From: Caballeronia concitans
GTDB lineage: Bacteria > Pseudomonadota > Gammaproteobacteria > Burkholderiales > Burkholderiaceae
DNA: 64,000 nt
Direction of reading: 5' to 3'
Assembly: GCF_001544615.1 (NCBI RefSeq)
Contig: NZ_FCNV02000003.1
Span: 186,001 to 250,000 of the forward strand
The notes below the pieces were generated by a model. The model was not told the DNA's origin. It ran no database searches and saw only the letters and a list, made by a program, of their open reading frames with translations. The translations under genes were made by a program, and so were the position numbers. Shown here piece after piece: positions 1 to 64,000 of the stretch; the stretch's first letter is position 1; each line of letters begins with the position of its first letter.

Positions 1-306
1 GGCTCGCTCACTGATCCCGCCGATCCGCACAGTCGTGCGCAAAACTATTGTTCTGTCCCCGCGAATCGACACTGCTCGATGCGGCGTCGGTCACTCCCTT
101 GAACGCCTTACACGGCATGCGTGCGCGCGATCCAGGCACGATCGTGCGGCCAATGATTGTTGGCGCACAGCGAAAAGTGAATTGAAATATATTGAGATAA
201 AAAAACGATAGTAGGGGTATACACTGCTTTCCATCGACGTAGCAGACAGTTTCTCGCAATCAAGCGGCGCTTCTGATACGAACGTCAACCGTCCTTGGAG
301 CACACC
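1..306. other. Non-coding left edge, upstream of the first gene
   Basis: I see no convincing gene here; the open frames lack host-like codon use and start signals. Bases about 180-225 are conspicuously A/T-rich compared with the rest of the window and end in a TATAC-like element near 218, which fits a promoter region for the small secreted protein that follows. No clear -35/-10 pair with standard spacing could be chosen. Confidence 0.4.
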
Positions 307-582
307 ATGAAACGCAATCTCATCGCTACCCTTCTTATCGCTGCTTCCGCCTCGATCGCCGCACCCGCTTTCGCAAGCGGCTACGGTCCGGCTCCGTCGT
401 ACCGTCCGGCCGTCGGCGCACCGGCATCGCAACAAGGCCCGAGCGCGCAAACCATCGCCGCTGAAGAAAGCGCGCATGGCACCGACGCCCGCGCTTTCGG
501 CGGTTCGCGTGACTCGCTGGCCCAATCGGGCGGCCGTGCGCAAGCTGCAAACAACACGAACTCGATCTACTTCGGTCACTGA
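307..582 (+). CDS. Small exported protein of unknown function (91 aa)
   Basis: A 91-residue protein that begins MKRNLIATLLIAASASIAAP, a typical Sec signal peptide with likely cleavage after AFA near residue 24. The mature part is rich in Ala, Gly, Ser and Gln, has no cysteine and no recognisable domain, and ends NTNSIYFGH. The start at 307 is chosen over an upstream in-frame ATG at 295 because GGAG at 297-300 sits six bases before it and the signal peptide then starts cleanly. It stands alone, with a weak GGCCGG stem-loop behind it. Periplasmic or secreted location is inferred; the function is unknown. Confidence 0.75.
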   Translation: MKRNLIATLLIAASASIAAPAFASGYGPAPSYRPAVGAPASQQGPSAQTIAAEESAHGTDARAFGGSRDSLAQSGGRAQAANNTNSIYFGH

Positions 583-594
583 TCGAACCAGTTT

Positions 595-614
595 GGCCGG
601 GCATCTCTCCGGCC
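595..614 (+). terminator. Weak stem-loop after the small exported protein
   Basis: GGCCGG (595-600) pairs with CCGGCC (609-614) across an eight-base loop and is followed only by TTC. It lies 13 bases after the stop codon. A T-tract is essentially missing, so termination here is uncertain. Confidence 0.3.
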
Positions 615-688
615 TTCAAGACTGAGCGACCTTTCGGCGCCCGCTGCAGCAGACTCACGAGGTCTGCCCGCACCGGGCGCCGATGCGT

Positions 689-1648
689 TTACTCCGCGCT
701 GACGAGCGCGCCGCGCATCACGCTGGCAAGCTCGGACGCCACGAACTTCGAAACATACGCGTTCGCGCCGACCTTGCGCACGTGCTGCTCGTTCGCCGAT
801 CCCGACAGCGACGAGTGGATCACGACCGGAATATGCTGCAAGCCGGTATCGGACTTGATGCGCCGCGTGAGCGTGAAGCCGTCCATCTCAGGCATTTCCA
901 GGTCGGTGAGCACGAGCGCGATTTCATCGGCGACTTCGGTGCCGTCTTCCTTCGCTTTCTTGAGCGCCGCTTCCAGCACGTCCCACGCTTCCTGACCGGT
1001 CTTGGTCATCACGAAGGGCACGCCCATCGCGGTCAGACTTTGCTCGATGAGCGCCCGCGCGACGCCCGAATCGTCCGCCGCCAGCACGCGCGCGCCGGGC
1101 TTCAGCTGCAGCCGGCCGGTGCTCGCCTCGCTGATATTCGCGTCCTGCCCCGGCAGCACGTCACGGACGATGCGCTCGACATCCAGCACTTGCGCGAGCC
1201 GCGTCCCGTCGACGTTGCCGTCGAGCCGCGCGAAGCTCGTCACCGTGCGCCCGCCCGAATGCGATTCCGCCGAGAGCACCTGATTCCACTCGAGCCGCAC
1301 GATATCGTCGACTTCCTCGACCGCGAAGCCTTGCGTCGTGCGCGCGAATTCGGTGACGAGCAGAATCTTCGGCCCGTTCTTCGGACGGCAACCGGTGATG
1401 CGCGCAAGGTCGATCACCGGAATGATCTGGCCGCGAATATCCGCGACGCCGAGAATCTCTTCGCTCGATCCCGCGACGGCGGTAATCGCGGGCATCGCCA
1501 AAATCTCGCGCACCTTGAACACGTTGATGCCGTAAAGCTCGCGCTGCTCCGACCCCGGCGCCTCGCCGAGCCTGAACAGGAGCAACTCGAACATGTTGTT
1601 GCCCGCGAGCCGTACGCGCTGCTCGATATCCTGCTGTGAACTGCTCAT
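689..1648 (-). CDS. cheV: Chemotaxis coupling protein CheV
   Basis: A 319-residue protein with two parts, the hallmark of CheV. Residues about 15-165 form a CheW-like coupling domain, including the stretch GVADIRGQIIPVIDL. Residues about 183-315 form a receiver domain with an acidic pocket (AADDSG), a phosphoacceptor in LVLTDLEMPEMDG and the lysine of YVSKF. CheV couples chemoreceptors to CheA and its receiver domain is thought to help adaptation. It is transcribed alone here, far from a che operon but in the same window as motAB. Length and domain order are normal for the family. Confidence 0.95.
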   Translation of the reverse strand: MSSSQQDIEQRVRLAGNNMFELLLFRLGEAPGSEQRELYGINVFKVREILAMPAITAVAGSSEEILGVADIRGQIIPVIDLARITGCRPKNGPKILLVTEFARTTQGFAVEEVDDIVRLEWNQVLSAESHSGGRTVTSFARLDGNVDGTRLAQVLDVERIVRDVLPGQDANISEASTGRLQLKPGARVLAADDSGVARALIEQSLTAMGVPFVMTKTGQEAWDVLEAALKKAKEDGTEVADEIALVLTDLEMPEMDGFTLTRRIKSDTGLQHIPVVIHSSLSGSANEQHVRKVGANAYVSKFVASELASVMRGALVSAE

Positions 1649-1944
1649 TTTTGTCCTCTATTCGGTGCGCCTCTGGCGCTGCGTGCTTTCGCGGATCGCC
1701 ACGTTGTTTCCACGCGATGCCTGAATAGCGGCAACAATCCGCGAAACTGAAGTCGGGGAAAGCGCATATCCCGCCGCCGGGCGTGTCCTATACTTTTTGC
1801 GAATGGTCGGGTTAATGCCGATGAAGGCATCGCGCGCGAAGCCTTACGCTCGATAGCAGCGCAGCAACGTTTTCCGGATACAACGAAGCGCGCGCTCATC
1901 GGCATAGACGCCCGGCGAGCACGCGAAGCCCACGGAGGCGCTTG

Positions 1945-2385
1945 ATGGCAACAGTCGCAGAAGTCCTGAATTCGAAGCCCGACCAGACGGTCTATACGGT
2001 CGCGGAAACCTCGCCGGTGTACGACGCGATCAAGCTCATGGCCGACAAGCACATCGGCGCGGTGCTCGTGACGAAGGGCGACGAGATCGTCGGCATCATG
2101 ACCGAGCGCGACTACGCGCGCAAAGTCGTGCTGATGGACCGGTCGTCGAAGGAGACGCCGGTGCGCGACATCATGACCTCGCACGTGCGCTACGTGCGCC
2201 TCGACCAGACCACGGACGACTGCATGGCGCTCATGACCGACAAGCGCATGCGCCATCTGCCGGTCATCGACAACGGCAAGCTCGTCGGCATGATTTCCAT
2301 CGGCGATCTGGTGAAGAACATCATTTCCGAACAGCAGTTCACCATCAAGCAGCTCGAGTACTACATCCGGGGCGAGCACACCTGA
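1945..2385 (+). CDS. CBS-domain protein
   Basis: A 146-residue protein made almost wholly of a tandem CBS (Bateman) module. The first repeat covers about residues 15-65 (IVGIMTERDYARKVV), the second about 75-130 (HLPVIDNGKLVGMISIGDLV). Such modules bind adenine nucleotides or related ligands and usually regulate a partner. ATG 1945 is preferred to the TTG at 1942 because GGAGG at 1934-1938 is six bases upstream. No effector domain is attached and neighbours give no clue to the partner. Cytosolic. Confidence 0.85.
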   Translation: MATVAEVLNSKPDQTVYTVAETSPVYDAIKLMADKHIGAVLVTKGDEIVGIMTERDYARKVVLMDRSSKETPVRDIMTSHVRYVRLDQTTDDCMALMTDKRMRHLPVIDNGKLVGMISIGDLVKNIISEQQFTIKQLEYYIRGEHT

Positions 2386-2407
2386 GCGGCATCGGATATT
2401 CGGCGAC

Positions 2408-2436
2408 CATCGGAGTTGTAAGCTAATCGTTATAAT
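2408..2436 (+). promoter_or_regulatory. Possible promoter of the lipid kinase gene
   Basis: A perfect -10 hexamer TATAAT lies at 2431-2436, about 70 bases before the lipid-kinase start. The element 17 bases further upstream (CATCGG) is a poor -35, so the assignment rests mainly on the -10. Confidence 0.35.
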
Positions 2437-2504
2437 CGGCAGGTCTCGCCGGCCTGTTGCGCCGGCGCGCGCAATCATGCGACGAACCGTGAGGAGCGCT
2501 GCCG

Positions 2505-3515
2505 ATGACCACCGACGCCGTCAACGCCGAATTCACCGAGGCCGCCCATACCGCAAGCACGATCGCGCCGACAGCGCCGTTTTTCGTCGTGATGAACGCG
2601 GGCTCGGGCCGCAAGCAGGCCGATGAAACACGCGCCGTGCTCGAAGACGAACTCGGCGCGGCGAGGCGTCGCTTCGAAATGTGCGTGGTCGACGATCCGC
2701 GCGAACTCGACGCCGCCGCGCGCGAGGCCGCAGAAAAAGCGCGCGCGGACCGCGGCGTGCTCGTCGGCGCGGGCGGCGACGGCACGCTCTGCACGGTCGC
2801 GCAGGCGGCGCTCGCGGCCGATGTGCCGTTCGCCGTGCTGCCGCGCGGGACATTCAACTATTTCAGCCGCGATCACGGCATTCCAGCCGATCTCCACGCG
2901 TCCACGAAACTCTTGCTCGACGCGCGCGCGTATCCGGTGCAGGTCGGTTTCGTGAACGACCGGATGTTCATCGTCAACGCGAGCCTCGGTCTCTATCCGA
3001 AGCTGCTCGAAGACCGCGAGACGTACAAGCAGCAATTCGGACGCAGCCGGCTCGTCGCGTTGTGGTCGGCGGTGTACACGCTGTTGCGGCGGCATCGGCA
3101 TCTGCACTTTCATATAGAGCATGAAGGACGCACGCGCGAAGTGCGCTCGTCGACGCTCTTCGTCGGCAACAACCGGCTGCAACTGGAGCAGATCGGCATG
3201 CCGGAAGCGCGGGCGGTGGAACATGGCTTGCTCGTCGCGATAGCGCCGCGGCCCGTCGGGCGGCTCGCGCACCTGATTCTTTCGCTGCACGGCGCGGCGG
3301 GGCGGCTGAGCGATTCCGATCACGTGATGAGCTTCACGTTCGACCGCATCACGGTGACGCGCCCTCATGCGTCGAAGGCGAAACGCCGCCGCGTGAAGAT
3401 CGCGACCGATGGCGAAATCGCGTGGCTCGACATGGCGCTCGAATTTCGCGTGTCCGAGCGGCCGCTTTTGTTGCTCAAGCCCGAGCCCGCCGTGGCCGAA
3501 GCCAATCGCTCATGA
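2505..3515 (+). CDS. Diacylglycerol/lipid kinase family protein
   Basis: A 336-residue protein with the diacylglycerol kinase catalytic fold. The N-terminal FFVVMNAGSGR strand-loop and the nucleotide-binding VGAGGDGTLCTVAQAAL motif near residue 87 are diagnostic of the YegS/DgkB lipid kinase family, and PRGTFNYFSRD is the second conserved loop. It would phosphorylate a lipid such as diacylglycerol at the inner membrane face; the exact substrate cannot be read from sequence. GAGGAG lies just before ATG 2505. Its stop overlaps the start of the metallophosphoesterase gene by four bases (ATGA), so the two are probably translationally coupled. Confidence 0.85.
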   Translation: MTTDAVNAEFTEAAHTASTIAPTAPFFVVMNAGSGRKQADETRAVLEDELGAARRRFEMCVVDDPRELDAAAREAAEKARADRGVLVGAGGDGTLCTVAQAALAADVPFAVLPRGTFNYFSRDHGIPADLHASTKLLLDARAYPVQVGFVNDRMFIVNASLGLYPKLLEDRETYKQQFGRSRLVALWSAVYTLLRRHRHLHFHIEHEGRTREVRSSTLFVGNNRLQLEQIGMPEARAVEHGLLVAIAPRPVGRLAHLILSLHGAAGRLSDSDHVMSFTFDRITVTRPHASKAKRRRVKIATDGEIAWLDMALEFRVSERPLLLLKPEPAVAEANRS

Positions 3516-4363
3516 CCTTGCTGCTGCAGATTTCCGATCCGCATTTCGGCACCGAGCGGCCTCAGGTCGCGGCGGCGCTCTTGCGGCTCATCGATGCCAT
3601 GCCGCCCGATCTCGTCATCGTTTCGGGCGATATCACGCAGCGCGCGCGCAGGCGGCAGTTCGCGGCGGCGCGCGCGTTCTTCGACACGCTCGGCGCGACG
3701 CCCACGCTCGTCGTGCCCGGCAATCACGATATCCCGCTCTTCAACGTCTTCGCGCGGCTCTTCGCGCCGTACGCGAATCATCAGCGCGCGTTCGGCGCGG
3801 AGCTTGCGCCGTCGTTCGAATCGCGCGATGTGCTCGTGCTCGGCGTCAACACGACGCGGCCGTATCGGCACAAGGACGGCGAAGTGTCGATGCAGCAGGT
3901 CAGGCGCGTCGCGTCGCGGCTGGAGGCGGCGTGCGCGCGCCAATTGCGCATTGTCGTGACGCATCAGCCGGTGGCCGTCACGCGCGCGCACGACGAACGC
4001 AATCTGCTGCATGGACGCGAGCGCGCGGTGCCGCGTTGGGCGCGGGCGGGCGCGGATTTGATCGTCGGCGGGCACATTCATCTGCCTTACGTGCTGCCGC
4101 TGCACGATACGTTCGCCAATCTTCCGCGACGCGTGTGGGCGGTGCAGGCGGGCACGGCGCTGTCGTCGCGCGTGCGGGGAAGCATCGGCAATTCGGTGAA
4201 TCTGATCCGTTATTCCTGCGATGCGAGCGATGCCGGCGCGCGGCGCGTCGTGGTCGAGCGATGGGATTACGCGGACGCCGACGATCGTTTCGAACAGCGC
4301 GCGCGGCATGAACTGGCGCTGGACGGCGCGGCGCAATCGGCGGCGGTGGCGCCGGCCGGATGA
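3512..4363 (+). CDS. Calcineurin-like metallophosphoesterase
   Basis: A 283-residue protein with the complete metallophosphoesterase metal-ligand series: SDPHFG, VSGDIT, PGNHD, VTHQP and GGHIH in order. It begins MTLLLQISDPHFGT. The fold resembles class III cyclic-nucleotide phosphodiesterases such as CpdA, but many members hydrolyse other phosphodiesters, so the substrate is open. The start at 3512 overlaps the lipid-kinase stop in an ATGA arrangement. Pairing of a lipid kinase with a phosphoesterase suggests linked roles in phospholipid metabolism; that is inference from position. Confidence 0.85.
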   Translation: MTLLLQISDPHFGTERPQVAAALLRLIDAMPPDLVIVSGDITQRARRRQFAAARAFFDTLGATPTLVVPGNHDIPLFNVFARLFAPYANHQRAFGAELAPSFESRDVLVLGVNTTRPYRHKDGEVSMQQVRRVASRLEAACARQLRIVVTHQPVAVTRAHDERNLLHGRERAVPRWARAGADLIVGGHIHLPYVLPLHDTFANLPRRVWAVQAGTALSSRVRGSIGNSVNLIRYSCDASDAGARRVVVERWDYADADDRFEQRARHELALDGAAQSAAVAPAG

Positions 4364-4471
4364 GGCGGTCGCGAACGCCGACCGCAACGCCTGACAATGC
4401 GCGATCCAACGTGACAGAATAATCGTCGCCCGACCCGGCGAAATCCGACGCCAACCCGCCCCGGAGCCACG

Positions 4472-4861
4472 ATGACCTTCGAACTGACGATGCTCGCCTG
4501 GACGCTCGTCCTGGCCCTCGTGCAGGTGTTCCTGCCCGCGCTCGTGCGCAACCGCGAGACGGGCATCCAGTACAACGCCGGCCCGCGCGACGGTCCCGCG
4601 CCGCCGCCCGGCAAGCTCGCGGGCCGCCTGATGCGCGCGCAGGCCAATCTCTTCGAAACGCTGCCCGTGTTCGCGATCGCCGTGCTGATCGTTCACGTGA
4701 CCGGGCGTGAAAACGCGCTCACGCATTACGGCGCGCTGACGTACTTCGTCGCGCGCCTGATTTACGTGCCGCTATACGCGGCGGGCGTGCCGTTCGTGCG
4801 GTCGCTGGTGTGGCTGATCTCGATCGTGGGCATCGTTCAGATGCTCGTTCCCATCATCTGA
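4472..4861 (+). CDS. MAPEG-family membrane protein
   Basis: A 129-residue, four-helix membrane protein with the MAPEG pattern. It has an N-terminal helix, a loop containing RNRETGIQYNAGPRDG, then ANLFETLPVFAIAVLI, where the conserved NxxE of the glutathione-binding region appears as NLFE, then two more helices. MAPEG proteins in bacteria are often glutathione transferase- or peroxidase-like, though many have no assigned reaction. GGAG stands nine bases upstream of ATG. The carboxylesterase gene follows after 16 bases, so the two are probably co-transcribed. Confidence 0.85.
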   Translation: MTFELTMLAWTLVLALVQVFLPALVRNRETGIQYNAGPRDGPAPPPGKLAGRLMRAQANLFETLPVFAIAVLIVHVTGRENALTHYGALTYFVARLIYVPLYAAGVPFVRSLVWLISIVGIVQMLVPII

Positions 4862-4877
4862 GGCATACGGAGTCCGC

Positions 4878-5555
4878 ATGACCGATTCACCCTCGACCAT
4901 CGAAGTAGAAACCGCGCCGAATCCCGAATTCGCCGTGATCCTCATGCACGGCCTCGGCGCGGACGCCAACGACTTCGTCCCGCTCGTGCCCGAGCTGCGC
5001 TTGGCCGATGCGCCCGCCGTGCGTTTCGTGTTCCCCAGCGCGTCGGAGATGGCGGTGACGGCGAACAACGGCTACGTGATGCGCGCGTGGTACGACATCC
5101 TCTCGTTCGAAGGCATCGTCCGGCGCGTGGACGAAGCGGGCATCGAGGCGTCGGTGAAACGCGTGCGCGCGCTGATCGCCGAGCAGAATGCGCGCGGCAT
5201 CGCCACCGAGCGCATCTTTCTCGCGGGCTTTTCCCAGGGCGGCGCGATGACGTATCAGGCCGGGCTGACGCATCCCGAGCGGCTCGCCGGGCTGATCGTG
5301 CTGTCGGGCTACATTCCGTCGAAAGGATTGATCGATGCATCGCTCAGCGAGGCGAACCGCCACGCGCCCGTCTTCGCCGCGCACGGCGCGTTCGACGACG
5401 TGCTCGACGTCCAGCTCGGCGAAGACGCGTGCGAGTTCGCGCGGGAGCAGGGCTGCGACGTGGAATGGCACGCGTACCCGATGGCGCACACGGTCTGCAT
5501 GGAAGAGGTCGAAGCGCTGCGAGCGTGGTTCGGCGCGCGGCTGAACGCGAGCTGA
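4878..5555 (+). CDS. Carboxylesterase/phospholipase, alpha/beta hydrolase
   Basis: A 225-residue enzyme of the acyl-protein thioesterase/carboxylesterase family (phospholipase/carboxylesterase type). It shows the early LMHGLGADANDF oxyanion-hole segment, the nucleophile motif GFSQGG around residue 119, an aspartate in AAHGAFDDVL and the catalytic histidine in PMAHTVCMEE near the end. Length and motif order are typical of the family. Cytosolic, with no signal peptide. The substrate is probably a short-chain ester. It likely shares a transcript with the MAPEG gene 16 bases upstream and converges with the hybrid kinase gene. Confidence 0.88.
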   Translation: MTDSPSTIEVETAPNPEFAVILMHGLGADANDFVPLVPELRLADAPAVRFVFPSASEMAVTANNGYVMRAWYDILSFEGIVRRVDEAGIEASVKRVRALIAEQNARGIATERIFLAGFSQGGAMTYQAGLTHPERLAGLIVLSGYIPSKGLIDASLSEANRHAPVFAAHGAFDDVLDVQLGEDACEFAREQGCDVEWHAYPMAHTVCMEEVEALRAWFGARLNAS

Positions 5556-5568
5556 ACGCGACCGAACG

Positions 5569-7563
5569 CTAAGCGCCAGCAATCAGCGACGCCATCTCGC
5601 GCCGCAAAGCGGCCGGACTCACGGGCTTCGAGAGGACATCGTGTTCGCACGCGAGCGGCACGATGGTCGCCGACGGTTCGCCGGTCACGACGAGGCAAGG
5701 GCACGCGCGCCCGAGCCTGACCGCCGCGAGCATCGCGACTTCGCGCGCGGTCTTGAAATCGCGCAGCCGGTAATCGGTGATGATGAGATCGGGAAAGCGC
5801 TCGATCGTCGCGAGAATGTCCTCGAATTCCTCGAACGTCGCGGCGGAGTCGTAGAGCACGCCCCATTGCGCGAGCAGCGCTTCGGTGGATGCGCGCACGA
5901 GGCCGTCGTCCTCCACGAGCAGCACGTAGCGCCCGTTCAGCTGCGCCGCTTCGGCCGCCTCGGAACGCGCGGGCGCGCGCGCGGCGGGCTTTTCCGGCGA
6001 CGGCCCGCATTGCGGCATCTCCAGCGAAAAACGCGAGCCGCGCCCCTCGGCGGATTTCAGTTCGATGCGGTGCTCGTCCAGCATCGACACTACCGCGTTG
6101 ACGATCGAAAGGCCAAGCCCCAGCCCTTTGTCGCGATCCAGTTCCGGGTTATCGACCTGAAAGAACGGCTGAAAAATGGCGTCGAAATAATCGGCGGGAA
6201 TGCCGATGCCGTTGTCCAGCACGTCGATGCGCGCGCGCGTCGGCGACCGCACCACGCCGACGATCACCGTCGGCTTCGCCTTGTTGCCCGTGTCCGCGTA
6301 CTTGATGCCGTTCGACACCAGATTCGCGATCGCGCGGCACAGCCAGTGCGAGTCGCTGCGCACACAGACGACATCGTTTTTCGGCAGCCGCAGACGCAGA
6401 TCGACGCCGCGGCTCGCCGCGAACGGGCGCATCTGTTCCGCAGCCTCCTCGACGATCTGCCGCACGTCGAACACGTGATAGCGCGGCACGACGCGCCCCG
6501 ATTCCAGCCGCGACAGATCGAGCACCGCGTTCAGAAGGCGCGCGAGAATCACCGACGAGCGCCCGCATTCGTCGATCAGCTTCTCCGCCTGAGCGAACTC
6601 CCCGTTGCGGATGGCTTCGGCGGCGGCCTGCAGGAAAAGGTTGAGCGCGTGCATCGGCTGGCGAAGGTCGTGCGTGGCGGCGGCGAGAAAGTTGGACTTC
6701 TCGCGGCTCGCGGTCTGCGCGGCGAGCATCTGCTGTTCGCGCAGGGCGAGCAGCGCGTGCGTCTTCGTTTCCTGATCCTTCTTCGACACTTCCAGTTCGT
6801 GGTTCTTGCGTTCGAGCGAGACGTTGGCGGAACGCAGTTCGTCGTTGAGCGACGCCAGCGCGCGTTCGGCGGAATAGCGCTCGCGCGAGACGCGCTCGGC
6901 GTGCGCACACACGCCGTGCCCGACGACGACCACGTTGAACATATAGAAGAGGCCCGCGAAGAAATCTTCCGGGTTGAGCAGACGCACGGTGATTTGCAGG
7001 AAGACGACGGACGCCATCGTGATCGCACCGACCATCAGCGCGAGGCGCGAGCGCAGGTAAAAGAAGCTGAACTGGAAGAACAGCGCGAGATACAGGCCGA
7101 TGAAGTACTGCGTGTAGTTGTACGGCGCGGGCGTGATGGCGACCATCGTCAGGATGAGGCACAACAGGCCGTAGATGCCGGTGAGGATGACGCGATGCGC
7201 CGTCGCGTGCGACCGGAACGACGGCCGCAGCACCAGAAAGCCGACGCAGATCAGGAGCGCCACGCCCGCGAAACGCAGCGCGAGGATATCGGCGAGGCGC
7301 ACGTTGAGCGCCTTGTTGCCGCGCACGAAGCTGAAATCCCACCAGAGGAAGCACGTCCAAATGACGAGCGCGAGCAGCGCCGATGCGCGCCGGAACGCGC
7401 AGAAACGCTGGCTGTGGTCTTCGAGAAATTGCGCTTCGAGCGCGCGATCGGCGAAAGGCGCGGGAATCGACAGATTGCGCACGAGGCTCGCGCCGGCTTC
7501 ACGCGCGGCGGCGGCGAGCATGCCTCGGGTGCGCACGGTGGCGGCGCGTTGCGGGACGGCCAT
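5569..7563 (-). CDS. Membrane-bound hybrid sensor histidine kinase
   Basis: A 664-residue kinase. Residues about 55-215 hold a cluster of membrane helices with very short loops, so the sensing surface is in or next to the membrane. A coiled coil follows at about 230-290. The phosphoacceptor is in the DHp motif ATHDLRQPMHAL, with ATPase boxes NLVSNGIKYAD, DNGIGIP and GLGLGLS. A receiver domain with phosphoacceptor LIITDYRL fills about 540-660. The HDLRQP variant of the H-box is a recognised subclass of hybrid kinases. No partner regulator is adjacent: the flanking genes are an esterase and a tiny basic protein. The signal is unknown. Confidence 0.88.
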   Translation of the reverse strand: MAVPQRAATVRTRGMLAAAAREAGASLVRNLSIPAPFADRALEAQFLEDHSQRFCAFRRASALLALVIWTCFLWWDFSFVRGNKALNVRLADILALRFAGVALLICVGFLVLRPSFRSHATAHRVILTGIYGLLCLILTMVAITPAPYNYTQYFIGLYLALFFQFSFFYLRSRLALMVGAITMASVVFLQITVRLLNPEDFFAGLFYMFNVVVVGHGVCAHAERVSRERYSAERALASLNDELRSANVSLERKNHELEVSKKDQETKTHALLALREQQMLAAQTASREKSNFLAAATHDLRQPMHALNLFLQAAAEAIRNGEFAQAEKLIDECGRSSVILARLLNAVLDLSRLESGRVVPRYHVFDVRQIVEEAAEQMRPFAASRGVDLRLRLPKNDVVCVRSDSHWLCRAIANLVSNGIKYADTGNKAKPTVIVGVVRSPTRARIDVLDNGIGIPADYFDAIFQPFFQVDNPELDRDKGLGLGLSIVNAVVSMLDEHRIELKSAEGRGSRFSLEMPQCGPSPEKPAARAPARSEAAEAAQLNGRYVLLVEDDGLVRASTEALLAQWGVLYDSAATFEEFEDILATIERFPDLIITDYRLRDFKTAREVAMLAAVRLGRACPCLVVTGEPSATIVPLACEHDVLSKPVSPAALRREMASLIAGA

Positions 7564-7738
7564 CGTCGGATCTCGGTCGGGCGGCGAGAGCGGAAGAATT
7601 AACTACTTTAGGCTACGTCGGTCGGATCGGAATGTCTTTTTTACGGCGACCTTGCTCGCAGCCGAAAGAGCGCGTAAATGAGTGCGTTTCTGCGCTTTCC
7701 GCGAAGGAACGCGCGACGAGCGAAGGACAAGAATGCCG

Positions 7739-7769
7739 AACGGCGAGCGCATGACATCTGCTCGCCGTT
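7739..7769 (-). terminator. Strong stem-loop behind the 52-aa basic protein gene
   Basis: AACGGCGAGC (7739-7748) pairs perfectly with GCTCGCCGTT (7760-7769) around an 11-base loop. It lies about 65 bases past the stop of the leftward small gene. There is no T-tract on either side, so it may act in RNA stability or as a poor terminator. Confidence 0.4.
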
Positions 7770-7833
7770 TCGAAGGACAGCCACGATCGATGCCCCACAC
7801 TCCAGGAAGGGCAGCGTGCTGCTCAGCGCCTGC

Positions 7834-7992
7834 TCACGATTTCGGTTTGGCCTTGGTCGTGCGCTTGCTGACGCTGGTTTCCTTGGCGCCGGTGCTTTTG
7901 GTGGTGGACGCTTTGCTGCCGGCCGTTTTCTTGCGGCTCGACATTTCGGTTTCCGCGGGATGGCTCGCCTGAGCCTTGCGTGACGACGGCAT
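7834..7992 (-). CDS. 52-aa lysine/serine/threonine-rich basic protein
   Basis: A very short gene with an ideal ribosome site, AGGAGG, six to seven bases before its ATG at 7992. It encodes 52 residues starting MPSSRKAQASHPAETEMSSR and ending TTKAKPKS. The product is highly basic (Lys/Arg-rich) with many Ser, Thr and Ala and no hydrophobic stretch. This is reminiscent of histone H1-like or nucleoid-associated tails, so nucleic-acid binding is a fair guess but only a guess. It lies between the hybrid kinase and the Hsp70 operon and appears monocistronic. Confidence 0.7.
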   Translation of the reverse strand: MPSSRKAQASHPAETEMSSRKKTAGSKASTTKSTGAKETSVSKRTTKAKPKS

Positions 7993-8144
7993 GATGGACC
8001 TCCTTCAGTGAGTGTCGAAGCGACACACTGATAACCATAGGATGCGGGTAGCCGCTATTCAAGCGATCGCTTTCGCGCGCGCCAAAAAGCTTGTGAGAGC
8101 GAAGCATTTCGATTCGCGCGCGTCGGACGTTGCGATTCGCCGGA

Positions 8145-10964
8145 TCAGCCGATCAGCTTCAATCCTGCCGGAAGCGTCTCGCCGAACACGCGGCCTTCGT
8201 CGGCGCGATCGAGCGCGACTGTTTCGCGGACCATCGCGATCCATGACTGCGCGGCGCCCATCGTCTCCAGCCGTTCGATGACGGCGGCGCGCACGTCATC
8301 GGGCACGTCGCGCGAGCGGTCGCCCGTCATGCGCGCGATCTGCACGGCTGCGAACGCCGCCGGTTCGACCTTCTTCCAGTCGAGCGCGAGGATCGTCCTG
8401 AGCCAGTCGCTCGCGATGTCCGGCGGCACGACGCCGTGCGCGCTGCCATAAAACGGCTGCCGCGCGCCGATGCGTCCGACCGCCCACCAGCTTTGCAGAT
8501 TCTCCGACGGCTTCCTGAGCCGCGTGAGCAGCCATTCGCCGGCCTCGACCTTGCGCTCCACCGGCACGCGTTCGAGCGATGCCGCGAGCCGCACCATGTC
8601 CTCGTAGCCCGCGCGCGCGGCGCCGGCGGCGCGGCGGTATCGGCTGGTGCCAGGCGGCTGAAGCACGAAGGCCATGTCGTCGAGCAGACGCAGTTGCGCC
8701 GCTTCGTCGAGACCGCCCGCCGCGCGACGCCACAGCGTCCACCACTCCGACCAGATCTGGCTTTCGTTGACATACTGGATGCCCTGATCGAACAGCGTCC
8801 ACAACTGCTCGACGCGCCATTCGTCGAGCGGATGCCCGAAGCCCGGCCGCATGCAGTAGCCCGCGAGATTGAGCCACAGCCTTTCGTGATCGGCGGTGCG
8901 GCGGCGTTTCTTCGCGCGATCCCACAGCGCGCCGAAAAGCTCGCGCAGAAGCGCAATGTCCCAGGTGTCGCGCGGGCCGAGCGCCTGTTCGAGCTGCGCG
9001 CGCAGCCGTTTGACATCCTTCGGGCCGACGTCCTGCGAGCGCGTGCCGAAGACGCGGTCGATCAGTTCGATGGCCTTCGGCAGCGCCGGATGCGTTTGCC
9101 CGACGCCGACATCGGCCTTCGGTTCTTCGCGGCGCAACTGAAATTCGAGGAGCCAGCGTTTCGCGGGATCGTCGATGGCGATGCAGTGCATTTCCAGCGT
9201 GCCGACTTCCGTGAGCGAAGTCGTCAGTTGCACGGCGATTTCGCTGGGTCTCGCCGCGTTGCCGTGGATGTTGCCGCGCGGATCGACGACGGTGGCGATA
9301 GGCGGCAGCCGCACGAAGTCGCCCGCCGATGCGCTCACGTCCGCGATCTCGCCGGCCCGGTACGCCGTGTCCGCAACCGACGACACGAGGTGGAAGCGCA
9401 CCGGCGAGCCGAGCCGCAGCGCGAAGGTGCGATCCGCGAGGTGGATGGCGTGGCCTTCCTCGGTCCCGCGCGGCAGCACGCAGACGCCGCGCGTGGCGTC
9501 GCCGTCTTCGTCGAGCAGCAGAAAATAGCTGCGCGCCGATCCGCCGCCGATCTTCGGCGCATGACCCGCGCGCGCCAGCGCATACGCAACCGCGCCGCGC
9601 GCGACGGCCACGTCGGGGGCGTCGTTGGCGAGCACGTGGACCGGCTGGCCGCGCCAGTGGCCGAGTGTCTCGGCGATGCGGCGCGCGAGCGGGGCGGCGC
9701 GAAAGACACCGCCGTTCAGCAGCAGGGTGTCGGGCAGCGCGGGTGACGCCGCGACGTTCGAATCGGCAGCGGCTTCCGCATCCGCTGCGCGCCCGGCATG
9801 CCGCCCGAGGAACGCCGCGACATGCCGCGTGATGGCCGGATCGCTCGCATACGGCAGCCCGAATTCGACGATGCCGCCACGCGTGCGCGCCGGCCGCTCG
9901 CCACCCGACACGAGCGGGAAAAAGCCCTCGACGATGATCCGCTCGAGTTCGTCGCGCGTCAGCTCCGTCGAGCGCGCCCCGCCGATCAGCTTCGATCCCG
10001 CGCCGAGCAGCGTGATGGACGTCGATGCGGGCGCGTTCGCGTCGAGCAACTGTTCCTTGGCCGCGCGGCAGCGCTCGACCAGTTGCGACAGACGCGCGGC
10101 GGACAGCCGTTCGCCCTCGGGCGCGAGACGCCGCTCAACCAGATGCGCCAGCGCGAGGTCCATGTTGTCGCCGCCCAGCATCAGATGGTTGCCCACGCCG
10201 ATGCGCGTCAGCTTCGGCTCGCCGTCGCCGTTATCCGCGTCTTCGACCTGAATCAGCGTGAGGTCGGTCGTGCCGCCGCCGACATCGACGATCAGAACGA
10301 GACGCGTGTCCTTCAACTCCGCTGCAAGCGTCGCGCGATGATGAAACAGCCAGTCATAGAACGCGGCCTGCGGCTCTTCGAGCAAGCGCAGCGTTTCCAG
10401 ACCCGCCATGCGCGCGGCTTCGAGCGTGAGCGCGCGCGCGCCTTCGTCGAACGAAGCGGGAACGGTCAGCACGACGTCCTGCGCGTCGAGCGGCGCATCC
10501 GGAAAGCGCTCGTTCCACGCGGCGTGTACGTGCGCCAGATAGCTCGCACTCGCGATGACCGGCGAGATCTTCTCGACGTCGTCGGTCGCGCCCCACGGCA
10601 GAATAGGCGCGAGGCGATCGACCGTTGCGTGCGACAGCCAGCTCTTCGCGCTCGACACCAGACGGCCGGGCACCTGCGCGCCGAGCTTGCGCGCGAAGCT
10701 GCCGAGCACGGCGGGCGCTTCCATTTCGCCCCACGGCAGTTGCAGGTCCGCGCTCTTGAGTTCGCCGGGCGCGAAGTGATAGCGCAGCGAAGGCAGAAGC
10801 GGCAGCGCGGCGACTTCGCCCGCACCGACGAGTTGATCGATCTCGAAGACGCGAATCTCGTCGGAACCGGATGGCGCGTAGGCGACGACGGTATTGCTCG
10901 TCCCCAGATCGATGCCGACGCGGTACTTCGCGCCGGCCACCGGCTTTTTCTTGCGGGTGGACAC
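8145..10964 (-). CDS. Hsp70-family protein with long C-terminal extension
   Basis: A 939-residue DnaK relative. The N-terminal about 400 residues form an actin-like ATPase with phosphate-1 loop YRVGIDLGTSNTVVAYA, phosphate-2 loop LIVDVGGGTTDLTLI and the LLEEPQAAFYDWL segment. A short beta-rich region follows, and then about 350 helical residues unlike DnaK's substrate domain and lid, matching my memory of the DUF3731 type seen in such proteins. It starts with GTG at 10964, directly after the TAA of the preceding Hsp70 gene (TAAGTG), so translation is probably coupled. Third gene of the DUF2760-Hsp70-Hsp70 operon. Client and function are unknown. Confidence 0.88.
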   Translation of the reverse strand: MSTRKKKPVAGAKYRVGIDLGTSNTVVAYAPSGSDEIRVFEIDQLVGAGEVAALPLLPSLRYHFAPGELKSADLQLPWGEMEAPAVLGSFARKLGAQVPGRLVSSAKSWLSHATVDRLAPILPWGATDDVEKISPVIASASYLAHVHAAWNERFPDAPLDAQDVVLTVPASFDEGARALTLEAARMAGLETLRLLEEPQAAFYDWLFHHRATLAAELKDTRLVLIVDVGGGTTDLTLIQVEDADNGDGEPKLTRIGVGNHLMLGGDNMDLALAHLVERRLAPEGERLSAARLSQLVERCRAAKEQLLDANAPASTSITLLGAGSKLIGGARSTELTRDELERIIVEGFFPLVSGGERPARTRGGIVEFGLPYASDPAITRHVAAFLGRHAGRAADAEAAADSNVAASPALPDTLLLNGGVFRAAPLARRIAETLGHWRGQPVHVLANDAPDVAVARGAVAYALARAGHAPKIGGGSARSYFLLLDEDGDATRGVCVLPRGTEEGHAIHLADRTFALRLGSPVRFHLVSSVADTAYRAGEIADVSASAGDFVRLPPIATVVDPRGNIHGNAARPSEIAVQLTTSLTEVGTLEMHCIAIDDPAKRWLLEFQLRREEPKADVGVGQTHPALPKAIELIDRVFGTRSQDVGPKDVKRLRAQLEQALGPRDTWDIALLRELFGALWDRAKKRRRTADHERLWLNLAGYCMRPGFGHPLDEWRVEQLWTLFDQGIQYVNESQIWSEWWTLWRRAAGGLDEAAQLRLLDDMAFVLQPPGTSRYRRAAGAARAGYEDMVRLAASLERVPVERKVEAGEWLLTRLRKPSENLQSWWAVGRIGARQPFYGSAHGVVPPDIASDWLRTILALDWKKVEPAAFAAVQIARMTGDRSRDVPDDVRAAVIERLETMGAAQSWIAMVRETVALDRADEGRVFGETLPAGLKLIG

Positions 10965-12848
10965 TTAGCCGCCCATGCCCTGATCCGCGCTCACGCCGCC
11001 GCGCACGTCGAACTCGACTTTCCACCGCTCGGGCGAATTGCGCGGCAGCGCTTCGAGTTCGAGCGTGCCGGCTTCCGTCACGCGCGCGTGCAGCTTGACC
11101 GGCACGACTTCGCCGGGCGTGCGGCCTTCGGTGGGCAGCGACGCTTGGATTTCCTCGAGTTCCTGCAATTCGTCGGGCTGCCAGTATTCGAGCAGCGTGC
11201 CGACCTGATCCAGCCGGCGCACCGACGACCCGAAGAAGCGGAAGCGCACCGGCTCGCCGACGACGAGGCCGAATTCCTGCGCGGGCAACGCGGCCTCGGT
11301 GCCTTCCTCCATGCCGAACGGCGCGACGCACAGCGCCTGCACGGGCGGTTCGAGGCCGGGAACGGCCGGCATCGCCGATTCGACCGCCACGTAATACGCC
11401 CGGGCCGTGCCGCCGCGAATGCGCACGCCCTTGCCGCGACGCACGTAGCCGTAATAAGCGGCCCCGCGCGCGACCGCGAGATCGAGGTCCGCGCCTTCGA
11501 GCAGGCGCGCGGCGGGCGCGTTCTCGGCGGAGAGCCACGCGTTGAGCGTCGTCATCACGCGGTCGACGAGCAATGGCGACTTGAACACGCCGCCGTTGAA
11601 CAGCACGGCGGTCGGATGCAGGAGCGTCGCGCCGGGCGGCGTCTCGTGCTGCAAGCCTTCCACTTCGGCGAGCGCGTTGACCTGACGGCCGAGGAACGCA
11701 GCCAGATGACGCGTGACGGCGGCGTCCTGCGCGTAGGGCAGGCCGAGTTGCGTCAGGCCGACGCGTGCGCGGCTGACGGGACGCGCGGAGGCATCGACCT
11801 GAGGGAAGAAGCCTTCGAGCAGAATCTGCGTGAGTTCGGCGCGCGTGAGTTCGGTGCGCAGCGATCCGCCGATCAGCTTCGAGCCGCGGCTCGGCACGAC
11901 GAGCGGCACGGCGTCGGCGTTCGGGTCGGACAGCAGCGTTTCCTTGGCCGAGCGGCACGCGTAGGTGAGCGCGCGCAGTTGCCACGGATCGGGCTGCGTG
12001 CCTTGCGCCGCGAGCTTGCGGGCGACGACATGCGCGAGCGCGAGGTCCATGTTGTCGCCGCCGAGCAGGATGTGCTCGCCGACCGCCACGCGATGCAGTT
12101 CCAGATTGCCTTCGCGCTCCACGACGGCGATCAGCGACAGGTCGGTGGTGCCGCCGCCGACATCGACGACGAGGATCACATCGCCCACCTTGACCTGCTT
12201 GCGCCAGCCGCCCGTGGACTTCTGGATCCAGCTATACAGCGCGGCCTGCGGCTCTTCGAGCAGCGTCATGCGCGTGTAGCCCGCGGCAGCGGCGGCTTCG
12301 GCGGTCAGTTCGCGGGCGGCGGGATCGAACGACGCGGGAATGGTCACCGTGACGTCCTGCTGATCGAACGGCGCATCCGGATGCGCGTGGTTCCACGCCT
12401 CGCGCAGATGCGTCAGATAACGCACGGAGCTTTCCAGCGGCGATACGCGCTCGACTTCCTCCGGCGCATCGGCGGGAAGAATGGCCGCGCGCCGATCCAC
12501 GCCCGGGTGACACAGCCAGCTTTTGGCACTGGATACGAGGCGGATGGGCGTGCCCGCGCCCCGGCTGCGCGCCAGTTCGCCGACGATGAACGGCCGTTCC
12601 TGCGTCCACGGCAGTGTGAGATCGCCGGGCGCGAGTTCGTTCGGATGCGGCAAATACAGAAACGAGGGCAGCAATTCGCGCTCTTCGGCCGCGCCGGGCG
12701 CGGTCAGTTGGGCGATGGACAGCACGCCCTGCGCGGTCTTTTCGCCGTCGCTCGCGGACATGTCGACGTACGACAGCGCGCAATGCGTCGTGCCGAGATC
12801 GACGCCGATCGAATAGCGCGCCTGATGTTGTTCGTTGAAATCGCTCAT
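10965..12848 (-). CDS. Hsp70-family protein (shorter paralogue)
   Basis: A 627-residue DnaK-like ATPase with YSIGVDLGTTHCALSYVD, LVVDVGGGTTDLSLIAV and LLEEPQAALYSWI, all aligned with the downstream paralogue. The region after the ATPase core is short (about 200 residues) and lacks a DnaK-type lid, ending VSADQGMGG. ATG 12848 is chosen because it overlaps the stop of the DUF2760 gene by four bases and gives a standard start MSDFNEQHQARYSIG. Probably an atypical chaperone or ATP-dependent scaffold rather than the housekeeping DnaK; no DnaJ or GrpE gene is nearby. Confidence 0.9.
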   Translation of the reverse strand: MSDFNEQHQARYSIGVDLGTTHCALSYVDMSASDGEKTAQGVLSIAQLTAPGAAEERELLPSFLYLPHPNELAPGDLTLPWTQERPFIVGELARSRGAGTPIRLVSSAKSWLCHPGVDRRAAILPADAPEEVERVSPLESSVRYLTHLREAWNHAHPDAPFDQQDVTVTIPASFDPAARELTAEAAAAAGYTRMTLLEEPQAALYSWIQKSTGGWRKQVKVGDVILVVDVGGGTTDLSLIAVVEREGNLELHRVAVGEHILLGGDNMDLALAHVVARKLAAQGTQPDPWQLRALTYACRSAKETLLSDPNADAVPLVVPSRGSKLIGGSLRTELTRAELTQILLEGFFPQVDASARPVSRARVGLTQLGLPYAQDAAVTRHLAAFLGRQVNALAEVEGLQHETPPGATLLHPTAVLFNGGVFKSPLLVDRVMTTLNAWLSAENAPAARLLEGADLDLAVARGAAYYGYVRRGKGVRIRGGTARAYYVAVESAMPAVPGLEPPVQALCVAPFGMEEGTEAALPAQEFGLVVGEPVRFRFFGSSVRRLDQVGTLLEYWQPDELQELEEIQASLPTEGRTPGEVVPVKLHARVTEAGTLELEALPRNSPERWKVEFDVRGGVSADQGMGG

Positions 12849-13429
12849 AGCTCCACCTCGGCGGGCGCGACGATGCTCGCGTCGTGCGTCTTCGCGAGCT
12901 TCGGCAGGCGCGTTTCCTCGACCTTCCATCCGCGATGACTGATGCTGCCGTTGAACGGCGGCTTGCCGACGACATTGCCCGTGAGACGCACGGCGCTCGC
13001 GTCGAAGCCGTCGGGCAGGGTGATGCGGCTGCCTTCGGCTTCGCTGCGCACCGGCTTGATGGTGAAGTGTTCGCGCAGCACGGCGCGGCAGCCGTCGTGG
13101 ACGAGACGCGCAGCCGCGCCGATGTCGGCGTCGCTGTAATTGGCGATGTCCTCTTCGACGAAATCGATGAAGCGCGCATCGCGTTGCAGAAGACCCAGCA
13201 ACTGGAGCGCCGCGACGGGGCTTGCTTCCTTAAGCGGGGACGGCGCGGGCGTGGCGGGTGTCGCAACGGGGGCCGCTGCCGGCACGGGCGCTTCCGGCGC
13301 TTCGGGCGCATGGGGCGCTTCGCGCAGGCGCTGGACGCGGCCCGCGAAGGCGCTATTGCCCAAGATGCCGAAGAAGGCGCCGAAGGCGATGGACAGCCGG
13401 CCAAAGAAGGACGGATTCATGTCGGTCAT
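12845..13429 (-). CDS. DUF2760-type protein, first gene of the Hsp70 operon
   Basis: A 194-residue protein. Residues 1-30 (MTDMNPSFFGRLSIAFGAFF and onward) form a hydrophobic N-terminal segment, followed by an Ala/Pro-rich linker at about 40-75. A compact domain then includes LLGLLQRDARFIDFVEEDI and ends GRVQR-distant KTHDASIVAPAEVEL. This composition and its place ahead of two Hsp70 genes match DUF2760 proteins. ATG 13429 has AGGAG eight bases upstream; a later ATG (13420) is possible. The stop overlaps the next start (ATGA). It may anchor or recruit the two ATPases; that role is inference. Confidence 0.82.
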   Translation of the reverse strand: MTDMNPSFFGRLSIAFGAFFGILGNSAFAGRVQRLREAPHAPEAPEAPVPAAAPVATPATPAPSPLKEASPVAALQLLGLLQRDARFIDFVEEDIANYSDADIGAAARLVHDGCRAVLREHFTIKPVRSEAEGSRITLPDGFDASAVRLTGNVVGKPPFNGSISHRGWKVEETRLPKLAKTHDASIVAPAEVEL

Positions 13430-13901
13430 GTGTGATGCTCCTGGTGTTCTTGTGAACCGCGCCAAAGGACGACCCTATCCGTGGCGGCGCGGGCGGCCGT
13501 GTTCGGTGGCGCATCGGCTGCGGATACCGCCGATCGCCGTAAATGCTGCTGCTGGTGCGCTCCAGCTCGCCGGCGCTGCGTCGCCCGCAGGCGGAAAAAG
13601 CGCCGGCGCCGTGGCGCCGCATCCCGATATTGTCCCTGATGTCGCGCATCGCGAGGGAAAACCCGGGCGCGGCCCGCCGTTACGGGCGCTCCACGCGCGC
13701 GCGGGTTCCCGGCTGCCCGGTTGCCCGGTTCCGGGCGGGCCTCATTCTCGCGATTTGCGCGGTCAAGTCAAGGCGCGCGCGGCGGATTCAGGCGCACGGC
13801 TTCGGCGTGAAACCGCGCTGGTAAGCGGCAGGTGCGGCAAACGTCGGGCCCGAGCCTGCTTTGCACGCGCCGAACAAGACTCCGCGAGCCGAAAAATCGC
13901 C
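13430..13901. other. 472-bp gap upstream of the Hsp70 operon
   Basis: I see no gene. The segment 13670-13750 is extremely GC-rich with repeated CCCGG/CCGGGC words that can form many small hairpins, which could end the adenosine-kinase-like transcript. The promoter of the leftward DUF2760/Hsp70 operon should lie here, but I could not find a convincing sigma-70 or heat-shock (sigma-32) promoter. Confidence 0.5.
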
Positions 13902-14387
13902 TCAAGCCTTATACCCGATCTGCCGCAGCAAGTCCTTGCGCCACTGCACGTCCTCGCGGCTCTCGACGCCGAGCGGCGGCAATCCATCCACCACGCCGAT
14001 GATTCCCCGCCCCTGGTCCGTCTCCGCGACGAGCACCTGCGTCGGATTCGCCGTCGCGCAGAAGACGCGGCAGACTTCCGGCACGGCCTTGACCGCATTG
14101 AGCACGTTGACCGGAAAAAAGCCGTCCCCGAGCACGACAATGAAGCTGTGCCCCGCGCCGATGTTCTGCGCATTGCGCGTAGCCAGATCGACGAGACCGT
14201 CGTCCGTTCCCGATGCGCGCACGAGCCGCTTGCCCGACGCCTCGCAGAACGCGAGCCCGAAGCGGATGCCCGGCACCGCGCCGACGAGCGTCTCGTGCAG
14301 GTCCTCGACCGTCTTGATGAAATGCGACTGGCCGAGAATGAAGTTCGTGTTTTCCGGCTTCTCGATGCCGATGGCGAGCAGTTGCAT
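13902..14387 (-). CDS. Adenosine-specific kinase-like protein
   Basis: A 161-residue protein starting MQLLAIGIEKPENTNFILGQ and containing GAGHSFIVVLGDGFFPVNVL and ATANPTQVLVAETDQGRGI. This matches the small adenosine-specific kinase family known from archaeal structures and widespread in bacteria. The biochemical role in bacteria is not established. The start at 14387 has GGAGG six to seven bases upstream. It lies 81 bases downstream of nasS on the same strand, so it may belong to the same transcript; no link to nitrogen metabolism is documented to my knowledge. Confidence 0.75.
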   Translation of the reverse strand: MQLLAIGIEKPENTNFILGQSHFIKTVEDLHETLVGAVPGIRFGLAFCEASGKRLVRASGTDDGLVDLATRNAQNIGAGHSFIVVLGDGFFPVNVLNAVKAVPEVCRVFCATANPTQVLVAETDQGRGIIGVVDGLPPLGVESREDVQWRKDLLRQIGYKA

Positions 14388-14468
14388 GGCGCACCTCCGT
14401 TGCAAGAGCGTTGGGTTGCAACGGTAATGGTAGGCGGTCCGGCGCGGTATCGACGCGCCACACACGCG

Positions 14469-15596
14469 CTATGCATGCATGGCGAACCCCGCGAGATAAG
14501 CCTTCGCATCGCGTCCGTCCCACACGCGGCCGTCGCAGAGCGTCGCGGTTTGCGTTTCGTCGGGAATCGCGATTCCCGCCGCCCGTGCTGCTTGCGCGTA
14601 CAGCGCCGTCTGATTCACCGCCTGCGCGATGGCTGCGTCGTCGAGCGCGGCATCGAGCATCCCCCAGCGCCGGTACTGCGTGATGAACCACAATCCGTCC
14701 GATGCGCGCGGATAGTTCACCGCGCCACCCTCGAAAAATCGCAGCGGTGCGACGCCGGTCACGGACCCGAGCCGTGCTTCGATCAGCTGCCGCCGCACGC
14801 CGAGCAGATCGGGCGAAGCGAGCGCGCCGGCAATCTCCACGCGATGCTCTCGCGAATCGAGCCATTCGCACGCTTCGAGCATCGTGCGAATGAGCGCGCG
14901 CGCCGTGTTCGGATAAAGCGCGACGAAGTCCCGCCGGCACGCAAGCACCTTCTCCGGGTGATCCGGCCAGATTTCGCTCGTATAAACGACCGTGCGGCCC
15001 GCGCCGCACGCCTCGGCGACCGCGTGCCACGGCTCGCCGGCGCAGAAGCCGTCGAGCGTGCCTTCGACGAGCGCATCGGCCATGCGCGGCGGCGGAATCA
15101 CGAGGCTGCGCACATCGGACAACGGATGCACGCCTTGCGCCGCGAGCCAGTAGTAAAGCCACATCGCATGCGTGCCGGTGGGAAACGTCTGCGCGATGAC
15201 CGGCGTGCGCCCGAGCGATGCCAGCGCGTCCTTCACGCTCGCGCCTCGCCCGATGGCATCCGCGAGCGGATTCGACAGCGTGATGGCCTGGCCGTTGCGA
15301 TTGAGCACCATCAGCACGGCCATGTCCGCCTGCGGTCCGCCGATGCCGAGTTGCACGCCATATACGAGCCCGTACAGCGCGTGCGCGGCGTCGAGCTCGC
15401 CGGAAAGCAGCTTGTCGCGCACCGCGGCCCACGAAGGCTGCCTGCACAGTTCGATGCTGATGCCATGACGCCGTCCCATGTCGCGCAGTGCGGCGGCGGC
15501 GAGCGGCGCGGCGTCGCTCAGGGCGACGAAGCCCAGCCGCACATGCGGCCGCTCGGGCGTGAGCGTCGCGGAAGAAGGGATATCGGGCGAATTCAT
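14469..15596 (-). CDS. nasS: Nitrate/nitrite sensor NasS (NrtA/CmpA-like)
   Basis: A 375-residue protein of the NrtA/CmpA periplasmic nitrate-binding fold but without a signal peptide (it begins MNSPDIPSSATLTPERPHVR), which is what distinguishes the cytosolic sensor NasS from transport proteins. Segments such as RLGFVALSDAAPLAAAAL and LMVLNRNGQAITLSNPL belong to this fold. In the known NasST system, NasS holds NasT inactive without nitrate or nitrite and releases it when they bind. The adjacent ANTAR gene 24 bases upstream makes this assignment strong. Gene order nasT-nasS is the reverse of the commonly described nasS-nasT. Confidence 0.92.
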   Translation of the reverse strand: MNSPDIPSSATLTPERPHVRLGFVALSDAAPLAAAALRDMGRRHGISIELCRQPSWAAVRDKLLSGELDAAHALYGLVYGVQLGIGGPQADMAVLMVLNRNGQAITLSNPLADAIGRGASVKDALASLGRTPVIAQTFPTGTHAMWLYYWLAAQGVHPLSDVRSLVIPPPRMADALVEGTLDGFCAGEPWHAVAEACGAGRTVVYTSEIWPDHPEKVLACRRDFVALYPNTARALIRTMLEACEWLDSREHRVEIAGALASPDLLGVRRQLIEARLGSVTGVAPLRFFEGGAVNYPRASDGLWFITQYRRWGMLDAALDDAAIAQAVNQTALYAQAARAAGIAIPDETQTATLCDGRVWDGRDAKAYLAGFAMHA

Positions 15597-15620
15597 GGCT
15601 GGATCTTGGTGATTCGGTGA

Positions 15621-16196
15621 TTAACGCAGCAGGTCTGCAAGCGAAAGAAGCTGGCGCGCGATTTCGGCGACCTTCACGCCCTGATCCATCGCCCGCTTGC
15701 GCAGCGTGGCGTACGCATCGTTCTCGGACATGCCGCGCCGGTCCATCAAGAGGCGCTTGGCACGGTCGATGACCTTGCGTTCCGCGAGTTCGTTCTCCAC
15801 TTGCTCGAGCCGCTGACGCAACTGCGCCTCATGCGCGAAACGCGCGAGCGCGACCTCGATGATCGGCGCGAGCCGCTCGGGCGCGAGTCCTTCGACGGAA
15901 TACGCGGTCACGCCCGCGCCGACCGCCGCGCGGATGAACTGCTGGTCCGCGTCATTGCTGAACATGAGCACCGGACGCGGCGCGGCCTTGTTCATGACCG
16001 CGAGCTGTTCGAGCGTGTCCCGCGAAGGCGATTCCGTGTCGATGATGACGACGTCCGGCTTCTGGCTTTCGATGGCCGCATGCAATTGCGCGGGCGCGGC
16101 GACTTCCGCGAGCATCTCGTAGCCGAGCGGCGCGAGTTTGTCGCGCAGATCGCCGATAGGCTTGTCGGTGTCGGTGACGAGAAGAACGCGAAGCAT
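15621..16196 (-). CDS. nasT: ANTAR antitermination regulator NasT
   Basis: A 191-residue protein. Residues 1-115 form a receiver-like domain (LRVLLVTDTDKPIGDLRDKL; Asp in VVIIDTES). The conserved receiver lysine is not evident (AYSVEGL), consistent with control by NasS binding instead of phosphorylation. A helical linker leads to a C-terminal ANTAR domain at about 130-185 with AKRLLMDRRGMSENDAYATL, the RNA-binding signature. NasT binds paired hexaloop stems in nascent leaders and prevents termination; two matching leaders lie at 17102-17205 and 17556-17677. Start chosen at MLRVLLV; the ribosome site is weak. It lies 94 bases behind cobA. Confidence 0.93.
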   Translation of the reverse strand: MLRVLLVTDTDKPIGDLRDKLAPLGYEMLAEVAAPAQLHAAIESQKPDVVIIDTESPSRDTLEQLAVMNKAAPRPVLMFSNDADQQFIRAAVGAGVTAYSVEGLAPERLAPIIEVALARFAHEAQLRQRLEQVENELAERKVIDRAKRLLMDRRGMSENDAYATLRKRAMDQGVKVAEIARQLLSLADLLR

Positions 16197-16290
16197 GGTC
16201 GGGCAGGTAGCGGTGTATCGTTCGTTGGACTTTAGCGCGACGCACCGGGCTTGGAAACCTGGCCGAATGGCATAGGACGAATCACATGAC

Positions 16291-17046
16291 TCATGCGGCG
16301 TGCGCGAAACTTCGGCCGCCGTGCGCCGCAAACGCGGCCGCTTCGCCGATCGCCGCGCCCACGAGAATCACGGCGGGACTGCCGAGACCGGCGGCGGCTG
16401 CATCGTCGGCGAGACGGGCGAGCGTCGTCACGAGCCGCTTCTCTTCATGCGATCCCGCGTGCTGCACGACGGCGGCCGGCGTCGTGGCCGGCAGCACGTC
16501 GAGCAGCGACTGCGCGATGCCCCCGATGCGGCTCATGCCCATGTAGATGGCAAGCGTCATGCCGGTGGCCGCGAGCGCGCGCCAGTCCGGCTCGCTGTGG
16601 TCGCGCATGTGCGCGGTGACGAAGGTCACGCCCTGGCAATGATCGCGATGCGTGAGCGAGATCCCGAGCCCCGCCGCCGCCGCGAATCCCGACGACACGC
16701 CGTTCACGATATCCACTTCGATGCCCGCGCCGCGCAACGCCGCGATCTCTTCGCCCGCGCGGCCGAAGAGCAGCGCATCGCCGCCCTTGACGCGCACGAC
16801 GTGCAGGCCCTTTCGCGCGTAACGCTGCATGAGGCGCTCGATGAACGCTTGCGGCGTCGACTTGCAGCCGCCTCGCTTGCCGACGCGAATCACGCGCGCT
16901 TTCGGGGCGAGCGTCACGATGTCCGCGTTGGCGAGATCGTCGACGAGCAGGATGTCGGCGGCGGCGAGTGTCTTCGCGGCGCGAATCGTGAGCAGGTCGA
17001 GATCGCCGGGGCCTGCGCTGAGAAGGGTGACTTTTCCGGAGGTCAT
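16291..17046 (-). CDS. cobA: Uroporphyrinogen-III C-methyltransferase
   Basis: A 251-residue SUMT enzyme with VTLLSAGPGDLDLLTIRAAK at the N-terminus and VVRVKGGDALLFGRAGEEIA as the SAM-binding loop. It makes precorrin-2, the precursor of siroheme. It is the single-domain type, without the CysG dehydrogenase/chelatase part. Its place opposite narK-nirBD, behind its own ANTAR-type leader, indicates that it supplies siroheme to nitrite reductase NirB. ATG 17046 is preceded by AAAGGA. The leader (about 165 bases from the predicted transcript start) contains a terminator that NasT is expected to override. Confidence 0.93.
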   Translation of the reverse strand: MTSGKVTLLSAGPGDLDLLTIRAAKTLAAADILLVDDLANADIVTLAPKARVIRVGKRGGCKSTPQAFIERLMQRYARKGLHVVRVKGGDALLFGRAGEEIAALRGAGIEVDIVNGVSSGFAAAAGLGISLTHRDHCQGVTFVTAHMRDHSEPDWRALAATGMTLAIYMGMSRIGGIAQSLLDVLPATTPAAVVQHAGSHEEKRLVTTLARLADDAAAAGLGSPAVILVGAAIGEAAAFAAHGGRSFAHAA

Positions 17047-17101
17047 CGTCGTGTCCTTTGATGCTGTATCAGGGCTATTTGCGGGCCGACGCGGCAAACG
17101 C

Positions 17102-17137
17102 AAAAAGCGTCCGCTCGTGTCGGGCACGAGGGACGCC
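17102..17137 (-). terminator. Intrinsic terminator in the cobA leader
   Basis: On the minus strand GCGTCC-CTCGTG (17136 down to 17125) pairs with CACGAG-C-GGACGC (17119 down to 17107) with one bulged C, then runs into TTTTTG. It sits between the promoter and cobA, 55 bases before the start codon, so it must be read through for expression. Its 5' arm overlaps the second hexaloop stem, making the two folds mutually exclusive. Confidence 0.85.
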
Positions 17138-17205
17138 ATTGTCCGTGTTTCGATGTGAGCGCGCGCGATGCACGCCTGATCCATTGCCGCCGACGCCGTT
17201 GCCGG
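17131..17205 (-). promoter_or_regulatory. ANTAR-type twin hexaloop antiterminator, cobA leader
   Basis: Two stems with six-base loops. P1 (17205-17190): CCGGC-AACGGC-GTCGG. P2 (17144-17131): GGAC-AATGGC-GTCC. Both loops carry A at position 1 and G at position 4, the ANTAR hexaloop signature. P2 uses the GGCGTCC that otherwise starts the terminator. The 45-base spacing between stems is longer than the short linkers I recall for described examples but matches the narK side (43). Expected ligand: NasT, encoded two genes away. Confidence 0.82.
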
Positions 17206-17220
17206 TGACGTGTTGTTCGA

Positions 17221-17236
17221 TGCAATAAGCGGGCCA
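17221..17236 (-). promoter_or_regulatory. Sigma-54 promoter of the cobA(-nasT-nasS) unit
   Basis: On the minus strand TGGCCC-GCTTA-TTGCA fits the sigma-54 consensus TGGCAC-N5-TTGCA at all but one position, with GG and GC at exact -24/-12 spacing. The predicted start is about 17210, five bases before the P1 stem of the antiterminator. Confidence 0.82.
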
Positions 17237-17280
17237 TTTCAACGCGATAAGGCTTCGCCATACGTTGCTCGCTTAACGAA

Positions 17281-17295
17281 GCACTAGCGAAGTGC
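17281..17295. promoter_or_regulatory. Candidate NtrC site 1
   Basis: GCAC-N7-GTGC (GCACTAGCGAAGTGC), the dyad core of the NtrC consensus TGCACCNNNNTGGTGCA. It lies about 78 bases upstream of the predicted cobA-side start, in the normal enhancer range. Confidence 0.5.
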
Positions 17296-17389
17296 GCGGC
17301 GGCACTTGCACGGCCCGTGCGTGCCTTCATCGAGTGAATGATGGGGCGGGCTAACCAGATCGTACATTTCGGCACGATGAAAGACGCCC

Positions 17390-17425
17390 GCACGTGATCA
17401 GTGCTGCGTCGCACCATGCTTGTGC
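17390..17425. promoter_or_regulatory. Tandem candidate NtrC sites 2 and 3
   Basis: Two GCAC-N7-GTGC dyads, at 17390-17404 (GCACGTGATCAGTGC) and 17411-17425 (GCACCATGCTTGTGC). Their centres are 21 bases apart, two helical turns, as for cooperative NtrC pairs. They sit about 135-155 bases upstream of the narK-side start and about 190-210 from the cobA-side start, so one enhancer could serve both divergent sigma-54 promoters. Confidence 0.65.
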
Positions 17426-17525
17426 CGGCCCGCATCACGACGCAGCGTTCACGCGATGCCCGCAAGCAGTGCACGCATCTCGCAAAGCCTTGCTCCACAA
17501 GGCTTAACGGCCGATGACATTCGCA

Positions 17526-17541
17526 TGGCATAGCCCTTGCC
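17526..17541 (+). promoter_or_regulatory. Sigma-54 promoter of the narK-nirBD-nasA operon
   Basis: TGGCAT-AGCCC-TTGCC fits the sigma-54 consensus with invariant GG (-24) and GC (-12) at correct spacing. The predicted start is about 17552, four bases before the first antiterminator stem, mirroring the divergent side. Confidence 0.82.
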
Positions 17542-17555
17542 TTTAGTCGTGCCAT

Positions 17556-17630
17556 CGGATCAACGGCGATCCGTCCTGAACACAGCGCCCCGGCTCGAAC
17601 GAGTCAGACGGGCATCGGACAACGGCGTCC
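17556..17630 (+). promoter_or_regulatory. ANTAR-type twin hexaloop antiterminator, narK leader
   Basis: P1 (17556-17573): CGGATC-AACGGC-GATCCG, a six-pair stem. P2 (17617-17630): GGAC-AACGGC-GTCC, a four-pair stem. Both loops are AACGGC, with A1 and G4. Between them GGCTC-GAAC-GAGTC (17592-17605) can form a small extra stem. P2 shares GGCGTCC with the terminator's 5' arm, so NasT binding to P1/P2 would block terminator formation. Confidence 0.87.
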
Positions 17631-17677
17631 CCCGCATCTGGCTTAATCGGCTGGATGCGTGGGACGCCTTTCTTTTT
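17624..17677 (+). terminator. Intrinsic terminator directly before narK
   Basis: GGCGTCCC-C-CGCATC (17624-17638) pairs with GATGCG-T-GGGACGCC (17654-17668), 14 pairs with one mismatch, followed by TTTCTTTTT (17669-17677). The narK ATG is only 12 bases further on. A textbook attenuator in the leader. Confidence 0.92.
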
Positions 17678-17688
17678 GCGGAAAGAGA

Positions 17689-19014
17689 ATGGACAAAGCC
17701 ACCCGGATCGATCTCTTCAGCATGCGCAGTGCGCCGATGCGCGCCTTCCATCTCACATGGATGGCGTTTTTCGTGTGCTTCTTCGCGTGGTTCGCGTGCG
17801 CGCCGCTGATGCCGCTCATCAAGCGCGAATACGGCCTCAACGCGGATCAGATCGCCAACATCAACATCGCGGCTGTGGCCGTGACTATTCTCGTGCGACT
17901 CGTCATCGGTCCGATGTGCGACCGCTTCGGTCCGCGCAAGGTCTATAGCGCGCTCCTCCTCGCGGGCGCGGTGCCGGTGATCGGCGCGGCGCTTTCCACC
18001 GGCTACGAGAGCTTCCTGTGGTGCCGTCTCGCGATCGGCGCGATCGGCGCGAGCTTCGTCATCACGCAGTACCACACCTCGGTGATGTTCGCGCCGAACG
18101 TCGTCGGCACCGCGAATGCGACGACCGCCGGATGGGGCAACGCAGGCGCGGGCGCGGCGCAAGCCATCGTGCCCTTGCTCGTTGCGGCAGCGATCGCATT
18201 GGGCGCGGGCGAAGCATCGGCATGGCGTATCGCGCTGATCGTGCCGGGCATCGTCATGCCGGTCATGGCCTTCTTCTACTGGCGTTATACGCAGGACTGC
18301 CCGCAAGGCGACTTCTCGCAGTTGCGGCGCGCGGGCATTGCCATCGACGGCGGCAAGAAAGGCGGCTGGGACAGCTTCGTGACCGCGTGCGCGAACTATC
18401 GCGTGTGGATGCTCTTCGTGACCTATGGCGCGTGCTTCGGCGTCGAAGTGTTCATTCATAACATCGCGGCCGTGTACTACGTCGATCACTTCAAGCTCAC
18501 GCTCGGCGAAGCTGGCATGGCAGCGGGCAGCTTCGGCCTCCTCGCACTGTTCGCCCGTGCGCTCGGCGGCTGGCTCTCCGATAAAGCCGCTGCCAAACGC
18601 GGTCTCGACATTCGCGCGACGTTGCTCTTCGCGTTGATCGCGGGCGAAGGCATCGGGCTCTATGCATTCGCGCATGCGGGCAGCGCGGCGCTTGCCGTCA
18701 TCGCGATGCTCGCCTTCGGTCTCTTCACGCACATGGCATGCGGCGCGACGTATGCGCTCGTGCCGTTCATCGATCGCAAGGCGCTCGGTGGCGTGGCGGG
18801 CGTGATCGGCGCGGGCGGCAACGTGGGCGCGGTCGCCGCGGGCTTCCTGATGAAAGGCGTCGGCGACGTGCAGCAGACGCTCTCGCTGCTCGGCGTGATG
18901 GTCGCCGGTTCCGCGCTTTGCGCGCTCGCCGTGCGCTTCTCGCCGGAACACAAGGCGCGCGAAGCCGCGCTGCGCGAAAGCGCGCTTGCAGTCAACAACG
19001 GCGTCGCCAACTGA
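17689..19014 (+). CDS. narK: Nitrate/nitrite transporter, NarK/NasA family
   Basis: A 441-residue, 12-helix major facilitator protein of the nitrate-nitrite porter family. The two glycine-rich nitrate signatures are visible: AGWGNAGAGAAQAIVPLL in helix 5 and GAGGNVGAVAAGFL in helix 11. Substrate arginines are expected in ITQYHTSVMF-type segments and were not individually verified. It is the first gene of an assimilatory operon with nirB, so it most likely imports nitrate from outside for assimilation. ATG 17689 follows GGAAAGAG, which begins right after the terminator T-tract. Expression should need sigma-54 initiation and NasT antitermination. Confidence 0.92.
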   Translation: MDKATRIDLFSMRSAPMRAFHLTWMAFFVCFFAWFACAPLMPLIKREYGLNADQIANINIAAVAVTILVRLVIGPMCDRFGPRKVYSALLLAGAVPVIGAALSTGYESFLWCRLAIGAIGASFVITQYHTSVMFAPNVVGTANATTAGWGNAGAGAAQAIVPLLVAAAIALGAGEASAWRIALIVPGIVMPVMAFFYWRYTQDCPQGDFSQLRRAGIAIDGGKKGGWDSFVTACANYRVWMLFVTYGACFGVEVFIHNIAAVYYVDHFKLTLGEAGMAAGSFGLLALFARALGGWLSDKAAAKRGLDIRATLLFALIAGEGIGLYAFAHAGSAALAVIAMLAFGLFTHMACGATYALVPFIDRKALGGVAGVIGAGGNVGAVAAGFLMKGVGDVQQTLSLLGVMVAGSALCALAVRFSPEHKAREAALRESALAVNNGVAN

Positions 19015-19028
19015 GGAAAGGTCCAGTC

Positions 19029-21569
19029 ATGAAAATCGTCGTCATCGGCCACGGCATGGTCGGCCACAAGTTCCTCGAATGTCTCGCCGAAAGCGGCAAC
19101 GATGCGCTGCAAGTCACGGTCGTTTGCGAAGAACCGCGCGCCGCGTACGATCGCGTGCATCTGTCGGAGTTCTTTGCGGGCAAGTCCGCGGACGATCTTT
19201 CGCTCGTCGAAGAAGGCTTCTTCGAGCGTTCGGGTTATGCGTTGAAGCTCAACGCGAAGGCCACGTCGATCGATCGCGTGGCGCGCACGGTCACGGTATC
19301 GACGGGCGAAACGCTCGCCTATGACAAGCTCGTGATCGCAACGGGTTCGTATCCGTTCGTGCCGCCCGTCGAAGGACGGGACCGCGAAGGCTGCTTCGTG
19401 TATCGCACGATAGAAGATCTCGAAGCGATGCAAGCCTTCGGCGCACGCGCGAAGACGGGCACGGTGGTCGGCGGCGGATTGCTCGGCCTCGAAGCCGCGA
19501 AGGCGCTGCGCGACATGGGCCTTGTCACGCATGTCGTCGAATTCGCGCCGCGTCTCATGGCCGTGCAAGTCGATGAAGGTGGCGGGCGCGTATTGCGCAG
19601 CAAGATCGAAGAACTCGGCGTGACGGTGCATGTGAATCGCAATACGCTCGCTATCGTCGATGGCGAGGGCGCGGTGAATCGCATGAATTTCGCGGACGGC
19701 GCGCATCTCGACACAGACATGATCGTGTTCTCGGCGGGCATTCGTCCGCGCGACGATATCGCGCGTGAAGCGGGTATCGAGATCGGTCCGCGCGGCGGTA
19801 TCGTCATCGACGATGCCTGCCGCACCAGCGATGCCGACATCTATGCCATCGGCGAATGCGCGTTGTGGAAAGGGCAATTGTTCGGCCTCGTTGCGCCGGG
19901 CTACGACATGGCGCGTATCGTCGCGAAGCAGTTGACAGGCGAGCAGGCCGCGTTCGCGGGCGCCGACATGAGCACGAAACTCAAGCTGATGGGCGTGGAC
20001 GTGGCGAGTATCGGCGATGCGCACGGCAAGACGCCGGGCAGCCGTTCGTATCAGTTCAGCGACGAGCGCAAGCAGGTCTACAAGAAGCTCGTCGTATCCG
20101 ATTGCGGCAAGTATCTGCTGGGCGCCGTGATGGTCGGCGATGCAGCCGAATACGGCACGCTATTGCAGATGATGCTGAACAGGATCGAGCTGCCCGAAGC
20201 GCCCGAATTCCTGATTCTTCCGCAAAGCGATGGCAAGGCGAAGCCCGCGCTCGGCGTCGAAGCATTGCCCGATGCCGCGCAAATCTGCTCTTGCAACAAC
20301 GTCAGCAAGGCCGAAATCTGCGCAGCGGTATGCGCGGGCGCGACGAGCATCGGTGCGTTGAAGAGCGCATGCAAGGCGGGCGCAACGTGCGGCGGCTGCG
20401 TGCCGCTCGTCACGCAAGTGATGAAGTCGGAGATGCAGCGTCAGGGCATGGCCGTGAACAATCATCTCTGCGAGCACTTCCCGTATTCGCGTCAGGAGCT
20501 GTATCACATCGCGCGCGTGGAAGGGCATCGCACGTTCGGATCGTTGCTCGCGAAGCACGGCAAGGGACTGGGCTGCGATATCTGCAAGCCGGCCGTCGCG
20601 AACATTCTCGCTTCATGCTGGAACGAATTCGTGTTGAAGAAGGAACACGCGAGCCTTCAGGATTCGAACGACTACTACCTCGCCAACATTCAGCGCGACG
20701 GCACGTACTCGGTCGTGCCGCGCATGCCCGGCGGCGAAGTGACGCCCGATGGTCTTATCGCGGTCGGACAGATCGCGAAGAAATACGGCCTTTATACGAA
20801 GATCACCGGCGGTCAGCGTGTCGACATGTTCGGCGCGCGCGTCGAGCAATTGCCGCTCATCTGGGAAGAGCTGATTGCAGCGGGTTTCGAATCGGGGCAT
20901 GCATATGGCAAGGCGCTGCGCACGGTGAAGTCGTGTGTGGGTTCCACGTGGTGCCGCTATGGTGTCGGCGATTCTGTCGGGCTCGCGGTGGAACTGGAGA
21001 ACCGCTACAAAGGCCTGCGCACGCCGCACAAGATCAAGTTCGGCGTATCGGGCTGCACGCGCGAATGCGCCGAAGCGCAAGGCAAGGACATCGGCATCAT
21101 CGCGACGGAAAAGGGCTGGAATCTCTATGTCTGCGGCAACGGCGGCATGAAGCCGCGTCATGCGGAACTGCTCGCATCCGATCTCGATCAGGCCACGCTC
21201 GTGCGCTTCATCGACCGCTTTCTGATGTTCTATGTGCGCACGGCGGATCGTCTTCAGCGCACGAGCGTATGGCGCGACAACCTCGAAGGCGGCCTCGATT
21301 ATCTGATCGATGTCGTCGTGAACGACAAGCTCGATATCGCCGCCGAGCTCGAAGCCGAGATGCAGCATGTGGTCGACAGCTACGAGGACGAGTGGAAGAA
21401 GGCCGTCACCGACCCCGACACGCGCAAGCGCTTCCGTCACTTCGTGAACAGCGAACGGAGCGATGAAAACGTGCGCTTCGTCGAAGAGCGCGGCCAGATT
21501 CGTCCCGCGACGCTCGAAGAACGCACGATGAAACGCATCGATATTCCCGTTACCGTTGAAACCGTCTGA
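19029..21569 (+). CDS. nirB: Assimilatory NADH-nitrite reductase, large subunit
   Basis: An 846-residue siroheme enzyme that reduces nitrite to ammonia in the cytosol. Residues 1-400 form an FAD/NAD(P)H module (KIVVIGHGMVGHKFLECLAE; GGGLLGLEAAKAL). About 415-480 carry a BFD-type [2Fe-2S] centre with CSCNNVSKAEIC and CGGC. The C-terminal half is the sulfite/nitrite reductase core, with 4Fe-4S/siroheme cysteines in SCVGSTWC... and SGCTRECAEAQ. Length is typical. ATG 19029 follows GAGGAAAGG, 14 bases after narK. Works with NirD, encoded next. Confidence 0.97.
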   Translation: MKIVVIGHGMVGHKFLECLAESGNDALQVTVVCEEPRAAYDRVHLSEFFAGKSADDLSLVEEGFFERSGYALKLNAKATSIDRVARTVTVSTGETLAYDKLVIATGSYPFVPPVEGRDREGCFVYRTIEDLEAMQAFGARAKTGTVVGGGLLGLEAAKALRDMGLVTHVVEFAPRLMAVQVDEGGGRVLRSKIEELGVTVHVNRNTLAIVDGEGAVNRMNFADGAHLDTDMIVFSAGIRPRDDIAREAGIEIGPRGGIVIDDACRTSDADIYAIGECALWKGQLFGLVAPGYDMARIVAKQLTGEQAAFAGADMSTKLKLMGVDVASIGDAHGKTPGSRSYQFSDERKQVYKKLVVSDCGKYLLGAVMVGDAAEYGTLLQMMLNRIELPEAPEFLILPQSDGKAKPALGVEALPDAAQICSCNNVSKAEICAAVCAGATSIGALKSACKAGATCGGCVPLVTQVMKSEMQRQGMAVNNHLCEHFPYSRQELYHIARVEGHRTFGSLLAKHGKGLGCDICKPAVANILASCWNEFVLKKEHASLQDSNDYYLANIQRDGTYSVVPRMPGGEVTPDGLIAVGQIAKKYGLYTKITGGQRVDMFGARVEQLPLIWEELIAAGFESGHAYGKALRTVKSCVGSTWCRYGVGDSVGLAVELENRYKGLRTPHKIKFGVSGCTRECAEAQGKDIGIIATEKGWNLYVCGNGGMKPRHAELLASDLDQATLVRFIDRFLMFYVRTADRLQRTSVWRDNLEGGLDYLIDVVVNDKLDIAAELEAEMQHVVDSYEDEWKKAVTDPDTRKRFRHFVNSERSDENVRFVEERGQIRPATLEERTMKRIDIPVTVETV

Positions 21570-21585
21570 ACGAGAGGAACACGCC

Positions 21586-21930
21586 ATGAACGACCGCATC
21601 GAAAAGGACTGGACGCCCATTTGCGCACTCGACGAAATCGTGCCCGACACGGGCGTCTGCGCGCTCGTCAACGGCGCGCAAGTGGCCGTGTTTCACGTCG
21701 CGGGCGAATCGTCGTCCGTGTATGCCATCGACAACTTCGATCCGCACTCGCAAGCGGCGGTGCTCTCGCGCGGCATCGTCGGCAGTCTGGGCGAGCGCAT
21801 CGTCGTGGCGTCGCCCATCTACAAGCAGCACTTCGATCTGCGCACGGGCGAATGCCTCGAAGCGCCCGAGCGTTCGGTGAACGCGTATCGCACGCGCGTC
21901 GCGGGCGGCAAGGTTTGGATCGCGGCATGA
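21586..21930 (+). CDS. nirD: Nitrite reductase small subunit
   Basis: A 114-residue protein with a Rieske-type fold (ALVNGAQVAVFHVAGESSSVYA). It lacks the Cys/His ligands of a true Rieske cluster, as is normal for NirD. Forms the NADH-nitrite reductase with NirB. ATG 21586 has GAGAGG upstream. Its TGA overlaps the ATG of the FAD oxidoreductase gene (ATGA), so the two should be translationally coupled. Confidence 0.95.
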   Translation: MNDRIEKDWTPICALDEIVPDTGVCALVNGAQVAVFHVAGESSSVYAIDNFDPHSQAAVLSRGIVGSLGERIVVASPIYKQHFDLRTGECLEAPERSVNAYRTRVAGGKVWIAA

Positions 21931-23183
21931 AGACCGAATACGCGGTTGCGGCTGCGGCGGGCGTGGTGGCGCGTCAGCGGCTCGTGGTCATCGGCAACGG
22001 CATGGCGGGCATGCGCACCGTCGAAGAGTTGCTGAAGATCGCGCCCGAGCTGTACGAGATCACCGTGTTCGGCGCGGAGCCGCATGGCAACTACAACCGC
22101 ATCCTGCTCTCGCCGGTGCTCGCAGGCGAGAAGAGCATGGACGACATCATCATCAATACGCGCGAATGGTATGCCGCGAACGGCATCACGCTGCATGCGG
22201 GCGATGCGGTCGTCGAGATCGATCGCGCGCGGCGTATCGTGCGATCGGAGAAGGGCGTCGAGGCGCGTTATGACCGGCTGCTGATTGCGACCGGCTCGAA
22301 TCCGTTCGTCATTCCGGTGCCTGGATCGAATCTGCCCGGTGTGATCGCCTTCAGGGATATTCAGGATGTCGAATCGATGCTGAATGCCGCGCGAGATCAT
22401 CGTCATGCGGTGATCATCGGCGGCGGATTGCTCGGCCTCGAAGCGGCGAACGGCCTGCAACGGCAGGGCATGTCGGTGACGGTGGTGCACGCGAGCGACA
22501 GCCTGATGGATCGCCAGCTCGATGCGAGCGCATCGGCGTTGCTCAAGCGGTCGCTCGAAGCAAAGGGCCTGCGTTTCGCGATGGCCGCGCAGACCACGGA
22601 GATCGTCGGCGACGATCGCGTTCGCGCGGTGCGCTTCGCCGATGGCACGCAGATCGACGCGGACCTCGTCGTGATGACGGCGGGCGTGCGCCCGAACATC
22701 GCGCTTGCGAAGGCGGCGGGGCTTTATTGCGAGCGCGCGATCGTCGTCGACGACACGCTCCAGACTTTCGATCCGCGCGTGTATGCAGTGGGCGAATGCG
22801 TGCAGCATCGTTCGGCCACGTTCGGTCTCGTTGCGCCGATCTGGGATCAGGCGCGCGTGGCGGGCGCGCATCTCGCGGGCGCTGGGCATCGGCGTTATGT
22901 GCAGCGCGCGACGGCAACGAAGCTCAAGGTCACCGGCGTGGACCTCTATTCCGCGGGCGATTTCGTCGGCGGCGACGATAGCGAAGACCTCGTGCTGCGC
23001 GATCCGCGTCGCGGCGTTTATAAGCGTGTCGTGCTGCAAGCGGGACGCGTGATCGGCGCGGTGCTTTATGGCGACGTCAAAGACGGCGCGTGGTACTTCG
23101 ATCTCATTCAGAGCCGCACGGATGTATCGCATCTGCGCGGGCGTTTGTTGTTCGGCAAGACGCTTTGCGAAGCGGGCGCATAG
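21927..23183 (+). CDS. FAD/NAD(P)-dependent oxidoreductase, likely nitrate reductase electron-transfer subunit
   Basis: A 418-residue flavoprotein with an FAD motif in RLVVIGNGMAGMRTVEELLK, a NAD(P)H motif in VIIGGGLLGLEAANGL and the C-terminal FAD element DDTLQTFDPRVYAVGEC. It resembles the N-terminal module of NirB and stand-alone NasB-type reductases, but has no BFD iron-sulfur or siroheme part. Its place between nirD and the nitrate reductase gene (5 bases apart) suggests it passes electrons from NAD(P)H to that enzyme, whose C-terminus carries the missing BFD-type centre. Role inferred from context. Confidence 0.85.
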   Translation: MKTEYAVAAAAGVVARQRLVVIGNGMAGMRTVEELLKIAPELYEITVFGAEPHGNYNRILLSPVLAGEKSMDDIIINTREWYAANGITLHAGDAVVEIDRARRIVRSEKGVEARYDRLLIATGSNPFVIPVPGSNLPGVIAFRDIQDVESMLNAARDHRHAVIIGGGLLGLEAANGLQRQGMSVTVVHASDSLMDRQLDASASALLKRSLEAKGLRFAMAAQTTEIVGDDRVRAVRFADGTQIDADLVVMTAGVRPNIALAKAAGLYCERAIVVDDTLQTFDPRVYAVGECVQHRSATFGLVAPIWDQARVAGAHLAGAGHRRYVQRATATKLKVTGVDLYSAGDFVGGDDSEDLVLRDPRRGVYKRVVLQAGRVIGAVLYGDVKDGAWYFDLIQSRTDVSHLRGRLLFGKTLCEAGA

Positions 23184-23188
23184 ACGGC

Positions 23189-25936
23189 ATGGATATGAAA
23201 GCGAGCATCCCTATTATCCGGAGCGAGCCGGCCACGGTCCGCACGACGTGCCCTTATTGCGGCGTGGGCTGCGGCGTGAAGGCGACGCCTCGCAGCGCCA
23301 TCGATGTCGCCATCGCGGGTGACGAACGGCATCCGTCGAACTTCGGGCGGCTCTGCGTGAAGGGCTCGGCGCTTGGCGAAACCGTCGGGCTGGAAGGGCG
23401 CCTGCTCAGTCCGAAGATACGCGACAAGACCACGGGCGCACTCACCGATGTCTCTTGGAACGACGCGATCGGCAGCGTCGCGAGCGGCTTTGCGCGCATC
23501 ATCGACGAACATGGTCCGGATGCGGTCGCGCTGTATGTGTCGGGGCAATTGCTCACCGAAGACTACTACGTCGCGAACAAGCTGATGAAGGGTTATATCG
23601 GCAGCGCGAACATCGATACGAACTCGCGGCTGTGCATGTCGTCGTCGGTGGCGGGGCACAAGCGCGCGTTCGGCGAAGACCTTGTGCCGATGAACTATGA
23701 AGACCTCGAACTCGCGGATCTGATCGTGCTCGTCGGGTCGAACACGGCGTGGTGTCATCCGATCCTGTTTCAACGCATCGTGAAGATGAAGGAGACGCGG
23801 CCCGAGGTGAAGATCGTCGTGATCGATCCGCGCTATACCGCCACATGCGAAATGGCCGATCTGCATTTGCCGCTGAAGCCCGGCAGCGACGTGCGGCTCT
23901 TCAACGGACTGCTCGCGTTCCTCGCCGAGCATGGCGCAACGGATGCCGCTTTCATCGATGCCCACACGAACGGTTACGATGCCGCGCTTGCATCGGCCAC
24001 GCCTGCCGATATCGCGCAGATCGCGAAGGACTGCAAGCTCGATGCGCATGACCTGACGACGTTCTATCGGCTATTCGCGCGCACCGAGCGCGTGGTGACG
24101 GTGTATTCGCAGGGCGTCAATCAGTCGAGCGCGGGCACGGACAAGGTGAACAGCATCATCAACTGTCATCTTGCGACGGGACGTATCGGCAAGCCGGGCA
24201 TGGGGCCGTTCTCGTTCACCGGCCAGCCGAATGCAATGGGCGGGCGTGAAGTCGGCGGCCTCGCGAACACGCTCGCCGCGCATCTGGAACTGGAGAGCGA
24301 AGCGCATCGCGCGATGGTGCAGACGTTCTGGGACTCGCCGCGCATTGCGCAGCGCGCCGGGTTGAAGGCCGTCGACCTCTTCGATGCAATCGAGGCGGGC
24401 CGCGTGAAAGCTGTATGGATCATGGGCACGAATCCGGTCGTGAGCCTGCCCGATGGAGATCGCGTGAAGCGTGCGCTCGATCAGTGCGAACTCGTGGTGA
24501 GTTCGGACATCATCGAGAAGACGGATACGAATGCATGTGTGCATGTGCTTTTGCCCGCGCTCGGCTGGGGCGAAAAGGACGGCACGGTGACGAACTCGGA
24601 GCGACGCATATCGCGGCAGCGCGCGTTTCTGCATGCGCCGGGACATGCGCGCGCAGACTGGCGAATCATCTGCGATGTGGCGCGTCGCATGGGCTTCGAT
24701 GGCTTCGATTTCGAAGGCCCGCATCAGATCCTCGACGAACACGCGCGGCTCTCTGCGTATCGCAACGATGCAGCCGATGGCGTGCATCGCACGTTTGATA
24801 TCGGCGGTTTGAGCGGACTGAGTCGCGAGCAATACGATGCGCTGGAGCCGGTGCAATGGCCGGTGCGTTCGAAGGGCGAATCAGGCGACGCTCGCCTTTT
24901 CGAAACGCGCCGCTTCAGCCATGCCGATGGCCGCGCGCGCTTCGTCGCGACTCTGCCGCGCGCGCCGGTCAACGCACCCGATGCCGACTATCCGCTCGTG
25001 CTCAACACGGGCCGTGTGCGCGATCAATGGCACACCATGACACGCACGGGCCGTTCAGAGAAGCTTGCGGGACATATCAGCGAATCGTTCATCGACATGC
25101 ATCCGCAAGACGCGCTTGCATGCGGCGTTCGCGAGGGCGAGCTTGCGCGCATCACGAGCCGATGGGGTTCGATGATCGCGCGCGTGCAGCATGGCGGCGG
25201 CATGCCGCGCGGCAGTGTCTTCGTGCCGATCCACTGGAACGATCAAGTGGCGTCGGATGCGCGCGTGGGTGCCGTGGTGAATCCCGTTGTCGATCCAATA
25301 TCCGGCGAGCCGGAGTTCAAGCACACGCCCGTCGCTATCGAGAAGTTTCATGTGACATGGCACGGCTTTTCGCTTTCGCGCGACGTTCCCGCGCTCGATG
25401 CCGTCACGCACTGGACCCGCGTGCATGGTGCGCGTTTCGTGCGCTATGAACTCGCGGGGCGCAATCGATTCGATGCGTCGCATGGCGATCATCGTGAATG
25501 GGCGCGCGCGCTCTTCAAGATCGACGATCCGCACGCGGACTGGATCGAATACGAGGACAAGAGCGCGGGTGTGTATCGCGCGGCGCATGTGGTGAACGAT
25601 CGCATCGAGCATTGCGTGTTCATCTCCGAGCGCCCGGACTTGCCGGCGCGTGCGTGGCTTGCAAGTTTGTTCTCGAAGGATCGGCTCGATGAAGAAGACC
25701 GCGTGAGCCTGTTGCTCGGTCAACCCGTCGGCAAGAGCGAGGACACCGGGCCGACCGTGTGTTCGTGCTTCGGCGTGGGCCGCACTACGATCTGCAACGC
25801 GATTCGCGAAAAGAGCCTGAAAACAGCGGCTGAAGTCACCGCGTGCGTGAAGGCGGGCGGCAACTGCGGTTCGTGCGTGCCGGAGCTGAAGAAGCTGATC
25901 GTCGAAACGGAGATGGCGCGGTTGAGCACCGTATGA
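23189..25936 (+). CDS. nasA: Assimilatory nitrate reductase, catalytic subunit
   Basis: A 915-residue molybdopterin enzyme. The N-terminal CPYCGVGCGVKATPR and later GRLCVKG hold a 4Fe-4S cluster. The Mo-bisMGD domains span to about residue 700 (SNTAWCHPILFQRIV; NPVVSLPDGDRVKRAL; NTGRVRDQWHTMTRTG). The last about 60 residues form a BFD-like [2Fe-2S] domain, with CSCFGVGRTTICNAI and GGNCGSCVPEL, as in some assimilatory reductases. No Tat signal, hence cytosolic. It converts nitrate to nitrite for NirBD. Last gene of the operon; it faces the efflux kinase gene with 12 bases between. Called nasA after Klebsiella; other species use other names. Confidence 0.93.
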   Translation: MDMKASIPIIRSEPATVRTTCPYCGVGCGVKATPRSAIDVAIAGDERHPSNFGRLCVKGSALGETVGLEGRLLSPKIRDKTTGALTDVSWNDAIGSVASGFARIIDEHGPDAVALYVSGQLLTEDYYVANKLMKGYIGSANIDTNSRLCMSSSVAGHKRAFGEDLVPMNYEDLELADLIVLVGSNTAWCHPILFQRIVKMKETRPEVKIVVIDPRYTATCEMADLHLPLKPGSDVRLFNGLLAFLAEHGATDAAFIDAHTNGYDAALASATPADIAQIAKDCKLDAHDLTTFYRLFARTERVVTVYSQGVNQSSAGTDKVNSIINCHLATGRIGKPGMGPFSFTGQPNAMGGREVGGLANTLAAHLELESEAHRAMVQTFWDSPRIAQRAGLKAVDLFDAIEAGRVKAVWIMGTNPVVSLPDGDRVKRALDQCELVVSSDIIEKTDTNACVHVLLPALGWGEKDGTVTNSERRISRQRAFLHAPGHARADWRIICDVARRMGFDGFDFEGPHQILDEHARLSAYRNDAADGVHRTFDIGGLSGLSREQYDALEPVQWPVRSKGESGDARLFETRRFSHADGRARFVATLPRAPVNAPDADYPLVLNTGRVRDQWHTMTRTGRSEKLAGHISESFIDMHPQDALACGVREGELARITSRWGSMIARVQHGGGMPRGSVFVPIHWNDQVASDARVGAVVNPVVDPISGEPEFKHTPVAIEKFHVTWHGFSLSRDVPALDAVTHWTRVHGARFVRYELAGRNRFDASHGDHREWARALFKIDDPHADWIEYEDKSAGVYRAAHVVNDRIEHCVFISERPDLPARAWLASLFSKDRLDEEDRVSLLLGQPVGKSEDTGPTVCSCFGVGRTTICNAIREKSLKTAAEVTACVKAGGNCGSCVPELKKLIVETEMARLSTV

Positions 25937-25948
25937 CGTTGCGTTGAA

Positions 25949-27445
25949 TCATGCGCTTGCTTCGCGCTTGTGCGGCACGCTCGCAACAGGCACGGCATCG
26001 ACCGGTCGATGTTCGTTGCCGAAGCGTGCAATGGAAAACGAGAACGTGTTGATGCCGTTCGCGCTCGTCGCGGCTACCGTGCCGCGATGCATCTCCGCCA
26101 CCGCCTTCACGATGGCGAGCCCCAGCCCATGATTCTCGCGGCTATTCGTGCGCGAGCTTTCCGCGCGATAGAAGCGATCGAACAGATGCTCCATGATGTG
26201 CGGCGCAATCGGCTCGCCCGGATTGGCGACGGCAACGCGAACGCGTCCGTGTTCACGCGTGATCGACACATGTATCGTCGCGCCCGGCGTGCAATGCTGG
26301 ATCGCGTTCATCACGAGATTCGACAGCGCGCGGCCGAATAGCGACGTGTTGACGAACGCGCGTGCATCGCCATTCGATACGGCGCGCACCTGCGCATCTT
26401 CCAGCGGAATTTCCAGGAACTCCAGCGTGCGATGCACTTCCGCCGCCAACGACACTTCGACGAGCCCCGTCGCGCGTTCGCCCTGATCGGCGCGCGCGAG
26501 GAACAGCATGTCGTTGATGATCGCGCGCACGCGCTCGAATTCTTCGAGATTGGACTGCAACGTATGACGCAATTCGTCGATGGAACGGTCGCGCGTCAAC
26601 GCCACTTCGGTTTGACCGATGAGAATGGTGACCGGCGTGCGCAGTTCATGCGCGACATCGGCGTTGAACGATTCGAGGCGGCCATAGGCATGATCGAGCC
26701 GCTCCAGCGCGCCGTTGAATGACTTCGCGAGGTCTTCGAGTTCGAAGGGCAGCGAGCGGGTATCGAGCCGTTGCGATCGATTGTTGGGCCGCACGTTCTG
26801 CGCATCGCGCGTGAGCCGTGTGAGCGGCGCAAGCCCGAGGCGCGCCACCGAATAACTCAGCAGCAGCACCGTCACCGTGGCAAGCGCAAGCAACGCCGCG
26901 AGCGCCACGCCGAACACGCGCATCGTGCGGACGTTCGGCGAGCAATCGACCGCGACGAACAACTGCAACGGCGGGCGGTCCGCGTAAGGCGGAATGGTGA
27001 GCGTGGTCATCAGCATGTCATAGGCGCGGCCTTCGGGCCTGAAGCGCACATAGCCGCCGAGCACCTTCTTCACGACGTGGCCGGCGGGCGGCAATCCATA
27101 GCTGAAGCGGCCATCGTTGCTCGTGACCGCGAAGAGTGTGGAGCCGTCGCGCGGCGTGATGTCCGCGAGCTTCTCCTTCGCCATCTTCCACTTGTCCGGA
27201 TTGGACGCATGCGAAACGATGAGCCGCGCAATCTCCGCACGGTTATCGAGCGAATCGCGCAAGTGCTGTTCGAGCTGCACGCGCAGCACGAGAAAAAGCC
27301 CCGAGCCGACGAGCGAAAACACGAACAACGCGACGAGCGCGAACATGACCGCGAGCCGTCGCGCGATGGATCGCTGCGAACGTTGCGAGCCTTGCGATGA
27401 TTGCGAGCGCGGACCTTCGCGCAATGCCGCCCACGGCACGTTCAT
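25949..27445 (-). CDS. Sensor histidine kinase of the RND efflux operon
   Basis: A 498-residue membrane kinase. Helices lie at about 30-55 (FALVALFVFSLVGSGLFLVL) and about 175-200, flanking a periplasmic sensor of about 120 residues. A HAMP linker, DHp motif VAHELRTPVTILIGQTEVAL and ATPase boxes NLVMNAIQHC, VANPGEPI and NHGLGLAIVK follow. It resembles the CusS/heavy-metal type kinases. Its ATG overlaps the stop of the response regulator gene (ATGA). As last gene of the efflux operon it probably senses the exported compound and raises efflux expression. Confidence 0.92.
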   Translation of the reverse strand: MNVPWAALREGPRSQSSQGSQRSQRSIARRLAVMFALVALFVFSLVGSGLFLVLRVQLEQHLRDSLDNRAEIARLIVSHASNPDKWKMAKEKLADITPRDGSTLFAVTSNDGRFSYGLPPAGHVVKKVLGGYVRFRPEGRAYDMLMTTLTIPPYADRPPLQLFVAVDCSPNVRTMRVFGVALAALLALATVTVLLLSYSVARLGLAPLTRLTRDAQNVRPNNRSQRLDTRSLPFELEDLAKSFNGALERLDHAYGRLESFNADVAHELRTPVTILIGQTEVALTRDRSIDELRHTLQSNLEEFERVRAIINDMLFLARADQGERATGLVEVSLAAEVHRTLEFLEIPLEDAQVRAVSNGDARAFVNTSLFGRALSNLVMNAIQHCTPGATIHVSITREHGRVRVAVANPGEPIAPHIMEHLFDRFYRAESSRTNSRENHGLGLAIVKAVAEMHRGTVAATSANGINTFSFSIARFGNEHRPVDAVPVASVPHKREASA

Positions 27446-28155
27446 GATGGCCTCGCGTCTTCTCTCGTTTCGCGCATGTCACGCGGCTCGCGCACTTCGA
27501 GCACATAGCCCATGCCGCGCACGGTGTGCAGCAGCTTCGTGCGGAACGGGCCGTCGAGCTTCGCGCGAAGGCGTTTGATCGCGGTTTCGACCACGTTCGT
27601 ATGGCTTTCGAAATCGACTTCCCAGACGAGCTCGGTAATTGCCGTCTTCGAGAGAATGTCGCCATGACGGCGCGCGAGCACGCTCAATAGCTGAAACTCT
27701 TTCGCGGTGAGATCGAGTCTCACGCCATCGCGCGTGGCGCGTCGCCCGATCAGATCCACGTATAAATCGCCGACGGAAATGAGCGTCGATTCCTGCGCGC
27801 GCGTTCTGCGCGCAAGAGCGTGCAATCGTTCGACGAGTTCGAGGAAAGAGAAGGGCTTCGTGAGATAGTCGTCCGCGCCTTCGCGCAGTCCGCGCACGCG
27901 GTCGTTGATGTGATCGCGCGCCGTGAGCATGATGACCGGCGTCGATTTTTGCAGACGCAGCGCCTTGAGCACCGCGAAGCCGTCGCGGCGCGGCAGCATC
28001 ACGTCGAGCACGATCACGTCGTAGTCGTATTCGATCGCGAGATGCGTGCCTTCTTCGCCGTCCATCGCGATATCGACGACCCAGCCTTGCTCGGTCAGCC
28101 CCGAGCGCAGATAGTCCACCACCTTGTGTTCGTCTTCCACTATCAGGACTTTCAT
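27442..28155 (-). CDS. OmpR-family response regulator of the efflux operon
   Basis: A 237-residue regulator. The receiver domain (MKVLIVEDEHKVVDYLRSGL; phosphoacceptor in VIVLDVMLPRRDG; TKPFSFLELVERL) is followed by a winged-helix DNA-binding domain (TAKEFQLLSVLARRHGDILS; VETAIKRLRAKL). It resembles CusR/IrlR-type regulators. It sits between the outer-membrane factor gene (18 bases) and the kinase gene (4-base overlap). It presumably activates the RND operon promoter upstream of 34052. Confidence 0.93.
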   Translation of the reverse strand: MKVLIVEDEHKVVDYLRSGLTEQGWVVDIAMDGEEGTHLAIEYDYDVIVLDVMLPRRDGFAVLKALRLQKSTPVIMLTARDHINDRVRGLREGADDYLTKPFSFLELVERLHALARRTRAQESTLISVGDLYVDLIGRRATRDGVRLDLTAKEFQLLSVLARRHGDILSKTAITELVWEVDFESHTNVVETAIKRLRAKLDGPFRTKLLHTVRGMGYVLEVREPRDMRETREDARPS

Positions 28156-28173
28156 GCCTGCACCTGTGCGTGT

Positions 28174-29640
28174 TTAATTTGTGCTTTCAACATTGCTTCC
28201 GACACTATACGAGCCTGCCGTGCTCGCCGCATCATCGGCGTTCCATCCTCCGCCGAGCGCCTTCACGAGCGCAACCGACACCGTATGCTGCTGCCCGCGT
28301 ATCTGCACGTCCTGCCGCTCGCTCGTGAGCAGTTGTTGCTGCGCGGTGATGACATCCAGATACGCGACGAGACCGCCCGAATAACGGTCGTTCGCAAGCG
28401 AGAGAAGACGCTGCGCATCGACGACAGCGGCATGCGACTGCTTCGCTGCGCCATCGAGCACCGACAATCCGACGATACCGTCCTGCACTTGCTCGAATGC
28501 GTTGAGCACGGTCTGACGATAGTTCGCTTCCGTCGCGCGGTAGCCCTCGCTTGCGAACGCGACCGCTGCAGAACGCCGGCCGCCATCGAAGACGACCTGG
28601 CTTGCCATCGTGCCGATCGTCCATAAGAGACTCGGCGCGGAGACGAGGCTCGCCAGGGCCGTGCTCTCCCAGCCGATCGTGCCGTTGAGCGTGAGGCTCG
28701 GAAAGAACGCGGCCTTCGCGACGCCGATCTGTGCGTTCGCCGCGGCCATCGCGCGCTCGGCGGATGCGACATCGGGTCTGCGTTGCAGTACATCGCTTGG
28801 CAAGCCCAGCGGGATCGAAGGGATAGGGTGGTCGTCGGGCACGGGCGCAAGCGAGAACTGCGGCGCGGGCGTGCCGACGAGCGCCGCGATTGCATGCTCG
28901 AATTGCGCGCGCTGATTGGCGAGCAATTGCGCCTGCACGCGCGTGGAATCGAGTTGGGATTGCTGTTGCAGCACGTCGAGGCCCGATACCGCGCCGAGAT
29001 CATGCTGCGTCGTCACATAGTCGAGCGCTTTCTTTTGAAGGTCCACCGAGCGATTCAATACGTCGATCTCCGCATCGAGTTCGCGCATCGAGAAGTAATC
29101 GCTTGCAAGATCCGTGGTCAGCACGAGGCGCGCGTTGGCGAGATCGTCGCGCGACTGATCGGCCGATGCCTGCGCGCTTTCCACTTCGCGACGTATGCGC
29201 CCGAAGAGATCGATGTCGTAATCGATGGTCGGCGCGAGCTTCAAGTCGTTCTGCACGGTGGACATGTTCGGCGTCGTATAGCTATTCGCCGGCCGATTCT
29301 TCGATATGCGCGAGCGCGATGCCTGCGCGCCGAGATCGACTTCAGGCACCGCGAGCGATGAAGTCTGCGCGAGCGTCGCGCGTGCCTGTTCGTAATGCGC
29401 GCTCGCGGCCGCAAGCGTCTGGTTCTGCGCGAGCGCTTGCGTTTCGAGCGCATCGAGCGTGTCGTCATTGAAGCTGCGCCACCAGTCGAGTGCAAGCGGC
29501 GCATGCGAAGGCTCGCCCACGCGCCAGTACGAATCCGTCTTCCATGTGGGCGGCGTGTCGGCAATGGGCCGCTTGTAATCGGGACCGACGGTGCAGGCCG
29601 CGAGCATCGACGACAAGACGATCAAGGCAGCCGCTTTCAT
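28174..29640 (-). CDS. Outer-membrane efflux lipoprotein (NodT/OprM type)
   Basis: A 488-residue TolC-like channel with a lipoprotein signal: MKAAALIVLSSMLAAC, lipobox LAAC with Cys16, then TVGPDYKRP, typical of the NodT/OprM group. Two homologous halves contain long coiled-coil helices (e.g. SAHYEQARATLAQTSSLAVP). It connects the RND pump to the outside. Its start overlaps the stop of the membrane-fusion gene (ATGA). Belongs to a five-gene efflux operon running leftward. Confidence 0.93.
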   Translation of the reverse strand: MKAAALIVLSSMLAACTVGPDYKRPIADTPPTWKTDSYWRVGEPSHAPLALDWWRSFNDDTLDALETQALAQNQTLAAASAHYEQARATLAQTSSLAVPEVDLGAQASRSRISKNRPANSYTTPNMSTVQNDLKLAPTIDYDIDLFGRIRREVESAQASADQSRDDLANARLVLTTDLASDYFSMRELDAEIDVLNRSVDLQKKALDYVTTQHDLGAVSGLDVLQQQSQLDSTRVQAQLLANQRAQFEHAIAALVGTPAPQFSLAPVPDDHPIPSIPLGLPSDVLQRRPDVASAERAMAAANAQIGVAKAAFFPSLTLNGTIGWESTALASLVSAPSLLWTIGTMASQVVFDGGRRSAAVAFASEGYRATEANYRQTVLNAFEQVQDGIVGLSVLDGAAKQSHAAVVDAQRLLSLANDRYSGGLVAYLDVITAQQQLLTSERQDVQIRGQQHTVSVALVKALGGGWNADDAASTAGSYSVGSNVESTN

Positions 29641-30851
29641 GACGCCGCCTTCTTTTCCGGTGCGATCACGACGTGATCGCCGTCCGCGATGGAATCGCTC
29701 GGGTTGATGATGATCTTGTCGCTTTGCTCGATGCCGCTTTCGATTTCGAGCGATTGCCCGAGGTCTTGGGCAATCACGATCTTGCGCAGATGCACGTGCC
29801 CGTTTGCATCGACGACGGCAAGACGCGGCCCTTCGGAACGGAACAGCAACGCGTTGCCCGGCACGAGCAAACGCGCATGCGCCGTGGACGGCACCGCGAC
29901 CTGCACATACGCGCCGGGCCGCAGGCGTCCGTCGGGATTGGGCAGCGTGACTTCGATCTGCAACGAGCGCGTGGGAACATCGATCGCGCCGGAGATATGC
30001 GTGATCTTGCCGTGGAATTGCTGGCCCGAAAGCTCGGCTTGCGTGACGACGACCTGCTGTCCGACCGATACGTTCTGCGCATACGCCTGCGGCAGTTGCA
30101 CATAGACGCGCAACGGGTCCGACTGCGCAAGCGCGAAGAGCGCGCGGCTTGCACCGCTGCCCGCATCGATCAGATCGCCGACATCGACATTGCGTTGCGT
30201 GACCACGCCCGCGAAAGGCGCAACGATGCGCTTGAACGATTCGAGCTGACGCAGACGCTTCACGTTGGCATCGGCGGCGGCGAGATTCGCCACGTCCTGG
30301 TTGTACGTGCTTTGCCGTTCATCGAGTTCCTGCTGCGAGACGGCATCGCGCTGACGCAACTGCTGCCAGCGTTGCAGCGAACTCTTTGCAAGCACGAGAC
30401 TCGATGCGGTCTGATCGCGTTGCGCGACGGCTTGCGCGAGTTCCTGATCGATCTCGGGCGTATCGAGATCGGCGAGCAACTGGCCTTGCTTCACGCGTGC
30501 GCCGATATCGACATACCAGTGCAGCAGATAGCCCGTGGCGCGTGCATAAATCGGCGATTCGACGAAGCCGCGCAACGTGCCGGGCAGCGTGGTTTCACCG
30601 GCGCCGTCGGTCTGCGATGGCACGACCACGTTCACGTACTGTTGCGCGTTCTGCTGCGTGCGCGTCGCGACGGAGCGGCCATGCACGATATCGGTCACGA
30701 CCGTGCGCGCCGCGCCGATGGCGAGCAGCGCGAGCACGATGACGATCGCGATCTTCGCGCGTTTCCATTCGACGTTGCGCGGCGGAAGCGCGTGACCTTC
30801 GTTGGGATCGCGCGCGGGAATGGCCAGCGAGGCGTGATTCTTTTCTGTCAT
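29637..30851 (-). CDS. RND efflux periplasmic adaptor (membrane fusion protein)
   Basis: A 404-residue adaptor with an uncleaved N-terminal anchor at about 30-50 (IAIVIVLALLAIGAARTVV), a lipoyl/barrel-sandwich segment (RGFVESPIYARATGYLLHWY), a coiled-coil hairpin at about 130-200 and a beta-barrel (VTQRNVDVGDLIDAGSG; DPLRVYVQLPQAYAQNV). It bridges the permease and the outer-membrane factor. It lies 24 bases after the permease stop and overlaps the next gene by four bases. Confidence 0.92.
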   Translation of the reverse strand: MTEKNHASLAIPARDPNEGHALPPRNVEWKRAKIAIVIVLALLAIGAARTVVTDIVHGRSVATRTQQNAQQYVNVVVPSQTDGAGETTLPGTLRGFVESPIYARATGYLLHWYVDIGARVKQGQLLADLDTPEIDQELAQAVAQRDQTASSLVLAKSSLQRWQQLRQRDAVSQQELDERQSTYNQDVANLAAADANVKRLRQLESFKRIVAPFAGVVTQRNVDVGDLIDAGSGASRALFALAQSDPLRVYVQLPQAYAQNVSVGQQVVVTQAELSGQQFHGKITHISGAIDVPTRSLQIEVTLPNPDGRLRPGAYVQVAVPSTAHARLLVPGNALLFRSEGPRLAVVDANGHVHLRKIVIAQDLGQSLEIESGIEQSDKIIINPSDSIADGDHVVIAPEKKAAS

Positions 30852-30875
30852 GTTCGGCTTCGGACGTGAGACGGT

Positions 30876-33800
30876 TTAGCTTGGATCGTTGTGCTGCGCA
30901 TCTTCGTTGCGCCGCGCCTTGCGTGCGAGGCGCGAATGAATGCCCGCGAACACGAGCGGCACGAAGAAGAGCGTCGATACGGTTGCGAACAACAGTCCGC
31001 CGATGACCGCGCGTCCGAGCGGCGCGTTCTGCTCCGCGCCTTCGCCGAGGCCGAGCGCCATCGGGATCATGCCGATGATCATCGCGAACGCGGTCATCAA
31101 CACGGGACGAATACGGCTCGCGCCTGCTTCGAGCGCGGCGGTGAGCGGCGGCGCGCCGGCCGTGAGACGCTGGCGCGCGAACGAGACCATCAGAATGCTG
31201 TTCGCCGTGGCGACGCCCATCGTCATGATCGCGCCGGTTAGCGCGGGCACGGAGAGATGCGTGCCCGTCAGGAACAGCATCCATACGATGCCCGCGAGCG
31301 CGGCAGGCAGCGCGCTCACGATGATGAGCGGATCGATCCACGACTGGAAGTTCACGACGATCAGCAGGTACACGAGCACGATCGCCATCGCGACACCCAC
31401 GCCCAAGCCGAAGAACGACGTGCGCATGGTTTCCACTTGTCCGCGCACGGCGATCTGGCTTCCACGCGGCAACGTGCGGCGCGCTTCATCGACGAGATGA
31501 TTCACCTGCCGCGCGACGCTGCCGAGATCCCGGCCTTCGACGCTCACGAAGAGATCGATGACCGGGCGGATGTTGTAGTGCGTGACCACGGCGAATTCGC
31601 TCTGCGGCGCAAGGCGCACGAGATTGCCGAGCAGTTGCGTGGGCCCGCTCGTCGACGCGGATACGGGCGTGCGCATCAGTTCATCGATCGACGAAACCTG
31701 ATACTGCGGCGTCTGCACGGCGAGGTTGTATTCGACGCCATTGCGCGGATTGAACCAGAAGCCCGGCGATGTCTGCGAGCTGCCGGACAATGAAATCAGC
31801 ACGTTCTGCGCGACATTGCTCGCGGACAAATTGAGTTGCTGAAGCCGCGTGCGGTCCATTTGCAGGTTCAGCGTCGGCTCGTCTAGCTTCTGCTGGATGT
31901 GCGTATCCACGTTGCCGGGAATCATGCGTATCTGCTTCATCAGCTTGCTCGCGACCTGAAAGTTCGCTTGCTGGTTTTGCCCTTGTATCTGCACGTCGAT
32001 GGCCGCGGGCAGCCCGAAGTTCAAAATCTGCGTGACGATATCGGCGGGCTGAAAGAAGAATTCGACGCCGGGAAAGCGGCGCGGCAGCAGGTTGCGCAAC
32101 GTATCGATGTAGTTTTGCGTCGGCGCATGATCGGGCTTGAGCGCGACCTGTATCTCGCCATCGAGGGTGCCGATGGTGCCCGCATTGCTATACGAAAGAT
32201 TGATGCCGCTATAAGGCAGACCGAGGTTGTCGAGGATGGTCGCGAGTTCGTCTTGGGGCACGACCTGACGCACGACCTTCTCGACTTCATCCGCGAGACG
32301 CGCCGTTTCCTCGATGCGCGTACCCGTTGGCGCACGCATGTGCATGCGGATATCGCCCGCATCGACAGTCGGAAAGAAGTCCTCGCCGAGCAGGAAGACG
32401 AGTCCCGCCGACATCACGCAGAAGCCCAGAAACAGCGTGGCGAAGAGCCGCCGCCGCACGAGCAGGCTGCTCAGAATCACGATATACGCGCCACGCATGC
32501 GCTCGAAGCCGTGATCGAAACGCCGGTACAGCCGCGCGAAGAGATTGGGCTTTTTGTTCGCATCGGGTGCGTGCGCGTGGCCCATCAGAAGCATGGCGAG
32601 CGTCGGCACGAGCGTGCGCGACAGGATGTACGACGCGATCATCGCGAAGACGACGGCCTCCGCGAGCGGCACGAACAGATAGCGCGCGACGCCGGTGAGA
32701 AAGAACATCGGCACGAACACGATGCAAATGCACAGCGTCGAAACGAGCGCCGGCACCGCGATTTCGCCTGCGCCTTCGAGAATGGCGTCGTGAAGATCGG
32801 TGCCCAAATGAAGATGACGTTCGATGTTCTCGATGGTCACGGTCGCATCGTCCACCAGAATGCCGACCGCGAGCGCGAGACCGCCGAGCGTCATGATGTT
32901 GATGGTCTGTCCGAGCGCATGCAGCGCGAGCAGCGAGGAGAGAATCGAAAGCGGTATCGAGATCGCGATGATGCACGTGCTGCGCCAGTTGCCGAGAAAG
33001 AGCAGGATCATCGCAGCGGTGAGGGCCGCTGCAATCAGCGCTTCGCGAACCACGCCCTGGACGGCGGCCTTGACGAACACGGATTGATCGAAGAGCGCCG
33101 TGATCTTCAGGTCTTGTGGCAACGAAGCGCGTGCTTGCGGCAAGAGGTCCTGCAACGTATTGACGATGGAGAGCGTCGACGCATTGCCGTTCTTCAACAC
33201 GGAGATGAGCACGCCGCGCCTTCCGTCCTGCCGCACGATGTTCGTCTGCGGCGAGAAGCCGTCGCGTACGTGCGCCACTTCGCGTAGATACGTGGTCGCG
33301 CCGTTCACCGTGCGCACCGGAATGTCGTTGAGGCCCGCGACGGTCGTCGGCGACCCGTTCATGTTGATCGTGTATTCCTTCGGGCCGATCTTTGCGGTCC
33401 CGGTCGGAAGAATGAGGTTCTGCGCATTCACCGCGCTGACGACATCGGTAGGCGTGAGACCCTTGGCGAGCAGCGCGCGCGTGTCGAGATCGACGGAAAT
33501 GAGCCGCGTCTTGCCGCCGTACGGATAAGGCACCGCTGCGCCCGGAATGGTCACGAGCTGCGGGCGCAGGAAGTTGAGCGCCGTATCGTTCAGGTCCTGC
33601 TCCGACTGCTTCGGACTCGAAAGCCCGAGCTGAATCACCGGAATGCTGGAGGCCGAATAACTGATGACGAGCGGCGGCGTCGCGCCCGGCGGCATCTGGC
33701 GCAACTGCGCCTGTTCGACGGCTACCGTCTGCGCAATCGCCGTCTGTATGTTCGCGGTGGGTTGCAGAAACAGCTTGATGATCGCGATGCCGGGCAGCGA

Positions 33801-34052
33801 CTGTGACTCGATATGCTCGATGTTATTGACCGTCGTCGTGAGACTGCGCTCGTTGACGGACGTGATGCGATTGGCGATGTCCTCGGCCGACAGGCCCGTG
33901 TAATTCCAGATGATGCTGACGACGGGAATATCGATTTCGGGCAGGACGTCCACTGGCGTCGTCAACAGGACGAAGGGCGTGGCGAGCAGGATCATGATGG
34001 CCATCACGATGAACGTGTAGGGCCGCTTGAGCGCAACGTTGACGATCCACAT
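30876..34052 (-). CDS. RND efflux permease
   Basis: A 1058-residue inner-membrane pump with 12 helices and two large periplasmic loops. It starts MWIVNVALKRPYTFIVMAI, the usual RND opening; a longer in-frame start at 34175 is rejected because the extra 41 residues are not RND-like. Helix 4 carries the proton-relay pair in GILVDDATVTIENIERHL. The sequence lacks the methionine-rich features of CusA metal pumps as far as I can see and looks like the multidrug/aromatic (HAE-1) branch. Substrate unknown. First gene of the operon. Confidence 0.93.
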   Translation of the reverse strand: MWIVNVALKRPYTFIVMAIMILLATPFVLLTTPVDVLPEIDIPVVSIIWNYTGLSAEDIANRITSVNERSLTTTVNNIEHIESQSLPGIAIIKLFLQPTANIQTAIAQTVAVEQAQLRQMPPGATPPLVISYSASSIPVIQLGLSSPKQSEQDLNDTALNFLRPQLVTIPGAAVPYPYGGKTRLISVDLDTRALLAKGLTPTDVVSAVNAQNLILPTGTAKIGPKEYTINMNGSPTTVAGLNDIPVRTVNGATTYLREVAHVRDGFSPQTNIVRQDGRRGVLISVLKNGNASTLSIVNTLQDLLPQARASLPQDLKITALFDQSVFVKAAVQGVVREALIAAALTAAMILLFLGNWRSTCIIAISIPLSILSSLLALHALGQTINIMTLGGLALAVGILVDDATVTIENIERHLHLGTDLHDAILEGAGEIAVPALVSTLCICIVFVPMFFLTGVARYLFVPLAEAVVFAMIASYILSRTLVPTLAMLLMGHAHAPDANKKPNLFARLYRRFDHGFERMRGAYIVILSSLLVRRRLFATLFLGFCVMSAGLVFLLGEDFFPTVDAGDIRMHMRAPTGTRIEETARLADEVEKVVRQVVPQDELATILDNLGLPYSGINLSYSNAGTIGTLDGEIQVALKPDHAPTQNYIDTLRNLLPRRFPGVEFFFQPADIVTQILNFGLPAAIDVQIQGQNQQANFQVASKLMKQIRMIPGNVDTHIQQKLDEPTLNLQMDRTRLQQLNLSASNVAQNVLISLSGSSQTSPGFWFNPRNGVEYNLAVQTPQYQVSSIDELMRTPVSASTSGPTQLLGNLVRLAPQSEFAVVTHYNIRPVIDLFVSVEGRDLGSVARQVNHLVDEARRTLPRGSQIAVRGQVETMRTSFFGLGVGVAMAIVLVYLLIVVNFQSWIDPLIIVSALPAALAGIVWMLFLTGTHLSVPALTGAIMTMGVATANSILMVSFARQRLTAGAPPLTAALEAGASRIRPVLMTAFAMIIGMIPMALGLGEGAEQNAPLGRAVIGGLLFATVSTLFFVPLVFAGIHSRLARKARRNEDAQHNDPS

Positions 34053-34225
34053 TGAGTCGTTCGGAAAATGCGAGGGAAGGGCGCGGCGATGTGTAAGCGG
34101 CGCGCGATGATCGATGAACGCGATGCGGCAATCGTGTTCGGTGACGCTATGGTAGTGGCCGGGCCCCAACGACAATATGACGTGAAAATGGCGCTTTCGT
34201 CATCTAAGGGCGTTTGAAAGAAAAA

Positions 34226-34267
34226 AGAGACATGAGCGGTCGCATCGACGCGATCGCCCGATGCGAC
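34226..34267 (-). terminator. Stem-loop behind the first DUF4148 gene
   Basis: GTCGCATCG (34239-34247) pairs with CGATGCGAC (34259-34267), nine perfect pairs. It lies seven bases past the stop of the leftward DUF4148 gene. On that strand a CTCTTTTTTC run follows 10-20 bases later, so a two-part terminator is plausible. It also separates this gene from the RND operon. Confidence 0.5.
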
Positions 34268-34273
34268 GGCGGT

Positions 34274-34540
34274 TCAGTTCGCGGATGAATCGTCCGTATT
34301 GGCGGGGACGTTGAGAGGCCGGGCCGGACGATAGACGCTCGCGCCGGTATAGATGCCGTCCTTGATATCGAGGAAACTGCCGGGATAGCGCTGGTCGTCC
34401 ACGCCGGGATAGTAGCCGGCGCGTTCGGCGCGAACGAGATCATCGACGACTTGCTGACGCGTGAGACCGCTGGTTTGCGCTGCCGCGACGATGGGCGACA
34501 GCGCAAGAATGGCGGTGGCAATGCGTATGACTGGCTTCAT
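34274..34540 (-). CDS. DUF4148-type exported protein A
   Basis: An 88-residue protein with signal peptide MKPVIRIATAILALSPIVAA (cleavage after AAAQ or nearby). The mature part contains GLTRQQVVDDLVRAERAGYY and YPGSFLDIKDGI, the DUF4148 pattern common in Burkholderiaceae, where these small periplasmic proteins occur in many copies with unknown function. GAGGAG precedes the ATG at 34540. Paralogue of the next gene upstream; the start regions are almost identical. Confidence 0.85.
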   Translation of the reverse strand: MKPVIRIATAILALSPIVAAAQTSGLTRQQVVDDLVRAERAGYYPGVDDQRYPGSFLDIKDGIYTGASVYRPARPLNVPANTDDSSAN

Positions 34541-34662
34541 GGCGGACTCCTCATACCAGGTGATGAAGGAACGCGACTGCGGTGCGCGGCCACGGCATCC
34601 GCGCGCGGCCTTCTTCATTCTAGGCACGCGCCATGAGGTTCGCATGCAAAGCTGCGTCTACG

Positions 34663-34941
34663 TTATTGCGGCGTCTGTCCCGGAGGCGTGGTGGACATCG
34701 TGCGGCCGGACGCCGACGTGCCATCCGGCGATGCGCCATACGCGCTTCCAGACTGGATCTTTTCTTCCGCGGCCTGGATGTTGTTGGGATAGAACGCGTC
34801 GCGCTCGGACGGGTTGTAGCCGGCCTGTTCGACTTGTTTCAACTCTTCCTTGACCTGCGCGCGCGTGAGTCCTTCCTGAGCGACGGCGGCGAGGGGCGAA
34901 GCGATGAATGCGGCGATGGCAATGCGTGTGACTAGCTTCAT
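34663..34941 (-). CDS. DUF4148-type exported protein B
   Basis: A 92-residue protein with signal peptide MKLVTRIAIAAFIASPLAAV. The DUF4148 core GLTRAQVKEELKQVEQAGYN and YPNNIQAAEEKI is followed by a Ser/Thr/Pro-rich tail (ASGRTMSTTPPGQTPQ). Same ribosome site (GAGGAG) and near-identical first codons as the neighbour 122 bases downstream, pointing to a tandem duplication. Function unknown; periplasmic. Confidence 0.87.
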   Translation of the reverse strand: MKLVTRIAIAAFIASPLAAVAQEGLTRAQVKEELKQVEQAGYNPSERDAFYPNNIQAAEEKIQSGSAYGASPDGTSASGRTMSTTPPGQTPQ

Positions 34942-35095
34942 GGCGGACTCCTCATTGCAAGTGATGGGCGATCGCGGCATGCGCGCCAGGATCACGTGCA
35001 AATTCTATTTGTCGGACGGTGACGAGATGCTGGCATCCAGATGGCGCGTCGGTCAGATGAATCGCCGGGCACGTGTCTGAAAGACCGCGCAGCCG

Positions 35096-36490
35096 GTGAT
35101 AGACTCGCCTGCTCATCGGGCCTTGCGCCGCGCTTATATCGACACCGGAATTCATCAATTGCCGTTCAAATTGCCGACCACGGCGACCGCGCCGTTCTGC
35201 CCGTCCGAAGTCAAAGGCTCCGTCATCGTCGCGCCGGGCGCGCCGCTCTGGAAGAAGCTGCTGCAATTCGCGGGGCCGGGCCTGCTCATCTCCATCGGCT
35301 ACATGGACCCCGGCAACTGGGCGACGGATATCGAAGCCGGCTCGCGATACGGCTATGGCTTGCTGTTCGTCGTTCTTTTGTCGAGTCTCGCGGCAATGGT
35401 GCTGCAATGCCTGTCGATGCGCTTGGGCATCGTCACGGGCCGCGATCTCGCGCAGCTTTCGCGCGAACGTTATTCGAAGCCCGTCGCGCATGCGCAATGG
35501 ATGCTCGCGGAGCTTTCGATCATCGCGTGCGATCTCGCCGAAGTGCTCGGCGGCGCGCTCGCGTTTCACTTGCTGTTCGGTTGTTCGCTCATGTGGGGCG
35601 TGGTCTTCACCGCGTTCGACACGCTTATCGTGCTCGGGCTGAAGGGCAAGAATTTCCGCGATCTCGAAGCGATCATGCTCGGGCTCATCGCGACCATCGG
35701 CGTGGGATATGTCGTGGAACTGGCGCTGGTGAAGCCGCATTGGCCCGCGGTGGCGGCGGGGCTCGTGCCGTCCATCGACATGCTGTCGAATCGCGAGCCG
35801 CTCTATCTCGCCATCGGCATTCTCGGCGCCACCGTCATGCCGCATAACCTGTATCTGCATTCGTCGATCGTGCAGACGCGCGTCGTCAATCGCGATGAAA
35901 AAAGCCTTGCGTCCGCGATCAAGCTGTCGCGGCTCGATACCATCGTGTCGCTTCTGCTCGCGCTTTTGATCAACGCGGCCATCCTCATTCTCGCGGCCTC
36001 CGCGTTTCATGCGACGGGGCATACGCAAGTCACCGAAATCGAGGATGCGTACAAGCTGCTCGCGCCGATCGTCGGCACCGGACTCGCCGCGATTCTCTTC
36101 GCGGTGACGCTCTTCGCTTCGGGGCAAAGCTCGACCTTCACCGGCACCATTGCGGGGCAGGTCATCATGGAAGGCTTCTTGCGCCTGAAAATTCCGTGCT
36201 ATCAGCGCCGACTGATCACGCGCGCGCTCGCGCTCGTGCCGGCTGTGATCGGCGTGTATCTGATGGGGAACGGCGCGGTGGGGAAGCTGCTGGTCGCGAG
36301 TCAGGTCGTGCTGAGTTTGCAGCTGCCGCTCGCGCTTTATCCGCTGATTCGCATGACGAGCGATCGCGATTTGATGGGCAGGTTCGCGAACGCCTCGCAT
36401 ACGAAGGCGCTCGCGTGGCTGCTGTTCATCGTGATCAGCGCGGCGAACGTGTGGCTCGTCGTGCAGACCGCGATGGAGTGGTTCGCTTAA
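35096..36490 (+). CDS. mntH: Nramp-family divalent metal transporter
   Basis: A 464-residue, 11-12 helix transporter of the Nramp family. The helix-1 metal motif is in GYMDPGNWATDIEAGSRYGY and the helix-6 motif in MPHNLYLHSSIVQ. It imports Mn2+ or Fe2+ with protons at the inner membrane. The only start in frame before the first helix is GTG 35096 without a good ribosome site, so the true N-terminus may differ. The N-terminal about 55 residues before GPGLLISIG are hydrophilic. It ends seven bases from the convergent motB stop. No MntR or Fur box was recognised. Confidence 0.88.
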   Translation: MIDSPAHRALRRAYIDTGIHQLPFKLPTTATAPFCPSEVKGSVIVAPGAPLWKKLLQFAGPGLLISIGYMDPGNWATDIEAGSRYGYGLLFVVLLSSLAAMVLQCLSMRLGIVTGRDLAQLSRERYSKPVAHAQWMLAELSIIACDLAEVLGGALAFHLLFGCSLMWGVVFTAFDTLIVLGLKGKNFRDLEAIMLGLIATIGVGYVVELALVKPHWPAVAAGLVPSIDMLSNREPLYLAIGILGATVMPHNLYLHSSIVQTRVVNRDEKSLASAIKLSRLDTIVSLLLALLINAAILILAASAFHATGHTQVTEIEDAYKLLAPIVGTGLAAILFAVTLFASGQSSTFTGTIAGQVIMEGFLRLKIPCYQRRLITRALALVPAVIGVYLMGNGAVGKLLVASQVVLSLQLPLALYPLIRMTSDRDLMGRFANASHTKALAWLLFIVISAANVWLVVQTAMEWFA

Positions 36491-36497
36491 GCGCTGC

Positions 36498-37481
36498 TTA
36501 CTTGACCACGCCTACCGCAAGGTTCGATTTCGCCGCGACGGCAGCGGGAATCGCGGTATCGGCGGGCAAGGCCTGATCCGCCGTGGTGCGTCCGCCATCG
36601 CGGAAGAACGCGAGTTCGGCGGCCTTGTTCAGCACGAGAATGCTGATGCGGCGATTCGTCGGCTCGTCGATGACGTTCTTGTTCAGCGGCAGCACGTCGG
36701 CGAGACCGCGCACCTGCAGCACCTTGCTTTCCTTCATGCCGCCCGTGACCAGCGCGCGGCGCGCCGCGTTCGCGCGCTCACTCGACAGTTCCCAGTTCGA
36801 ATAACCGGCCTGACTGCCCGAGTAGGGCACGGCGTCCGTATGGCCCGCAATCGACACGCGATTGTCCACGTCGTTGAGCGATGCGCCGATGTTCGCGAGG
36901 ATCGTCGTCACATAGCTTTCGAGCTTCGAGCTGCCCGATGCGAACATCGGCCGCTTCAGCGAATCGACGATCTCGATGCGCAAGCCTTCGCTCGTGATCG
37001 CGATGCGGATCTGGTCCTTGAACGCACGCAACGCAGGCGTGTTTTCGATGAGCGCGGTCAGCTTCTGCTTCAGTTGTTGCAAGCGCTGCAGGTCTTCGGC
37101 CGCGACGGACGCGCGCGCCACCGAAGGCGGAATGGGCTGCGGCTGGCTCTTGTTGGCTTCGCCCGGACGCGAGCTCGACAAGTCCTTGCCGCCGCCGTCG
37201 ACGATGCTCGTATGCGCCGACGCGCCGCCTTCGTTGCCGAAGAGCGCGGAGAGCGGCGTGTTGAAGTACTGTTCGATGCCTTCCTTGTCGTACTTCGACG
37301 TGGAGCCGAGCAGCCACATCAGAAGGAAGAACGCCATCATCGCGGTGACGAAGTCGGCGTAGGCGATCTTCCATGCACCGCCATGATGCCCGCCGTGGCT
37401 GCCGCCTTTCTTCTTGCGGCGCACGACGACGGTGGGCGCGAGCACCGATTGCAACGGGTCGCGTGAAGGTCTTTCAGCCAT
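36498..37481 (-). CDS. motB: Flagellar motor stator protein MotB
   Basis: A 327-residue protein with a short basic N-terminus (VVRRKKKGGSHGGHHGG), one membrane helix containing the proton-carrying aspartate (IAYADFVTAMMAFFLLMWLL) and a C-terminal OmpA-like peptidoglycan-binding domain (SIAGHTDAVPYSG; NWELSSERANAARRALV). It anchors the MotA/MotB stator to the cell wall. Encoded 30 bases after motA on the same strand. Confidence 0.96.
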   Translation of the reverse strand: MAERPSRDPLQSVLAPTVVVRRKKKGGSHGGHHGGAWKIAYADFVTAMMAFFLLMWLLGSTSKYDKEGIEQYFNTPLSALFGNEGGASAHTSIVDGGGKDLSSSRPGEANKSQPQPIPPSVARASVAAEDLQRLQQLKQKLTALIENTPALRAFKDQIRIAITSEGLRIEIVDSLKRPMFASGSSKLESYVTTILANIGASLNDVDNRVSIAGHTDAVPYSGSQAGYSNWELSSERANAARRALVTGGMKESKVLQVRGLADVLPLNKNVIDEPTNRRISILVLNKAAELAFFRDGGRTTADQALPADTAIPAAVAAKSNLAVGVVK

Positions 37482-37511
37482 GAGCGCTATTCCTTTCGAT
37501 CAACGCGTTCG

Positions 37512-38381
37512 TCAGGCCGACTTCGGCATCTTGGTGGCGCGCACGGCGTCGTCGAGTTCCTGGAAGCTCGGACGATCGGCGGTGAACAGCACCTTGCGGC
37601 CGAACTCGACGGCGATGGTCGGCGCATAGCCGTTCATCGACGCGAGCAGCACCGACTTCACGCACTGGAACGGCTTGGCTTCGGCCGCGCCCTTCGCGTT
37701 GAGCAGGTCCGCAAGCGGGCCGATGAAGCCATACGCGAGCAGAATGCCGAGGAACGTGCCGACGAGCGCGCCCGCGATCATCTCGCCGAGCACGGCGGGC
37801 GCGGCGCCCACGGAACCCATCGTATGCACGACGCCCATCACCGCCGCGACGATGCCGAACGCGGGCAGGCCATCGGCCATCTTCTGAATCGCGTTGGCGG
37901 CAACGGAGCTTTCCGCGTGATGCGTTTCGAGTTCTTCGTCCATCAGGTCCTGCAATTCCAGCGCATTCACGTTGCCTGCGGACATCATGCGCAGATAATC
38001 GACGATGAAGTCGAGCAGGTGATGATCGGCCATCACGTGTTCGTACTTCTGGAAGAGCGGGCTGGCTTCGGGCGCATCGACATCGGCTTCGAGCGCCATC
38101 ATTCCTTCCTTGCGCGCCTTTTGCAGCAGCTCATAAAGCAGCGCGATCAGCGAGAGATATTTCTCTTTGGTATAGCCGCCGCCCTTGAACACTTTGGGCA
38201 GCGCCTGAAGCGTCTTCTTGAGCGTGGCAGTGGGATTCGATACGACGAATGCGCCGATCGCTGCGCCGAAAATACACAGCAATTCAAACGGCTGAACGAG
38301 TGCGGCAAGGTGGCCCCCGACGCCGATGAAACTCCCGATCACCGAGCCGATGACCAGAACCCATCCAATAACGACAAACAT
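37512..38381 (-). CDS. motA: Flagellar motor stator protein MotA
   Basis: A 289-residue, four-helix proton-channel protein (MFVVIGWVLVIGSVIGSFIG; PAFGIVAAVMGVVHTMGSVG; GTFLGILLAYGFIGPLADLL) with a large cytoplasmic loop. It powers flagellar rotation with MotB. The start at 38381 is chosen for GGAG seven bases upstream and agreement with family length; a start at 38465 would add an unrelated 28 residues. The leader contains a 13-bp inverted repeat. Confidence 0.96.
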   Translation of the reverse strand: MFVVIGWVLVIGSVIGSFIGVGGHLAALVQPFELLCIFGAAIGAFVVSNPTATLKKTLQALPKVFKGGGYTKEKYLSLIALLYELLQKARKEGMMALEADVDAPEASPLFQKYEHVMADHHLLDFIVDYLRMMSAGNVNALELQDLMDEELETHHAESSVAANAIQKMADGLPAFGIVAAVMGVVHTMGSVGAAPAVLGEMIAGALVGTFLGILLAYGFIGPLADLLNAKGAAEAKPFQCVKSVLLASMNGYAPTIAVEFGRKVLFTADRPSFQELDDAVRATKMPKSA

Positions 38382-38402
38382 GATTTCTCCGCAAATGTCT
38401 GG

Positions 38403-38454
38403 GCTCTGCGAGCCGTGCGCGCTCGATCGACGAAACACGCACGGCTCGCAAAGC
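38403..38454 (-). other. Long inverted repeat in the motA leader
   Basis: TGCGAGCCGTGCG (38407-38419) and CGCACGGCTCGCA (38438-38450) are perfect complements around 18 bases. With one mismatch the arms extend to GCTCTG.../...CAAAGC. It ends about 22 bases upstream of the motA start codon. There is no T-tract, so it is not a standard terminator. Confidence 0.6.
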
Positions 38455-38565
38455 ATTGTCTGCAATGATGCTGGGCTTTTTAACGGCGCGGTACACGTGA
38501 AGATTTAGGGGCGCTTGCGCAAACATTTCGAACGGCCGTATGACACGGTAAATGTTACGTGGCGA

Positions 38566-38582
38566 ATTACCTTCGAGGTAAT
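38566..38582. promoter_or_regulatory. Possible operator upstream of the XRE regulator
   Basis: ATTACC-TTCGA-GGTAAT is a perfect 6+5+6 dyad, 35 bases before the XRE regulator start and in the region shared with motA. Such symmetry suits an autoregulatory helix-turn-helix protein. No experiment or second copy supports it. Confidence 0.4.
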
Positions 38583-38617
38583 GGATGACACGCGCGCGCT
38601 TCATCTAATATCGGCGC

Positions 38618-39442
38618 ATGGACACACTCTTTAAGCCCACGACGCGGCCCGCGCCCGCCACCGTCGGCACGCTGCTGCGCGAATGGCGTCAGCGCAGGCG
38701 CATGAGCCAGCTCGATCTCGCGGGCATCGCGGACGTATCGACGCGGCACTTGAGCTTCGTCGAATCGGGACGGTCGATGCCGAGCCGCGACATGCTCATC
38801 CGCCTCGCCGAACAACTCGATGTCCCGCTGCGCGAGCGCAACACGCTCTTCGTGGCCGCGGGTTATGCGCCGCTGTATCGCGAACGCGCTCTCGCCGATC
38901 CGCAACTCGATGCAGCGCGCCGCGCCGTCGATCTCGTGCTGAAGGGGCATGAGCCGTATCCCGCGCTGGCCGTCGACCGGCATTGGACGATGATCGCCGC
39001 GAACGCCGCGCTCGGGCCGCTGGTCGCGTCGGCGGATGCGTCGCTGCTCGCGCCGCCGGTGAACGTGCTGCGGCTGTCGATGCATCCGCTGGGACTCGCG
39101 AGCGTCATCGACAACTGGCACGAATGGCGCGCGCATTTGCTCGCGCGCGTGCGGCGTCAGGTCGAAGTATCGGGCGATGCGACGCTCGCCGCGCTGATGA
39201 AGGAACTCGAGGCGTATCCCGCGCCGCCGCATGCCGGGAACGCGCTGCACGGCGAACCCGATGCGGTCATCGTGCCGCTGCGTTTGCGCACGGCACATGG
39301 CGTGCTTTCGTTCTTCAGCACGACGACCGTGTTCGGCACGCCCGTGGATATCACGTTGTCGGAACTGGCGATCGAAGCCTTCTTTCCGGCCGACGATGCC
39401 ACCGCTGCCACGCTACGCGAACTCGCCGCCGCGCGCCGTTGA
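38618..39442 (+). CDS. XRE-family regulator with MmyB-like ligand domain
   Basis: A 274-residue regulator. Residues about 15-75 form a Cro/CI helix-turn-helix (RRRMSQLDLAGIADVSTRHL; SFVESGRSMPSRDMLIRLAE). The remaining 190 residues resemble the MmyB-type ligand-binding domain (VDRHWTMIAANAALGPLV; PVNVLRLSMHPLGLASVIDN; ITLSELAIEAFFPADDAT), proposed to bind fatty-acid-like molecules. No enzyme gene sits next to it. Divergent from motA. A 17-bp dyad 35 bases upstream could be its operator. Confidence 0.88.
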   Translation: MDTLFKPTTRPAPATVGTLLREWRQRRRMSQLDLAGIADVSTRHLSFVESGRSMPSRDMLIRLAEQLDVPLRERNTLFVAAGYAPLYRERALADPQLDAARRAVDLVLKGHEPYPALAVDRHWTMIAANAALGPLVASADASLLAPPVNVLRLSMHPLGLASVIDNWHEWRAHLLARVRRQVEVSGDATLAALMKELEAYPAPPHAGNALHGEPDAVIVPLRLRTAHGVLSFFSTTTVFGTPVDITLSELAIEAFFPADDATAATLRELAAARR

Positions 39443-39550
39443 GGTCAGGCTTACAAAAAGGAACCTGCGGACGCCGCGCGGATCAATAATGGAAACGTTG
39501 CGCGCTCGCGCGCTGACGATATCTTGTCCAACCAACGCGGAAGAGCAGCC

Positions 39551-39823
39551 ATGATTCAAACATTCGAACAGGTGATCGGCGGTGAACGCATGCAGTTCTG
39601 CGCCAGCATCGCGGAAGGCGGCGGGCCGCAACGCGTCATCATCAGCCGCGCGGATTCGGCGGAATCGCTCGTGATCGTCGAGGCCGACGGCATCATCGGC
39701 GCGATCAAGGCGGAAGTGGAAGCGCCCGACACGTTCGTCGCGGACGCGGTGCGCAAGGCGCAGCAGGAAGCGCTGATCGAACGCGCGCTGGAAACAGGCA
39801 CGGTGCAGACGACGAGCCTGTAA
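39551..39823 (+). CDS. Small conserved-type protein of unknown function (90 aa)
   Basis: A 90-residue soluble protein beginning MIQTFEQVIGGERMQFCASI. It has alternating charged and hydrophobic residues (SLVIVEADGIIGAIKAEVEA) and a helical C-terminus (RKAQQEALIERALE). No signal peptide, no membrane helix and one cysteine. Codon use is host-like. The start at 39551 is preferred to an upstream ATG at 39524, although its ribosome site is modest (AAGAG). A strong terminator follows. I do not recognise a family. Confidence 0.6.
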   Translation: MIQTFEQVIGGERMQFCASIAEGGGPQRVIISRADSAESLVIVEADGIIGAIKAEVEAPDTFVADAVRKAQQEALIERALETGTVQTTSL

Positions 39824-39842
39824 CACACGTCATGGTTTGAAT

Positions 39843-39882
39843 AATGCCCGCGCGGTTTCGCACCGCGCGGGCATTGCTTTTT
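39843..39882 (+). terminator. Strong intrinsic terminator
   Basis: AATGCCCGCGCGGT (39843-39856) pairs perfectly with ACCGCGCGGGCATT (39862-39875) around TTCGC, then GCTTTTT. It lies 20 bases after the stop of the 90-aa gene and faces the convergent 55-aa gene. Confidence 0.93.
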
Positions 39883-39898
39883 GCGCGTGCCGCGTGAC

Positions 39899-40066
39899 TT
39901 ACATGCGCGGTTCGCCGTTGTGCGGATCGGCGGGGACCATCGGCGTGGCCGAATCGGGGCCGTCGGGCATATCGGGATCTTCGGTATTCGGCGGGGCGTC
40001 GGGATCGAGCAGCTTGTCCGGGTCCGGCTCGATGTTTTCTTCCGGTGAGCGAGGCATGGTCGACAT
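39899..40066 (-). CDS. 55-aa acidic, proline-rich small protein
   Basis: Encodes 55 residues starting MSTMPRSPEENIEPDPDKLL and ending HNGEPRM, very rich in Asp, Glu and Pro, with no hydrophobic core, hence probably disordered. GGAG lies 11 bases before ATG 40066; an ATG nine bases later is equally possible. Codon use is host-like. It sits between two terminated units and appears monocistronic. Function unknown. Confidence 0.5.
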   Translation of the reverse strand: MSTMPRSPEENIEPDPDKLLDPDAPPNTEDPDMPDGPDSATPMVPADPHNGEPRM

Positions 40067-40214
40067 GATGGCGTGATCTCCGGGAAAGTGACGAAGGCGC
40101 GCGTTCACGCGCTTGGCCTTGGCGCGTGCAACGGGCGTTCCCGGTGCCTGCATGGCAGACAAAAATGGCGCGCTCCGAACCGCGAGCGCGCCATCGATCG
40201 TCGAGCCGCGACGC

Positions 40215-41516
40215 TTATCGCGCAGCCGGCGCTTCCTTGATGAAGAGCGTCGTCAGCGCGCCCACGACACACAACGCGCCGACGTACAGCGCGGGCGCCA
40301 TCGGGCTCGACTTCATCATCAGCGAAACGACGATCGGCGTGAGTCCGCCGAACACCGCATACGCGACGTTGTACGAGAACGAGATGCCCGAGAAGCGCAC
40401 GGCGGGCGGGAAGGACTTGACCATCACGAACGGAATCGCGCCGATCACGCCGACCGTGAAGCCCGTGAACGCATACCACGGCAGCAGCACGGAGGCGTCG
40501 ACCGCGACCTGCCTGAAGAGCGCGTAATACGACACGGCCAGCATGATGCCGCCGATGAAAATGGTCTTGCCCGCGCCGATGCGCCCCGCAATCGCGCCCG
40601 CCAGCACGCAGCCGACGGTCAGGCAAAGCGTCGCCGCGCAGTTCGCGACGAGCACGGTCGCCGGTGCGATACCGAACTGCTTTTGCAGGAGCGTCGGCGT
40701 CATCAGGATCACGACGACGATCGCAGCGGACAGCATCCACGTCAGCAGCATCGACACGATCACGGCGCGGCCATGATCGCGCAGCACGGCCTTCAGCGGA
40801 ATCTCCGCCGCGAGCGACTTGCGCTTTTGCAGTTCCGCGAACACCGGCGTTTCATGCAGCCAGCGGCGCAGATAGACGGAGCACAGCCCGAACACGCCGC
40901 CGAGCAGGAACGGCAGACGCCACGCGAAAGCGGCGACATCGGCGGGGACGAAGCTCTTGTTGATGGCCGTCGCGATCAGCGAGCCGAGCAGGATGCCCGC
41001 CGTGAGGCCGGCCGTCAGCGTGCCGCACGCATAGCCGATATGACGGCTCGGCACGTGCTCCGACACGAACACCCACGCGCCCGGCACTTCGCCGCCGACC
41101 GCCGCGCCCTGCATCACGCGGAACAGCAGCAACAGCACCGGCGCCATCATGCCGATGGACGCATACGTGGGCAGCACGCCCATGAGAAGCGTCGGCACCG
41201 ACATCAGCAGCACGGACAGCGTGAACATGCGCTTGCGTCCGAGCAGGTCGCCGAAGTGCGCCATGATGATGCCGCCCAGCGGCCGCGCAAGATAACCGGC
41301 GGCGAAGATGCCGAAGGTCTGCAATTGCCGCAGCCAGTCGGGAATCGAAGGCGGGAAAAACAGCTGGCCGATGACCGGCGCGAAGAACACGAAAATGATG
41401 AAGTCGTAGAACTCGAGCGCGCCGCCGAGCGCGGCGAGCGTGAGCGTCTTGTAATCGCCGCGCGTGAGCGAGCGGCCGGCGGCGTGCGACGCGCCGTCGA
41501 AAGGTGTTGCCTGCAT
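40215..41516 (-). CDS. MHS-family MFS transporter
   Basis: A 433-residue, 12-helix major facilitator of the metabolite:H+ symporter type. Family signs are ALEFYDFIIFVFFAPVIGQL in helix 1, the loop motif GGIIMAHFGDLLGRKRM and RVMQGAAVGGEVPGAWVFVSEH. Relatives carry citrate, proline/betaine, shikimate or alpha-ketoglutarate; the substrate here cannot be decided. The start at 41516 fits the family N-terminus (MQATPFDG...); an upstream in-frame extension of 82 residues is rejected because it is basic, low in hydrophobicity and unlike the family. Confidence 0.9.
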   Translation of the reverse strand: MQATPFDGASHAAGRSLTRGDYKTLTLAALGGALEFYDFIIFVFFAPVIGQLFFPPSIPDWLRQLQTFGIFAAGYLARPLGGIIMAHFGDLLGRKRMFTLSVLLMSVPTLLMGVLPTYASIGMMAPVLLLLFRVMQGAAVGGEVPGAWVFVSEHVPSRHIGYACGTLTAGLTAGILLGSLIATAINKSFVPADVAAFAWRLPFLLGGVFGLCSVYLRRWLHETPVFAELQKRKSLAAEIPLKAVLRDHGRAVIVSMLLTWMLSAAIVVVILMTPTLLQKQFGIAPATVLVANCAATLCLTVGCVLAGAIAGRIGAGKTIFIGGIMLAVSYYALFRQVAVDASVLLPWYAFTGFTVGVIGAIPFVMVKSFPPAVRFSGISFSYNVAYAVFGGLTPIVVSLMMKSSPMAPALYVGALCVVGALTTLFIKEAPAAR

Positions 41517-42017
41517 CGAATGAGAACCCGTAATGAGAAAAGCCACGCGTGCCGTCAGCGACGCATGGAACGAGGCGATGCCCTGCGGGATGTCAGACGC
41601 GCCGGGTGAGCGCGAAACGGGAACGACTCGGGCGCGGATTCGAAGCCGGCGCCCGTCAACCGCACTGCGCGTGACGACGGGCAGCCGCGGCGCATGCTCT
41701 CGCGGCGTCCCGGTAAAGACGGCGAAAGCGGGGTTTGGGCCATTGTGAGCCAAAGGCGGCATGTTACAGGATGTAAGTCTCCACTACACGAATTTTCGCA
41801 GTCGGACGATTGCGCGGTGGCGCCCGCGAGACGCACGCCGTGACAAGTGATGACATGCGTTGACAATTTCGGATCAATCCGATGGGAAAGGGATGCCCGG
41901 CTGACCAGAATGCGTGCCTGTATTCGGCGTCTCTTTTTGTAACGAGACGCCCGGGGAATGCCGCGGGATCAGTGCGGCGTTCGGCCCATGTCCCTTAGAC
42001 TCATCAGGCTTGACACT
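41517..42017. other. 501-bp gap with triple TGACA repeat and a stem-loop
   Basis: No gene is supported. TGACA occurs at 41841, 41851 and 41861, exactly ten bases apart. The third is part of TTGACA (41860-41865) and is followed by the dyad CGGAT-CA-ATCCG (41870-41881). GGCGTCTC (41926-41933) pairs with GAGACGCC (41944-41951), with a T-run inside the loop. These elements lie upstream of the OmpR-type regulator gene at 42018 and also upstream of the MHS transporter. Confidence 0.5.
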
Positions 42018-42761
42018 ATGCGCGTCGCCGTTTTGCAAACCGACACAAGTTATCGAAACCTCATCAGCGACGTCGTGAAACGGCTCGGCCACACGGTCGT
42101 GACCTTTGGCGACGGTCTCATGCTCTCCAAGGCGCTTTCGCGCTCGACGGTCGATCTGCTGATTCTCGACTGGAATTCATCCGGTCTCTGCGGTCTCGAT
42201 CTTCTCAAATCTGTGCGTTCGAGCTTCGGCGAACGCGTGCCCGTCATGTTCGCCACGCCCGACGGCGCGGAGCACAACGTCGTGTGCGCGCTGACGGCGG
42301 GCGCGGACGACTACGTGGTCTATCCCATCCGTCCAGGCGAATTCGGCGCGCGCATCGAAGCGTTGCTGCGCCGCGCGTTCCCGGCCACGTCGAGCGCGTG
42401 CCTCGAAATCGGGCCGTATCGTTTCGATTCGCGCCAGCAGACGGTCACGGTGCGCGGCCGTCCCGTGCAGCTGAGCGGCACGCAGTTCCGCCTCGCGCAG
42501 CTTTTCTTTTCGAACATCGGTCGTGTGCTGTCCCGCGATCACATCTTCGCGATGGTCTGGGGCCGCGAGTTCCGCGAAACCACGCGCACCATCGACAGTC
42601 ATGTGTCGCGTCTGCGCCTCGCGCTGGAAATCGAGCCGGTGAACCATTTCCGCCTGCAGCCGGTGTACAAGAGCGGCTACCGCCTCCTGCATCTCTACGA
42701 TGACAACGAGGATTCCGGCGACGACCACGCGGAACCGGAGCGTGCGCGTATCGCCGCGTGA
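42018..42761 (+). CDS. OmpR-family response regulator, orphan
   Basis: A 247-residue protein with receiver (MRVAVLQTDTSYRNLISDVV; phosphoacceptor in LLILDWNSSGLCGLDLL) and winged-helix domain (LSGTQFRLAQLFFSNIGRVL; TRTIDSHVSRLRLALEI). The receiver is somewhat divergent: the usual acidic pair after strand 1 reads LQTDTS, with one Asp, and the conserved lysine is not obvious (VVYPIRPGEFGARI). Phosphorylation may therefore be weak or absent. No kinase gene is adjacent. ATG 42018 is taken; MSLRLIRLDTM at 41988 is an alternative. A good terminator follows. Confidence 0.88.
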   Translation: MRVAVLQTDTSYRNLISDVVKRLGHTVVTFGDGLMLSKALSRSTVDLLILDWNSSGLCGLDLLKSVRSSFGERVPVMFATPDGAEHNVVCALTAGADDYVVYPIRPGEFGARIEALLRRAFPATSSACLEIGPYRFDSRQQTVTVRGRPVQLSGTQFRLAQLFFSNIGRVLSRDHIFAMVWGREFRETTRTIDSHVSRLRLALEIEPVNHFRLQPVYKSGYRLLHLYDDNEDSGDDHAEPERARIAA

Positions 42762-42786
42762 AGCGTCGAGGCCGAGCAGCACCATG

Positions 42787-42820
42787 AAAAATGCCGTCGC
42801 AAGACGGCATTTTCGTTTTC
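42787..42820 (+). terminator. Intrinsic terminator after the orphan response regulator
   Basis: AAAATGCCGTC (42788-42798) pairs with GACGGCATTTT (42803-42813) around GCAA, followed by CGTTTTC. It lies 26 bases past the stop codon. Confidence 0.88.
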
Positions 42821-42904
42821 AGCTCAGCTTTCGCGTGAAAGATCCGGCAGCGCGGGCTGCGTTTCAGCATCGAAGGCCAAAGAATAGTGGGGACAGCGCC
42901 AATA

Positions 42905-42931
42905 TTGACTCGATTTCAGCGCCCCTATAAT
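42905..42931 (+). promoter_or_regulatory. Likely promoter of the AraC-type regulator
   Basis: TTGACT (42905-42910) and a perfect TATAAT (42926-42931) with a 15-base spacer, 42 bases before the regulator's ATG. The spacer is shorter than the ideal 17. Confidence 0.55.
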
Positions 42932-42972
42932 CGTCGCAAAAATCACGCATACGACCAACCGCGAAACGCACG

Positions 42973-43803
42973 ATGAGCACGCAGGGCCTTACTGCCGGAC
43001 ACGTTTCGCGCGATGCGGTGCACGTCGATGCGCCGCCGCCTTCGTCGCTGAGCGACATGCTCTCGCACTTCGCTCTGCTCGCGCCGGTCTTCGATGCGAT
43101 GCCGGACATCGTCTTCTTCGTGAAGGACCGCGACGCGCGCTACGCGATGGTCAACCGCACGCTCGCGCGCCGTTGCGGCCACAAGGACGACAAGACCGCG
43201 CTCATCGGCAAGACCGCCGAGGACGTGTTTCCGCGCCGCTTCGGGCGCATCTACACGGCGCAGGATCAGGCGATCATCGCGCAGGGCGTGCAACTCATCG
43301 ATCAGCTGGAACTGCATCTGTATCCCGGACGCGAGCCCGGCTGGTGCATGACCTGCAAGCAGCCGCTTCACGGTGCGCAAGGGAATATCGTCGGGCTCGC
43401 GGGCATTTCGCGCGACCTGCAGGCGGCCGAAGGAACGCATCCGGCATATAGCCGGCTCGCGGCGGTCGTGCAGCATATTCAGGAAAATTACGTGCAGCCG
43501 CTCAACATGCGCGATCTCGCCAAGATGGCCAACATGTCGATCGCGCAGCTCGAACGCTATTTTCACAAGGTCTTTCATTTGACGCCGCGACAGGTGCTGC
43601 TGAAGACGCGCCTCGATGCGGCAACGGCGCTGCTCGTCACGCACGACAAGGTGACGGACGTCGCGGCGCTGTGCGGCTACACCGATCACAGCGCGTTCAC
43701 GCGTCAGTTCAAGGCGACAGTCGGCATCACGCCGACGGAATATCGGGCGCTGTTGCAATCGCCCGCCGCGCGTTCGGACGTGCCGAGCCTTGCAAACGTC
43801 TGA
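42973..43803 (+). CDS. PAS-domain AraC-family regulator
   Basis: A 276-residue regulator. Residues about 35-155 form a PAS domain (VFDAMPDIVFFVKDRDARYA; IVGLAGISRDLQ). About 165-265 form an AraC/XylS double helix-turn-helix (LNMRDLAKMANMSIAQLERY; DVAALCGYTDHSAFTRQFKA). PAS-AraC fusions usually sense a small ligand. No metabolic gene is adjacent and the target is unknown. Confidence 0.9.
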   Translation: MSTQGLTAGHVSRDAVHVDAPPPSSLSDMLSHFALLAPVFDAMPDIVFFVKDRDARYAMVNRTLARRCGHKDDKTALIGKTAEDVFPRRFGRIYTAQDQAIIAQGVQLIDQLELHLYPGREPGWCMTCKQPLHGAQGNIVGLAGISRDLQAAEGTHPAYSRLAAVVQHIQENYVQPLNMRDLAKMANMSIAQLERYFHKVFHLTPRQVLLKTRLDAATALLVTHDKVTDVAALCGYTDHSAFTRQFKATVGITPTEYRALLQSPAARSDVPSLANV

Positions 43804-44178
43804 CGTGCAAGAAGGGATGGACCATGCCGGAATTACACGGTCGTGCGCATTGGTGGTGCAGCTGGGAAGAAATGGCCGGAATCGCCCGCCCCGTACGGCG
43901 GGGCATTCCGGCGAAAGGACCGCTCGCCGGTCCGGAATTTGCTGTTGGGGAAATTGCTGGGATTACGGCGACCGGCCAGTCGAGCTGGCGCCGCCCGGAC
44001 ACCGCGAGACGTTCCGCACCGGCGCACGCGCGGCAAAAAGATACGGTGCGTTCGGAATTCCCGCTGCGTTTTTCTGTCAACCGAAGCGCACCTGCGCGAC
44101 GCGAAGACAAGGACGAAGCGGCGAGCCGTGGAGACCGCGCGCACGAGAATTCCGTTTTTGGCAGTTGAAAACAAAATC
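43804..44178. other. 375-bp structured region without a convincing gene
   Basis: Contains a long stem at 43875-43912: GCCGGAAT/ATTCCGGC outer arms and CCCGCC/GGCGGG inner arms. Near-repeats of CCGGAAT follow at about 43934. An open frame of 114 codons (43824-44168) exists but has poor third-position GC and no similarity I recognise. The region separates the AraC regulator from a single-domain receiver gene that lacks a clear ribosome site. Confidence 0.45.
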
Positions 44179-44589
44179 ATGAACGAAGTAGCAAGACTGG
44201 GGCATACGCGGATCGTACTCATCGAAGACGATCCCGAGAGCAGGGCGTCACTGCAGATGTTGCTGGAAGATGAAGGAGCCGAGGTCATCGCCGTGGCCGA
44301 CGCCGAAGACGGCGTGGAAACCGCGATCCGCGTGCTTCCCGATGCAGTGATCTGCGATCTCGACCTTCCTGGAATGGACGGTTTCTATCTCATCCAACGT
44401 TTGCGCGACCACGAAATACGCGGAAATCTGCCGCCTTCCGTCGCCATTGCGCTGACGGGGCACGACGGCGACGCATATCGATTACGAAGTATCGGCGAAG
44501 GATTCCAGCATTTCATGACGAAGCCCGCGCATCCCGACGCGCTCGTCACGCTGATTCAGGACGCGCTCAACGCACGCGTCGTCGCCTGA
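44179..44589 (+). CDS. Single-domain response regulator
   Basis: A 136-residue receiver-only protein (TRIVLIEDDPESRASLQMLL; phosphoacceptor in AVICDLDLPGMDGFYLI; Lys in HFMTKPAHPD). It has all key residues and no output domain, so it could work as a phosphate sink or in a phosphorelay, for example with one of the hybrid kinases in this window. The start at 44179 lacks a clear Shine-Dalgarno sequence (AAAACAAAATC precedes it). A GC-rich stem-loop separates it from the convergent small membrane protein. Confidence 0.87.
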   Translation: MNEVARLGHTRIVLIEDDPESRASLQMLLEDEGAEVIAVADAEDGVETAIRVLPDAVICDLDLPGMDGFYLIQRLRDHEIRGNLPPSVAIALTGHDGDAYRLRSIGEGFQHFMTKPAHPDALVTLIQDALNARVVA

Positions 44590-44605
44590 CGCCGAGCTTC
44601 AAGGC

Positions 44606-44630
44606 GCGCGCCGCGATGCACGCGGCGCGC
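44606..44630. terminator. GC-rich stem-loop between convergent genes
   Basis: GCGCGCCGCG (44606-44615) pairs perfectly with CGCGGCGCGC (44621-44630) around ATGCA. It lies between two convergent stops, but there is no T-tract on either strand. Confidence 0.5.
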
Positions 44631-44636
44631 CGCACG

Positions 44637-44807
44637 CTATGAACGGTCGCGATTGCGCGCCCGCGTGGCGCCCGTGATCACCGCGATACCGAGCAAAATG
44701 ACCGCGACGATCGCGACCGTATGTTGCGCGACGTGCATGGCGACGAGCGCCCACGACACGCCGCCGATGAAAATAAGCCATCCCACGAGATAAATGATGA
44801 GCGTCAT
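44637..44807 (-). CDS. 56-aa two-helix membrane protein
   Basis: A very short gene with AAGGAG seven bases before ATG 44807. It encodes 56 residues: MTLIIYLVGWLIFIGGVSWA forms helix 1, VAIVAVILLGIAVITGA forms helix 2, and the tail TRARNRDRS is basic. A hairpin membrane protein with a cytosolic positive tail is predicted. Codon use is normal. It is divergent from the GST gene. Function unknown. Confidence 0.72.
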   Translation of the reverse strand: MTLIIYLVGWLIFIGGVSWALVAMHVAQHTVAIVAVILLGIAVITGATRARNRDRS

Positions 44808-44893
44808 CGGGTTCTCCTTTTCCTTGTCTTAATGGCAATGTCCTTGAAGCAGGACATAGCCTGCAAGATGCGTACCGAATGCGACCGCACGCC

Positions 44894-45565
44894 ATGCTCA
44901 TCGTCCATCACCTCAACAATTCACGGTCGCAGCGCGTGCTGTGGATGCTCGAAGAACTCGGCGTCGAATACGAACTGAAGCGTTATCAGCGCGATCCGCG
45001 CACGATGCTCGCGCCGCGCGAACTGCGCGCCGTGCATCCGCTCGGCAAGTCGCCGGTCATAACGGATGGCGCGCTGACCGTCGCGGAGTCGGGTGCGATC
45101 ATCGAATATCTCGTGGATCGTTATGGCGAAGGACGCTTCTCGCCGCCGCATGGCGCGTCGCCGGAACGCGTGCGCTACAACTACTGGATGCACTACGCCG
45201 AAGGCTCCGCGATGCCGCCGCTCCTGATCAAGCTCGTCGCATCGCGGATTGCGGGCGCGAAGATGCCGTTCTTCGCGAAGCCGATTGCCAAGCGCATCGC
45301 GGGAACGCTGCAGTCGAGTTTCATCGATCCGCAACTGAAGCTGCATTTCGGCTATATCGACGGCGAGCTTGCGAAGTCGCCGTGGTTCGCGGGCGATTCA
45401 TTCAGCGCCGCCGACGTGCAGATGAGCTTCCCGCTCGAAGCCGCGAGCCAGCGCGCGGGCGCGAACGACCTGCCGCATATCCGCGCTTTTCTGGAGCGCA
45501 TTCACGCGCGGCCCGCGTATCAGCGCGCGCTCGAACGTGGCGGCCGATACGACTATGCCGATTGA
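44894..45565 (+). CDS. Glutathione S-transferase family protein
   Basis: A 223-residue GST. The N-terminal thioredoxin-like domain starts MLIVHHLNNSRSQRVLWMLE with the S/R active-site region and includes GKSPVITDGALTVAESGAII (glutathione-binding cis-Pro and ES). The C-terminal helical domain contains WFAGDSFSAADVQMSFPLEA. ATG 44894 gives the standard start; ATG 44879 would add five residues. Substrate unknown. Confidence 0.9.
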   Translation: MLIVHHLNNSRSQRVLWMLEELGVEYELKRYQRDPRTMLAPRELRAVHPLGKSPVITDGALTVAESGAIIEYLVDRYGEGRFSPPHGASPERVRYNYWMHYAEGSAMPPLLIKLVASRIAGAKMPFFAKPIAKRIAGTLQSSFIDPQLKLHFGYIDGELAKSPWFAGDSFSAADVQMSFPLEAASQRAGANDLPHIRAFLERIHARPAYQRALERGGRYDYAD

Positions 45566-45613
45566 CCCTTGCGTACAATGAGCGCACGCGCATTGACCAA
45601 CACAAGGTAACGC

Positions 45614-47251
45614 ATGGCTCGAATCGTTCCCGACGACTGGAAGAATCTCGAAGCGACCGGCGCCGCCGCGCGCGAACTGGAGACGCTCGCGCAACTCGAA
45701 AAGCTGCCCGAGGATTACACGGTCTATCACGGCGTTCACTGGACGCGCATCAACGAAGGCTTTTCCGTCTTCGGCGAGGCGGATTTCGTCGTGGTCGCGC
45801 CGTCCGGCCGCGTGCTGATGATCGAGATGAAGGCGGGTTTCCTGCGCGAAACCGGCGCGGGGCTCGTCAAGGTCTATTTGCAGAAGGAACGCAACGTCGC
45901 CATTCAGCTTGCGCGCACGCTCGAAAACCTGCACCGGCGGTTCACGGCGGCGTTCGGCGCGGGGACGTACCGGATCGAGGAACTGCTCTATTGCCCCGAC
46001 TACACGGTGAAGGACGCGGCGATTGCGGGCGTGCCGCCGGGGCGCATCGTGGATGCGAGCCGCAAGGCGCAACTCGCGCGCGTCGTGCTGGAGATTCTTC
46101 CGCCCGACGAGCCGCGTTTCGAAGCCGCCGCGCGCATCCATCACTTCCTCGCTGACGAACTCTCGCTCACGCCCGATACCAACGCGCTCGTCGGCGCGGC
46201 GAACACGCTCGTCACGCGGCTGTCGGGCGGTCTCGCGACATGGGCGCGGCGGCTGGAATTCGAGCCGTTCCGCCTGCGCGTGATCGCGACGGCCGGCGCG
46301 GGCAAGACGCAGCTCGCCGTGCGCGTGATGCGCGATGCGCTCGCCGCCGGCAAGAGCGTGCTCTACGTGTGCTTCAACCGGCCGCTCGCGGACCATATCC
46401 GCGCCATCGCGCCGAAAGAGGCGAAGATCGCGAACTATCATCAACTGAGCGCGGCCGTCGCGCGCGATGCCGGCAGTCCGCCCGACTTCAGCCAGCCCAA
46501 CGTCTTCACGACGCTCGAAGAGCGCTTCGCCGCCGTGCCGGTGCCGGAGCAGTGGAAGACGGACGTGCTGATCGTCGACGAGGGACAGGATTTTCATGCG
46601 GCGTGGGTCGAATCGCTCGAACGGCTGCTCAATCCGGACGGCGCGTGGTGGTGGCTCGAAGACCCGATGCAGAACCTGTATCTGCGCGAGCCGGTGCCGC
46701 TGCCCGGCTGGACCATCCTGCGCGAAACCACGAACTATCGCAGCCCGCGCGACTTGCTCGGTTTCATCCGCAAGATCGTCGGGCCGGAAGTGCGGCTCGA
46801 TGCGGGCAGTCCGTTCGACGGCTCCGACGTCACCATTTCGACCTACGAGGACGGCCATCCCGAGGAAGTGATCGAAGCGACCAAGCGTGCCATCACGCAC
46901 GCGCTCTCGCTCGGCTTTCGCAAGCAGGATATCGCGGTGCTGTCGTTCCGCGGGCGCGAAGGCTCGGCGCTGACGGCCGTGGATCATCTCGGGCCGCATC
47001 GGCTGCGCGCGTTCACCGGCACTTATGATCTCTTTGGCAACCCGGAGTATCGCGAGGGTGACGTGCTGCTCGAATCGATATATCGCTTCAAGGGGCAATC
47101 CGCGCCGTGCGTGGTGCTCACCGAAGTCGATTTCGACGCGCTCGACGACCAGGCCGCGCGCAAAATCTTCGTAGGCGCGACACGCGCGACGATGAAGCTC
47201 ATCGTGGTCGCGTCGGAGCGTGCAGCGCGCGAAATCGACGCGCTCAGGTAG
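45614..47251 (+). CDS. Nuclease-like domain fused to SF1 (UvrD-type) helicase
   Basis: A 545-residue fusion. Residues about 20-150 look like a NERD/PD-(D/E)XK nuclease: GEADFVVVAPSGRVLMIEMK gives the D...ExK pattern. Residues about 210-545 are a superfamily 1 helicase: Walker A TAGAGKTQLAV, motif II LIVDEGQDF, motif III WWWLEDPMQNLY, motif IV-like LRETTNYRS, and C-terminal YRFKGQSAPCVVLTEVD and FVGATRATMKLIVV. It probably acts on damaged or foreign DNA; which cannot be told from sequence. It follows the GST gene by 48 bases and is followed by a hybrid kinase gene. Confidence 0.85.
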   Translation: MARIVPDDWKNLEATGAAARELETLAQLEKLPEDYTVYHGVHWTRINEGFSVFGEADFVVVAPSGRVLMIEMKAGFLRETGAGLVKVYLQKERNVAIQLARTLENLHRRFTAAFGAGTYRIEELLYCPDYTVKDAAIAGVPPGRIVDASRKAQLARVVLEILPPDEPRFEAAARIHHFLADELSLTPDTNALVGAANTLVTRLSGGLATWARRLEFEPFRLRVIATAGAGKTQLAVRVMRDALAAGKSVLYVCFNRPLADHIRAIAPKEAKIANYHQLSAAVARDAGSPPDFSQPNVFTTLEERFAAVPVPEQWKTDVLIVDEGQDFHAAWVESLERLLNPDGAWWWLEDPMQNLYLREPVPLPGWTILRETTNYRSPRDLLGFIRKIVGPEVRLDAGSPFDGSDVTISTYEDGHPEEVIEATKRAITHALSLGFRKQDIAVLSFRGREGSALTAVDHLGPHRLRAFTGTYDLFGNPEYREGDVLLESIYRFKGQSAPCVVLTEVDFDALDDQAARKIFVGATRATMKLIVVASERAAREIDALR

Positions 47252-47283
47252 CGCGCGCATCGCGCGTCGGGTATCGAACGAAC

Positions 47284-49128
47284 ATGGCCATTACGCGCAA
47301 CGACTCTCTGTTTCGCGCGCCCAGTGCGCGCCCGCTGCTTCGCCGCCTGTGGTACGCGGTGATGTTCGTGCTCGCGGTTGCGCCGCCGTTCGGCGTGGTC
47401 GGCTACATGCTGTACTCGGGGCTGGTCGCGCGCGAGACGCATCGCGCGGTCGCGCCCTACCAAGGGCAGTACTGGAACGCCGCGCAGTTCCAGATCGCGT
47501 ACGAGCGTTTCGAGACGCAGGTGCTGCTCTTGCGCAATGGCATCGACGAAGACGCCGAAGCCGTGCGCTCCAGCTACGCGCGGCTGCGCGCGCGGCTAGA
47601 CGACGCATCGAATTCGGCGCGCATGCCCGAAGAACACGAAGCGCTGAGCAATCGTCAGGCGGAGATCGTGCGGCAACTGCGCACGGCGCTCGGTTCCATC
47701 CAGCTCGATGTGGAAAGGCTGAGAGGCGACCGGCAGCGCACGTTGCGCATCATCGGCGTTCTGCGGCAGAACGCGCCCGCCGTCGCGGAACTGGCGAGCG
47801 GCCGCCGGCTCATGGATGCCGCCGAGCACGAGGCGATCGTCGGCGATTTCGAGGCGAAGCGCCGCTATCTGATCTATAGCGGCGTGCTGCTCGGCATGCT
47901 TTCGGCGGCGGCGACCTCGCTGCTTTTGCTCAACGGCTATCGCCGCGCGCGGCTCATCGAGCAGCAACGCGCCGCGCTCGCCGCCGAGCATCAGGCGACG
48001 CGGGCGGCGCGCGAAGCGGGTGTCGCGAAAGACACGTTTCTCGGCATGATCAGCCACGAGTTGCGCACGCCGCTGCACGCCATCGTTTCGTCCATCGAAC
48101 TGCTCGGGCTGAATCTGCGCGGCGAGGCGGACCGCAAGATCATTCAGCGGCTCGAAACCGGCGCGCGGCATCTCGAAGCGCAAATGCGCGATCTGACCGA
48201 TTACGCGCGGCTCGGCGCGGGCAAGCTCGAACTGCGCGTGACGGTGTTCGATCCGGTGGAGCTGCTCGATTCGATCGTCGATGCCAACGCGCCCGCCGCG
48301 ACCGCGAAGGGGCTGCATCTGCGCGGCGGGTATGACGGCAAGCGCGGGCCGTTGGAGTCGGACCCGCATCGCGTGCGGCAGATCGTGACGAACCTCGTCA
48401 CCAACGCCATCAAGTACACGGACGCCGGCTCCATCGAAGTGCATTTCGCGCGCTCGGACAAGCGCCTCGACATCACGGTGACGGACACGGGGCCGGGCAT
48501 CGCGCGCGAAAAGCTGCCGCTGATTTTCCAGGAGTTCACGCAGCTCGATTCGTCCAGCACGCGTCGTTTCGACGGCGCCGGGATGGGCCTCGCGGTCGTG
48601 CGCGGGCTTGTCGATCTGCTCGGCGGGAACATCGAAGTGGCGAGCGAAGTGGGCGAAGGCGCGGCGTTTCGCGTGAGCCTGCCGGTGACATCGGTGGAGC
48701 GCATTCCCGAGGCCGGCCCCGACGACGCCGATGCGCCCGGCGCGGGCAAGTCCCGCGTGCTCGTGATCGACGATCACGAAGCGATCCGCGAGTCGCTGAC
48801 GGAAATGCTGACGCATCTCGGCTACTGGGCGATCGCGGTGCCGGACGTGGACAGCGCGCTCGCGTGGCTGCGCGCCTACGACGCCGACGTGATCCTCGCC
48901 GATCTCCACATGCCGGGCAAGGACGGCTATTCGTTCGCGAGCGAATATCGCGCGCGCACCGCGCCGGGCGCGAGCGTGCCGATCATCGCGGTGAGCGCGT
49001 ATGTGCCGGAACTGGTGGACCCGAGCGCATCGGTGTTTTTCTTCGACTACCTGCTGAAGCCGGTGCGCTACGAAGTGCTGAAAGCCGCCGTGCATCGCGC
49101 GGCCACGGCGCGGCGGCGGGCGGCTTGA
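47284..49128 (+). CDS. Hybrid sensor histidine kinase
   Basis: A 614-residue kinase with helices at about 25-47 (VMFVLAVAPPFGVVGYML) and about 200-220 (LIYSGVLLGMLSAAATSLLL) around a helical periplasmic sensor of about 150 residues. The DHp motif is GMISHELRTPLHAIVSSIEL, with ATPase boxes NLVTNAIKYTD, DTGPGIA and GAGMGLAVV. A C-terminal receiver (VLVIDDHEAIRESLTEML; VILADLHMPGKDG; YLLKPVRYEVL) ends the protein. It converges, 18 bases apart, with a BetR-receiver regulator gene, a natural candidate partner. Confidence 0.92.
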   Translation: MAITRNDSLFRAPSARPLLRRLWYAVMFVLAVAPPFGVVGYMLYSGLVARETHRAVAPYQGQYWNAAQFQIAYERFETQVLLLRNGIDEDAEAVRSSYARLRARLDDASNSARMPEEHEALSNRQAEIVRQLRTALGSIQLDVERLRGDRQRTLRIIGVLRQNAPAVAELASGRRLMDAAEHEAIVGDFEAKRRYLIYSGVLLGMLSAAATSLLLLNGYRRARLIEQQRAALAAEHQATRAAREAGVAKDTFLGMISHELRTPLHAIVSSIELLGLNLRGEADRKIIQRLETGARHLEAQMRDLTDYARLGAGKLELRVTVFDPVELLDSIVDANAPAATAKGLHLRGGYDGKRGPLESDPHRVRQIVTNLVTNAIKYTDAGSIEVHFARSDKRLDITVTDTGPGIAREKLPLIFQEFTQLDSSSTRRFDGAGMGLAVVRGLVDLLGGNIEVASEVGEGAAFRVSLPVTSVERIPEAGPDDADAPGAGKSRVLVIDDHEAIRESLTEMLTHLGYWAIAVPDVDSALAWLRAYDADVILADLHMPGKDGYSFASEYRARTAPGASVPIIAVSAYVPELVDPSASVFFFDYLLKPVRYEVLKAAVHRAATARRRAA

Positions 49129-49146
49129 GCGCTCGCGCCAAGGTGA

Positions 49147-50001
49147 TCAGGCGCGCAACAGCCGTTTCGACAGATCCGCGACCAGAATGCCGAGCCGCGC
49201 GGGCTTTTCGAAACAGGTGACGTTGTAGTCGCGAATAATCTGGCTGATCTCGGACTCGCTCGCCTTGCCCGTGGTCAGTTCGCCCGTGAGCACGAAGACC
49301 GGCGCATCCGGATTGTCCGATTCGCGCACGGCCTGAATCGCGCCCGCGGACGTGTGGGTGCCGAACAGCCAGTCGATGACCACGGCATCGAACACTTGCG
49401 ACTGCAGCGCGTCGAGGAACGCGTCGAGGCCGTAGAACGCCATCGCCGTGAAGCCGGTCATTTCCAGATAATCGTGCAGATTGTCGGCGGAAGCGTGATC
49501 GTCGTCGACGACCGCGATGATCGGCTTTTCGGTATCCGTGCGGCGCGGCAGGATCTCGATCTTGTGGACATCGCAGCCTTCCTGCAACAGCACGCCTTCG
49601 TGTCGCGTGACGACCCAGCGGGCGTTCAGTTTCTGCGCGATGAAATCCGGCCGCGTGCCGGCGTCGAGCGAATTGCCGATCCACGCGGTGCACGGAATCT
49701 CGACCGATCCGAGTTTCAGCACCGCGTCGTGCGGTATGCCTTCGGTGTCGTCGGGGCGCGTGTCGATGGCGTCGAAGAGCTTGAGCGCGGGCTCGTCGAA
49801 AGCATCGGCGACGCGGCGAATCTGCGCGATCGTCCACGGACTGTTGCCGCGCAGCTTGCGATGCCCCTGCGAAAAGCTGAGATCGAGAATGCGGCACAGT
49901 TCGGCGGTTTGCTGCCGCTTGCCGATGCCGTGACGGCTCATGAGCTCGCGCACGCGTTCGGCGACGGCGAGCGATTCCGAGGAAGACGTTTCAGTGACCA
50001 T
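49147..50001 (-). CDS. BetR-type helix-turn-helix regulator with C-terminal receiver
   Basis: A 284-residue protein. Residues about 10-75 form a BetR-like DNA-binding domain (VRELMSRHGIGKRQQTAELC; SQGHRKLRGNSPW), and residues about 160-280 a receiver (IIAVVDDDHASADNLHDYLE; Asp in AVVIDWLFGTHTSAG; Lys in VTCFEKPARL). The output-then-receiver order is the reverse of usual response regulators. ATG 50001 is chosen because upstream in-frame codons are basic and unlike the family. It probably receives phosphate from the convergent hybrid kinase; targets are unknown. Confidence 0.83.
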   Translation of the reverse strand: MVTETSSSESLAVAERVRELMSRHGIGKRQQTAELCRILDLSFSQGHRKLRGNSPWTIAQIRRVADAFDEPALKLFDAIDTRPDDTEGIPHDAVLKLGSVEIPCTAWIGNSLDAGTRPDFIAQKLNARWVVTRHEGVLLQEGCDVHKIEILPRRTDTEKPIIAVVDDDHASADNLHDYLEMTGFTAMAFYGLDAFLDALQSQVFDAVVIDWLFGTHTSAGAIQAVRESDNPDAPVFVLTGELTTGKASESEISQIIRDYNVTCFEKPARLGILVADLSKRLLRA

Positions 50002-50190
50002 ACTGCCAGGCGGGTGCTGTAAGTGGCGGCGCGGCATGGCGCCGGGGCGCATCGCGCGCACGCGGCCGATACGCAGTAAACGCTGATTGTAAACGTCTGC
50101 GCGAACTGCTCGAAAAAACGAAACGGTCGTTGCACCGATATTACGCGCCGATGACCGGGAATGGCGTTCGCTGTCGCGCACTATCGCGGT

Positions 50191-50859
50191 TCAGAAACCG
50201 TCGATCACGGCATCGACGAGTTCGCGCGGCGTCGCGAAAGCGCCTGCCGCAGCCGCGAGGCCGTTCAGCCGTTGATCGACCAGCAGCGACGCCAGTCCGT
50301 GCACGTGTCCCCACGCGGACGCCATCTTCACCGCTCGCGCGGCGTCCATCTTGCCGAACGCGCTGGTGCCCTCGGCGGGTCGTTCGGACGACGCATCATC
50401 GAAGACGCCCGCCAGTCCGCCCGCCGACATCCGCCGCGCTTCGACGAGCGACGGCCGGTTCGTATCGAGCAATTCGTTGCGCGACATGAGCCGAAAGAGA
50501 TCGGGATTCTCGACAGCGAAATCGATATAGCCATGCGCGATCGCGCGTTGACGCTCCGCGCCACTGCCGGCTGCCGCCGCGCGCTTCGCCATCGCGTGCG
50601 CGAGCCGGCGATGTCCGCTTGCGGCGAGTTCGCTGAGCACGCCGGCCGTATCGCCGAAATGATGCTGAGGCGCCGTGTGCGAGACGCCCGCTTCCCGCGC
50701 GATCGCGCGCAGCGTGAGACCGCGAAGGCCATCGCGCCGGAGGACGGCTTCTGCGGCGGCGAGGAGCGCATCGGGTAAAGAACCGTGATGGTAAGCGTGC
50801 GGCGCGGTCGTCTTCGTCGATGGACGGCCGCGCTTGCGGGCAACGGTGGTGTTCTGCAT
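50191..50859 (-). CDS. TetR/AcrR-family repressor
   Basis: A 222-residue regulator. Residues about 25-75 form the TetR helix-turn-helix (ALLAAAEAVLRRDGLRGLTL; AREAGVSHTAPQHHFGDTAG). The rest is a helical ligand domain of the WHG type seen in many TetR proteins. ATG 50859 is preferred to a TTG nine codons upstream. The promoter region towards the divergent membrane protein gene carries two matching dyads, so it most likely represses that gene and itself. Confidence 0.9.
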   Translation of the reverse strand: MQNTTVARKRGRPSTKTTAPHAYHHGSLPDALLAAAEAVLRRDGLRGLTLRAIAREAGVSHTAPQHHFGDTAGVLSELAASGHRRLAHAMAKRAAAAGSGAERQRAIAHGYIDFAVENPDLFRLMSRNELLDTNRPSLVEARRMSAGGLAGVFDDASSERPAEGTSAFGKMDAARAVKMASAWGHVHGLASLLVDQRLNGLAAAAGAFATPRELVDAVIDGF

Positions 50860-50884
50860 AGGAATGGGAATGCGCCGGTCGATC

Positions 50885-50954
50885 AATCTTTACAATGTAA
50901 ATTTATGTTGACGCAGCCGCGCGAGAAAGTCAAAATCTTTCCAACGTAAAGATT
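50885..50954. promoter_or_regulatory. Two TetR-type operators in the divergent promoter region
   Basis: Site 1 at 50885-50901 reads AATCTTTACAATGTAAA, with perfect core TTTAC-AAT-GTAAA. Site 2 at 50934-50954 reads AATCTTTCCAACGTAAAGATT, a 21-base near-perfect dyad. Both share AATCTTTNCAAYGTAAA; centres are 49 bases apart. In addition GATCAATCTTTAC (50881-50893) and GTAAAGATTGATC (50946-50958) form a 13-base inverted repeat spanning both. Confidence 0.75.
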
Positions 50955-51018
50955 GATCGGCGGGACGAAGTCAGAAGCCGGTGAACCTTATTCAACGCAT
51001 CATCTCTGGAGAACGAAC

Positions 51019-51537
51019 ATGTCTTTCGCAGCGATTTTGTCGGGCACGCCGGTATACGTGTGGGTGCTGTTGGCCGTCCTCGTTTCGCGCGGCCTGAAGG
51101 CGATGAAAGGCGGCACCGCGCCGCTTTCGACACTGGCCATCGTGCCGGCGGTATTCGCCGGCTGGGGCTTGCTGCATATCGTCACGGGACCGGCTGCCGG
51201 CGTGGAAAGCGCGCTGATGTGGTTCGTGGGCGGGCTGCTCGGGATCGGCGTCGGCGTGGTGCAGGCGAAGACGAGCGGGCTGAGCGTGGATCGCGCGGCG
51301 CGCACGGTCACGCTGCCGGGCTCGATCGTGCCGCTCGCGCTGATTCTGGTGACGTTCGCGTCGAAGTTCTGGATCGGCTTCGAGCTTGCGACGAGCGGAC
51401 CGGTCGGCATCGATTCGACTTTCGTCGTGCTCAACGCGCTGGTGTCGGGTGTGGTCGCGGGGATTTTCGCGGGTCGCTTCCTGATCTACTGGATGGCGCT
51501 GCGCCCCGCCGATGCACCGGCGCTCGAACGCGTGTGA
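51019..51537 (+). CDS. Integral membrane protein (DUF6622-like)
   Basis: A 172-residue protein with about five membrane helices (PVYVWVLLAVLVSRGLKAM; LSTLAIVPAVFAGWGLLHIV; MWFVGGLLGIGVGVV; IVPLALILVTFASKFWIGFE; LVSGVVAGIFAGRFLIYWMA). Charged loops are short. It resembles the DUF6622 group as I remember it; function unknown. TGGAGAA precedes ATG 51019. Divergent from the TetR gene with two operators between them, so ligand-induced expression is likely. Confidence 0.82.
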   Translation: MSFAAILSGTPVYVWVLLAVLVSRGLKAMKGGTAPLSTLAIVPAVFAGWGLLHIVTGPAAGVESALMWFVGGLLGIGVGVVQAKTSGLSVDRAARTVTLPGSIVPLALILVTFASKFWIGFELATSGPVGIDSTFVVLNALVSGVVAGIFAGRFLIYWMALRPADAPALERV

Positions 51538-51552
51538 CCGGCCATCAGCGAC

Positions 51553-51588
51553 AAAAAAGCCGTGAAACCGTTGCCGGCCTCACGGCTT
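51553..51588 (-). terminator. Intrinsic terminator of the cold-shock gene
   Basis: On the minus strand AAGCCGTGA (51588-51580) pairs with TCACGGCTT (51565-51557) and runs into a TTTTTT tract (51558-51553). It starts 18 bases past the csp stop. Confidence 0.9.
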
Positions 51589-51606
51589 CGTCGTTGGCTT
51601 TATCGT

Positions 51607-51810
51607 TTATTGCGGCTGGATGTTCGCGGCTTGCAGACCCTTCGGGCCCTGACGCACTTCGAACAACACCTTTTGATTTTCCTGCAGCGACTTGTAGCCG
51701 TCCGCACGAATCTCCGAGAAATGCGCGAACACGTCGGGCGTGCCGTCATCCGGCTTGATGAAGCCGAAACCCTTGGTGTCGTTGAACCATTTCACAGTGC
51801 CAGTTGCCAT
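51607..51810 (-). CDS. cspA: Cold-shock protein, CspA family
   Basis: A 67-residue OB-fold protein with both RNA-binding motifs, KGFGFI and DVFAHF, starting [20 protein letters not shown]. It acts as an RNA chaperone. GAGGAAAC precedes ATG 51810. The 75-base gap to the upstream small gene on the same strand may be its 5' leader. Whether it is cold-induced cannot be told. Confidence 0.96.
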
Positions 51811-51885
51811 TGTTTCCTCTTCTTCTACAGCGTTGAGCGAGGTTCGTCCTCGCGTGGTGGATCGATTTCGTCGTGCGCCGGCAGG

Positions 51886-52134
51886 TCAGGCCAGCGCGGC
51901 TTCTTCGGGCATTTCGTCGAGCAGCGTCGCAAGCTGGCTTTCTGTATCGCGTCCGCTGAATTCGCGCAAGGTCGCGAGCAGCGTGCGCCACGGCGCGGGC
52001 CAGCGGGTCTCGCGCACGCATCGGCCGGTGGCGGCGTTGGTGATGCGGAGCAAGGTGGTGTCGGGATAGTAGGTCAGGGTGACGGGCATTCCGTCGAGAA
52101 CACAGGTAGCGGTGCAGGCTTTCGGTTTGAACAT
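51886..52134 (-). CDS. Small protein of unknown function upstream of csp (82 aa)
   Basis: An 82-residue soluble protein starting MFKPKACTATCVLDGMPVTL, with a beta-like stretch TLTYYPDTTLLRITNAATGR and an acidic end (DEMPEEAALA). It has three cysteines in the first half (7, 11 and 39 or near), and no membrane helix. The ribosome site before ATG 52134 is poor, and an internal ATG at residue 16 is possible. Host-like codon use and the same strand as csp support a real gene. No family recognised. Confidence 0.6.
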   Translation of the reverse strand: MFKPKACTATCVLDGMPVTLTYYPDTTLLRITNAATGRCVRETRWPAPWRTLLATLREFSGRDTESQLATLLDEMPEEAALA

Positions 52135-52342
52135 GCTTTTTTAGTTGGTCAATGTTGATCGCTGTCACTCAGCGGTGCGTCGTCTTGAGCAACGCGCGTG
52201 CCTGACCGCCCGTGGGCCGTGTTCCAATCGAACAAGCTCGAAAAATTGATCCGCACGTTTGAATACGATATTGCCAACTTAGGCATTAATTGACCGAAGT
52301 TATCGTCTTATACTGCGACGATCACATCCGGGAGTTTTTTCG

Positions 52343-52501
52343 ATGTTCGTCGCATTTCTTCTTCTCTTGCCCATCGGCGTCGCTGCGATTTTTGCCCTTG
52401 CCATGTTCGCCGATAAGGTTCTGCACGCCACCCGCGAGCCCAAACCGGCCACGGAAGCCGCGCCGGAATCGCCGCGCCGGCCCAAGCTTCGCCGCCGCTG
52501 A
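52343..52501 (+). CDS. 52-aa single-helix membrane protein
   Basis: A very short gene with GGGAG before ATG 52343. Encodes MFVAFLLLLPIGVAAIFALA then MFADKVLHATREPKPATEAA and a basic end PRRPKLRRR. One N-terminal membrane helix followed by a 30-residue cytosolic tail is predicted. A -10-like TATACT (52309-52314) lies 29 bases upstream. Function unknown. Confidence 0.65.
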   Translation: MFVAFLLLLPIGVAAIFALAMFADKVLHATREPKPATEAAPESPRRPKLRRR

Positions 52502-52530
52502 AACTCGCGCGATCCGCTTTCGCTATCGAA

Positions 52531-52575
52531 CGATTGCCCTTTCGAATTGTTACGCTATTGCCGCCGGTCTATAGT
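52531..52575 (+). promoter_or_regulatory. Rhamnose-island promoter 1 with LysR-type box
   Basis: The box CGAT-N4-CTTTCGAATTGT spans 52531-52550 and contains T-N11-A (52534...52546) inside ATT-N9-AAT. It abuts -35 TTGTTA (52547-52552) and, after 17 bases, -10 TATAGT (52570-52575). The same box with the same geometry lies at 57738-57757. Confidence 0.72.
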
Positions 52576-52623
52576 GCCTGTCACGGCACAAGCCGATGCA
52601 AAACAACGATCAGGAGACAAGGC

Positions 52624-53385
52624 ATGAACCGTATCGATCTGGCAGGGCGCAGCGTCGTCATCACCGGCGGCGCGCGGGGCATCGGGCTCGCGGTGGCGGA
52701 GCGTGCGTTGGCATCCGGCGCGAACGTCGCGCTCTGGGACGTCGATGCGGAACGCCTGCAGCGCACGAGCGATGAACTCGCGTCGAAGCACCGGGAGCGC
52801 ATCGTCAGCGACGCGGTCGTCGAACTCACCGACGAAGCGTCCGTCGAAGCCGCCGTGCAGAAGACGCTCGCCGCGCACGGCAAGATCGACGTGCTCGTGA
52901 ACAACGCGGGCATCACCGGCGGCAACGGCACGACATGGGAGCTTGCGCCCGACGTGTGGCGGCGCGTGATCGATGTCAATCTCATCGGCCCGTATCTGAC
53001 GTGCCGCGCGGTCGTGCCGCACATGCTGAAGTCGGGGTACGGGCGCATCGTGAATATCGCGTCGATCGCGGGCAAGGAGGGCAATCCGAACGCCTCGCAT
53101 TACAGCGCGTCGAAAGCGGGGCTGATCGGGCTCACCAAGTCGCTCGGCAAGGAACTCGCGGGCAAGAACATTCTCGTCAACGCGGTCACGCCGGCCGCCG
53201 CCAAAACCGAAATCTTTGATTCGATGTCGCAGCAGCACATCGACTACATGCTCTCCAAGATTCCGATGAACCGTTTCCTCATGCCCGAGGAAGCGGCGTC
53301 GCTCATTCTGTGGCTCTCGTCCGAGGACTGCGCGTTCAGCACGGGCGCGGTGTTCGACTTGTCGGGCGGACGCGCGACCTACTGA
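52624..53385 (+). CDS. SDR dehydrogenase, likely 2-keto-3-deoxy-L-rhamnonate dehydrogenase
   Basis: A 253-residue short-chain dehydrogenase: cofactor loop GGARGIGL, NNAG at about residue 95, catalytic Ser in NIASIAGKEG and Tyr/Lys in YSASKAGL. No signal peptide. In the non-phosphorylating L-rhamnose route of Sphingomonas an SDR of this kind oxidises 2-keto-3-deoxy-L-rhamnonate (LRA5). That assignment is by context, because the other pathway enzymes follow. AGGAGA precedes ATG 52624. First gene of the island's first transcript. Confidence 0.8.
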   Translation: MNRIDLAGRSVVITGGARGIGLAVAERALASGANVALWDVDAERLQRTSDELASKHRERIVSDAVVELTDEASVEAAVQKTLAAHGKIDVLVNNAGITGGNGTTWELAPDVWRRVIDVNLIGPYLTCRAVVPHMLKSGYGRIVNIASIAGKEGNPNASHYSASKAGLIGLTKSLGKELAGKNILVNAVTPAAAKTEIFDSMSQQHIDYMLSKIPMNRFLMPEEAASLILWLSSEDCAFSTGAVFDLSGGRATY

Positions 53386-53410
53386 TCCGCACGTCTCACC
53401 GGAGAGAGAC

Positions 53411-54730
53411 ATGGAAAATTCCGCACACGCGGAAGGCGCCGTCACGTCGCGCGTGATGCGCCGTCTGCTGCCGTTCCTCCTGCTGATGTACGTGCTCGCA
53501 TTTCTGGACCGCGCGAACATCGGCTTTGCGCAGAAGGCGCTGCAACAGGACACCGGGCTCACGAACGCTGCGTTCGCGTTCGGCGCGGGCGTGTTCTTCG
53601 TCGGCTACGCGATCTTCGAAGTGCCGAGCAACCTGCTGCTGCATCGCGTGGGCGCGAAGCTGTGGATGTGCCGCATCATGGTCACGTGGGGCATCGTGTC
53701 GGCGGCGATGGCCTTTGCTCATTCCGCGACCACGTTCTATCTGCTGCGCTTTCTGCTGGGCGTGGCGGAGGCGGGCTTCTTTCCCGGCATCGTCTATTAC
53801 CTGACGCGCTGGTTTCCGCAGGCATCGCGCGCACGGGCGCTCGGCGTCTTCTACTTCGGCGCGCCGCTCGCGTTCATTTTCGGCGCGCCGCTGTCCGGGT
53901 TGCTGCTCGATCTGCACGGCATGCTCGGTCTCAAAGGCTGGCAGTGGCTGTTTCTCGTGGAAGGCCTGCTGGCGTCGATCGTCGGTGTGTGGGCGTTCTG
54001 GTATCTCGACGACGATCCCGCCCGCGCCCGCTGGCTCACGCCCGACCAGCGCGCGTGGCTCGCCGCGCGCCTGCATGACGATGCGCGCGCCGCGTCGTCG
54101 CACGGACCGCGCAGCGTGCTCGCCGCGCTCGTCGATCCGCGCGTGCTCGTGCTCTGCTGCGTGTACTTCCTGATCCAGGCCGCCGTGTATGGCGTCGTGT
54201 TTTATCTGCCGCAGCAGGTGTCGGCGCTGCTCGGCACCAAAGTCGGCTTTCGCGTCGGGCTCGTGACCGCGCTGCCGTGGATCGCGGCGGTCGTCGTCAC
54301 GTGGATCGTGCCGCGTTATGCGGATCGCACGTCGAAGCATCGCGGGTGCGCCGTCGCGCTGCTCGCGATGTCGGGCGTGGCGATCGCCGTATCGGGCATC
54401 GCGGGCGCGCCGATCGTTTCGCTGATCGCGCTGTGTTGCGCCGCCAGCGGATTCATCGCCGCACAGCCGCTTTTCTGGACCTTCCCGACGCGCTATCTCA
54501 CGGGCGCCGCTGCCGCCGCCGGCATCGCGCTCATTAATTCGCTCGGCGGACTCGGCGGATTCTTCGCGCCGATGGCCCGCACCGCCGCCGAAGCCGCGTT
54601 CCATTCGACGAGCGCCGGTCTCGCCGTGCTCGGCGCGGCGAGCGTGCTGGCCGCGCTCGTCATCGTCGCGTTCGTGCGCGTGCCCGGGCGTCATCCGGTT
54701 CCGGGCGGCGAGGCCGCCAACGCATCCTGA
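53411..54730 (+). CDS. MFS transporter, anion:cation symporter type
   Basis: A 439-residue, 12-helix major facilitator of the ACS (tartrate/hexuronate-like) group: LLPFLLLMYVLAFLDRANIG in helix 1, GYAIFEVPSNLLLHRVGAK, and RFLLGVAEAGFFPGIVYYLT in helix 4. ACS members carry organic and sugar acids, so L-rhamnonate or a related acid is plausible here, complementing the ABC system for rhamnose itself. GGAGAGAGAC precedes ATG, 25 bases after the SDR gene. Confidence 0.87.
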   Translation: MENSAHAEGAVTSRVMRRLLPFLLLMYVLAFLDRANIGFAQKALQQDTGLTNAAFAFGAGVFFVGYAIFEVPSNLLLHRVGAKLWMCRIMVTWGIVSAAMAFAHSATTFYLLRFLLGVAEAGFFPGIVYYLTRWFPQASRARALGVFYFGAPLAFIFGAPLSGLLLDLHGMLGLKGWQWLFLVEGLLASIVGVWAFWYLDDDPARARWLTPDQRAWLAARLHDDARAASSHGPRSVLAALVDPRVLVLCCVYFLIQAAVYGVVFYLPQQVSALLGTKVGFRVGLVTALPWIAAVVVTWIVPRYADRTSKHRGCAVALLAMSGVAIAVSGIAGAPIVSLIALCCAASGFIAAQPLFWTFPTRYLTGAAAAAGIALINSLGGLGGFFAPMARTAAEAAFHSTSAGLAVLGAASVLAALVIVAFVRVPGRHPVPGGEAANAS

Positions 54731-54754
54731 TTCCAAGGTACAAGGAGACACAGC

Positions 54755-55933
54755 ATGTCCATGCCGACCATCAAGTACGTGCGCGCCTTCACCGTTCGCG
54801 GCGGCGGCGCCGACTATCATGACCAGGGCGCCGACCACTGGATCGACGATCACGTCGCCACGCCGATGGCGCGTTATCCCGAGTATCGGAAGAGCCGGCA
54901 GTCGTTCGGGCTGAACGTGCTCGGTTCGCTCGTCGTCGAGATTGAAGCGAGCGATGGCACCGTCGGCTTCGCGGTGACGACGGGCGGCGAGATCGGCGCG
55001 TTCATCGTCGAAAAGCATCTCGCGCGATTCCTCGAAGGCCAGCGCGTGACGGACATCGAAAAGATGTGGGACCAGATGTTCAACGCGACGCTCTATTACG
55101 GGCGCAAGGGCATCGTGCTGAATGCGATCTCGGGTGTCGATCTCGCGTTGTGGGATTTGCTCGCAAAGGTGCGTAAGGAGCCGGTGTTCCAGCTACTCGG
55201 CGGCCCGGTGCGCGACGAGCTTCAGTTCTACGCGACCGGCGCGCGTCCGGACCTCGCGAAGGAAATGGGCTTCATCGGCGGAAAAATGCCGCTGCAGCAC
55301 GGTCCCGCCGAGGGCGAGGAAGGACTCGCGAAGAACATCGCGAAGCTGGCTGACATGCGCGCGAAAGTCGGCGACGATTTCTGGCTGATGTTCGATTGCT
55401 GGATGTCGCTCGATCTCAATTACGCGAAGCGGCTGGCGACGGCCGCGCACGAATACGGCCTCAAGTGGCTCGAAGAAACGCTTCCGCCCGACGACTATTG
55501 GGGCTACGCCGAACTGCGCCGCTCGGTGCCGCGCGGCATGATGGTGACGACGGGCGAACACGAAGCGACGCGCTGGGGTTTTCGCATGCTCTTCGAAATG
55601 GGCTGCGCGGATCTCGTGCAGCCGGACGTGGGCTGGTGCGGCGGCATCACGGAACTGATCAAGATTTCCGCGCTCGCGGACGCGCATAACGTGCTCGTCG
55701 TGCCGCACGGGTCGTCGGTGTACAGCTATCACTTCGTCGTGACGCGCCACAACTCGCCGTTCGCCGAATTCCTGATGATGGCCCCGAAAGCCGATCAGGT
55801 CGTGCCGATGTTCACGCCCTTGCTGCTCGACGAACCCGTGCCGGTGAACGGCCGCATGAAGGTGCCGGAGACGCCGGGCTTCGGGGTGCGGCTCAATCCC
55901 GAATGCGCATTGACGCGGCCGTACACTCATTGA
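54755..55933 (+). CDS. rhmD: L-rhamnonate dehydratase
   Basis: A 392-residue enolase-superfamily enzyme, close to E. coli RhmD throughout: [56 protein letters not shown] and [16 protein letters not shown]. Metal ligands are in [16 protein letters not shown] and TTGEHEA; the acid/base histidine is in [10 protein letters not shown]. It converts L-rhamnonate to 2-keto-3-deoxy-L-rhamnonate. AGGAG lies seven bases before ATG. Ten bases to the next gene. Confidence 0.95.
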
Positions 55934-55943
55934 CGAGGCTCAC

Positions 55944-56726
55944 ATGCTGCTCGAAAACAAGGTGGTGATCGTGACGGGCGGCTCGCGCGGCATCGGCCGG
56001 GCGATTGCGCTTGCCAGCGCGCGCGAAGGCGCGGACGTCGCGATCAACTACTGGCGCGACAACGACCAGTCGTACGGCAAGGCATCGGCGGTGGAATCGA
56101 TCGTCGGCGAAATCGAGGCGCTGGGGCGGCGCGCGATCGCGGTCGAAGGCAACGTGGCCGAGCGCGAGACGGGCATCGAGCTCGTGCGGCGCACAGTGGA
56201 GGCGTTCGGGCGCGTGGACGTGCTGTCGAGCAATGCGGGCATCTGTCCGTTCCACGCGTTTCTCGACATGCCGCTTTCGGTCTATGAAACGACGGTCGCC
56301 GTGAATCTGAACGGCGCGTTCTATGTGACGCAGGCCGCCGCGAACCAGATGAAGACGCAGGGCACGGGCGGCGCGATTGTCGCGACGAGTTCGATCAGCG
56401 CGCTCGTCGGCGGCGGCATGCAGACGCATTACACGCCGACGAAGGCGGGCGTGCATTCGCTGATGCAGTCGTGCGCCATCGCGCTCGGAGCGTATGGCAT
56501 CCGCTGCAATTCGGTGATGCCCGGCACCATCGCAACGGACTTGAACGCCGACGATCTGTCCGACGCCGGCAAGCGCGCCTACATGGAAAAGCGCATTCCG
56601 CTCGGACGACTCGGCGCGCCGGACGATGTCGCGCAATGCGTCGTGTTTCTCGCGTCGGATCGCGCGCGCTATGTGACGGGCGCGTCGTTGCTTGTCGATG
56701 GCGGGCTGTTCGTCAACCTGCAGTGA
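55944..56726 (+). CDS. L-rhamnose 1-dehydrogenase (SDR family)
   Basis: A 260-residue SDR: GGSRGIGR cofactor loop, SNAGICPFHAFLDMP, SSISALVGGGMQTHYTPTKA with catalytic Ser/Tyr/Lys, and GLFVNLQ C-terminus. It agrees closely with the L-rhamnose dehydrogenase of Azotobacter as I remember it, including the NAGICPFH and GGLFVNLQ stretches. It oxidises L-rhamnose to the lactone with NAD(P)+. Its 3' end overlaps the convergent LysR gene by 14 bases. Confidence 0.9.
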   Translation: MLLENKVVIVTGGSRGIGRAIALASAREGADVAINYWRDNDQSYGKASAVESIVGEIEALGRRAIAVEGNVAERETGIELVRRTVEAFGRVDVLSSNAGICPFHAFLDMPLSVYETTVAVNLNGAFYVTQAAANQMKTQGTGGAIVATSSISALVGGGMQTHYTPTKAGVHSLMQSCAIALGAYGIRCNSVMPGTIATDLNADDLSDAGKRAYMEKRIPLGRLGAPDDVAQCVVFLASDRARYVTGASLLVDGGLFVNLQ

Positions 56727-57669
56727 GCGCGAGCGACGCCGCCGAATATTTGCGCAAGAGCGCGATGAAGTACTCGGCCGGCTCGCTCAGCGTTTCGGAT
56801 TTGCGTCGCAAGAGGCCGAAGCCCGACAGGCTCTTGCCGATCTCGATGGGCAATTCGGCGAGCAAGCCCGCGCGCAGGTAATCGCGCACGACGGACTCCG
56901 GCAGCATGGCGACGGCGTCGGCGTTCTGCAGCAGTTGCAAGGTCGCGAAAATCGACGCGCATTCCACGATATCGGCGGGCGTCGTGAGTCCCGCGCGCGC
57001 AAGCTCTTCTTCGAAGAGACCGCGCGCCGGACTCGTGATCGGCTGAAGAATCCACGGCCAGCCGACGAGCATGTCGAGCGCGAGCGATGTTTTCGCGGCC
57101 AGCGGATGCTTCGCGCGCACGACGAGGCGCATCGCTTCGCGCGCGAGCGGTTCGAAGTCGAAGTCGTTGTGTTGCAGGGGCGTGGTCAGGCGGCCGAGCG
57201 CGAGATCCACTTCGCGCCGATGCAGCAGTTGCACGACCTGATCGCTCGTTTCACCGAGAATGCGCACGTTCAGCAGCGGCCGCTCGGACTTGAGTTCGGT
57301 GACGGCCATCGCAAGCACATCGGGCGCGGCGCCCATGATCGCGCCGACGGTCAACTGGCCGTGGCCGCCGCGCCGCTTGTTGTCGAGATCGTCGGCAAAG
57401 CGCGTGAGGTCCGCGAGCGAGCGTCGCGCATAAGCGAGCGCGGCGGTGCCGAGCGGCGTCGGATGCATGCCGCGCGCGTTGCGTTCGAAGAGCAGAAAGC
57501 CGAACGCTTCTTCGATATCCGCGAGCATGCGGCTCGCGCTCGGCTGCGCGACGTTGACGGTATCGGCGGCCTGATGAAGATTGCGCGTGTCGTCGAGCGC
57601 GACGAGCAGCGCCAGATGCTTGAATTTCAGGCGGTTGACGAGCGCCACCTGCGAGACGTTCTGATTCAT
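56713..57669 (-). CDS. LysR-family regulator of the rhamnose island
   Basis: A 318-residue LysR protein: helix-turn-helix at about 15-75 (LALLVALDDTRNLHQAADTV; AQPSASRMLADIEEAFGFLL), then the two-lobed effector domain (GQLTVGAIMGAAPDVLAMAV; DLALGRLT). It resembles the GbpR-type sugar-responsive group. The start at 57669 is chosen because the upstream 63 in-frame codons overlap the promoter region and are unlike the family. Divergent from rhaM, with its probable box at 57738-57757, and sited inside the island, so L-rhamnose or a catabolite is the likely effector. Confidence 0.9.
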   Translation of the reverse strand: MNQNVSQVALVNRLKFKHLALLVALDDTRNLHQAADTVNVAQPSASRMLADIEEAFGFLLFERNARGMHPTPLGTAALAYARRSLADLTRFADDLDNKRRGGHGQLTVGAIMGAAPDVLAMAVTELKSERPLLNVRILGETSDQVVQLLHRREVDLALGRLTTPLQHNDFDFEPLAREAMRLVVRAKHPLAAKTSLALDMLVGWPWILQPITSPARGLFEEELARAGLTTPADIVECASIFATLQLLQNADAVAMLPESVVRDYLRAGLLAELPIEIGKSLSGFGLLRRKSETLSEPAEYFIALLRKYSAASLALTAG

Positions 57670-57737
57670 TTGGCTGTCCGGATGATGCAACGCAACGCGA
57701 GGGCCAGGATCGCGCGCGATGTAATTTTGCGATCGGT

Positions 57738-57783
57738 CGATCCTGCTTTCGGATTGTCGTGTTATCGGTCGGCGAATTATAGT
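57738..57783 (+). promoter_or_regulatory. Rhamnose-island promoter 2 with LysR-type box
   Basis: The box CGAT-N4-CTTTCGGATTGT spans 57738-57757 with T-N11-A (57741...57753) inside the dyad ATCC-N7-GGAT. It abuts -35 TTGTCG (57754-57759); -10 TATAGT (57778-57783) follows after 18 bases. It lies in the divergent gap between the LysR gene and rhaM. Confidence 0.75.
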
Positions 57784-57842
57784 CGCAGCACAACGCGCCT
57801 TCACGCACAGTAGGGCGCACAAACATAAGAAGGCGGGCCGCC

Positions 57843-58157
57843 ATGGAGACAGTGGCATATCGCATGACCCTCAAGCCGGGCATGCGCGAGGAATACGAAC
57901 GGCGCCATCGCGAGATATGGCCCGAACTGGCCGATGCCTTGCGCGCCGCGGGCATCCGCGATTACTGGATATTTCTCGACGAGGCGAGCGGGCATCTGTT
58001 CGCGACCTACCGGCGCACGGACGCGCACACCACGGATGCGTTGCCGCAACTGCCCATCATGCGCAAATGGTGGGACTACATGGCCGAATTGATGGAGACG
58101 CACGCGGATCACGCGCCTGTCGCGGCGCCGCTCCTGCCGGTGTTTCATCTTCCCTGA
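57843..58157 (+). CDS. rhaM: L-rhamnose mutarotase
   Basis: A 104-residue ferredoxin-like barrel protein of the RhaM family: TVAYRMTLKPGMREEYERRH, EIWPELADALRAAGIRDYWI, and MRKWWDYMAELMETH. It interconverts alpha and beta anomers of L-rhamnose, feeding the dehydrogenase. Length is normal. First gene of the second rhamnose transcript; lactonase follows after 27 bases. Confidence 0.95.
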   Translation: METVAYRMTLKPGMREEYERRHREIWPELADALRAAGIRDYWIFLDEASGHLFATYRRTDAHTTDALPQLPIMRKWWDYMAELMETHADHAPVAAPLLPVFHLP

Positions 58158-58184
58158 ACGCGCATCGATCGCGAGGAAACCATC

Positions 58185-59075
58185 ATGCAGGTCGTCGATC
58201 CGCATATTCATCTGTGGGATCTCTCCACGCATCACTATCCGTGGCTGGCGAATCCGCAGACATCGTTCGTGGGCGATGCGCGCGACTTGCGTCACGACTA
58301 TCTGATCAGCGATTTCTTGCGCGATACCGGCAGCGTCGCGGTGCTGAAGGTCGTGCATGTCGATGCGAATCACGATCCCGCCGATCCCGTCGAAGAAACG
58401 CGCTGGCTGCAAAGCATCGCCGATGGCGAAGGGCGCGGCATGCCGGAAGGCATCGTGGCGGGCGCGGATTTGTCGGCGGACAACGCGCCGCAAGTGCTCG
58501 AAGCGCATGCGGCGTTCGCGAACACGCGCGGCATCCGCCAGATACTCAACGTGCATGACGATCCCCTGTACGACTATGTGGGACGGCACTACATGCACGA
58601 GCCGCAGTGGCGCAAGCATTTCGGATTGCTCGAACGCTTCGGCTTGTCGTTCGATCTTCAGTTGTATCCCTCGCAGATGCAGGATGCGGCGGCGCTTGCG
58701 CGCGAGCATGCGAACACGCAGTTCATCGTGAATCACGCGGGCATGTTCGTGGATCGCGCATCGCCCGCGGGGTATCGCGCGTGGCGTGACGGCATGCGTG
58801 CGCTCGCTGCTTGCCCGAACGTCGCGGTGAAGATCAGTGGCCTCGCGATGTTCGATCACGACTGGACCATCGAGAGCTTTCGGCCCTACGTGCTCGAAAC
58901 CATCGACACGTTCGGCTGCGATCGCGCGATGTTTGCATCGAACTTTCCGGTGGATCGCCTGTTCGGTTCTTACACGGCGATATGGAATGCGTATGCGCGC
59001 ATCGTCGCCGATGCAAGCGACGCCGAAAAGGACGCGCTCTTCGTGCGCAACGCCGAGCGCATCTACCGCATCTAG
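58185..59075 (+). CDS. L-rhamnono-lactonase, amidohydrolase family
   Basis: A 296-residue TIM-barrel hydrolase of the amidohydrolase_2 type. The metal motif DPHIHLWDLS is at the start; later histidines occur in VVHVDANHD and FIVNHAGMF, and the terminal Asp region is FASNFPVDRLFGS. In L-rhamnose and L-fucose routes such enzymes open the aldonolactone (LRA2-like). Substrate assigned by context. GAGGAAACC precedes ATG. Confidence 0.88.
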   Translation: MQVVDPHIHLWDLSTHHYPWLANPQTSFVGDARDLRHDYLISDFLRDTGSVAVLKVVHVDANHDPADPVEETRWLQSIADGEGRGMPEGIVAGADLSADNAPQVLEAHAAFANTRGIRQILNVHDDPLYDYVGRHYMHEPQWRKHFGLLERFGLSFDLQLYPSQMQDAAALAREHANTQFIVNHAGMFVDRASPAGYRAWRDGMRALAACPNVAVKISGLAMFDHDWTIESFRPYVLETIDTFGCDRAMFASNFPVDRLFGSYTAIWNAYARIVADASDAEKDALFVRNAERIYRI

Positions 59076-59084
59076 GAGAACGCG

Positions 59085-60599
59085 ATGACGACGCCACGAC
59101 TCGAACTGAGACACGCGAGCAAGGCATTCGGACGCGTGCGCGCGCTCGGCGACGGCAGCCTTCAACTCTTTCCTGGCGAAGTGCACGCGCTGCTCGGCGA
59201 GAACGGCGCGGGCAAGTCCACGCTCGTGAAGCTGCTCGCGGGCGTGTATCAGCCCGATGCCGGCGAACTGCTCGTCGATGGCGTCGCGCGGCGCTTCGCG
59301 AATCCCGCCGAAGCGCGCGATGCGGGCATCGCCGTGATCTATCAGGAGCCGACGCTGTTCGCGGACCTGTCGATTGCGGAGAACATCTACATGGGCCGGC
59401 AGCCGCGCGACCGCCTGGGCCGCATTCGCTACGACGAGATGCATCGCGAAGTCGATGCGCTGCTCGCGTCGCTCGGCGTGAGTCTGCGCGCGCAGCGGCT
59501 CGTGCGCGGGCTGTCGATCGCGGATCAGCAAGTGGTCGAGATCGCCAAGGCGCTGTCGCTCGATGCGAACGTGCTCATTATGGACGAGCCGACCGCCGCG
59601 CTTTCGCTGCCCGAAGTCGAGCGGCTCTTTGCCATCGTGCGCGCGTTGCGTGAGCGCGATGTCGCGATTCTGTTCATCACGCATCGGCTCGATGAAGTCT
59701 TCGCGCTCACGCAACGCATGACGATCATGCGCGACGGCATGAAGGTGCATGACGCGCTGACCGCCGACATGAGCATCGATGCGATCGTGAGCAAAATGGT
59801 CGGCCGCGATCTCGACACGTTCTATCCGAAAGCCGATGTCGTGCCCGGCGACGTGCGGCTCGCAGTGCGCAATCTTACGCGCGAAGGCGTGTTCAAAAAC
59901 GTTTCGTTCGATGTCCGCGCGGGCGAGATCGTCGCGCTCGCGGGACTCGTCGGCGCGGGGCGCAGCGAAGTGGCGCGTGCGATCTTCGGCATCGATCCGG
60001 TCGATGGCGGCGACGTGAGCATCGCGGGGAAGAAGCTGGATTTGGGCAAGCCGGCGGCGGCGGTGCGCGCGGGTCTCGCGCTCGTGCCCGAAGACCGCCG
60101 CGCGCAAGGACTTGCGATGGAGCTTTCGATTGCGCGCAATGCATCGCTGACCGTGCTCGGCCGGTTGATGCGGCACGGCCTTATCTCGTCGCGCAGCGAA
60201 TCCGCGCTTGCCGCCGACTGGGGCCAGCGCCTTCGTCTCAAGGCCAGCGATCTCGATGCGCCCGTCGGCACGCTATCGGGCGGCAATCAGCAGAAGGTGG
60301 TGCTCGGCAAATGGCTCGCGACGAATCCGAAGGTGCTCATCATCGACGAACCGACGCGCGGCATCGACGTGGGCGCGAAAGCGGAGGTGTATCGCACGCT
60401 GGCCGAACTCGTGAAGGAGGGCATGGCCGTGTTGATGATATCGAGCGAACTGCCTGAAGTGCTCGGCATGGCGGATCGCGTGCTCGTGATGCATGAAGGC
60501 CGCATCAGCGCGGATATTCCCCGCGCCGAAGCGAACGAGGAACGGGTGATGAGCGCGGCGTTGGGCGCGTCGCCTCAAGCGTTGGGACGTGCAGCATGA
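59085..60599 (+). CDS. rhaT: Sugar ABC transporter ATP-binding protein (rhamnose)
   Basis: A 504-residue double ATPase of the ribose/xylose type. N-half: Walker [19 protein letters not shown], weak signature [15 protein letters not shown], Walker [12 protein letters not shown]-half: degenerate Walker [18 protein letters not shown], signature [15 protein letters not shown], Walker [14 protein letters not shown]. Energises import at the inner membrane. The ribosome site AGGAG overlaps the preceding stop (TAGGAG). Named after Rhizobium rhaSTPQ; unrelated to E. coli RhaT symporter. Confidence 0.92.
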
Positions 60600-61639
60600 T
60601 GACCCGACATTCCCCGACCTTGCCCGCGATGCAGACCGCGCATCCCAAACGCGACAGCCTCGCCGTCACCATTGCGAAGAGCCGCGAGCTGACGTTGTTC
60701 ATCGTGCTGCTCGTGCTCGTCGGCGCGACGGCAGCCGTGAAGCCCGACTTCCTCAACTTGCAGAATCTGCGCGACGTGTTGCTCAACGTCTCGATCATCG
60801 GCTTGCTGACCGCAGGCATGACGATCGTGATGCTGATGCGGCATATCGATCTCTCGGTGGCGTCGATCGTCGGCGTGAGCGCGTATGCGGTCGGCAGCCT
60901 CTTCGTCATGTTTCCGCACATGCCCGTGATCGTCGCGATGTTCGCGGGCATCGGCATGGGCTTGATCGTCGGCGCGGTGAACGGCGCGCTCGTCACGTTC
61001 GGGCGCGTGCCTTCGCTCGTCGCCACGCTATCGACGCTCTATATCGTGCGCGGCGCGGATTACGCGTGGGTCCACGGCGGCCAGATCAACGCGACGAGCC
61101 TGCCCGATGCCTTCGCCGCCATCGCCACCGGTTCGGTGCTCGGCGTGCCGAATCTCGTGTTGATCGCGCTTGTCGTGCTGATCGCGTTGTCGGTGTATTT
61201 GAAGCAGTATCGCGGCGGGCGCGAGCATTATGCGATCGGCTCGAATCCCGAAGCCGCGCGGCTCGCGGGCATTCGCGTGGATCGTCGCGTGATGATCGGC
61301 TTCCTGTTGTCCGGCGCAATCGCGGGACTCGCGGGCGTGCTGTGGCTCGCGCGCTTCGGCACCGTCGATGCCAGCACGGCCAAAGGCATCGAGCTGCAAG
61401 TGGTCGCGGCGGCGGTGGTGGGCAGCGTCGCGATCACGGGCGGCGTCGGCACCATCGCGGGCGCGACGCTCGGTGCGCTCGTGCTCGGCGTCATCAATAT
61501 CGCGCTGGTGGTGCTGCGCGTGTCGCCGTTCTGGCAGCAGGCCATTCAAGGCGCGCTGATCGTCGCGGCGATCACGCTCGATACCTTGCTCGCGCGTTCC
61601 GTCGCGCGCCGCATGATGAGGAAACGCGATCATGGCTAA
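60596..61639 (+). CDS. rhaP: Sugar ABC transporter permease 1 (rhamnose)
   Basis: A 347-residue permease with 8-10 helices of the ribose/xylose type: [40 protein letters not shown] and [20 protein letters not shown]. The start overlaps the ATPase stop by four bases and the end overlaps the second permease by eight, so all are tightly coupled. Confidence 0.92.
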
Positions 61640-62636
61640 GCCCGATTCCGCTTTGTCCACGGCGAGGCGTCGTCATTTGCAATGGGAAGCGATGCTCGTC
61701 ATCGTGCTCGTCGTCTCGCTCGTGGCGGGCCGCGCGCTGTCGCCGATGTTCCTCTCGTCCGCGAATCTCTCGAACATGCTCGCCGATTTCACGGAGATCG
61801 CGCTGATCGCGTTGCCGATGACGCTCGTGATCGTCGCGGCGGAGATCGATTTGTCGGTGGCGTCGGTGCTTGGCGCGTCGAGCGCATTGATGGGCGTGCT
61901 GTGGCACATGCACTTGCCGATGCCGTTCGTCATCCTAAGTGTTTTGGCGTTCGGCACGCTCGCGGGACTGCTCAACGGACTCGTGATCGTGCGCTTCGGC
62001 TTGCCGTCGCTGGCCGTCACCATCGGCACGCTCGCGTTGTTTCGCGGGCTGGCGTACGTGCTGCTCGGCGATCAGGCCATCGCGGATTTTCCCGCGTCGT
62101 ACACGGCGTTCGGCATCGATACCGTCGTCAACACGTTCCTGCCGATGCCGTTCGTGCTCGTCATCGCGGGCGCGGTCATCTTCACCGTGCTGCTGCAAGC
62201 GACGCCCTTCGGCCGCAGCCTCTATGCGATCGGCGCGAACCCGACCGCCGCGCAGTTCTCGGGCATCGACGTGGCGAAGACGAAGCTCAAGCTCTTCATG
62301 ATGTCCGGCGCGATGGCCGCGCTCGCGGGCATCGTCTATACGCTGCGCTTCACGAGCGCGCGCGGCGACAACGGCGAAGGCTTCGAGCTGTCCGTGATCG
62401 CGGCGGTGCTGTTCGGCGGCGTGAGCATCTTCGGCGGACGCGGCTCGATGATCGGCGTGCTGCTGTCGCTCGTCATCATCGGCGTGCTGCGCAATGCGCT
62501 GACGCTCGCGGATGTATCGAGCGAAACGCTCACCATCGTGACCGGCGCGCTCCTGCTGTCTTCCGTGCTGATTCCGAATCTCGTCGCGCGCTGGCGGGCG
62601 GCGCGCGAGAAGCGCCTGATGGCGCAAGCCCGTTGA
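61632..62636 (+). CDS. rhaQ: Sugar ABC transporter permease 2 (rhamnose)
   Basis: A 334-residue permease, paralogous to the one before it: LPMTLVIVAAEIDLSVASVL, FGLPSLAVTIGTLALFRGLA, and AAVLFGGVSIFGGRGSMIGV. Two different permease genes side by side is the Rhizobium rhaPQ arrangement and suggests a heterodimeric channel. It overlaps the first permease gene by eight bases. Confidence 0.92.
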   Translation: MAKPDSALSTARRRHLQWEAMLVIVLVVSLVAGRALSPMFLSSANLSNMLADFTEIALIALPMTLVIVAAEIDLSVASVLGASSALMGVLWHMHLPMPFVILSVLAFGTLAGLLNGLVIVRFGLPSLAVTIGTLALFRGLAYVLLGDQAIADFPASYTAFGIDTVVNTFLPMPFVLVIAGAVIFTVLLQATPFGRSLYAIGANPTAAQFSGIDVAKTKLKLFMMSGAMAALAGIVYTLRFTSARGDNGEGFELSVIAAVLFGGVSIFGGRGSMIGVLLSLVIIGVLRNALTLADVSSETLTIVTGALLLSSVLIPNLVARWRAAREKRLMAQAR

Positions 62637-62678
62637 TAACCAGCGCAGCTTTGCGCATAGACAGGAGACTTGACGACA

Positions 62679-63692
62679 ATGAAGACACCGTATCGACTCA
62701 TGCGCGCGCCGATCCTCGCGGCGGCGCTGCTCGCGGCCAGCGTCGCGTTCACGTCGAGCGCCGCCGAAGTGAAGAGCGGCCTCAAGATCGCGTTCCTGCC
62801 GAAGCAGATCAACAATCCGTACGAAGTCATCGCCGACGATGGCGGCATGGCCGCGATCAAGGAGTTCAAGGGCGAGGGCAAGGTCGTGGGGCCGTCGGAT
62901 GCGGGAGCGTCGTCGCAAGTGAGTTATATCAACACGCTCATCACGCAGCGCCAGAACGCGATCGTGATCGCGGCCAACGACGCGAACGCCGTCGTGCCGT
63001 ATCTCAAGAAAGCGATGTCGCAAGGCATCAAGGTCGTCACGTTCGATTCCGATACCGCGCCCGACGGACGCCAGATCTTCGTCAATCAGGCCGATTCGGA
63101 AGCGATCGGACGCGGCCAGATTCAACTGCTGTCGAAGCTCGTCGGCGGCGAGGGCGAGTTCGCGATTCTCTCCGCCACGCCCAACGCGACGAACCAGAAC
63201 ACCTGGATCAAATGGATGCAGGAGGAATTGAAGAAGCCGGAATATTCGAAGCTCAAGCTCGTGAAGATCGCCTACGGCAACGACGACGATCAGAAATCGT
63301 TCGTCGAAACGCAGGGCTTGCTGCAGGCGTATCCGAACCTGAAGGGCATCGTCGCGCCGACATCGGTGGGCATCGCGGCGGCGGCGCGCTATATCTCGAC
63401 ATCGCCCGCGAAGGGCAAGGTCGTCGTCACCGGTCTCGGCACGCCTAACCAGATGCGCGCGTTCGTGAAGAACGGCACCGTCACCGCGTTCCAGTTGTGG
63501 GACCCGGGCCAGTTGGGTTATCTGGCCGCGTTCGCGGCGGCGAATCTCGCGTCGGGGACGATCACGGGCAAGGAAGGCGATTCCTTCGATGCGGGCAAGC
63601 TCGGCAAGCGCACCGTCGGCAAGAGCGGCGAAGTGATTCTCGGCCCGCCGACGACGTTCGATGCGAGCAACATCGACCAGTTCAACTTCTGA
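62679..63692 (+). CDS. rhaS: Rhamnose ABC transporter substrate-binding protein
   Basis: A 337-residue periplasmic protein with signal peptide (LMRAPILAAALLAASVAFTS, cleavage near SSAAE) and a ribose-binding-type fold: IAFLPKQINNPYEVIADDGG, INTLITQRQNAIVIAANDAN, GLGTPNQMRAFVKNGTVTAF and FQLWDPGQLGYLAAFAAANL, all agreeing with RhaS of Rhizobium. ATG 62679 has AGGAG 11 bases upstream; TTG 62670 is too close to it. Gene order T-P-Q-S puts the binding protein last. A stem-loop follows. Confidence 0.93.
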   Translation: MKTPYRLMRAPILAAALLAASVAFTSSAAEVKSGLKIAFLPKQINNPYEVIADDGGMAAIKEFKGEGKVVGPSDAGASSQVSYINTLITQRQNAIVIAANDANAVVPYLKKAMSQGIKVVTFDSDTAPDGRQIFVNQADSEAIGRGQIQLLSKLVGGEGEFAILSATPNATNQNTWIKWMQEELKKPEYSKLKLVKIAYGNDDDQKSFVETQGLLQAYPNLKGIVAPTSVGIAAAARYISTSPAKGKVVVTGLGTPNQMRAFVKNGTVTAFQLWDPGQLGYLAAFAAANLASGTITGKEGDSFDAGKLGKRTVGKSGEVILGPPTTFDASNIDQFNF

Positions 63693-63700
63693 TGCGCCGG

Positions 63701-63728
63701 ACGCGGGGCGCTGCGCGGCGCTCCGCGT
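63701..63728. terminator. Stem-loop between rhaS and the convergent wHTH gene
   Basis: ACGCGGGGCGC (63701-63711) pairs with GCGCTCCGCGT (63718-63728), eleven pairs including one G-T, followed by TTC. It lies eight bases after rhaS and two before the convergent stop; it may serve both. Confidence 0.6.
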
Positions 63729-63729
63729 T

Positions 63730-64000
63730 TCATCGGCGCGATTTGGACAGCAAATGCCCGAGGCCGAGATTCGTCGCGATCTGCCAGACATAGACGCGCG
63801 AGTAGCGCACGCCGTAGCGCCGTTCGATCAACTCGCGCAGCCGCGCATTGGTCCACGCGTCGCTTTCGAAGCCGTGTTCGCGCGCCGAGCCCTGCAATGC
63901 CGTCGCGATCCAGCCGAGCGCTTCCTGATCCAGCACCGATGCCCGCCCGCCGACGCCCATTTTCGCGAGCGCGTCGAGGCCGCCTTCGGACACGATCGCC
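63730..64000 (-). CDS. Winged helix-turn-helix protein, cut by the window edge
   Basis: Only the C-terminal 90 or so residues are inside the window. They read ...VSEGGLDALAKMGVGGRASV, then AWTNARLRELIERRYGVRYS and the recognition region RVYVWQIATNLGLGHLLSKS ending RR. This matches the winged-helix part found in IS630-type transposases and in stand-alone regulators derived from them. The frame is open to the right edge, so the true start lies outside. Because it ends right after the winged helix, with no DDE catalytic domain, it is more likely a stand-alone DNA-binding protein or a transposase first part than a whole transposase. Confidence 0.6.
   Translation of the reverse strand, partial: AIVSEGGLDALAKMGVGGRASVLDQEALGWIATALQGSAREHGFESDAWTNARLRELIERRYGVRYSRVYVWQIATNLGLGHLLSKSRR

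Follow-up and report, generated by a model that had tools for sequence, protein, structure and literature searches.

A probable NasT-responsive ANTAR attenuator upstream of narK in Caballeronia concitans, with a long hairpin-bearing linker and a divergent counterpart

Leaders that respond to NasS and NasT occur in Azotobacter and Pseudomonas as well as in Paracoccus denitrificans. In the P. denitrificans nasA system, to which the leader described here can be likened, nitrate is reported to free NasT from NasS and NasT to bind the leader (PMC3795266), and two hairpins located 137 and 91 bp upstream have been mutated and studied (PMC5424462); the available parts of these accounts describe neither a third hexaloop nor a sigma-54 start whose distance from P1 is fixed, and they make no mention of a leader in front of nasTS itself (PMC3795266, PMC5424462). 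The nasF leader of Klebsiella oxytoca, the target of NasR, is described in the available text as lying 5' of a nitrate-assimilation operon and carrying P1 and P2 hairpins with A1 and G4 in the loop, P2 being mutually exclusive with an intrinsic terminator, all as in the narK leader reported below (PMC3369936, PMC7496416). In eut leaders the linkers between the two hairpins are 5-12 nt long; induction is drastically lower with 3 or 14 nt, and addition of 20 nt abolishes antitermination (PMC3369931, PMC8934654).

Direct reading of the window, the whole 64,000-nucleotide stretch of C. concitans DNA that was analysed, revealed a -24/-12 element, two AACGGC hexaloop hairpins with A1 and G4 in the loop, and a terminator within 17526-17677, followed by narK from 17689. 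C. concitans is a soil bacterium. The parts of the leader and the genes downstream are as follows.

17526..17540, plus strand: sigma-54 promoter TGGCAT-N5-TTGC, TGGCATAGCCCTTGC, read directly; predicted start 17552
17556..17573, plus strand: P1 hexaloop hairpin CGGATC-AACGGC-GATCCG; stem start at +5, loop at +11
17574..17616, plus strand: 43-nt linker; a middle hairpin, Pm, is predicted at 17587-17613 and is of plain type in the window
17617..17630, plus strand: P2 antiterminator hexaloop GGAC-AACGGC-GTCC, from direct reading and folding
17624..17677, plus strand: intrinsic terminator, mutually exclusive with P2; the stem has 19 pairs (17624-17668) and the T-tract covers 17669-17677
17689..19014, plus strand: narK/nasA-type nitrate transporter of the MFS (TIGR00886, 289 bits, below the cut-off of 311.7)
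19029..21569, plus strand: nirB, nitrite reductase large subunit
21556..21930, plus strand: nirD, nitrite reductase small subunit (ORF as listed)
21621..23183, plus strand: FAD/NAD oxidoreductase (ORF as listed); because the domain begins only near residue 120, the true start is further in
23090..25936, plus strand: molybdopterin enzyme resembling assimilatory nitrate reductase (ORF as listed); with the NasC model it scores 464.9 bits, short of the cut-off of 1100

A preliminary description had placed the sigma-54 element, a P1 four bases past the predicted start, and the P2 stem where direct reading finds them, and had proposed that P2 and the terminator exclude each other through a shared GGCGTCC, which folding bears out. 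The terminator stem, given there as 14 pairs, folded as 19 (8 and 11 around a 1x1 mismatch; -36.1 kcal/mol), and the T-tract ends 11 bases from the ATG, not 12. The two hexaloops termed "twin" are both present, but the term is too simple because P1 and P2 lie farther apart than the published EutV spacing rule allows. The 43-nt linker and a second, divergent leader were not part of that description. Overall, the narK leader very probably attenuates transcription as an ANTAR element that responds to NasT and is fed from a sigma-54/NtrC promoter. Such an RNA switch would most likely block narK transcription unless NasT, the nitrate-sensing protein, grips the leader RNA.

Conservation was evaluated with a covariance model, R1, built together with its alignment from 38 of 81 sequences (80 orthologous loci and the window, whose leader was included). 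R1 found the leader 5' of narK in 77 of the 80 loci (E <= 5.3e-13) and in 40 of the 43 loci outside the training set. Scanning 76 sequences for a 6-nt loop closed by at least four pairs near the predicted start, with no demand on loop letters, returned 71 hairpins, 68 of them with A1, A2 and G4 (misfits L021, L049 and L062); five sequences had no such hairpin. Compensatory double changes were found at 5 of 6 P1 pairs and 12 of 20 terminator pairs, and the covariation score of either element was reached by none of 500 shuffles. The preliminary description had looked to related genomes for conserved loops and stems and for compensatory changes, and both are there. The P2 pattern occurred in 78 of the 81 sequences, 76 of which had a degenerate sigma-54 pattern 70-160 nt 5' of P2. 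A narrower set of 73 leaders, the 81 sequences minus eight failing the pattern (L019, L024, L057, L066, L069, L074, L077, L078), was selected by A1/G4 in the P1 loop with at least three pairs, A1/G4 in Pm with at least four pairs and a fixed P2 pattern; since the rows were selected in this way, the invariance of A1/G4 and part of the pairing within the set, the P1 pairs counted above included, hold by construction. The T-tract was seen in 70 of the 73 leaders examined and was not found in L049, L062 and L063.

A search of both window strands for two AANG hexaloops and a terminator with its 5' arm beginning in the second loop gave a single match, the narK leader, and no match in 60 Markov-1 windows; the arm rule was strict, so the second leader was missed. 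The fold of the 140-nt narK leader had z = -4.25, with none of 200 shuffles equally stable. Folding of the growing transcript gave P2 a pair probability of 0.81-0.98 for the tested transcript ends between 17632 and 17660, while at a transcript end of 17668 that of P2 was 0.00 and that of the terminator 1.00. Forcing P1 and P2 cost the full leader 9.6 kcal/mol of stability relative to the terminator fold, which indicates that NasT must act during growth of the RNA.

The gene for the putative ligand, nasT, lies about 1.4 kb away, in keeping with the earlier statement that it is encoded nearby; it is listed here with the gene for the sensor.

15621..16196, minus strand: nasT, with an ANTAR domain (68.6 bits) and a receiver-like domain that, at 28.8 bits, falls short of the Pfam cut-off of 30.2
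14469..15596, minus strand: nasS, nitrate-binding sensor family (NMT1_2, 284 bits)

No ANTAR protein besides NasT was found in the genome. NasT keeps counterparts of EutV R142, K143, Y164 and M172, with K147 replaced by Arg; the RNA-contact roles of these residues are those described for EutV (PMC8934654). Among 250 Burkholderiales genomes, searched with strict filters that missed the second leader of the window's own genome, an R1 leader and an ANTAR gene were both present in 74, the leader only in 4, the ANTAR gene with no R1 match in 51 and neither in 121 (Fisher p = 5e-24). At E <= 1e-4 the corresponding numbers were 70, 1, 55 and 124, the lone exception being a 67%-complete genome. An ANTAR gene turned up in 22 of the 23 genomes of relatives that were searched; the miss is Burkholderia guangdongensis (L066), in whose genome there was no ANTAR match and both leaders are broken. 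This relative has lost P2 and the terminator. The R1 matches, loop conservation, covariation, co-occurrence with ANTAR genes and loss in L066 therefore argue for a NasT-type ANTAR antiterminator, and the NasT contact residues add to the support for the NasR/NasT-type antitermination first proposed.

The promoter has GG-N10-GC at -24/-12, and three NtrC-like GCAC-N7-GTGC palindromes lie upstream.

17281..17295, no strand assigned: NtrC-like palindrome, distal
17390..17404, no strand assigned: NtrC-like palindrome, 136 bp before the -24 element
17411..17425, no strand assigned: NtrC-like palindrome, 115 bp before the -24 element and separated by 21 bp, or two helical turns, from the 17390 site

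Perfect sites of this type occurred in 50 of 73 upstream regions against 0.6 expected from mononucleotide shuffles. The genome encodes two RpoN proteins and NtrC (625 bits, cut-off 558.6), so that putative enhancer sites, the sigma factor and the cognate regulator are all present.

A second sigma-54/ANTAR leader was located at 17236-17102 on the minus strand, divergent from the first and 5' of cobA-nasT-nasS.

17222..17236, minus strand: second sigma-54-like element, TGGCCCGCTTATTGC; predicted start 17210
17190..17205, minus strand: P1' CCGGC-AACGGC-GTCGG, loop at +11
17131..17144, minus strand: P2' GGAC-AATGGC-GTCC, 45 nt past P1'
17102..17137, minus strand: terminator of the cobA-nasTS leader, with TTTTT
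16291..17046, minus strand: cobA/sumT, probably starting at 17046; position 17184, given as the start in the ORF list, is inside the second leader

In the window's own genome two R1 candidates passed E = 0.001 among the best 150 of 3310 candidates scored, the narK leader, which is in the training set, and the cobA leader, which is outside it. The fold of the cobA leader alone was unremarkable (z = -1.15); the case for this candidate rests on R1, conservation and P1' covariation, where the P1' and P2' counts, made with L066 left out, carry the same circularity of selection as the 73-leader set. Since the leader lies 5' of cobA-nasT-nasS, NasT would amplify its own synthesis, and positive autoregulation of the nitrate sensor is predicted.

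The following sequence of events is proposed. Under nitrogen limitation phospho-NtrC would act at the upstream palindromes and transcription would begin at about 17552. Without nitrate, NasS would hold NasT and the 19-pair terminator would fold in the nascent RNA, stopping transcription near 17677. With nitrate, the freed NasT would load on P1 soon after P1 leaves the polymerase and then capture P2 ahead of terminator formation; with GGCGTCC sequestered, transcription would continue into narK, nirBD and the nitrate reductase gene. The divergent cobA-nasT-nasS copy would obey the same rule. A caution comes from Bradyrhizobium, where, according to the available text, narK expression rose in a nasT deletion despite predicted hairpins (PMC6759348), and a predicted leader is therefore no proof of control.

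The order of loading proposed above has to bridge a linker of 43 nt in the window and of 31-67 nt in all 73 leaders, beyond the 5-12 nt of eut and the 2-25 nt of a curated actinobacterial set. In our analysis the short-linker rule, whose experimental basis is EutV, was not taken to define NasT leaders. An unlikely alternative is that P1 goes unused for antitermination across such a gap, NasT acting on P2 alone and P1 having some other use, for example shielding the transcript end or docking a second NasT dimer. A single hexaloop, to which the minimal motif has been redefined, is bound by EutV (PMC8934654), a 43-nt linker exceeds the range known for EutV, and NasR is reported, in the available text, to bind P2 alone at about 12 uM as compared with 1 uM for P1P2 (PMC7496416). 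Yet the A1, A2 and G4 of P1 recur in 68 of 71 hairpins found regardless of loop letters, and in a set selected with A1/G4 all 41 distinct sequence windows have C-G as the pair closing P1; both count against a P1 serving stability only, because a mere stability hairpin would need neither. Further, both hairpins are described, in the part of the account available, as required for EutV antitermination in vivo (PMC3369931).

The linker of narK-type leaders frequently contains a middle hairpin, which in 28 of 30 Oxalobacteraceae rows is an A1/G4 hexaloop, no loop letters having been demanded. A third hexaloop hidden in Pm of the window was considered and rejected, as linker A1/G4 hexaloops with at least four pairs were found in 0 of 43 non-Oxalobacteraceae rows, the window included. 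The window linker folded alone had no unusual stability (z = -0.99), and seven Paraburkholderia-type linkers (L018, L020, L022, L036, L049, L062, L063) were near-unstructured, at 0 to -4.6 kcal/mol. The idea of the middle hairpin as a general spacer helix is weakened by these seven, since a helix with little or no structure in them cannot be the general remedy for a long gap. Among a further 66 leaders, a long linker (>14 nt) came with a middle hexaloop in 25 and without one in 22, of which four measured only 15-16 nt; 6 leaders were short, and 13 stayed unclassified because no sigma-54 and P1 pair was found in them.

We suggest, tentatively and with somewhat more doubt than conviction, a separate three-hairpin relay class of ANTAR RNA, made up of the NasT leaders found in Burkholderiales and in P11-bearing (Pseudomonas-type) genomes. 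The 5'-proximal hexaloop, at a set distance from the sigma-54 start, would load NasT; the middle hairpin, a hexaloop or, as in the window, a plain helix, would pass it across a gap lethal to EutV control; P2 would antiterminate; and twin divergent copies, one 5' of cobA-nasT-nasS, would make nitrate sensing a self-amplifying switch. The proximity rule for ANTAR hexaloops rests on EutV work and underlies the current relay model, which a conserved set with gaps of 31-67 nt, one family having a third hexaloop, would test directly. Such leaders would escape filters like the 2-25 nt limit of the published curation. Searches of open-licence papers brought up none that deals with autoregulation of nasT, with ANTAR hairpins in threes, with a nitrate-leader role for P11 or with "narK RNA".

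No Rfam family matched anywhere in the window at gathering score. Two sub-threshold matches, neither amounting to membership, coincided exactly with the narK leader: narK RNA (RF03032; 22.7 bits, gathering 43.2) and P11 (RF00625; 22.4 bits, gathering 70). In the window's own genome RF03032 gave chance-level matches (best E 3.08), and the narK leader was not among the best 150 of 1146 candidates scored. The alignments of both models start at a -24/-12-like element and run on into A..G hexaloops, parts that are also present at the narK leader, and in two genomes (G026, G127) the matches of the two models coincide, which suggests that narK RNA and P11 are ANTAR leaders whose models take in the untranscribed sigma-54 promoter. 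The inspected RF03032 matches were mostly of short linker, unlike the narK leader of the window, and a middle hexaloop was present in 18 of 30 P11 loci.

Rfam classes RF03032 as a cis-regulatory RNA and RF00625 as a gene, a Pseudomonas sRNA. The resemblance to P11, albeit below threshold, bears on a reading slightly less likely than action through P2 alone, namely that attenuation is only half of the role and that termination sets free a stable small RNA, the leader itself, which would titrate NasT through its free P1 hexaloop. P1 does stay folded in the terminator state (pair probability 1.0), and EutX, the model for such a role, carries a dual hexaloop and sequesters EutV (PMC8934654); against this, the amounts of leader RNA would have to match NasT. 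An ordinary constitutive terminator with chance hairpins and no protein ligand is very improbable: the terminator does fold well alone, but the empty Markov-1 windows, the co-occurrence with ANTAR genes in 250 genomes, the conserved P1 loop and the leaders broken where the ANTAR gene is absent all speak against it.

The attenuator reading of the narK leader thus concerns a known type of switch, and what is particular here is the unusually long, hairpin-bearing gap together with the twin before the sensor operon. NasR/nasF differs in that the ANTAR protein there is a NIT-ANTAR fusion, whereas in C. concitans NasT has its sensor in a second protein, NasS, and a 43-nt linker with a predicted hairpin separates P1 from P2. 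The eutP leader of Enterococcus faecalis has in common with the narK leader the dual A1/G4 hexaloop and the exclusion between P2 and terminator, and EutV contact residues are common to NasT of the window's genome; eut linkers beyond 5-12 nt fail, in contrast to the longer linkers of every narK-type leader in the set.

The sigma-54 promoter and ANTAR attenuator proposed before narK were examined by direct reading and a hexaloop scan. Every element named in the preliminary description was found, including the overlap of terminator and P2.

17526-17540, plus strand: sigma-54 -24/-12 element TGGCATAGCCCTTGC (direct reading of 17500-17700)
17556-17573, plus strand: P1, first hexaloop hairpin (direct reading and hexaloop scan)
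17617-17630, plus strand: P2, second hexaloop hairpin (direct reading and hexaloop scan)
Plus strand: terminator, with GGCGTCC common to P2 (direct reading)
17689, plus strand: start of narK

The terminator stem, given as 14 pairs, folds into 19 (8+11) with -36.1 kcal/mol; P2 folds with -4.0 kcal/mol. Since 0 of 60 Markov-1 windows of equal size contained such an arrangement, the combination of hexaloops and terminator is not due to chance. The finding is real and was correctly read. The nasT gene reported nearby belongs to a divergent group, cobA, nasT and nasS, and narK is followed by nirB, nirD, an FAD oxidoreductase and a nitrate reductase-like enzyme. An adenosine-specific kinase family gene (PF04008; 13902-14465, minus strand) lies directly behind nasS.

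Upstream regions of the best 80 of 590 orthologous narK loci were compared together with the window (81 sequences). The closest loci are mostly Caballeronia with NarK 90-93% identical, which marks the genome as Caballeronia-like. The P2 pattern was present in 78, the sigma-54 pattern at the right distance in 76 of these and P1 too in 73, with the P1 loop starting at +8 to +14 from the predicted transcript start in 72 of the 73 (+32 in locus L021). P2 reads GGACAACGGCGTCC in 51 of these sequences, GGACAATGGCGTCC in 12, GGGCAACGGCGTCC in 9 and GGACAAAGGCGTCC in 1. Since the 73 had been selected with A and G at P1 loop positions 1 and 4 (A1, G4), a rescan asked only for a 6-nt loop and at least 4 pairs near the start. 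A qualifying hairpin was found in 71 of 76 sequences, with A1, A2 and G4 in the loop of 68, so the loop conservation expected in relatives holds without preselection. The compensatory changes to be sought in orthologous leaders were also found, with double changes at 5 of 6 P1 pairs, a figure biased toward structure because at least 3 pairs were demanded for entry, and at 12 of 20 terminator pairs in a 38-sequence alignment. The overall covariation score of this alignment was 0.429 (at most 0.132 when slid), reached in 0 of 500 shuffles. R1, the covariance model derived from it, recovered the leader before narK (E <= 5.3e-13) in 77 of the 80 loci compared; 37 of the 80 were in its training set, and 40 of the 43 outside it were found. 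Matches were weaker in L074 and L077, both Sphingomonas, at E 6e-4 to 8e-4; L066 gave none to a narK leader at E 0.05. Three Paraburkholderia loci (L049, L062, L063) keep the terminator stem without a T-tract, and their leaders perhaps no longer terminate.

Folding of the growing transcript, computed for five end points spanning 17632-17660, gave P2 a pair probability of 0.81-0.98; at 17668, with the 3' arm of the terminator complete, the values were 0.00 for P2 and 1.00 for the terminator. In these predictions P2 folds once transcribed and then yields to the terminator on completion of that arm. Forcing P1 and P2 in the full leader costs 9.6 kcal/mol of stability relative to the terminator fold, so NasT would have to trap P2 in time, before the terminator takes over. 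The terminator stem begins with G4 of the P2 loop, so that a protein gripping G4 would block the stem directly. In P. denitrificans, as described in PMC3795266, nitrate releases NasT from its sensor NasS and NasT binds leader RNA. The folding, the G4 overlap and this precedent together suggest that NasT acts at the narK leader.

A further R1 match (34.1 bits; E 6e-10 for the window) lies on the minus strand, at 17206-17096, in a sequence outside the training set of the model; among the 150 of 3310 candidates scored in the same genome, only two sites, the narK and cobA leaders, pass E = 0.001. The preliminary description had overlooked this second sigma-54/ANTAR leader (17236-17102, minus strand).

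17236-17222, minus strand: second sigma-54 element TGGCCCGCTTATTGC
Within 17236-17102, minus strand: P1', counterpart of P1, loop at +11 from the predicted start
Within 17236-17102, minus strand: P2', counterpart of P2, GGAC-AATGGC-GTCC
Within 17236-17102, minus strand: terminator with TTTTT
17046, minus strand: likely start of cobA; the mechanically listed start, 17184, falls inside the second leader

A minus-strand cobA is present in 27 sequences including the window, back to back with narK in 26 and with nirB in L036. R1 detects the cobA leader in 26 of the 27 at E <= 0.05, weakly in L047 (13.8 bits) and L079 (15.9 bits, partial), the sole miss being L066. Pattern search located the sigma-54 match, P1' and P2' in 26 of 26 cobA leaders. 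For the P1' stem (14 distinct windows) the covariation score was equalled in 0 of 500 shuffles and the three double-change pairs in 201 of 500. The T-tract is poor in several cobA-leader loci, which may make termination leaky there. Judged by the ANTAR leader found before cobA here and in relatives, cobA-nasT-nasS appears to be part of the NasT regulon, implying autoregulation of NasT. A 2025 survey describes sigma-54 promoters before nasT-family genes (PMC12316311); no publication on an ANTAR leader before such genes was found in the open-licence literature. The divergent nasTS of L017, without cobA, gave no R1 match to such a leader. In a Rugamonas locus (L087:1421-1507, plus strand) R1 matched with 29.2 bits between the nasT and nasS tblastn matches. 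Six Paraburkholderia-type loci have an extra ANTAR leader before nirB:

L018:5540-5664
L020:5536-5660
L021:5553-5673
L022:5574-5699
L024:1951-2075
L036:7198-7321

The genome encodes two RpoN proteins and an NtrC scoring above the cut-off. Perfect copies of GCAC-N7-GTGC, which we take to be an NtrC-like palindrome, occur in 50 of the 73 upstream regions (0.6 expected from mononucleotide shuffles). Relative to the -24 element, their positions are about -136 and -115 in the window, as in many loci of Caballeronia and Burkholderia; other loci have one, nearer -100. Three (17281-17425) lie in the 285 bp that separate the two divergent promoters; two of these are conserved and spaced 21 bp apart. 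Across the whole window the pattern is scarcely more frequent than chance predicts (5 against 3.0 expected), and therefore clustering and conservation carry the weight for NtrC-like sites.

The only ANTAR gene found in the genome is nasT. Its product aligns over about 180 residues with EutV (6wsh), the ANTAR protein of the Enterococcus faecalis eut system, and keeps the RNA-contact residues R142, K143, Y164 and M172, with Arg for K147 (numbering from the alignment, offset of two; roles as described in PMC8934654). Among 250 Burkholderiales genomes, 78 had an R1 match at E <= 0.001 and 125 an ANTAR gene: 74 both, 4 R1 only, 51 ANTAR only and 121 neither (Fisher p = 5e-24, for genomes of one order that are not independent). 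At E <= 1e-4 the numbers were 70, 1, 55 and 124, the sole R1-only genome (G490) being 67% complete. These leader counts are lower bounds because the search, scoring few candidates per genome under strict filters, overlooked the second leader of the window's genome. An ANTAR gene was found in 22 of 23 relatives' genomes searched, the search finding none in Burkholderia guangdongensis (L066). There the sigma-54 sites before narK and cobA are kept, P2 and the terminator being lost from the former leader and the hairpins from the latter; the locus reads as a natural loss in which both leaders decayed along with the regulator.

The P1-P2 linker is 43 nt in the window and 31-67 nt (median 41) in 73 of 73 leaders, and often bears a predicted middle hairpin, Pm. 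The best 6-loop linker hairpin has A1 and G4, neither demanded, in 28 of 30 rows presumed to be Oxalobacteraceae; in the other two no 6-loop linker hairpin was found. None of the 43 remaining rows has an A1/G4 linker hexaloop (17 with a different loop, 26 with no 6-loop hairpin of 4 pairs). The Oxalobacteraceae hairpins end 1-12 nt 5' of P2, which is the canonical spacing. Double changes at 3 of 8 Pm pairs were equalled in 155 of 500 shuffles, the covariation score in 0 of 500. In seven linkers of Paraburkholderia type, structure is slight or absent, which rules out Pm as a universal spacer.

Two Rfam families, narK (RF03032) and P11 (RF00625), resemble ANTAR leaders (L089, L099, L116-L144). 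Both models take in the sigma-54 promoter, and they match the same places in two genomes (G026, G127; L092, L095, L101, L102). The P11-bearing family, presumably Pseudomonadaceae since RF00625 is a Pseudomonas RNA, has a middle A1/G4 hexaloop in 18 of 30 loci, e.g. TCCCG-ACAGAG-CGGGA directly before P2, and P1-P2 gaps mostly of 15-29 nt, a plan similar to that of the Oxalobacteraceae leaders. Of 66 further leaders, 25 have a long linker (over 14 nt) that includes a middle hexaloop, and in 22 the linker is long but lacks one; 6 have a short linker and 13 are unclassified.

In eut leaders, as described in PMC3369931 and PMC8934654, the hairpins are 5-12 nt apart, induction falls drastically at spacings of 3 or 14 nt, and antitermination is abolished by 20 added nt, whereas the narK linkers span 31-67 nt; a curated actinobacterial set permits 2-25 nt (PMC8164766). 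Read most simply, this means that NasT can tolerate, or bridge, wider gaps than EutV, in agreement with the hairpins placed 137 and 91 bp before nasA of P. denitrificans in PMC5424462. This kind of leader is already known; three features, its spacing, its middle hairpin and a second copy before the operon of the regulator itself, set it apart as a new version.
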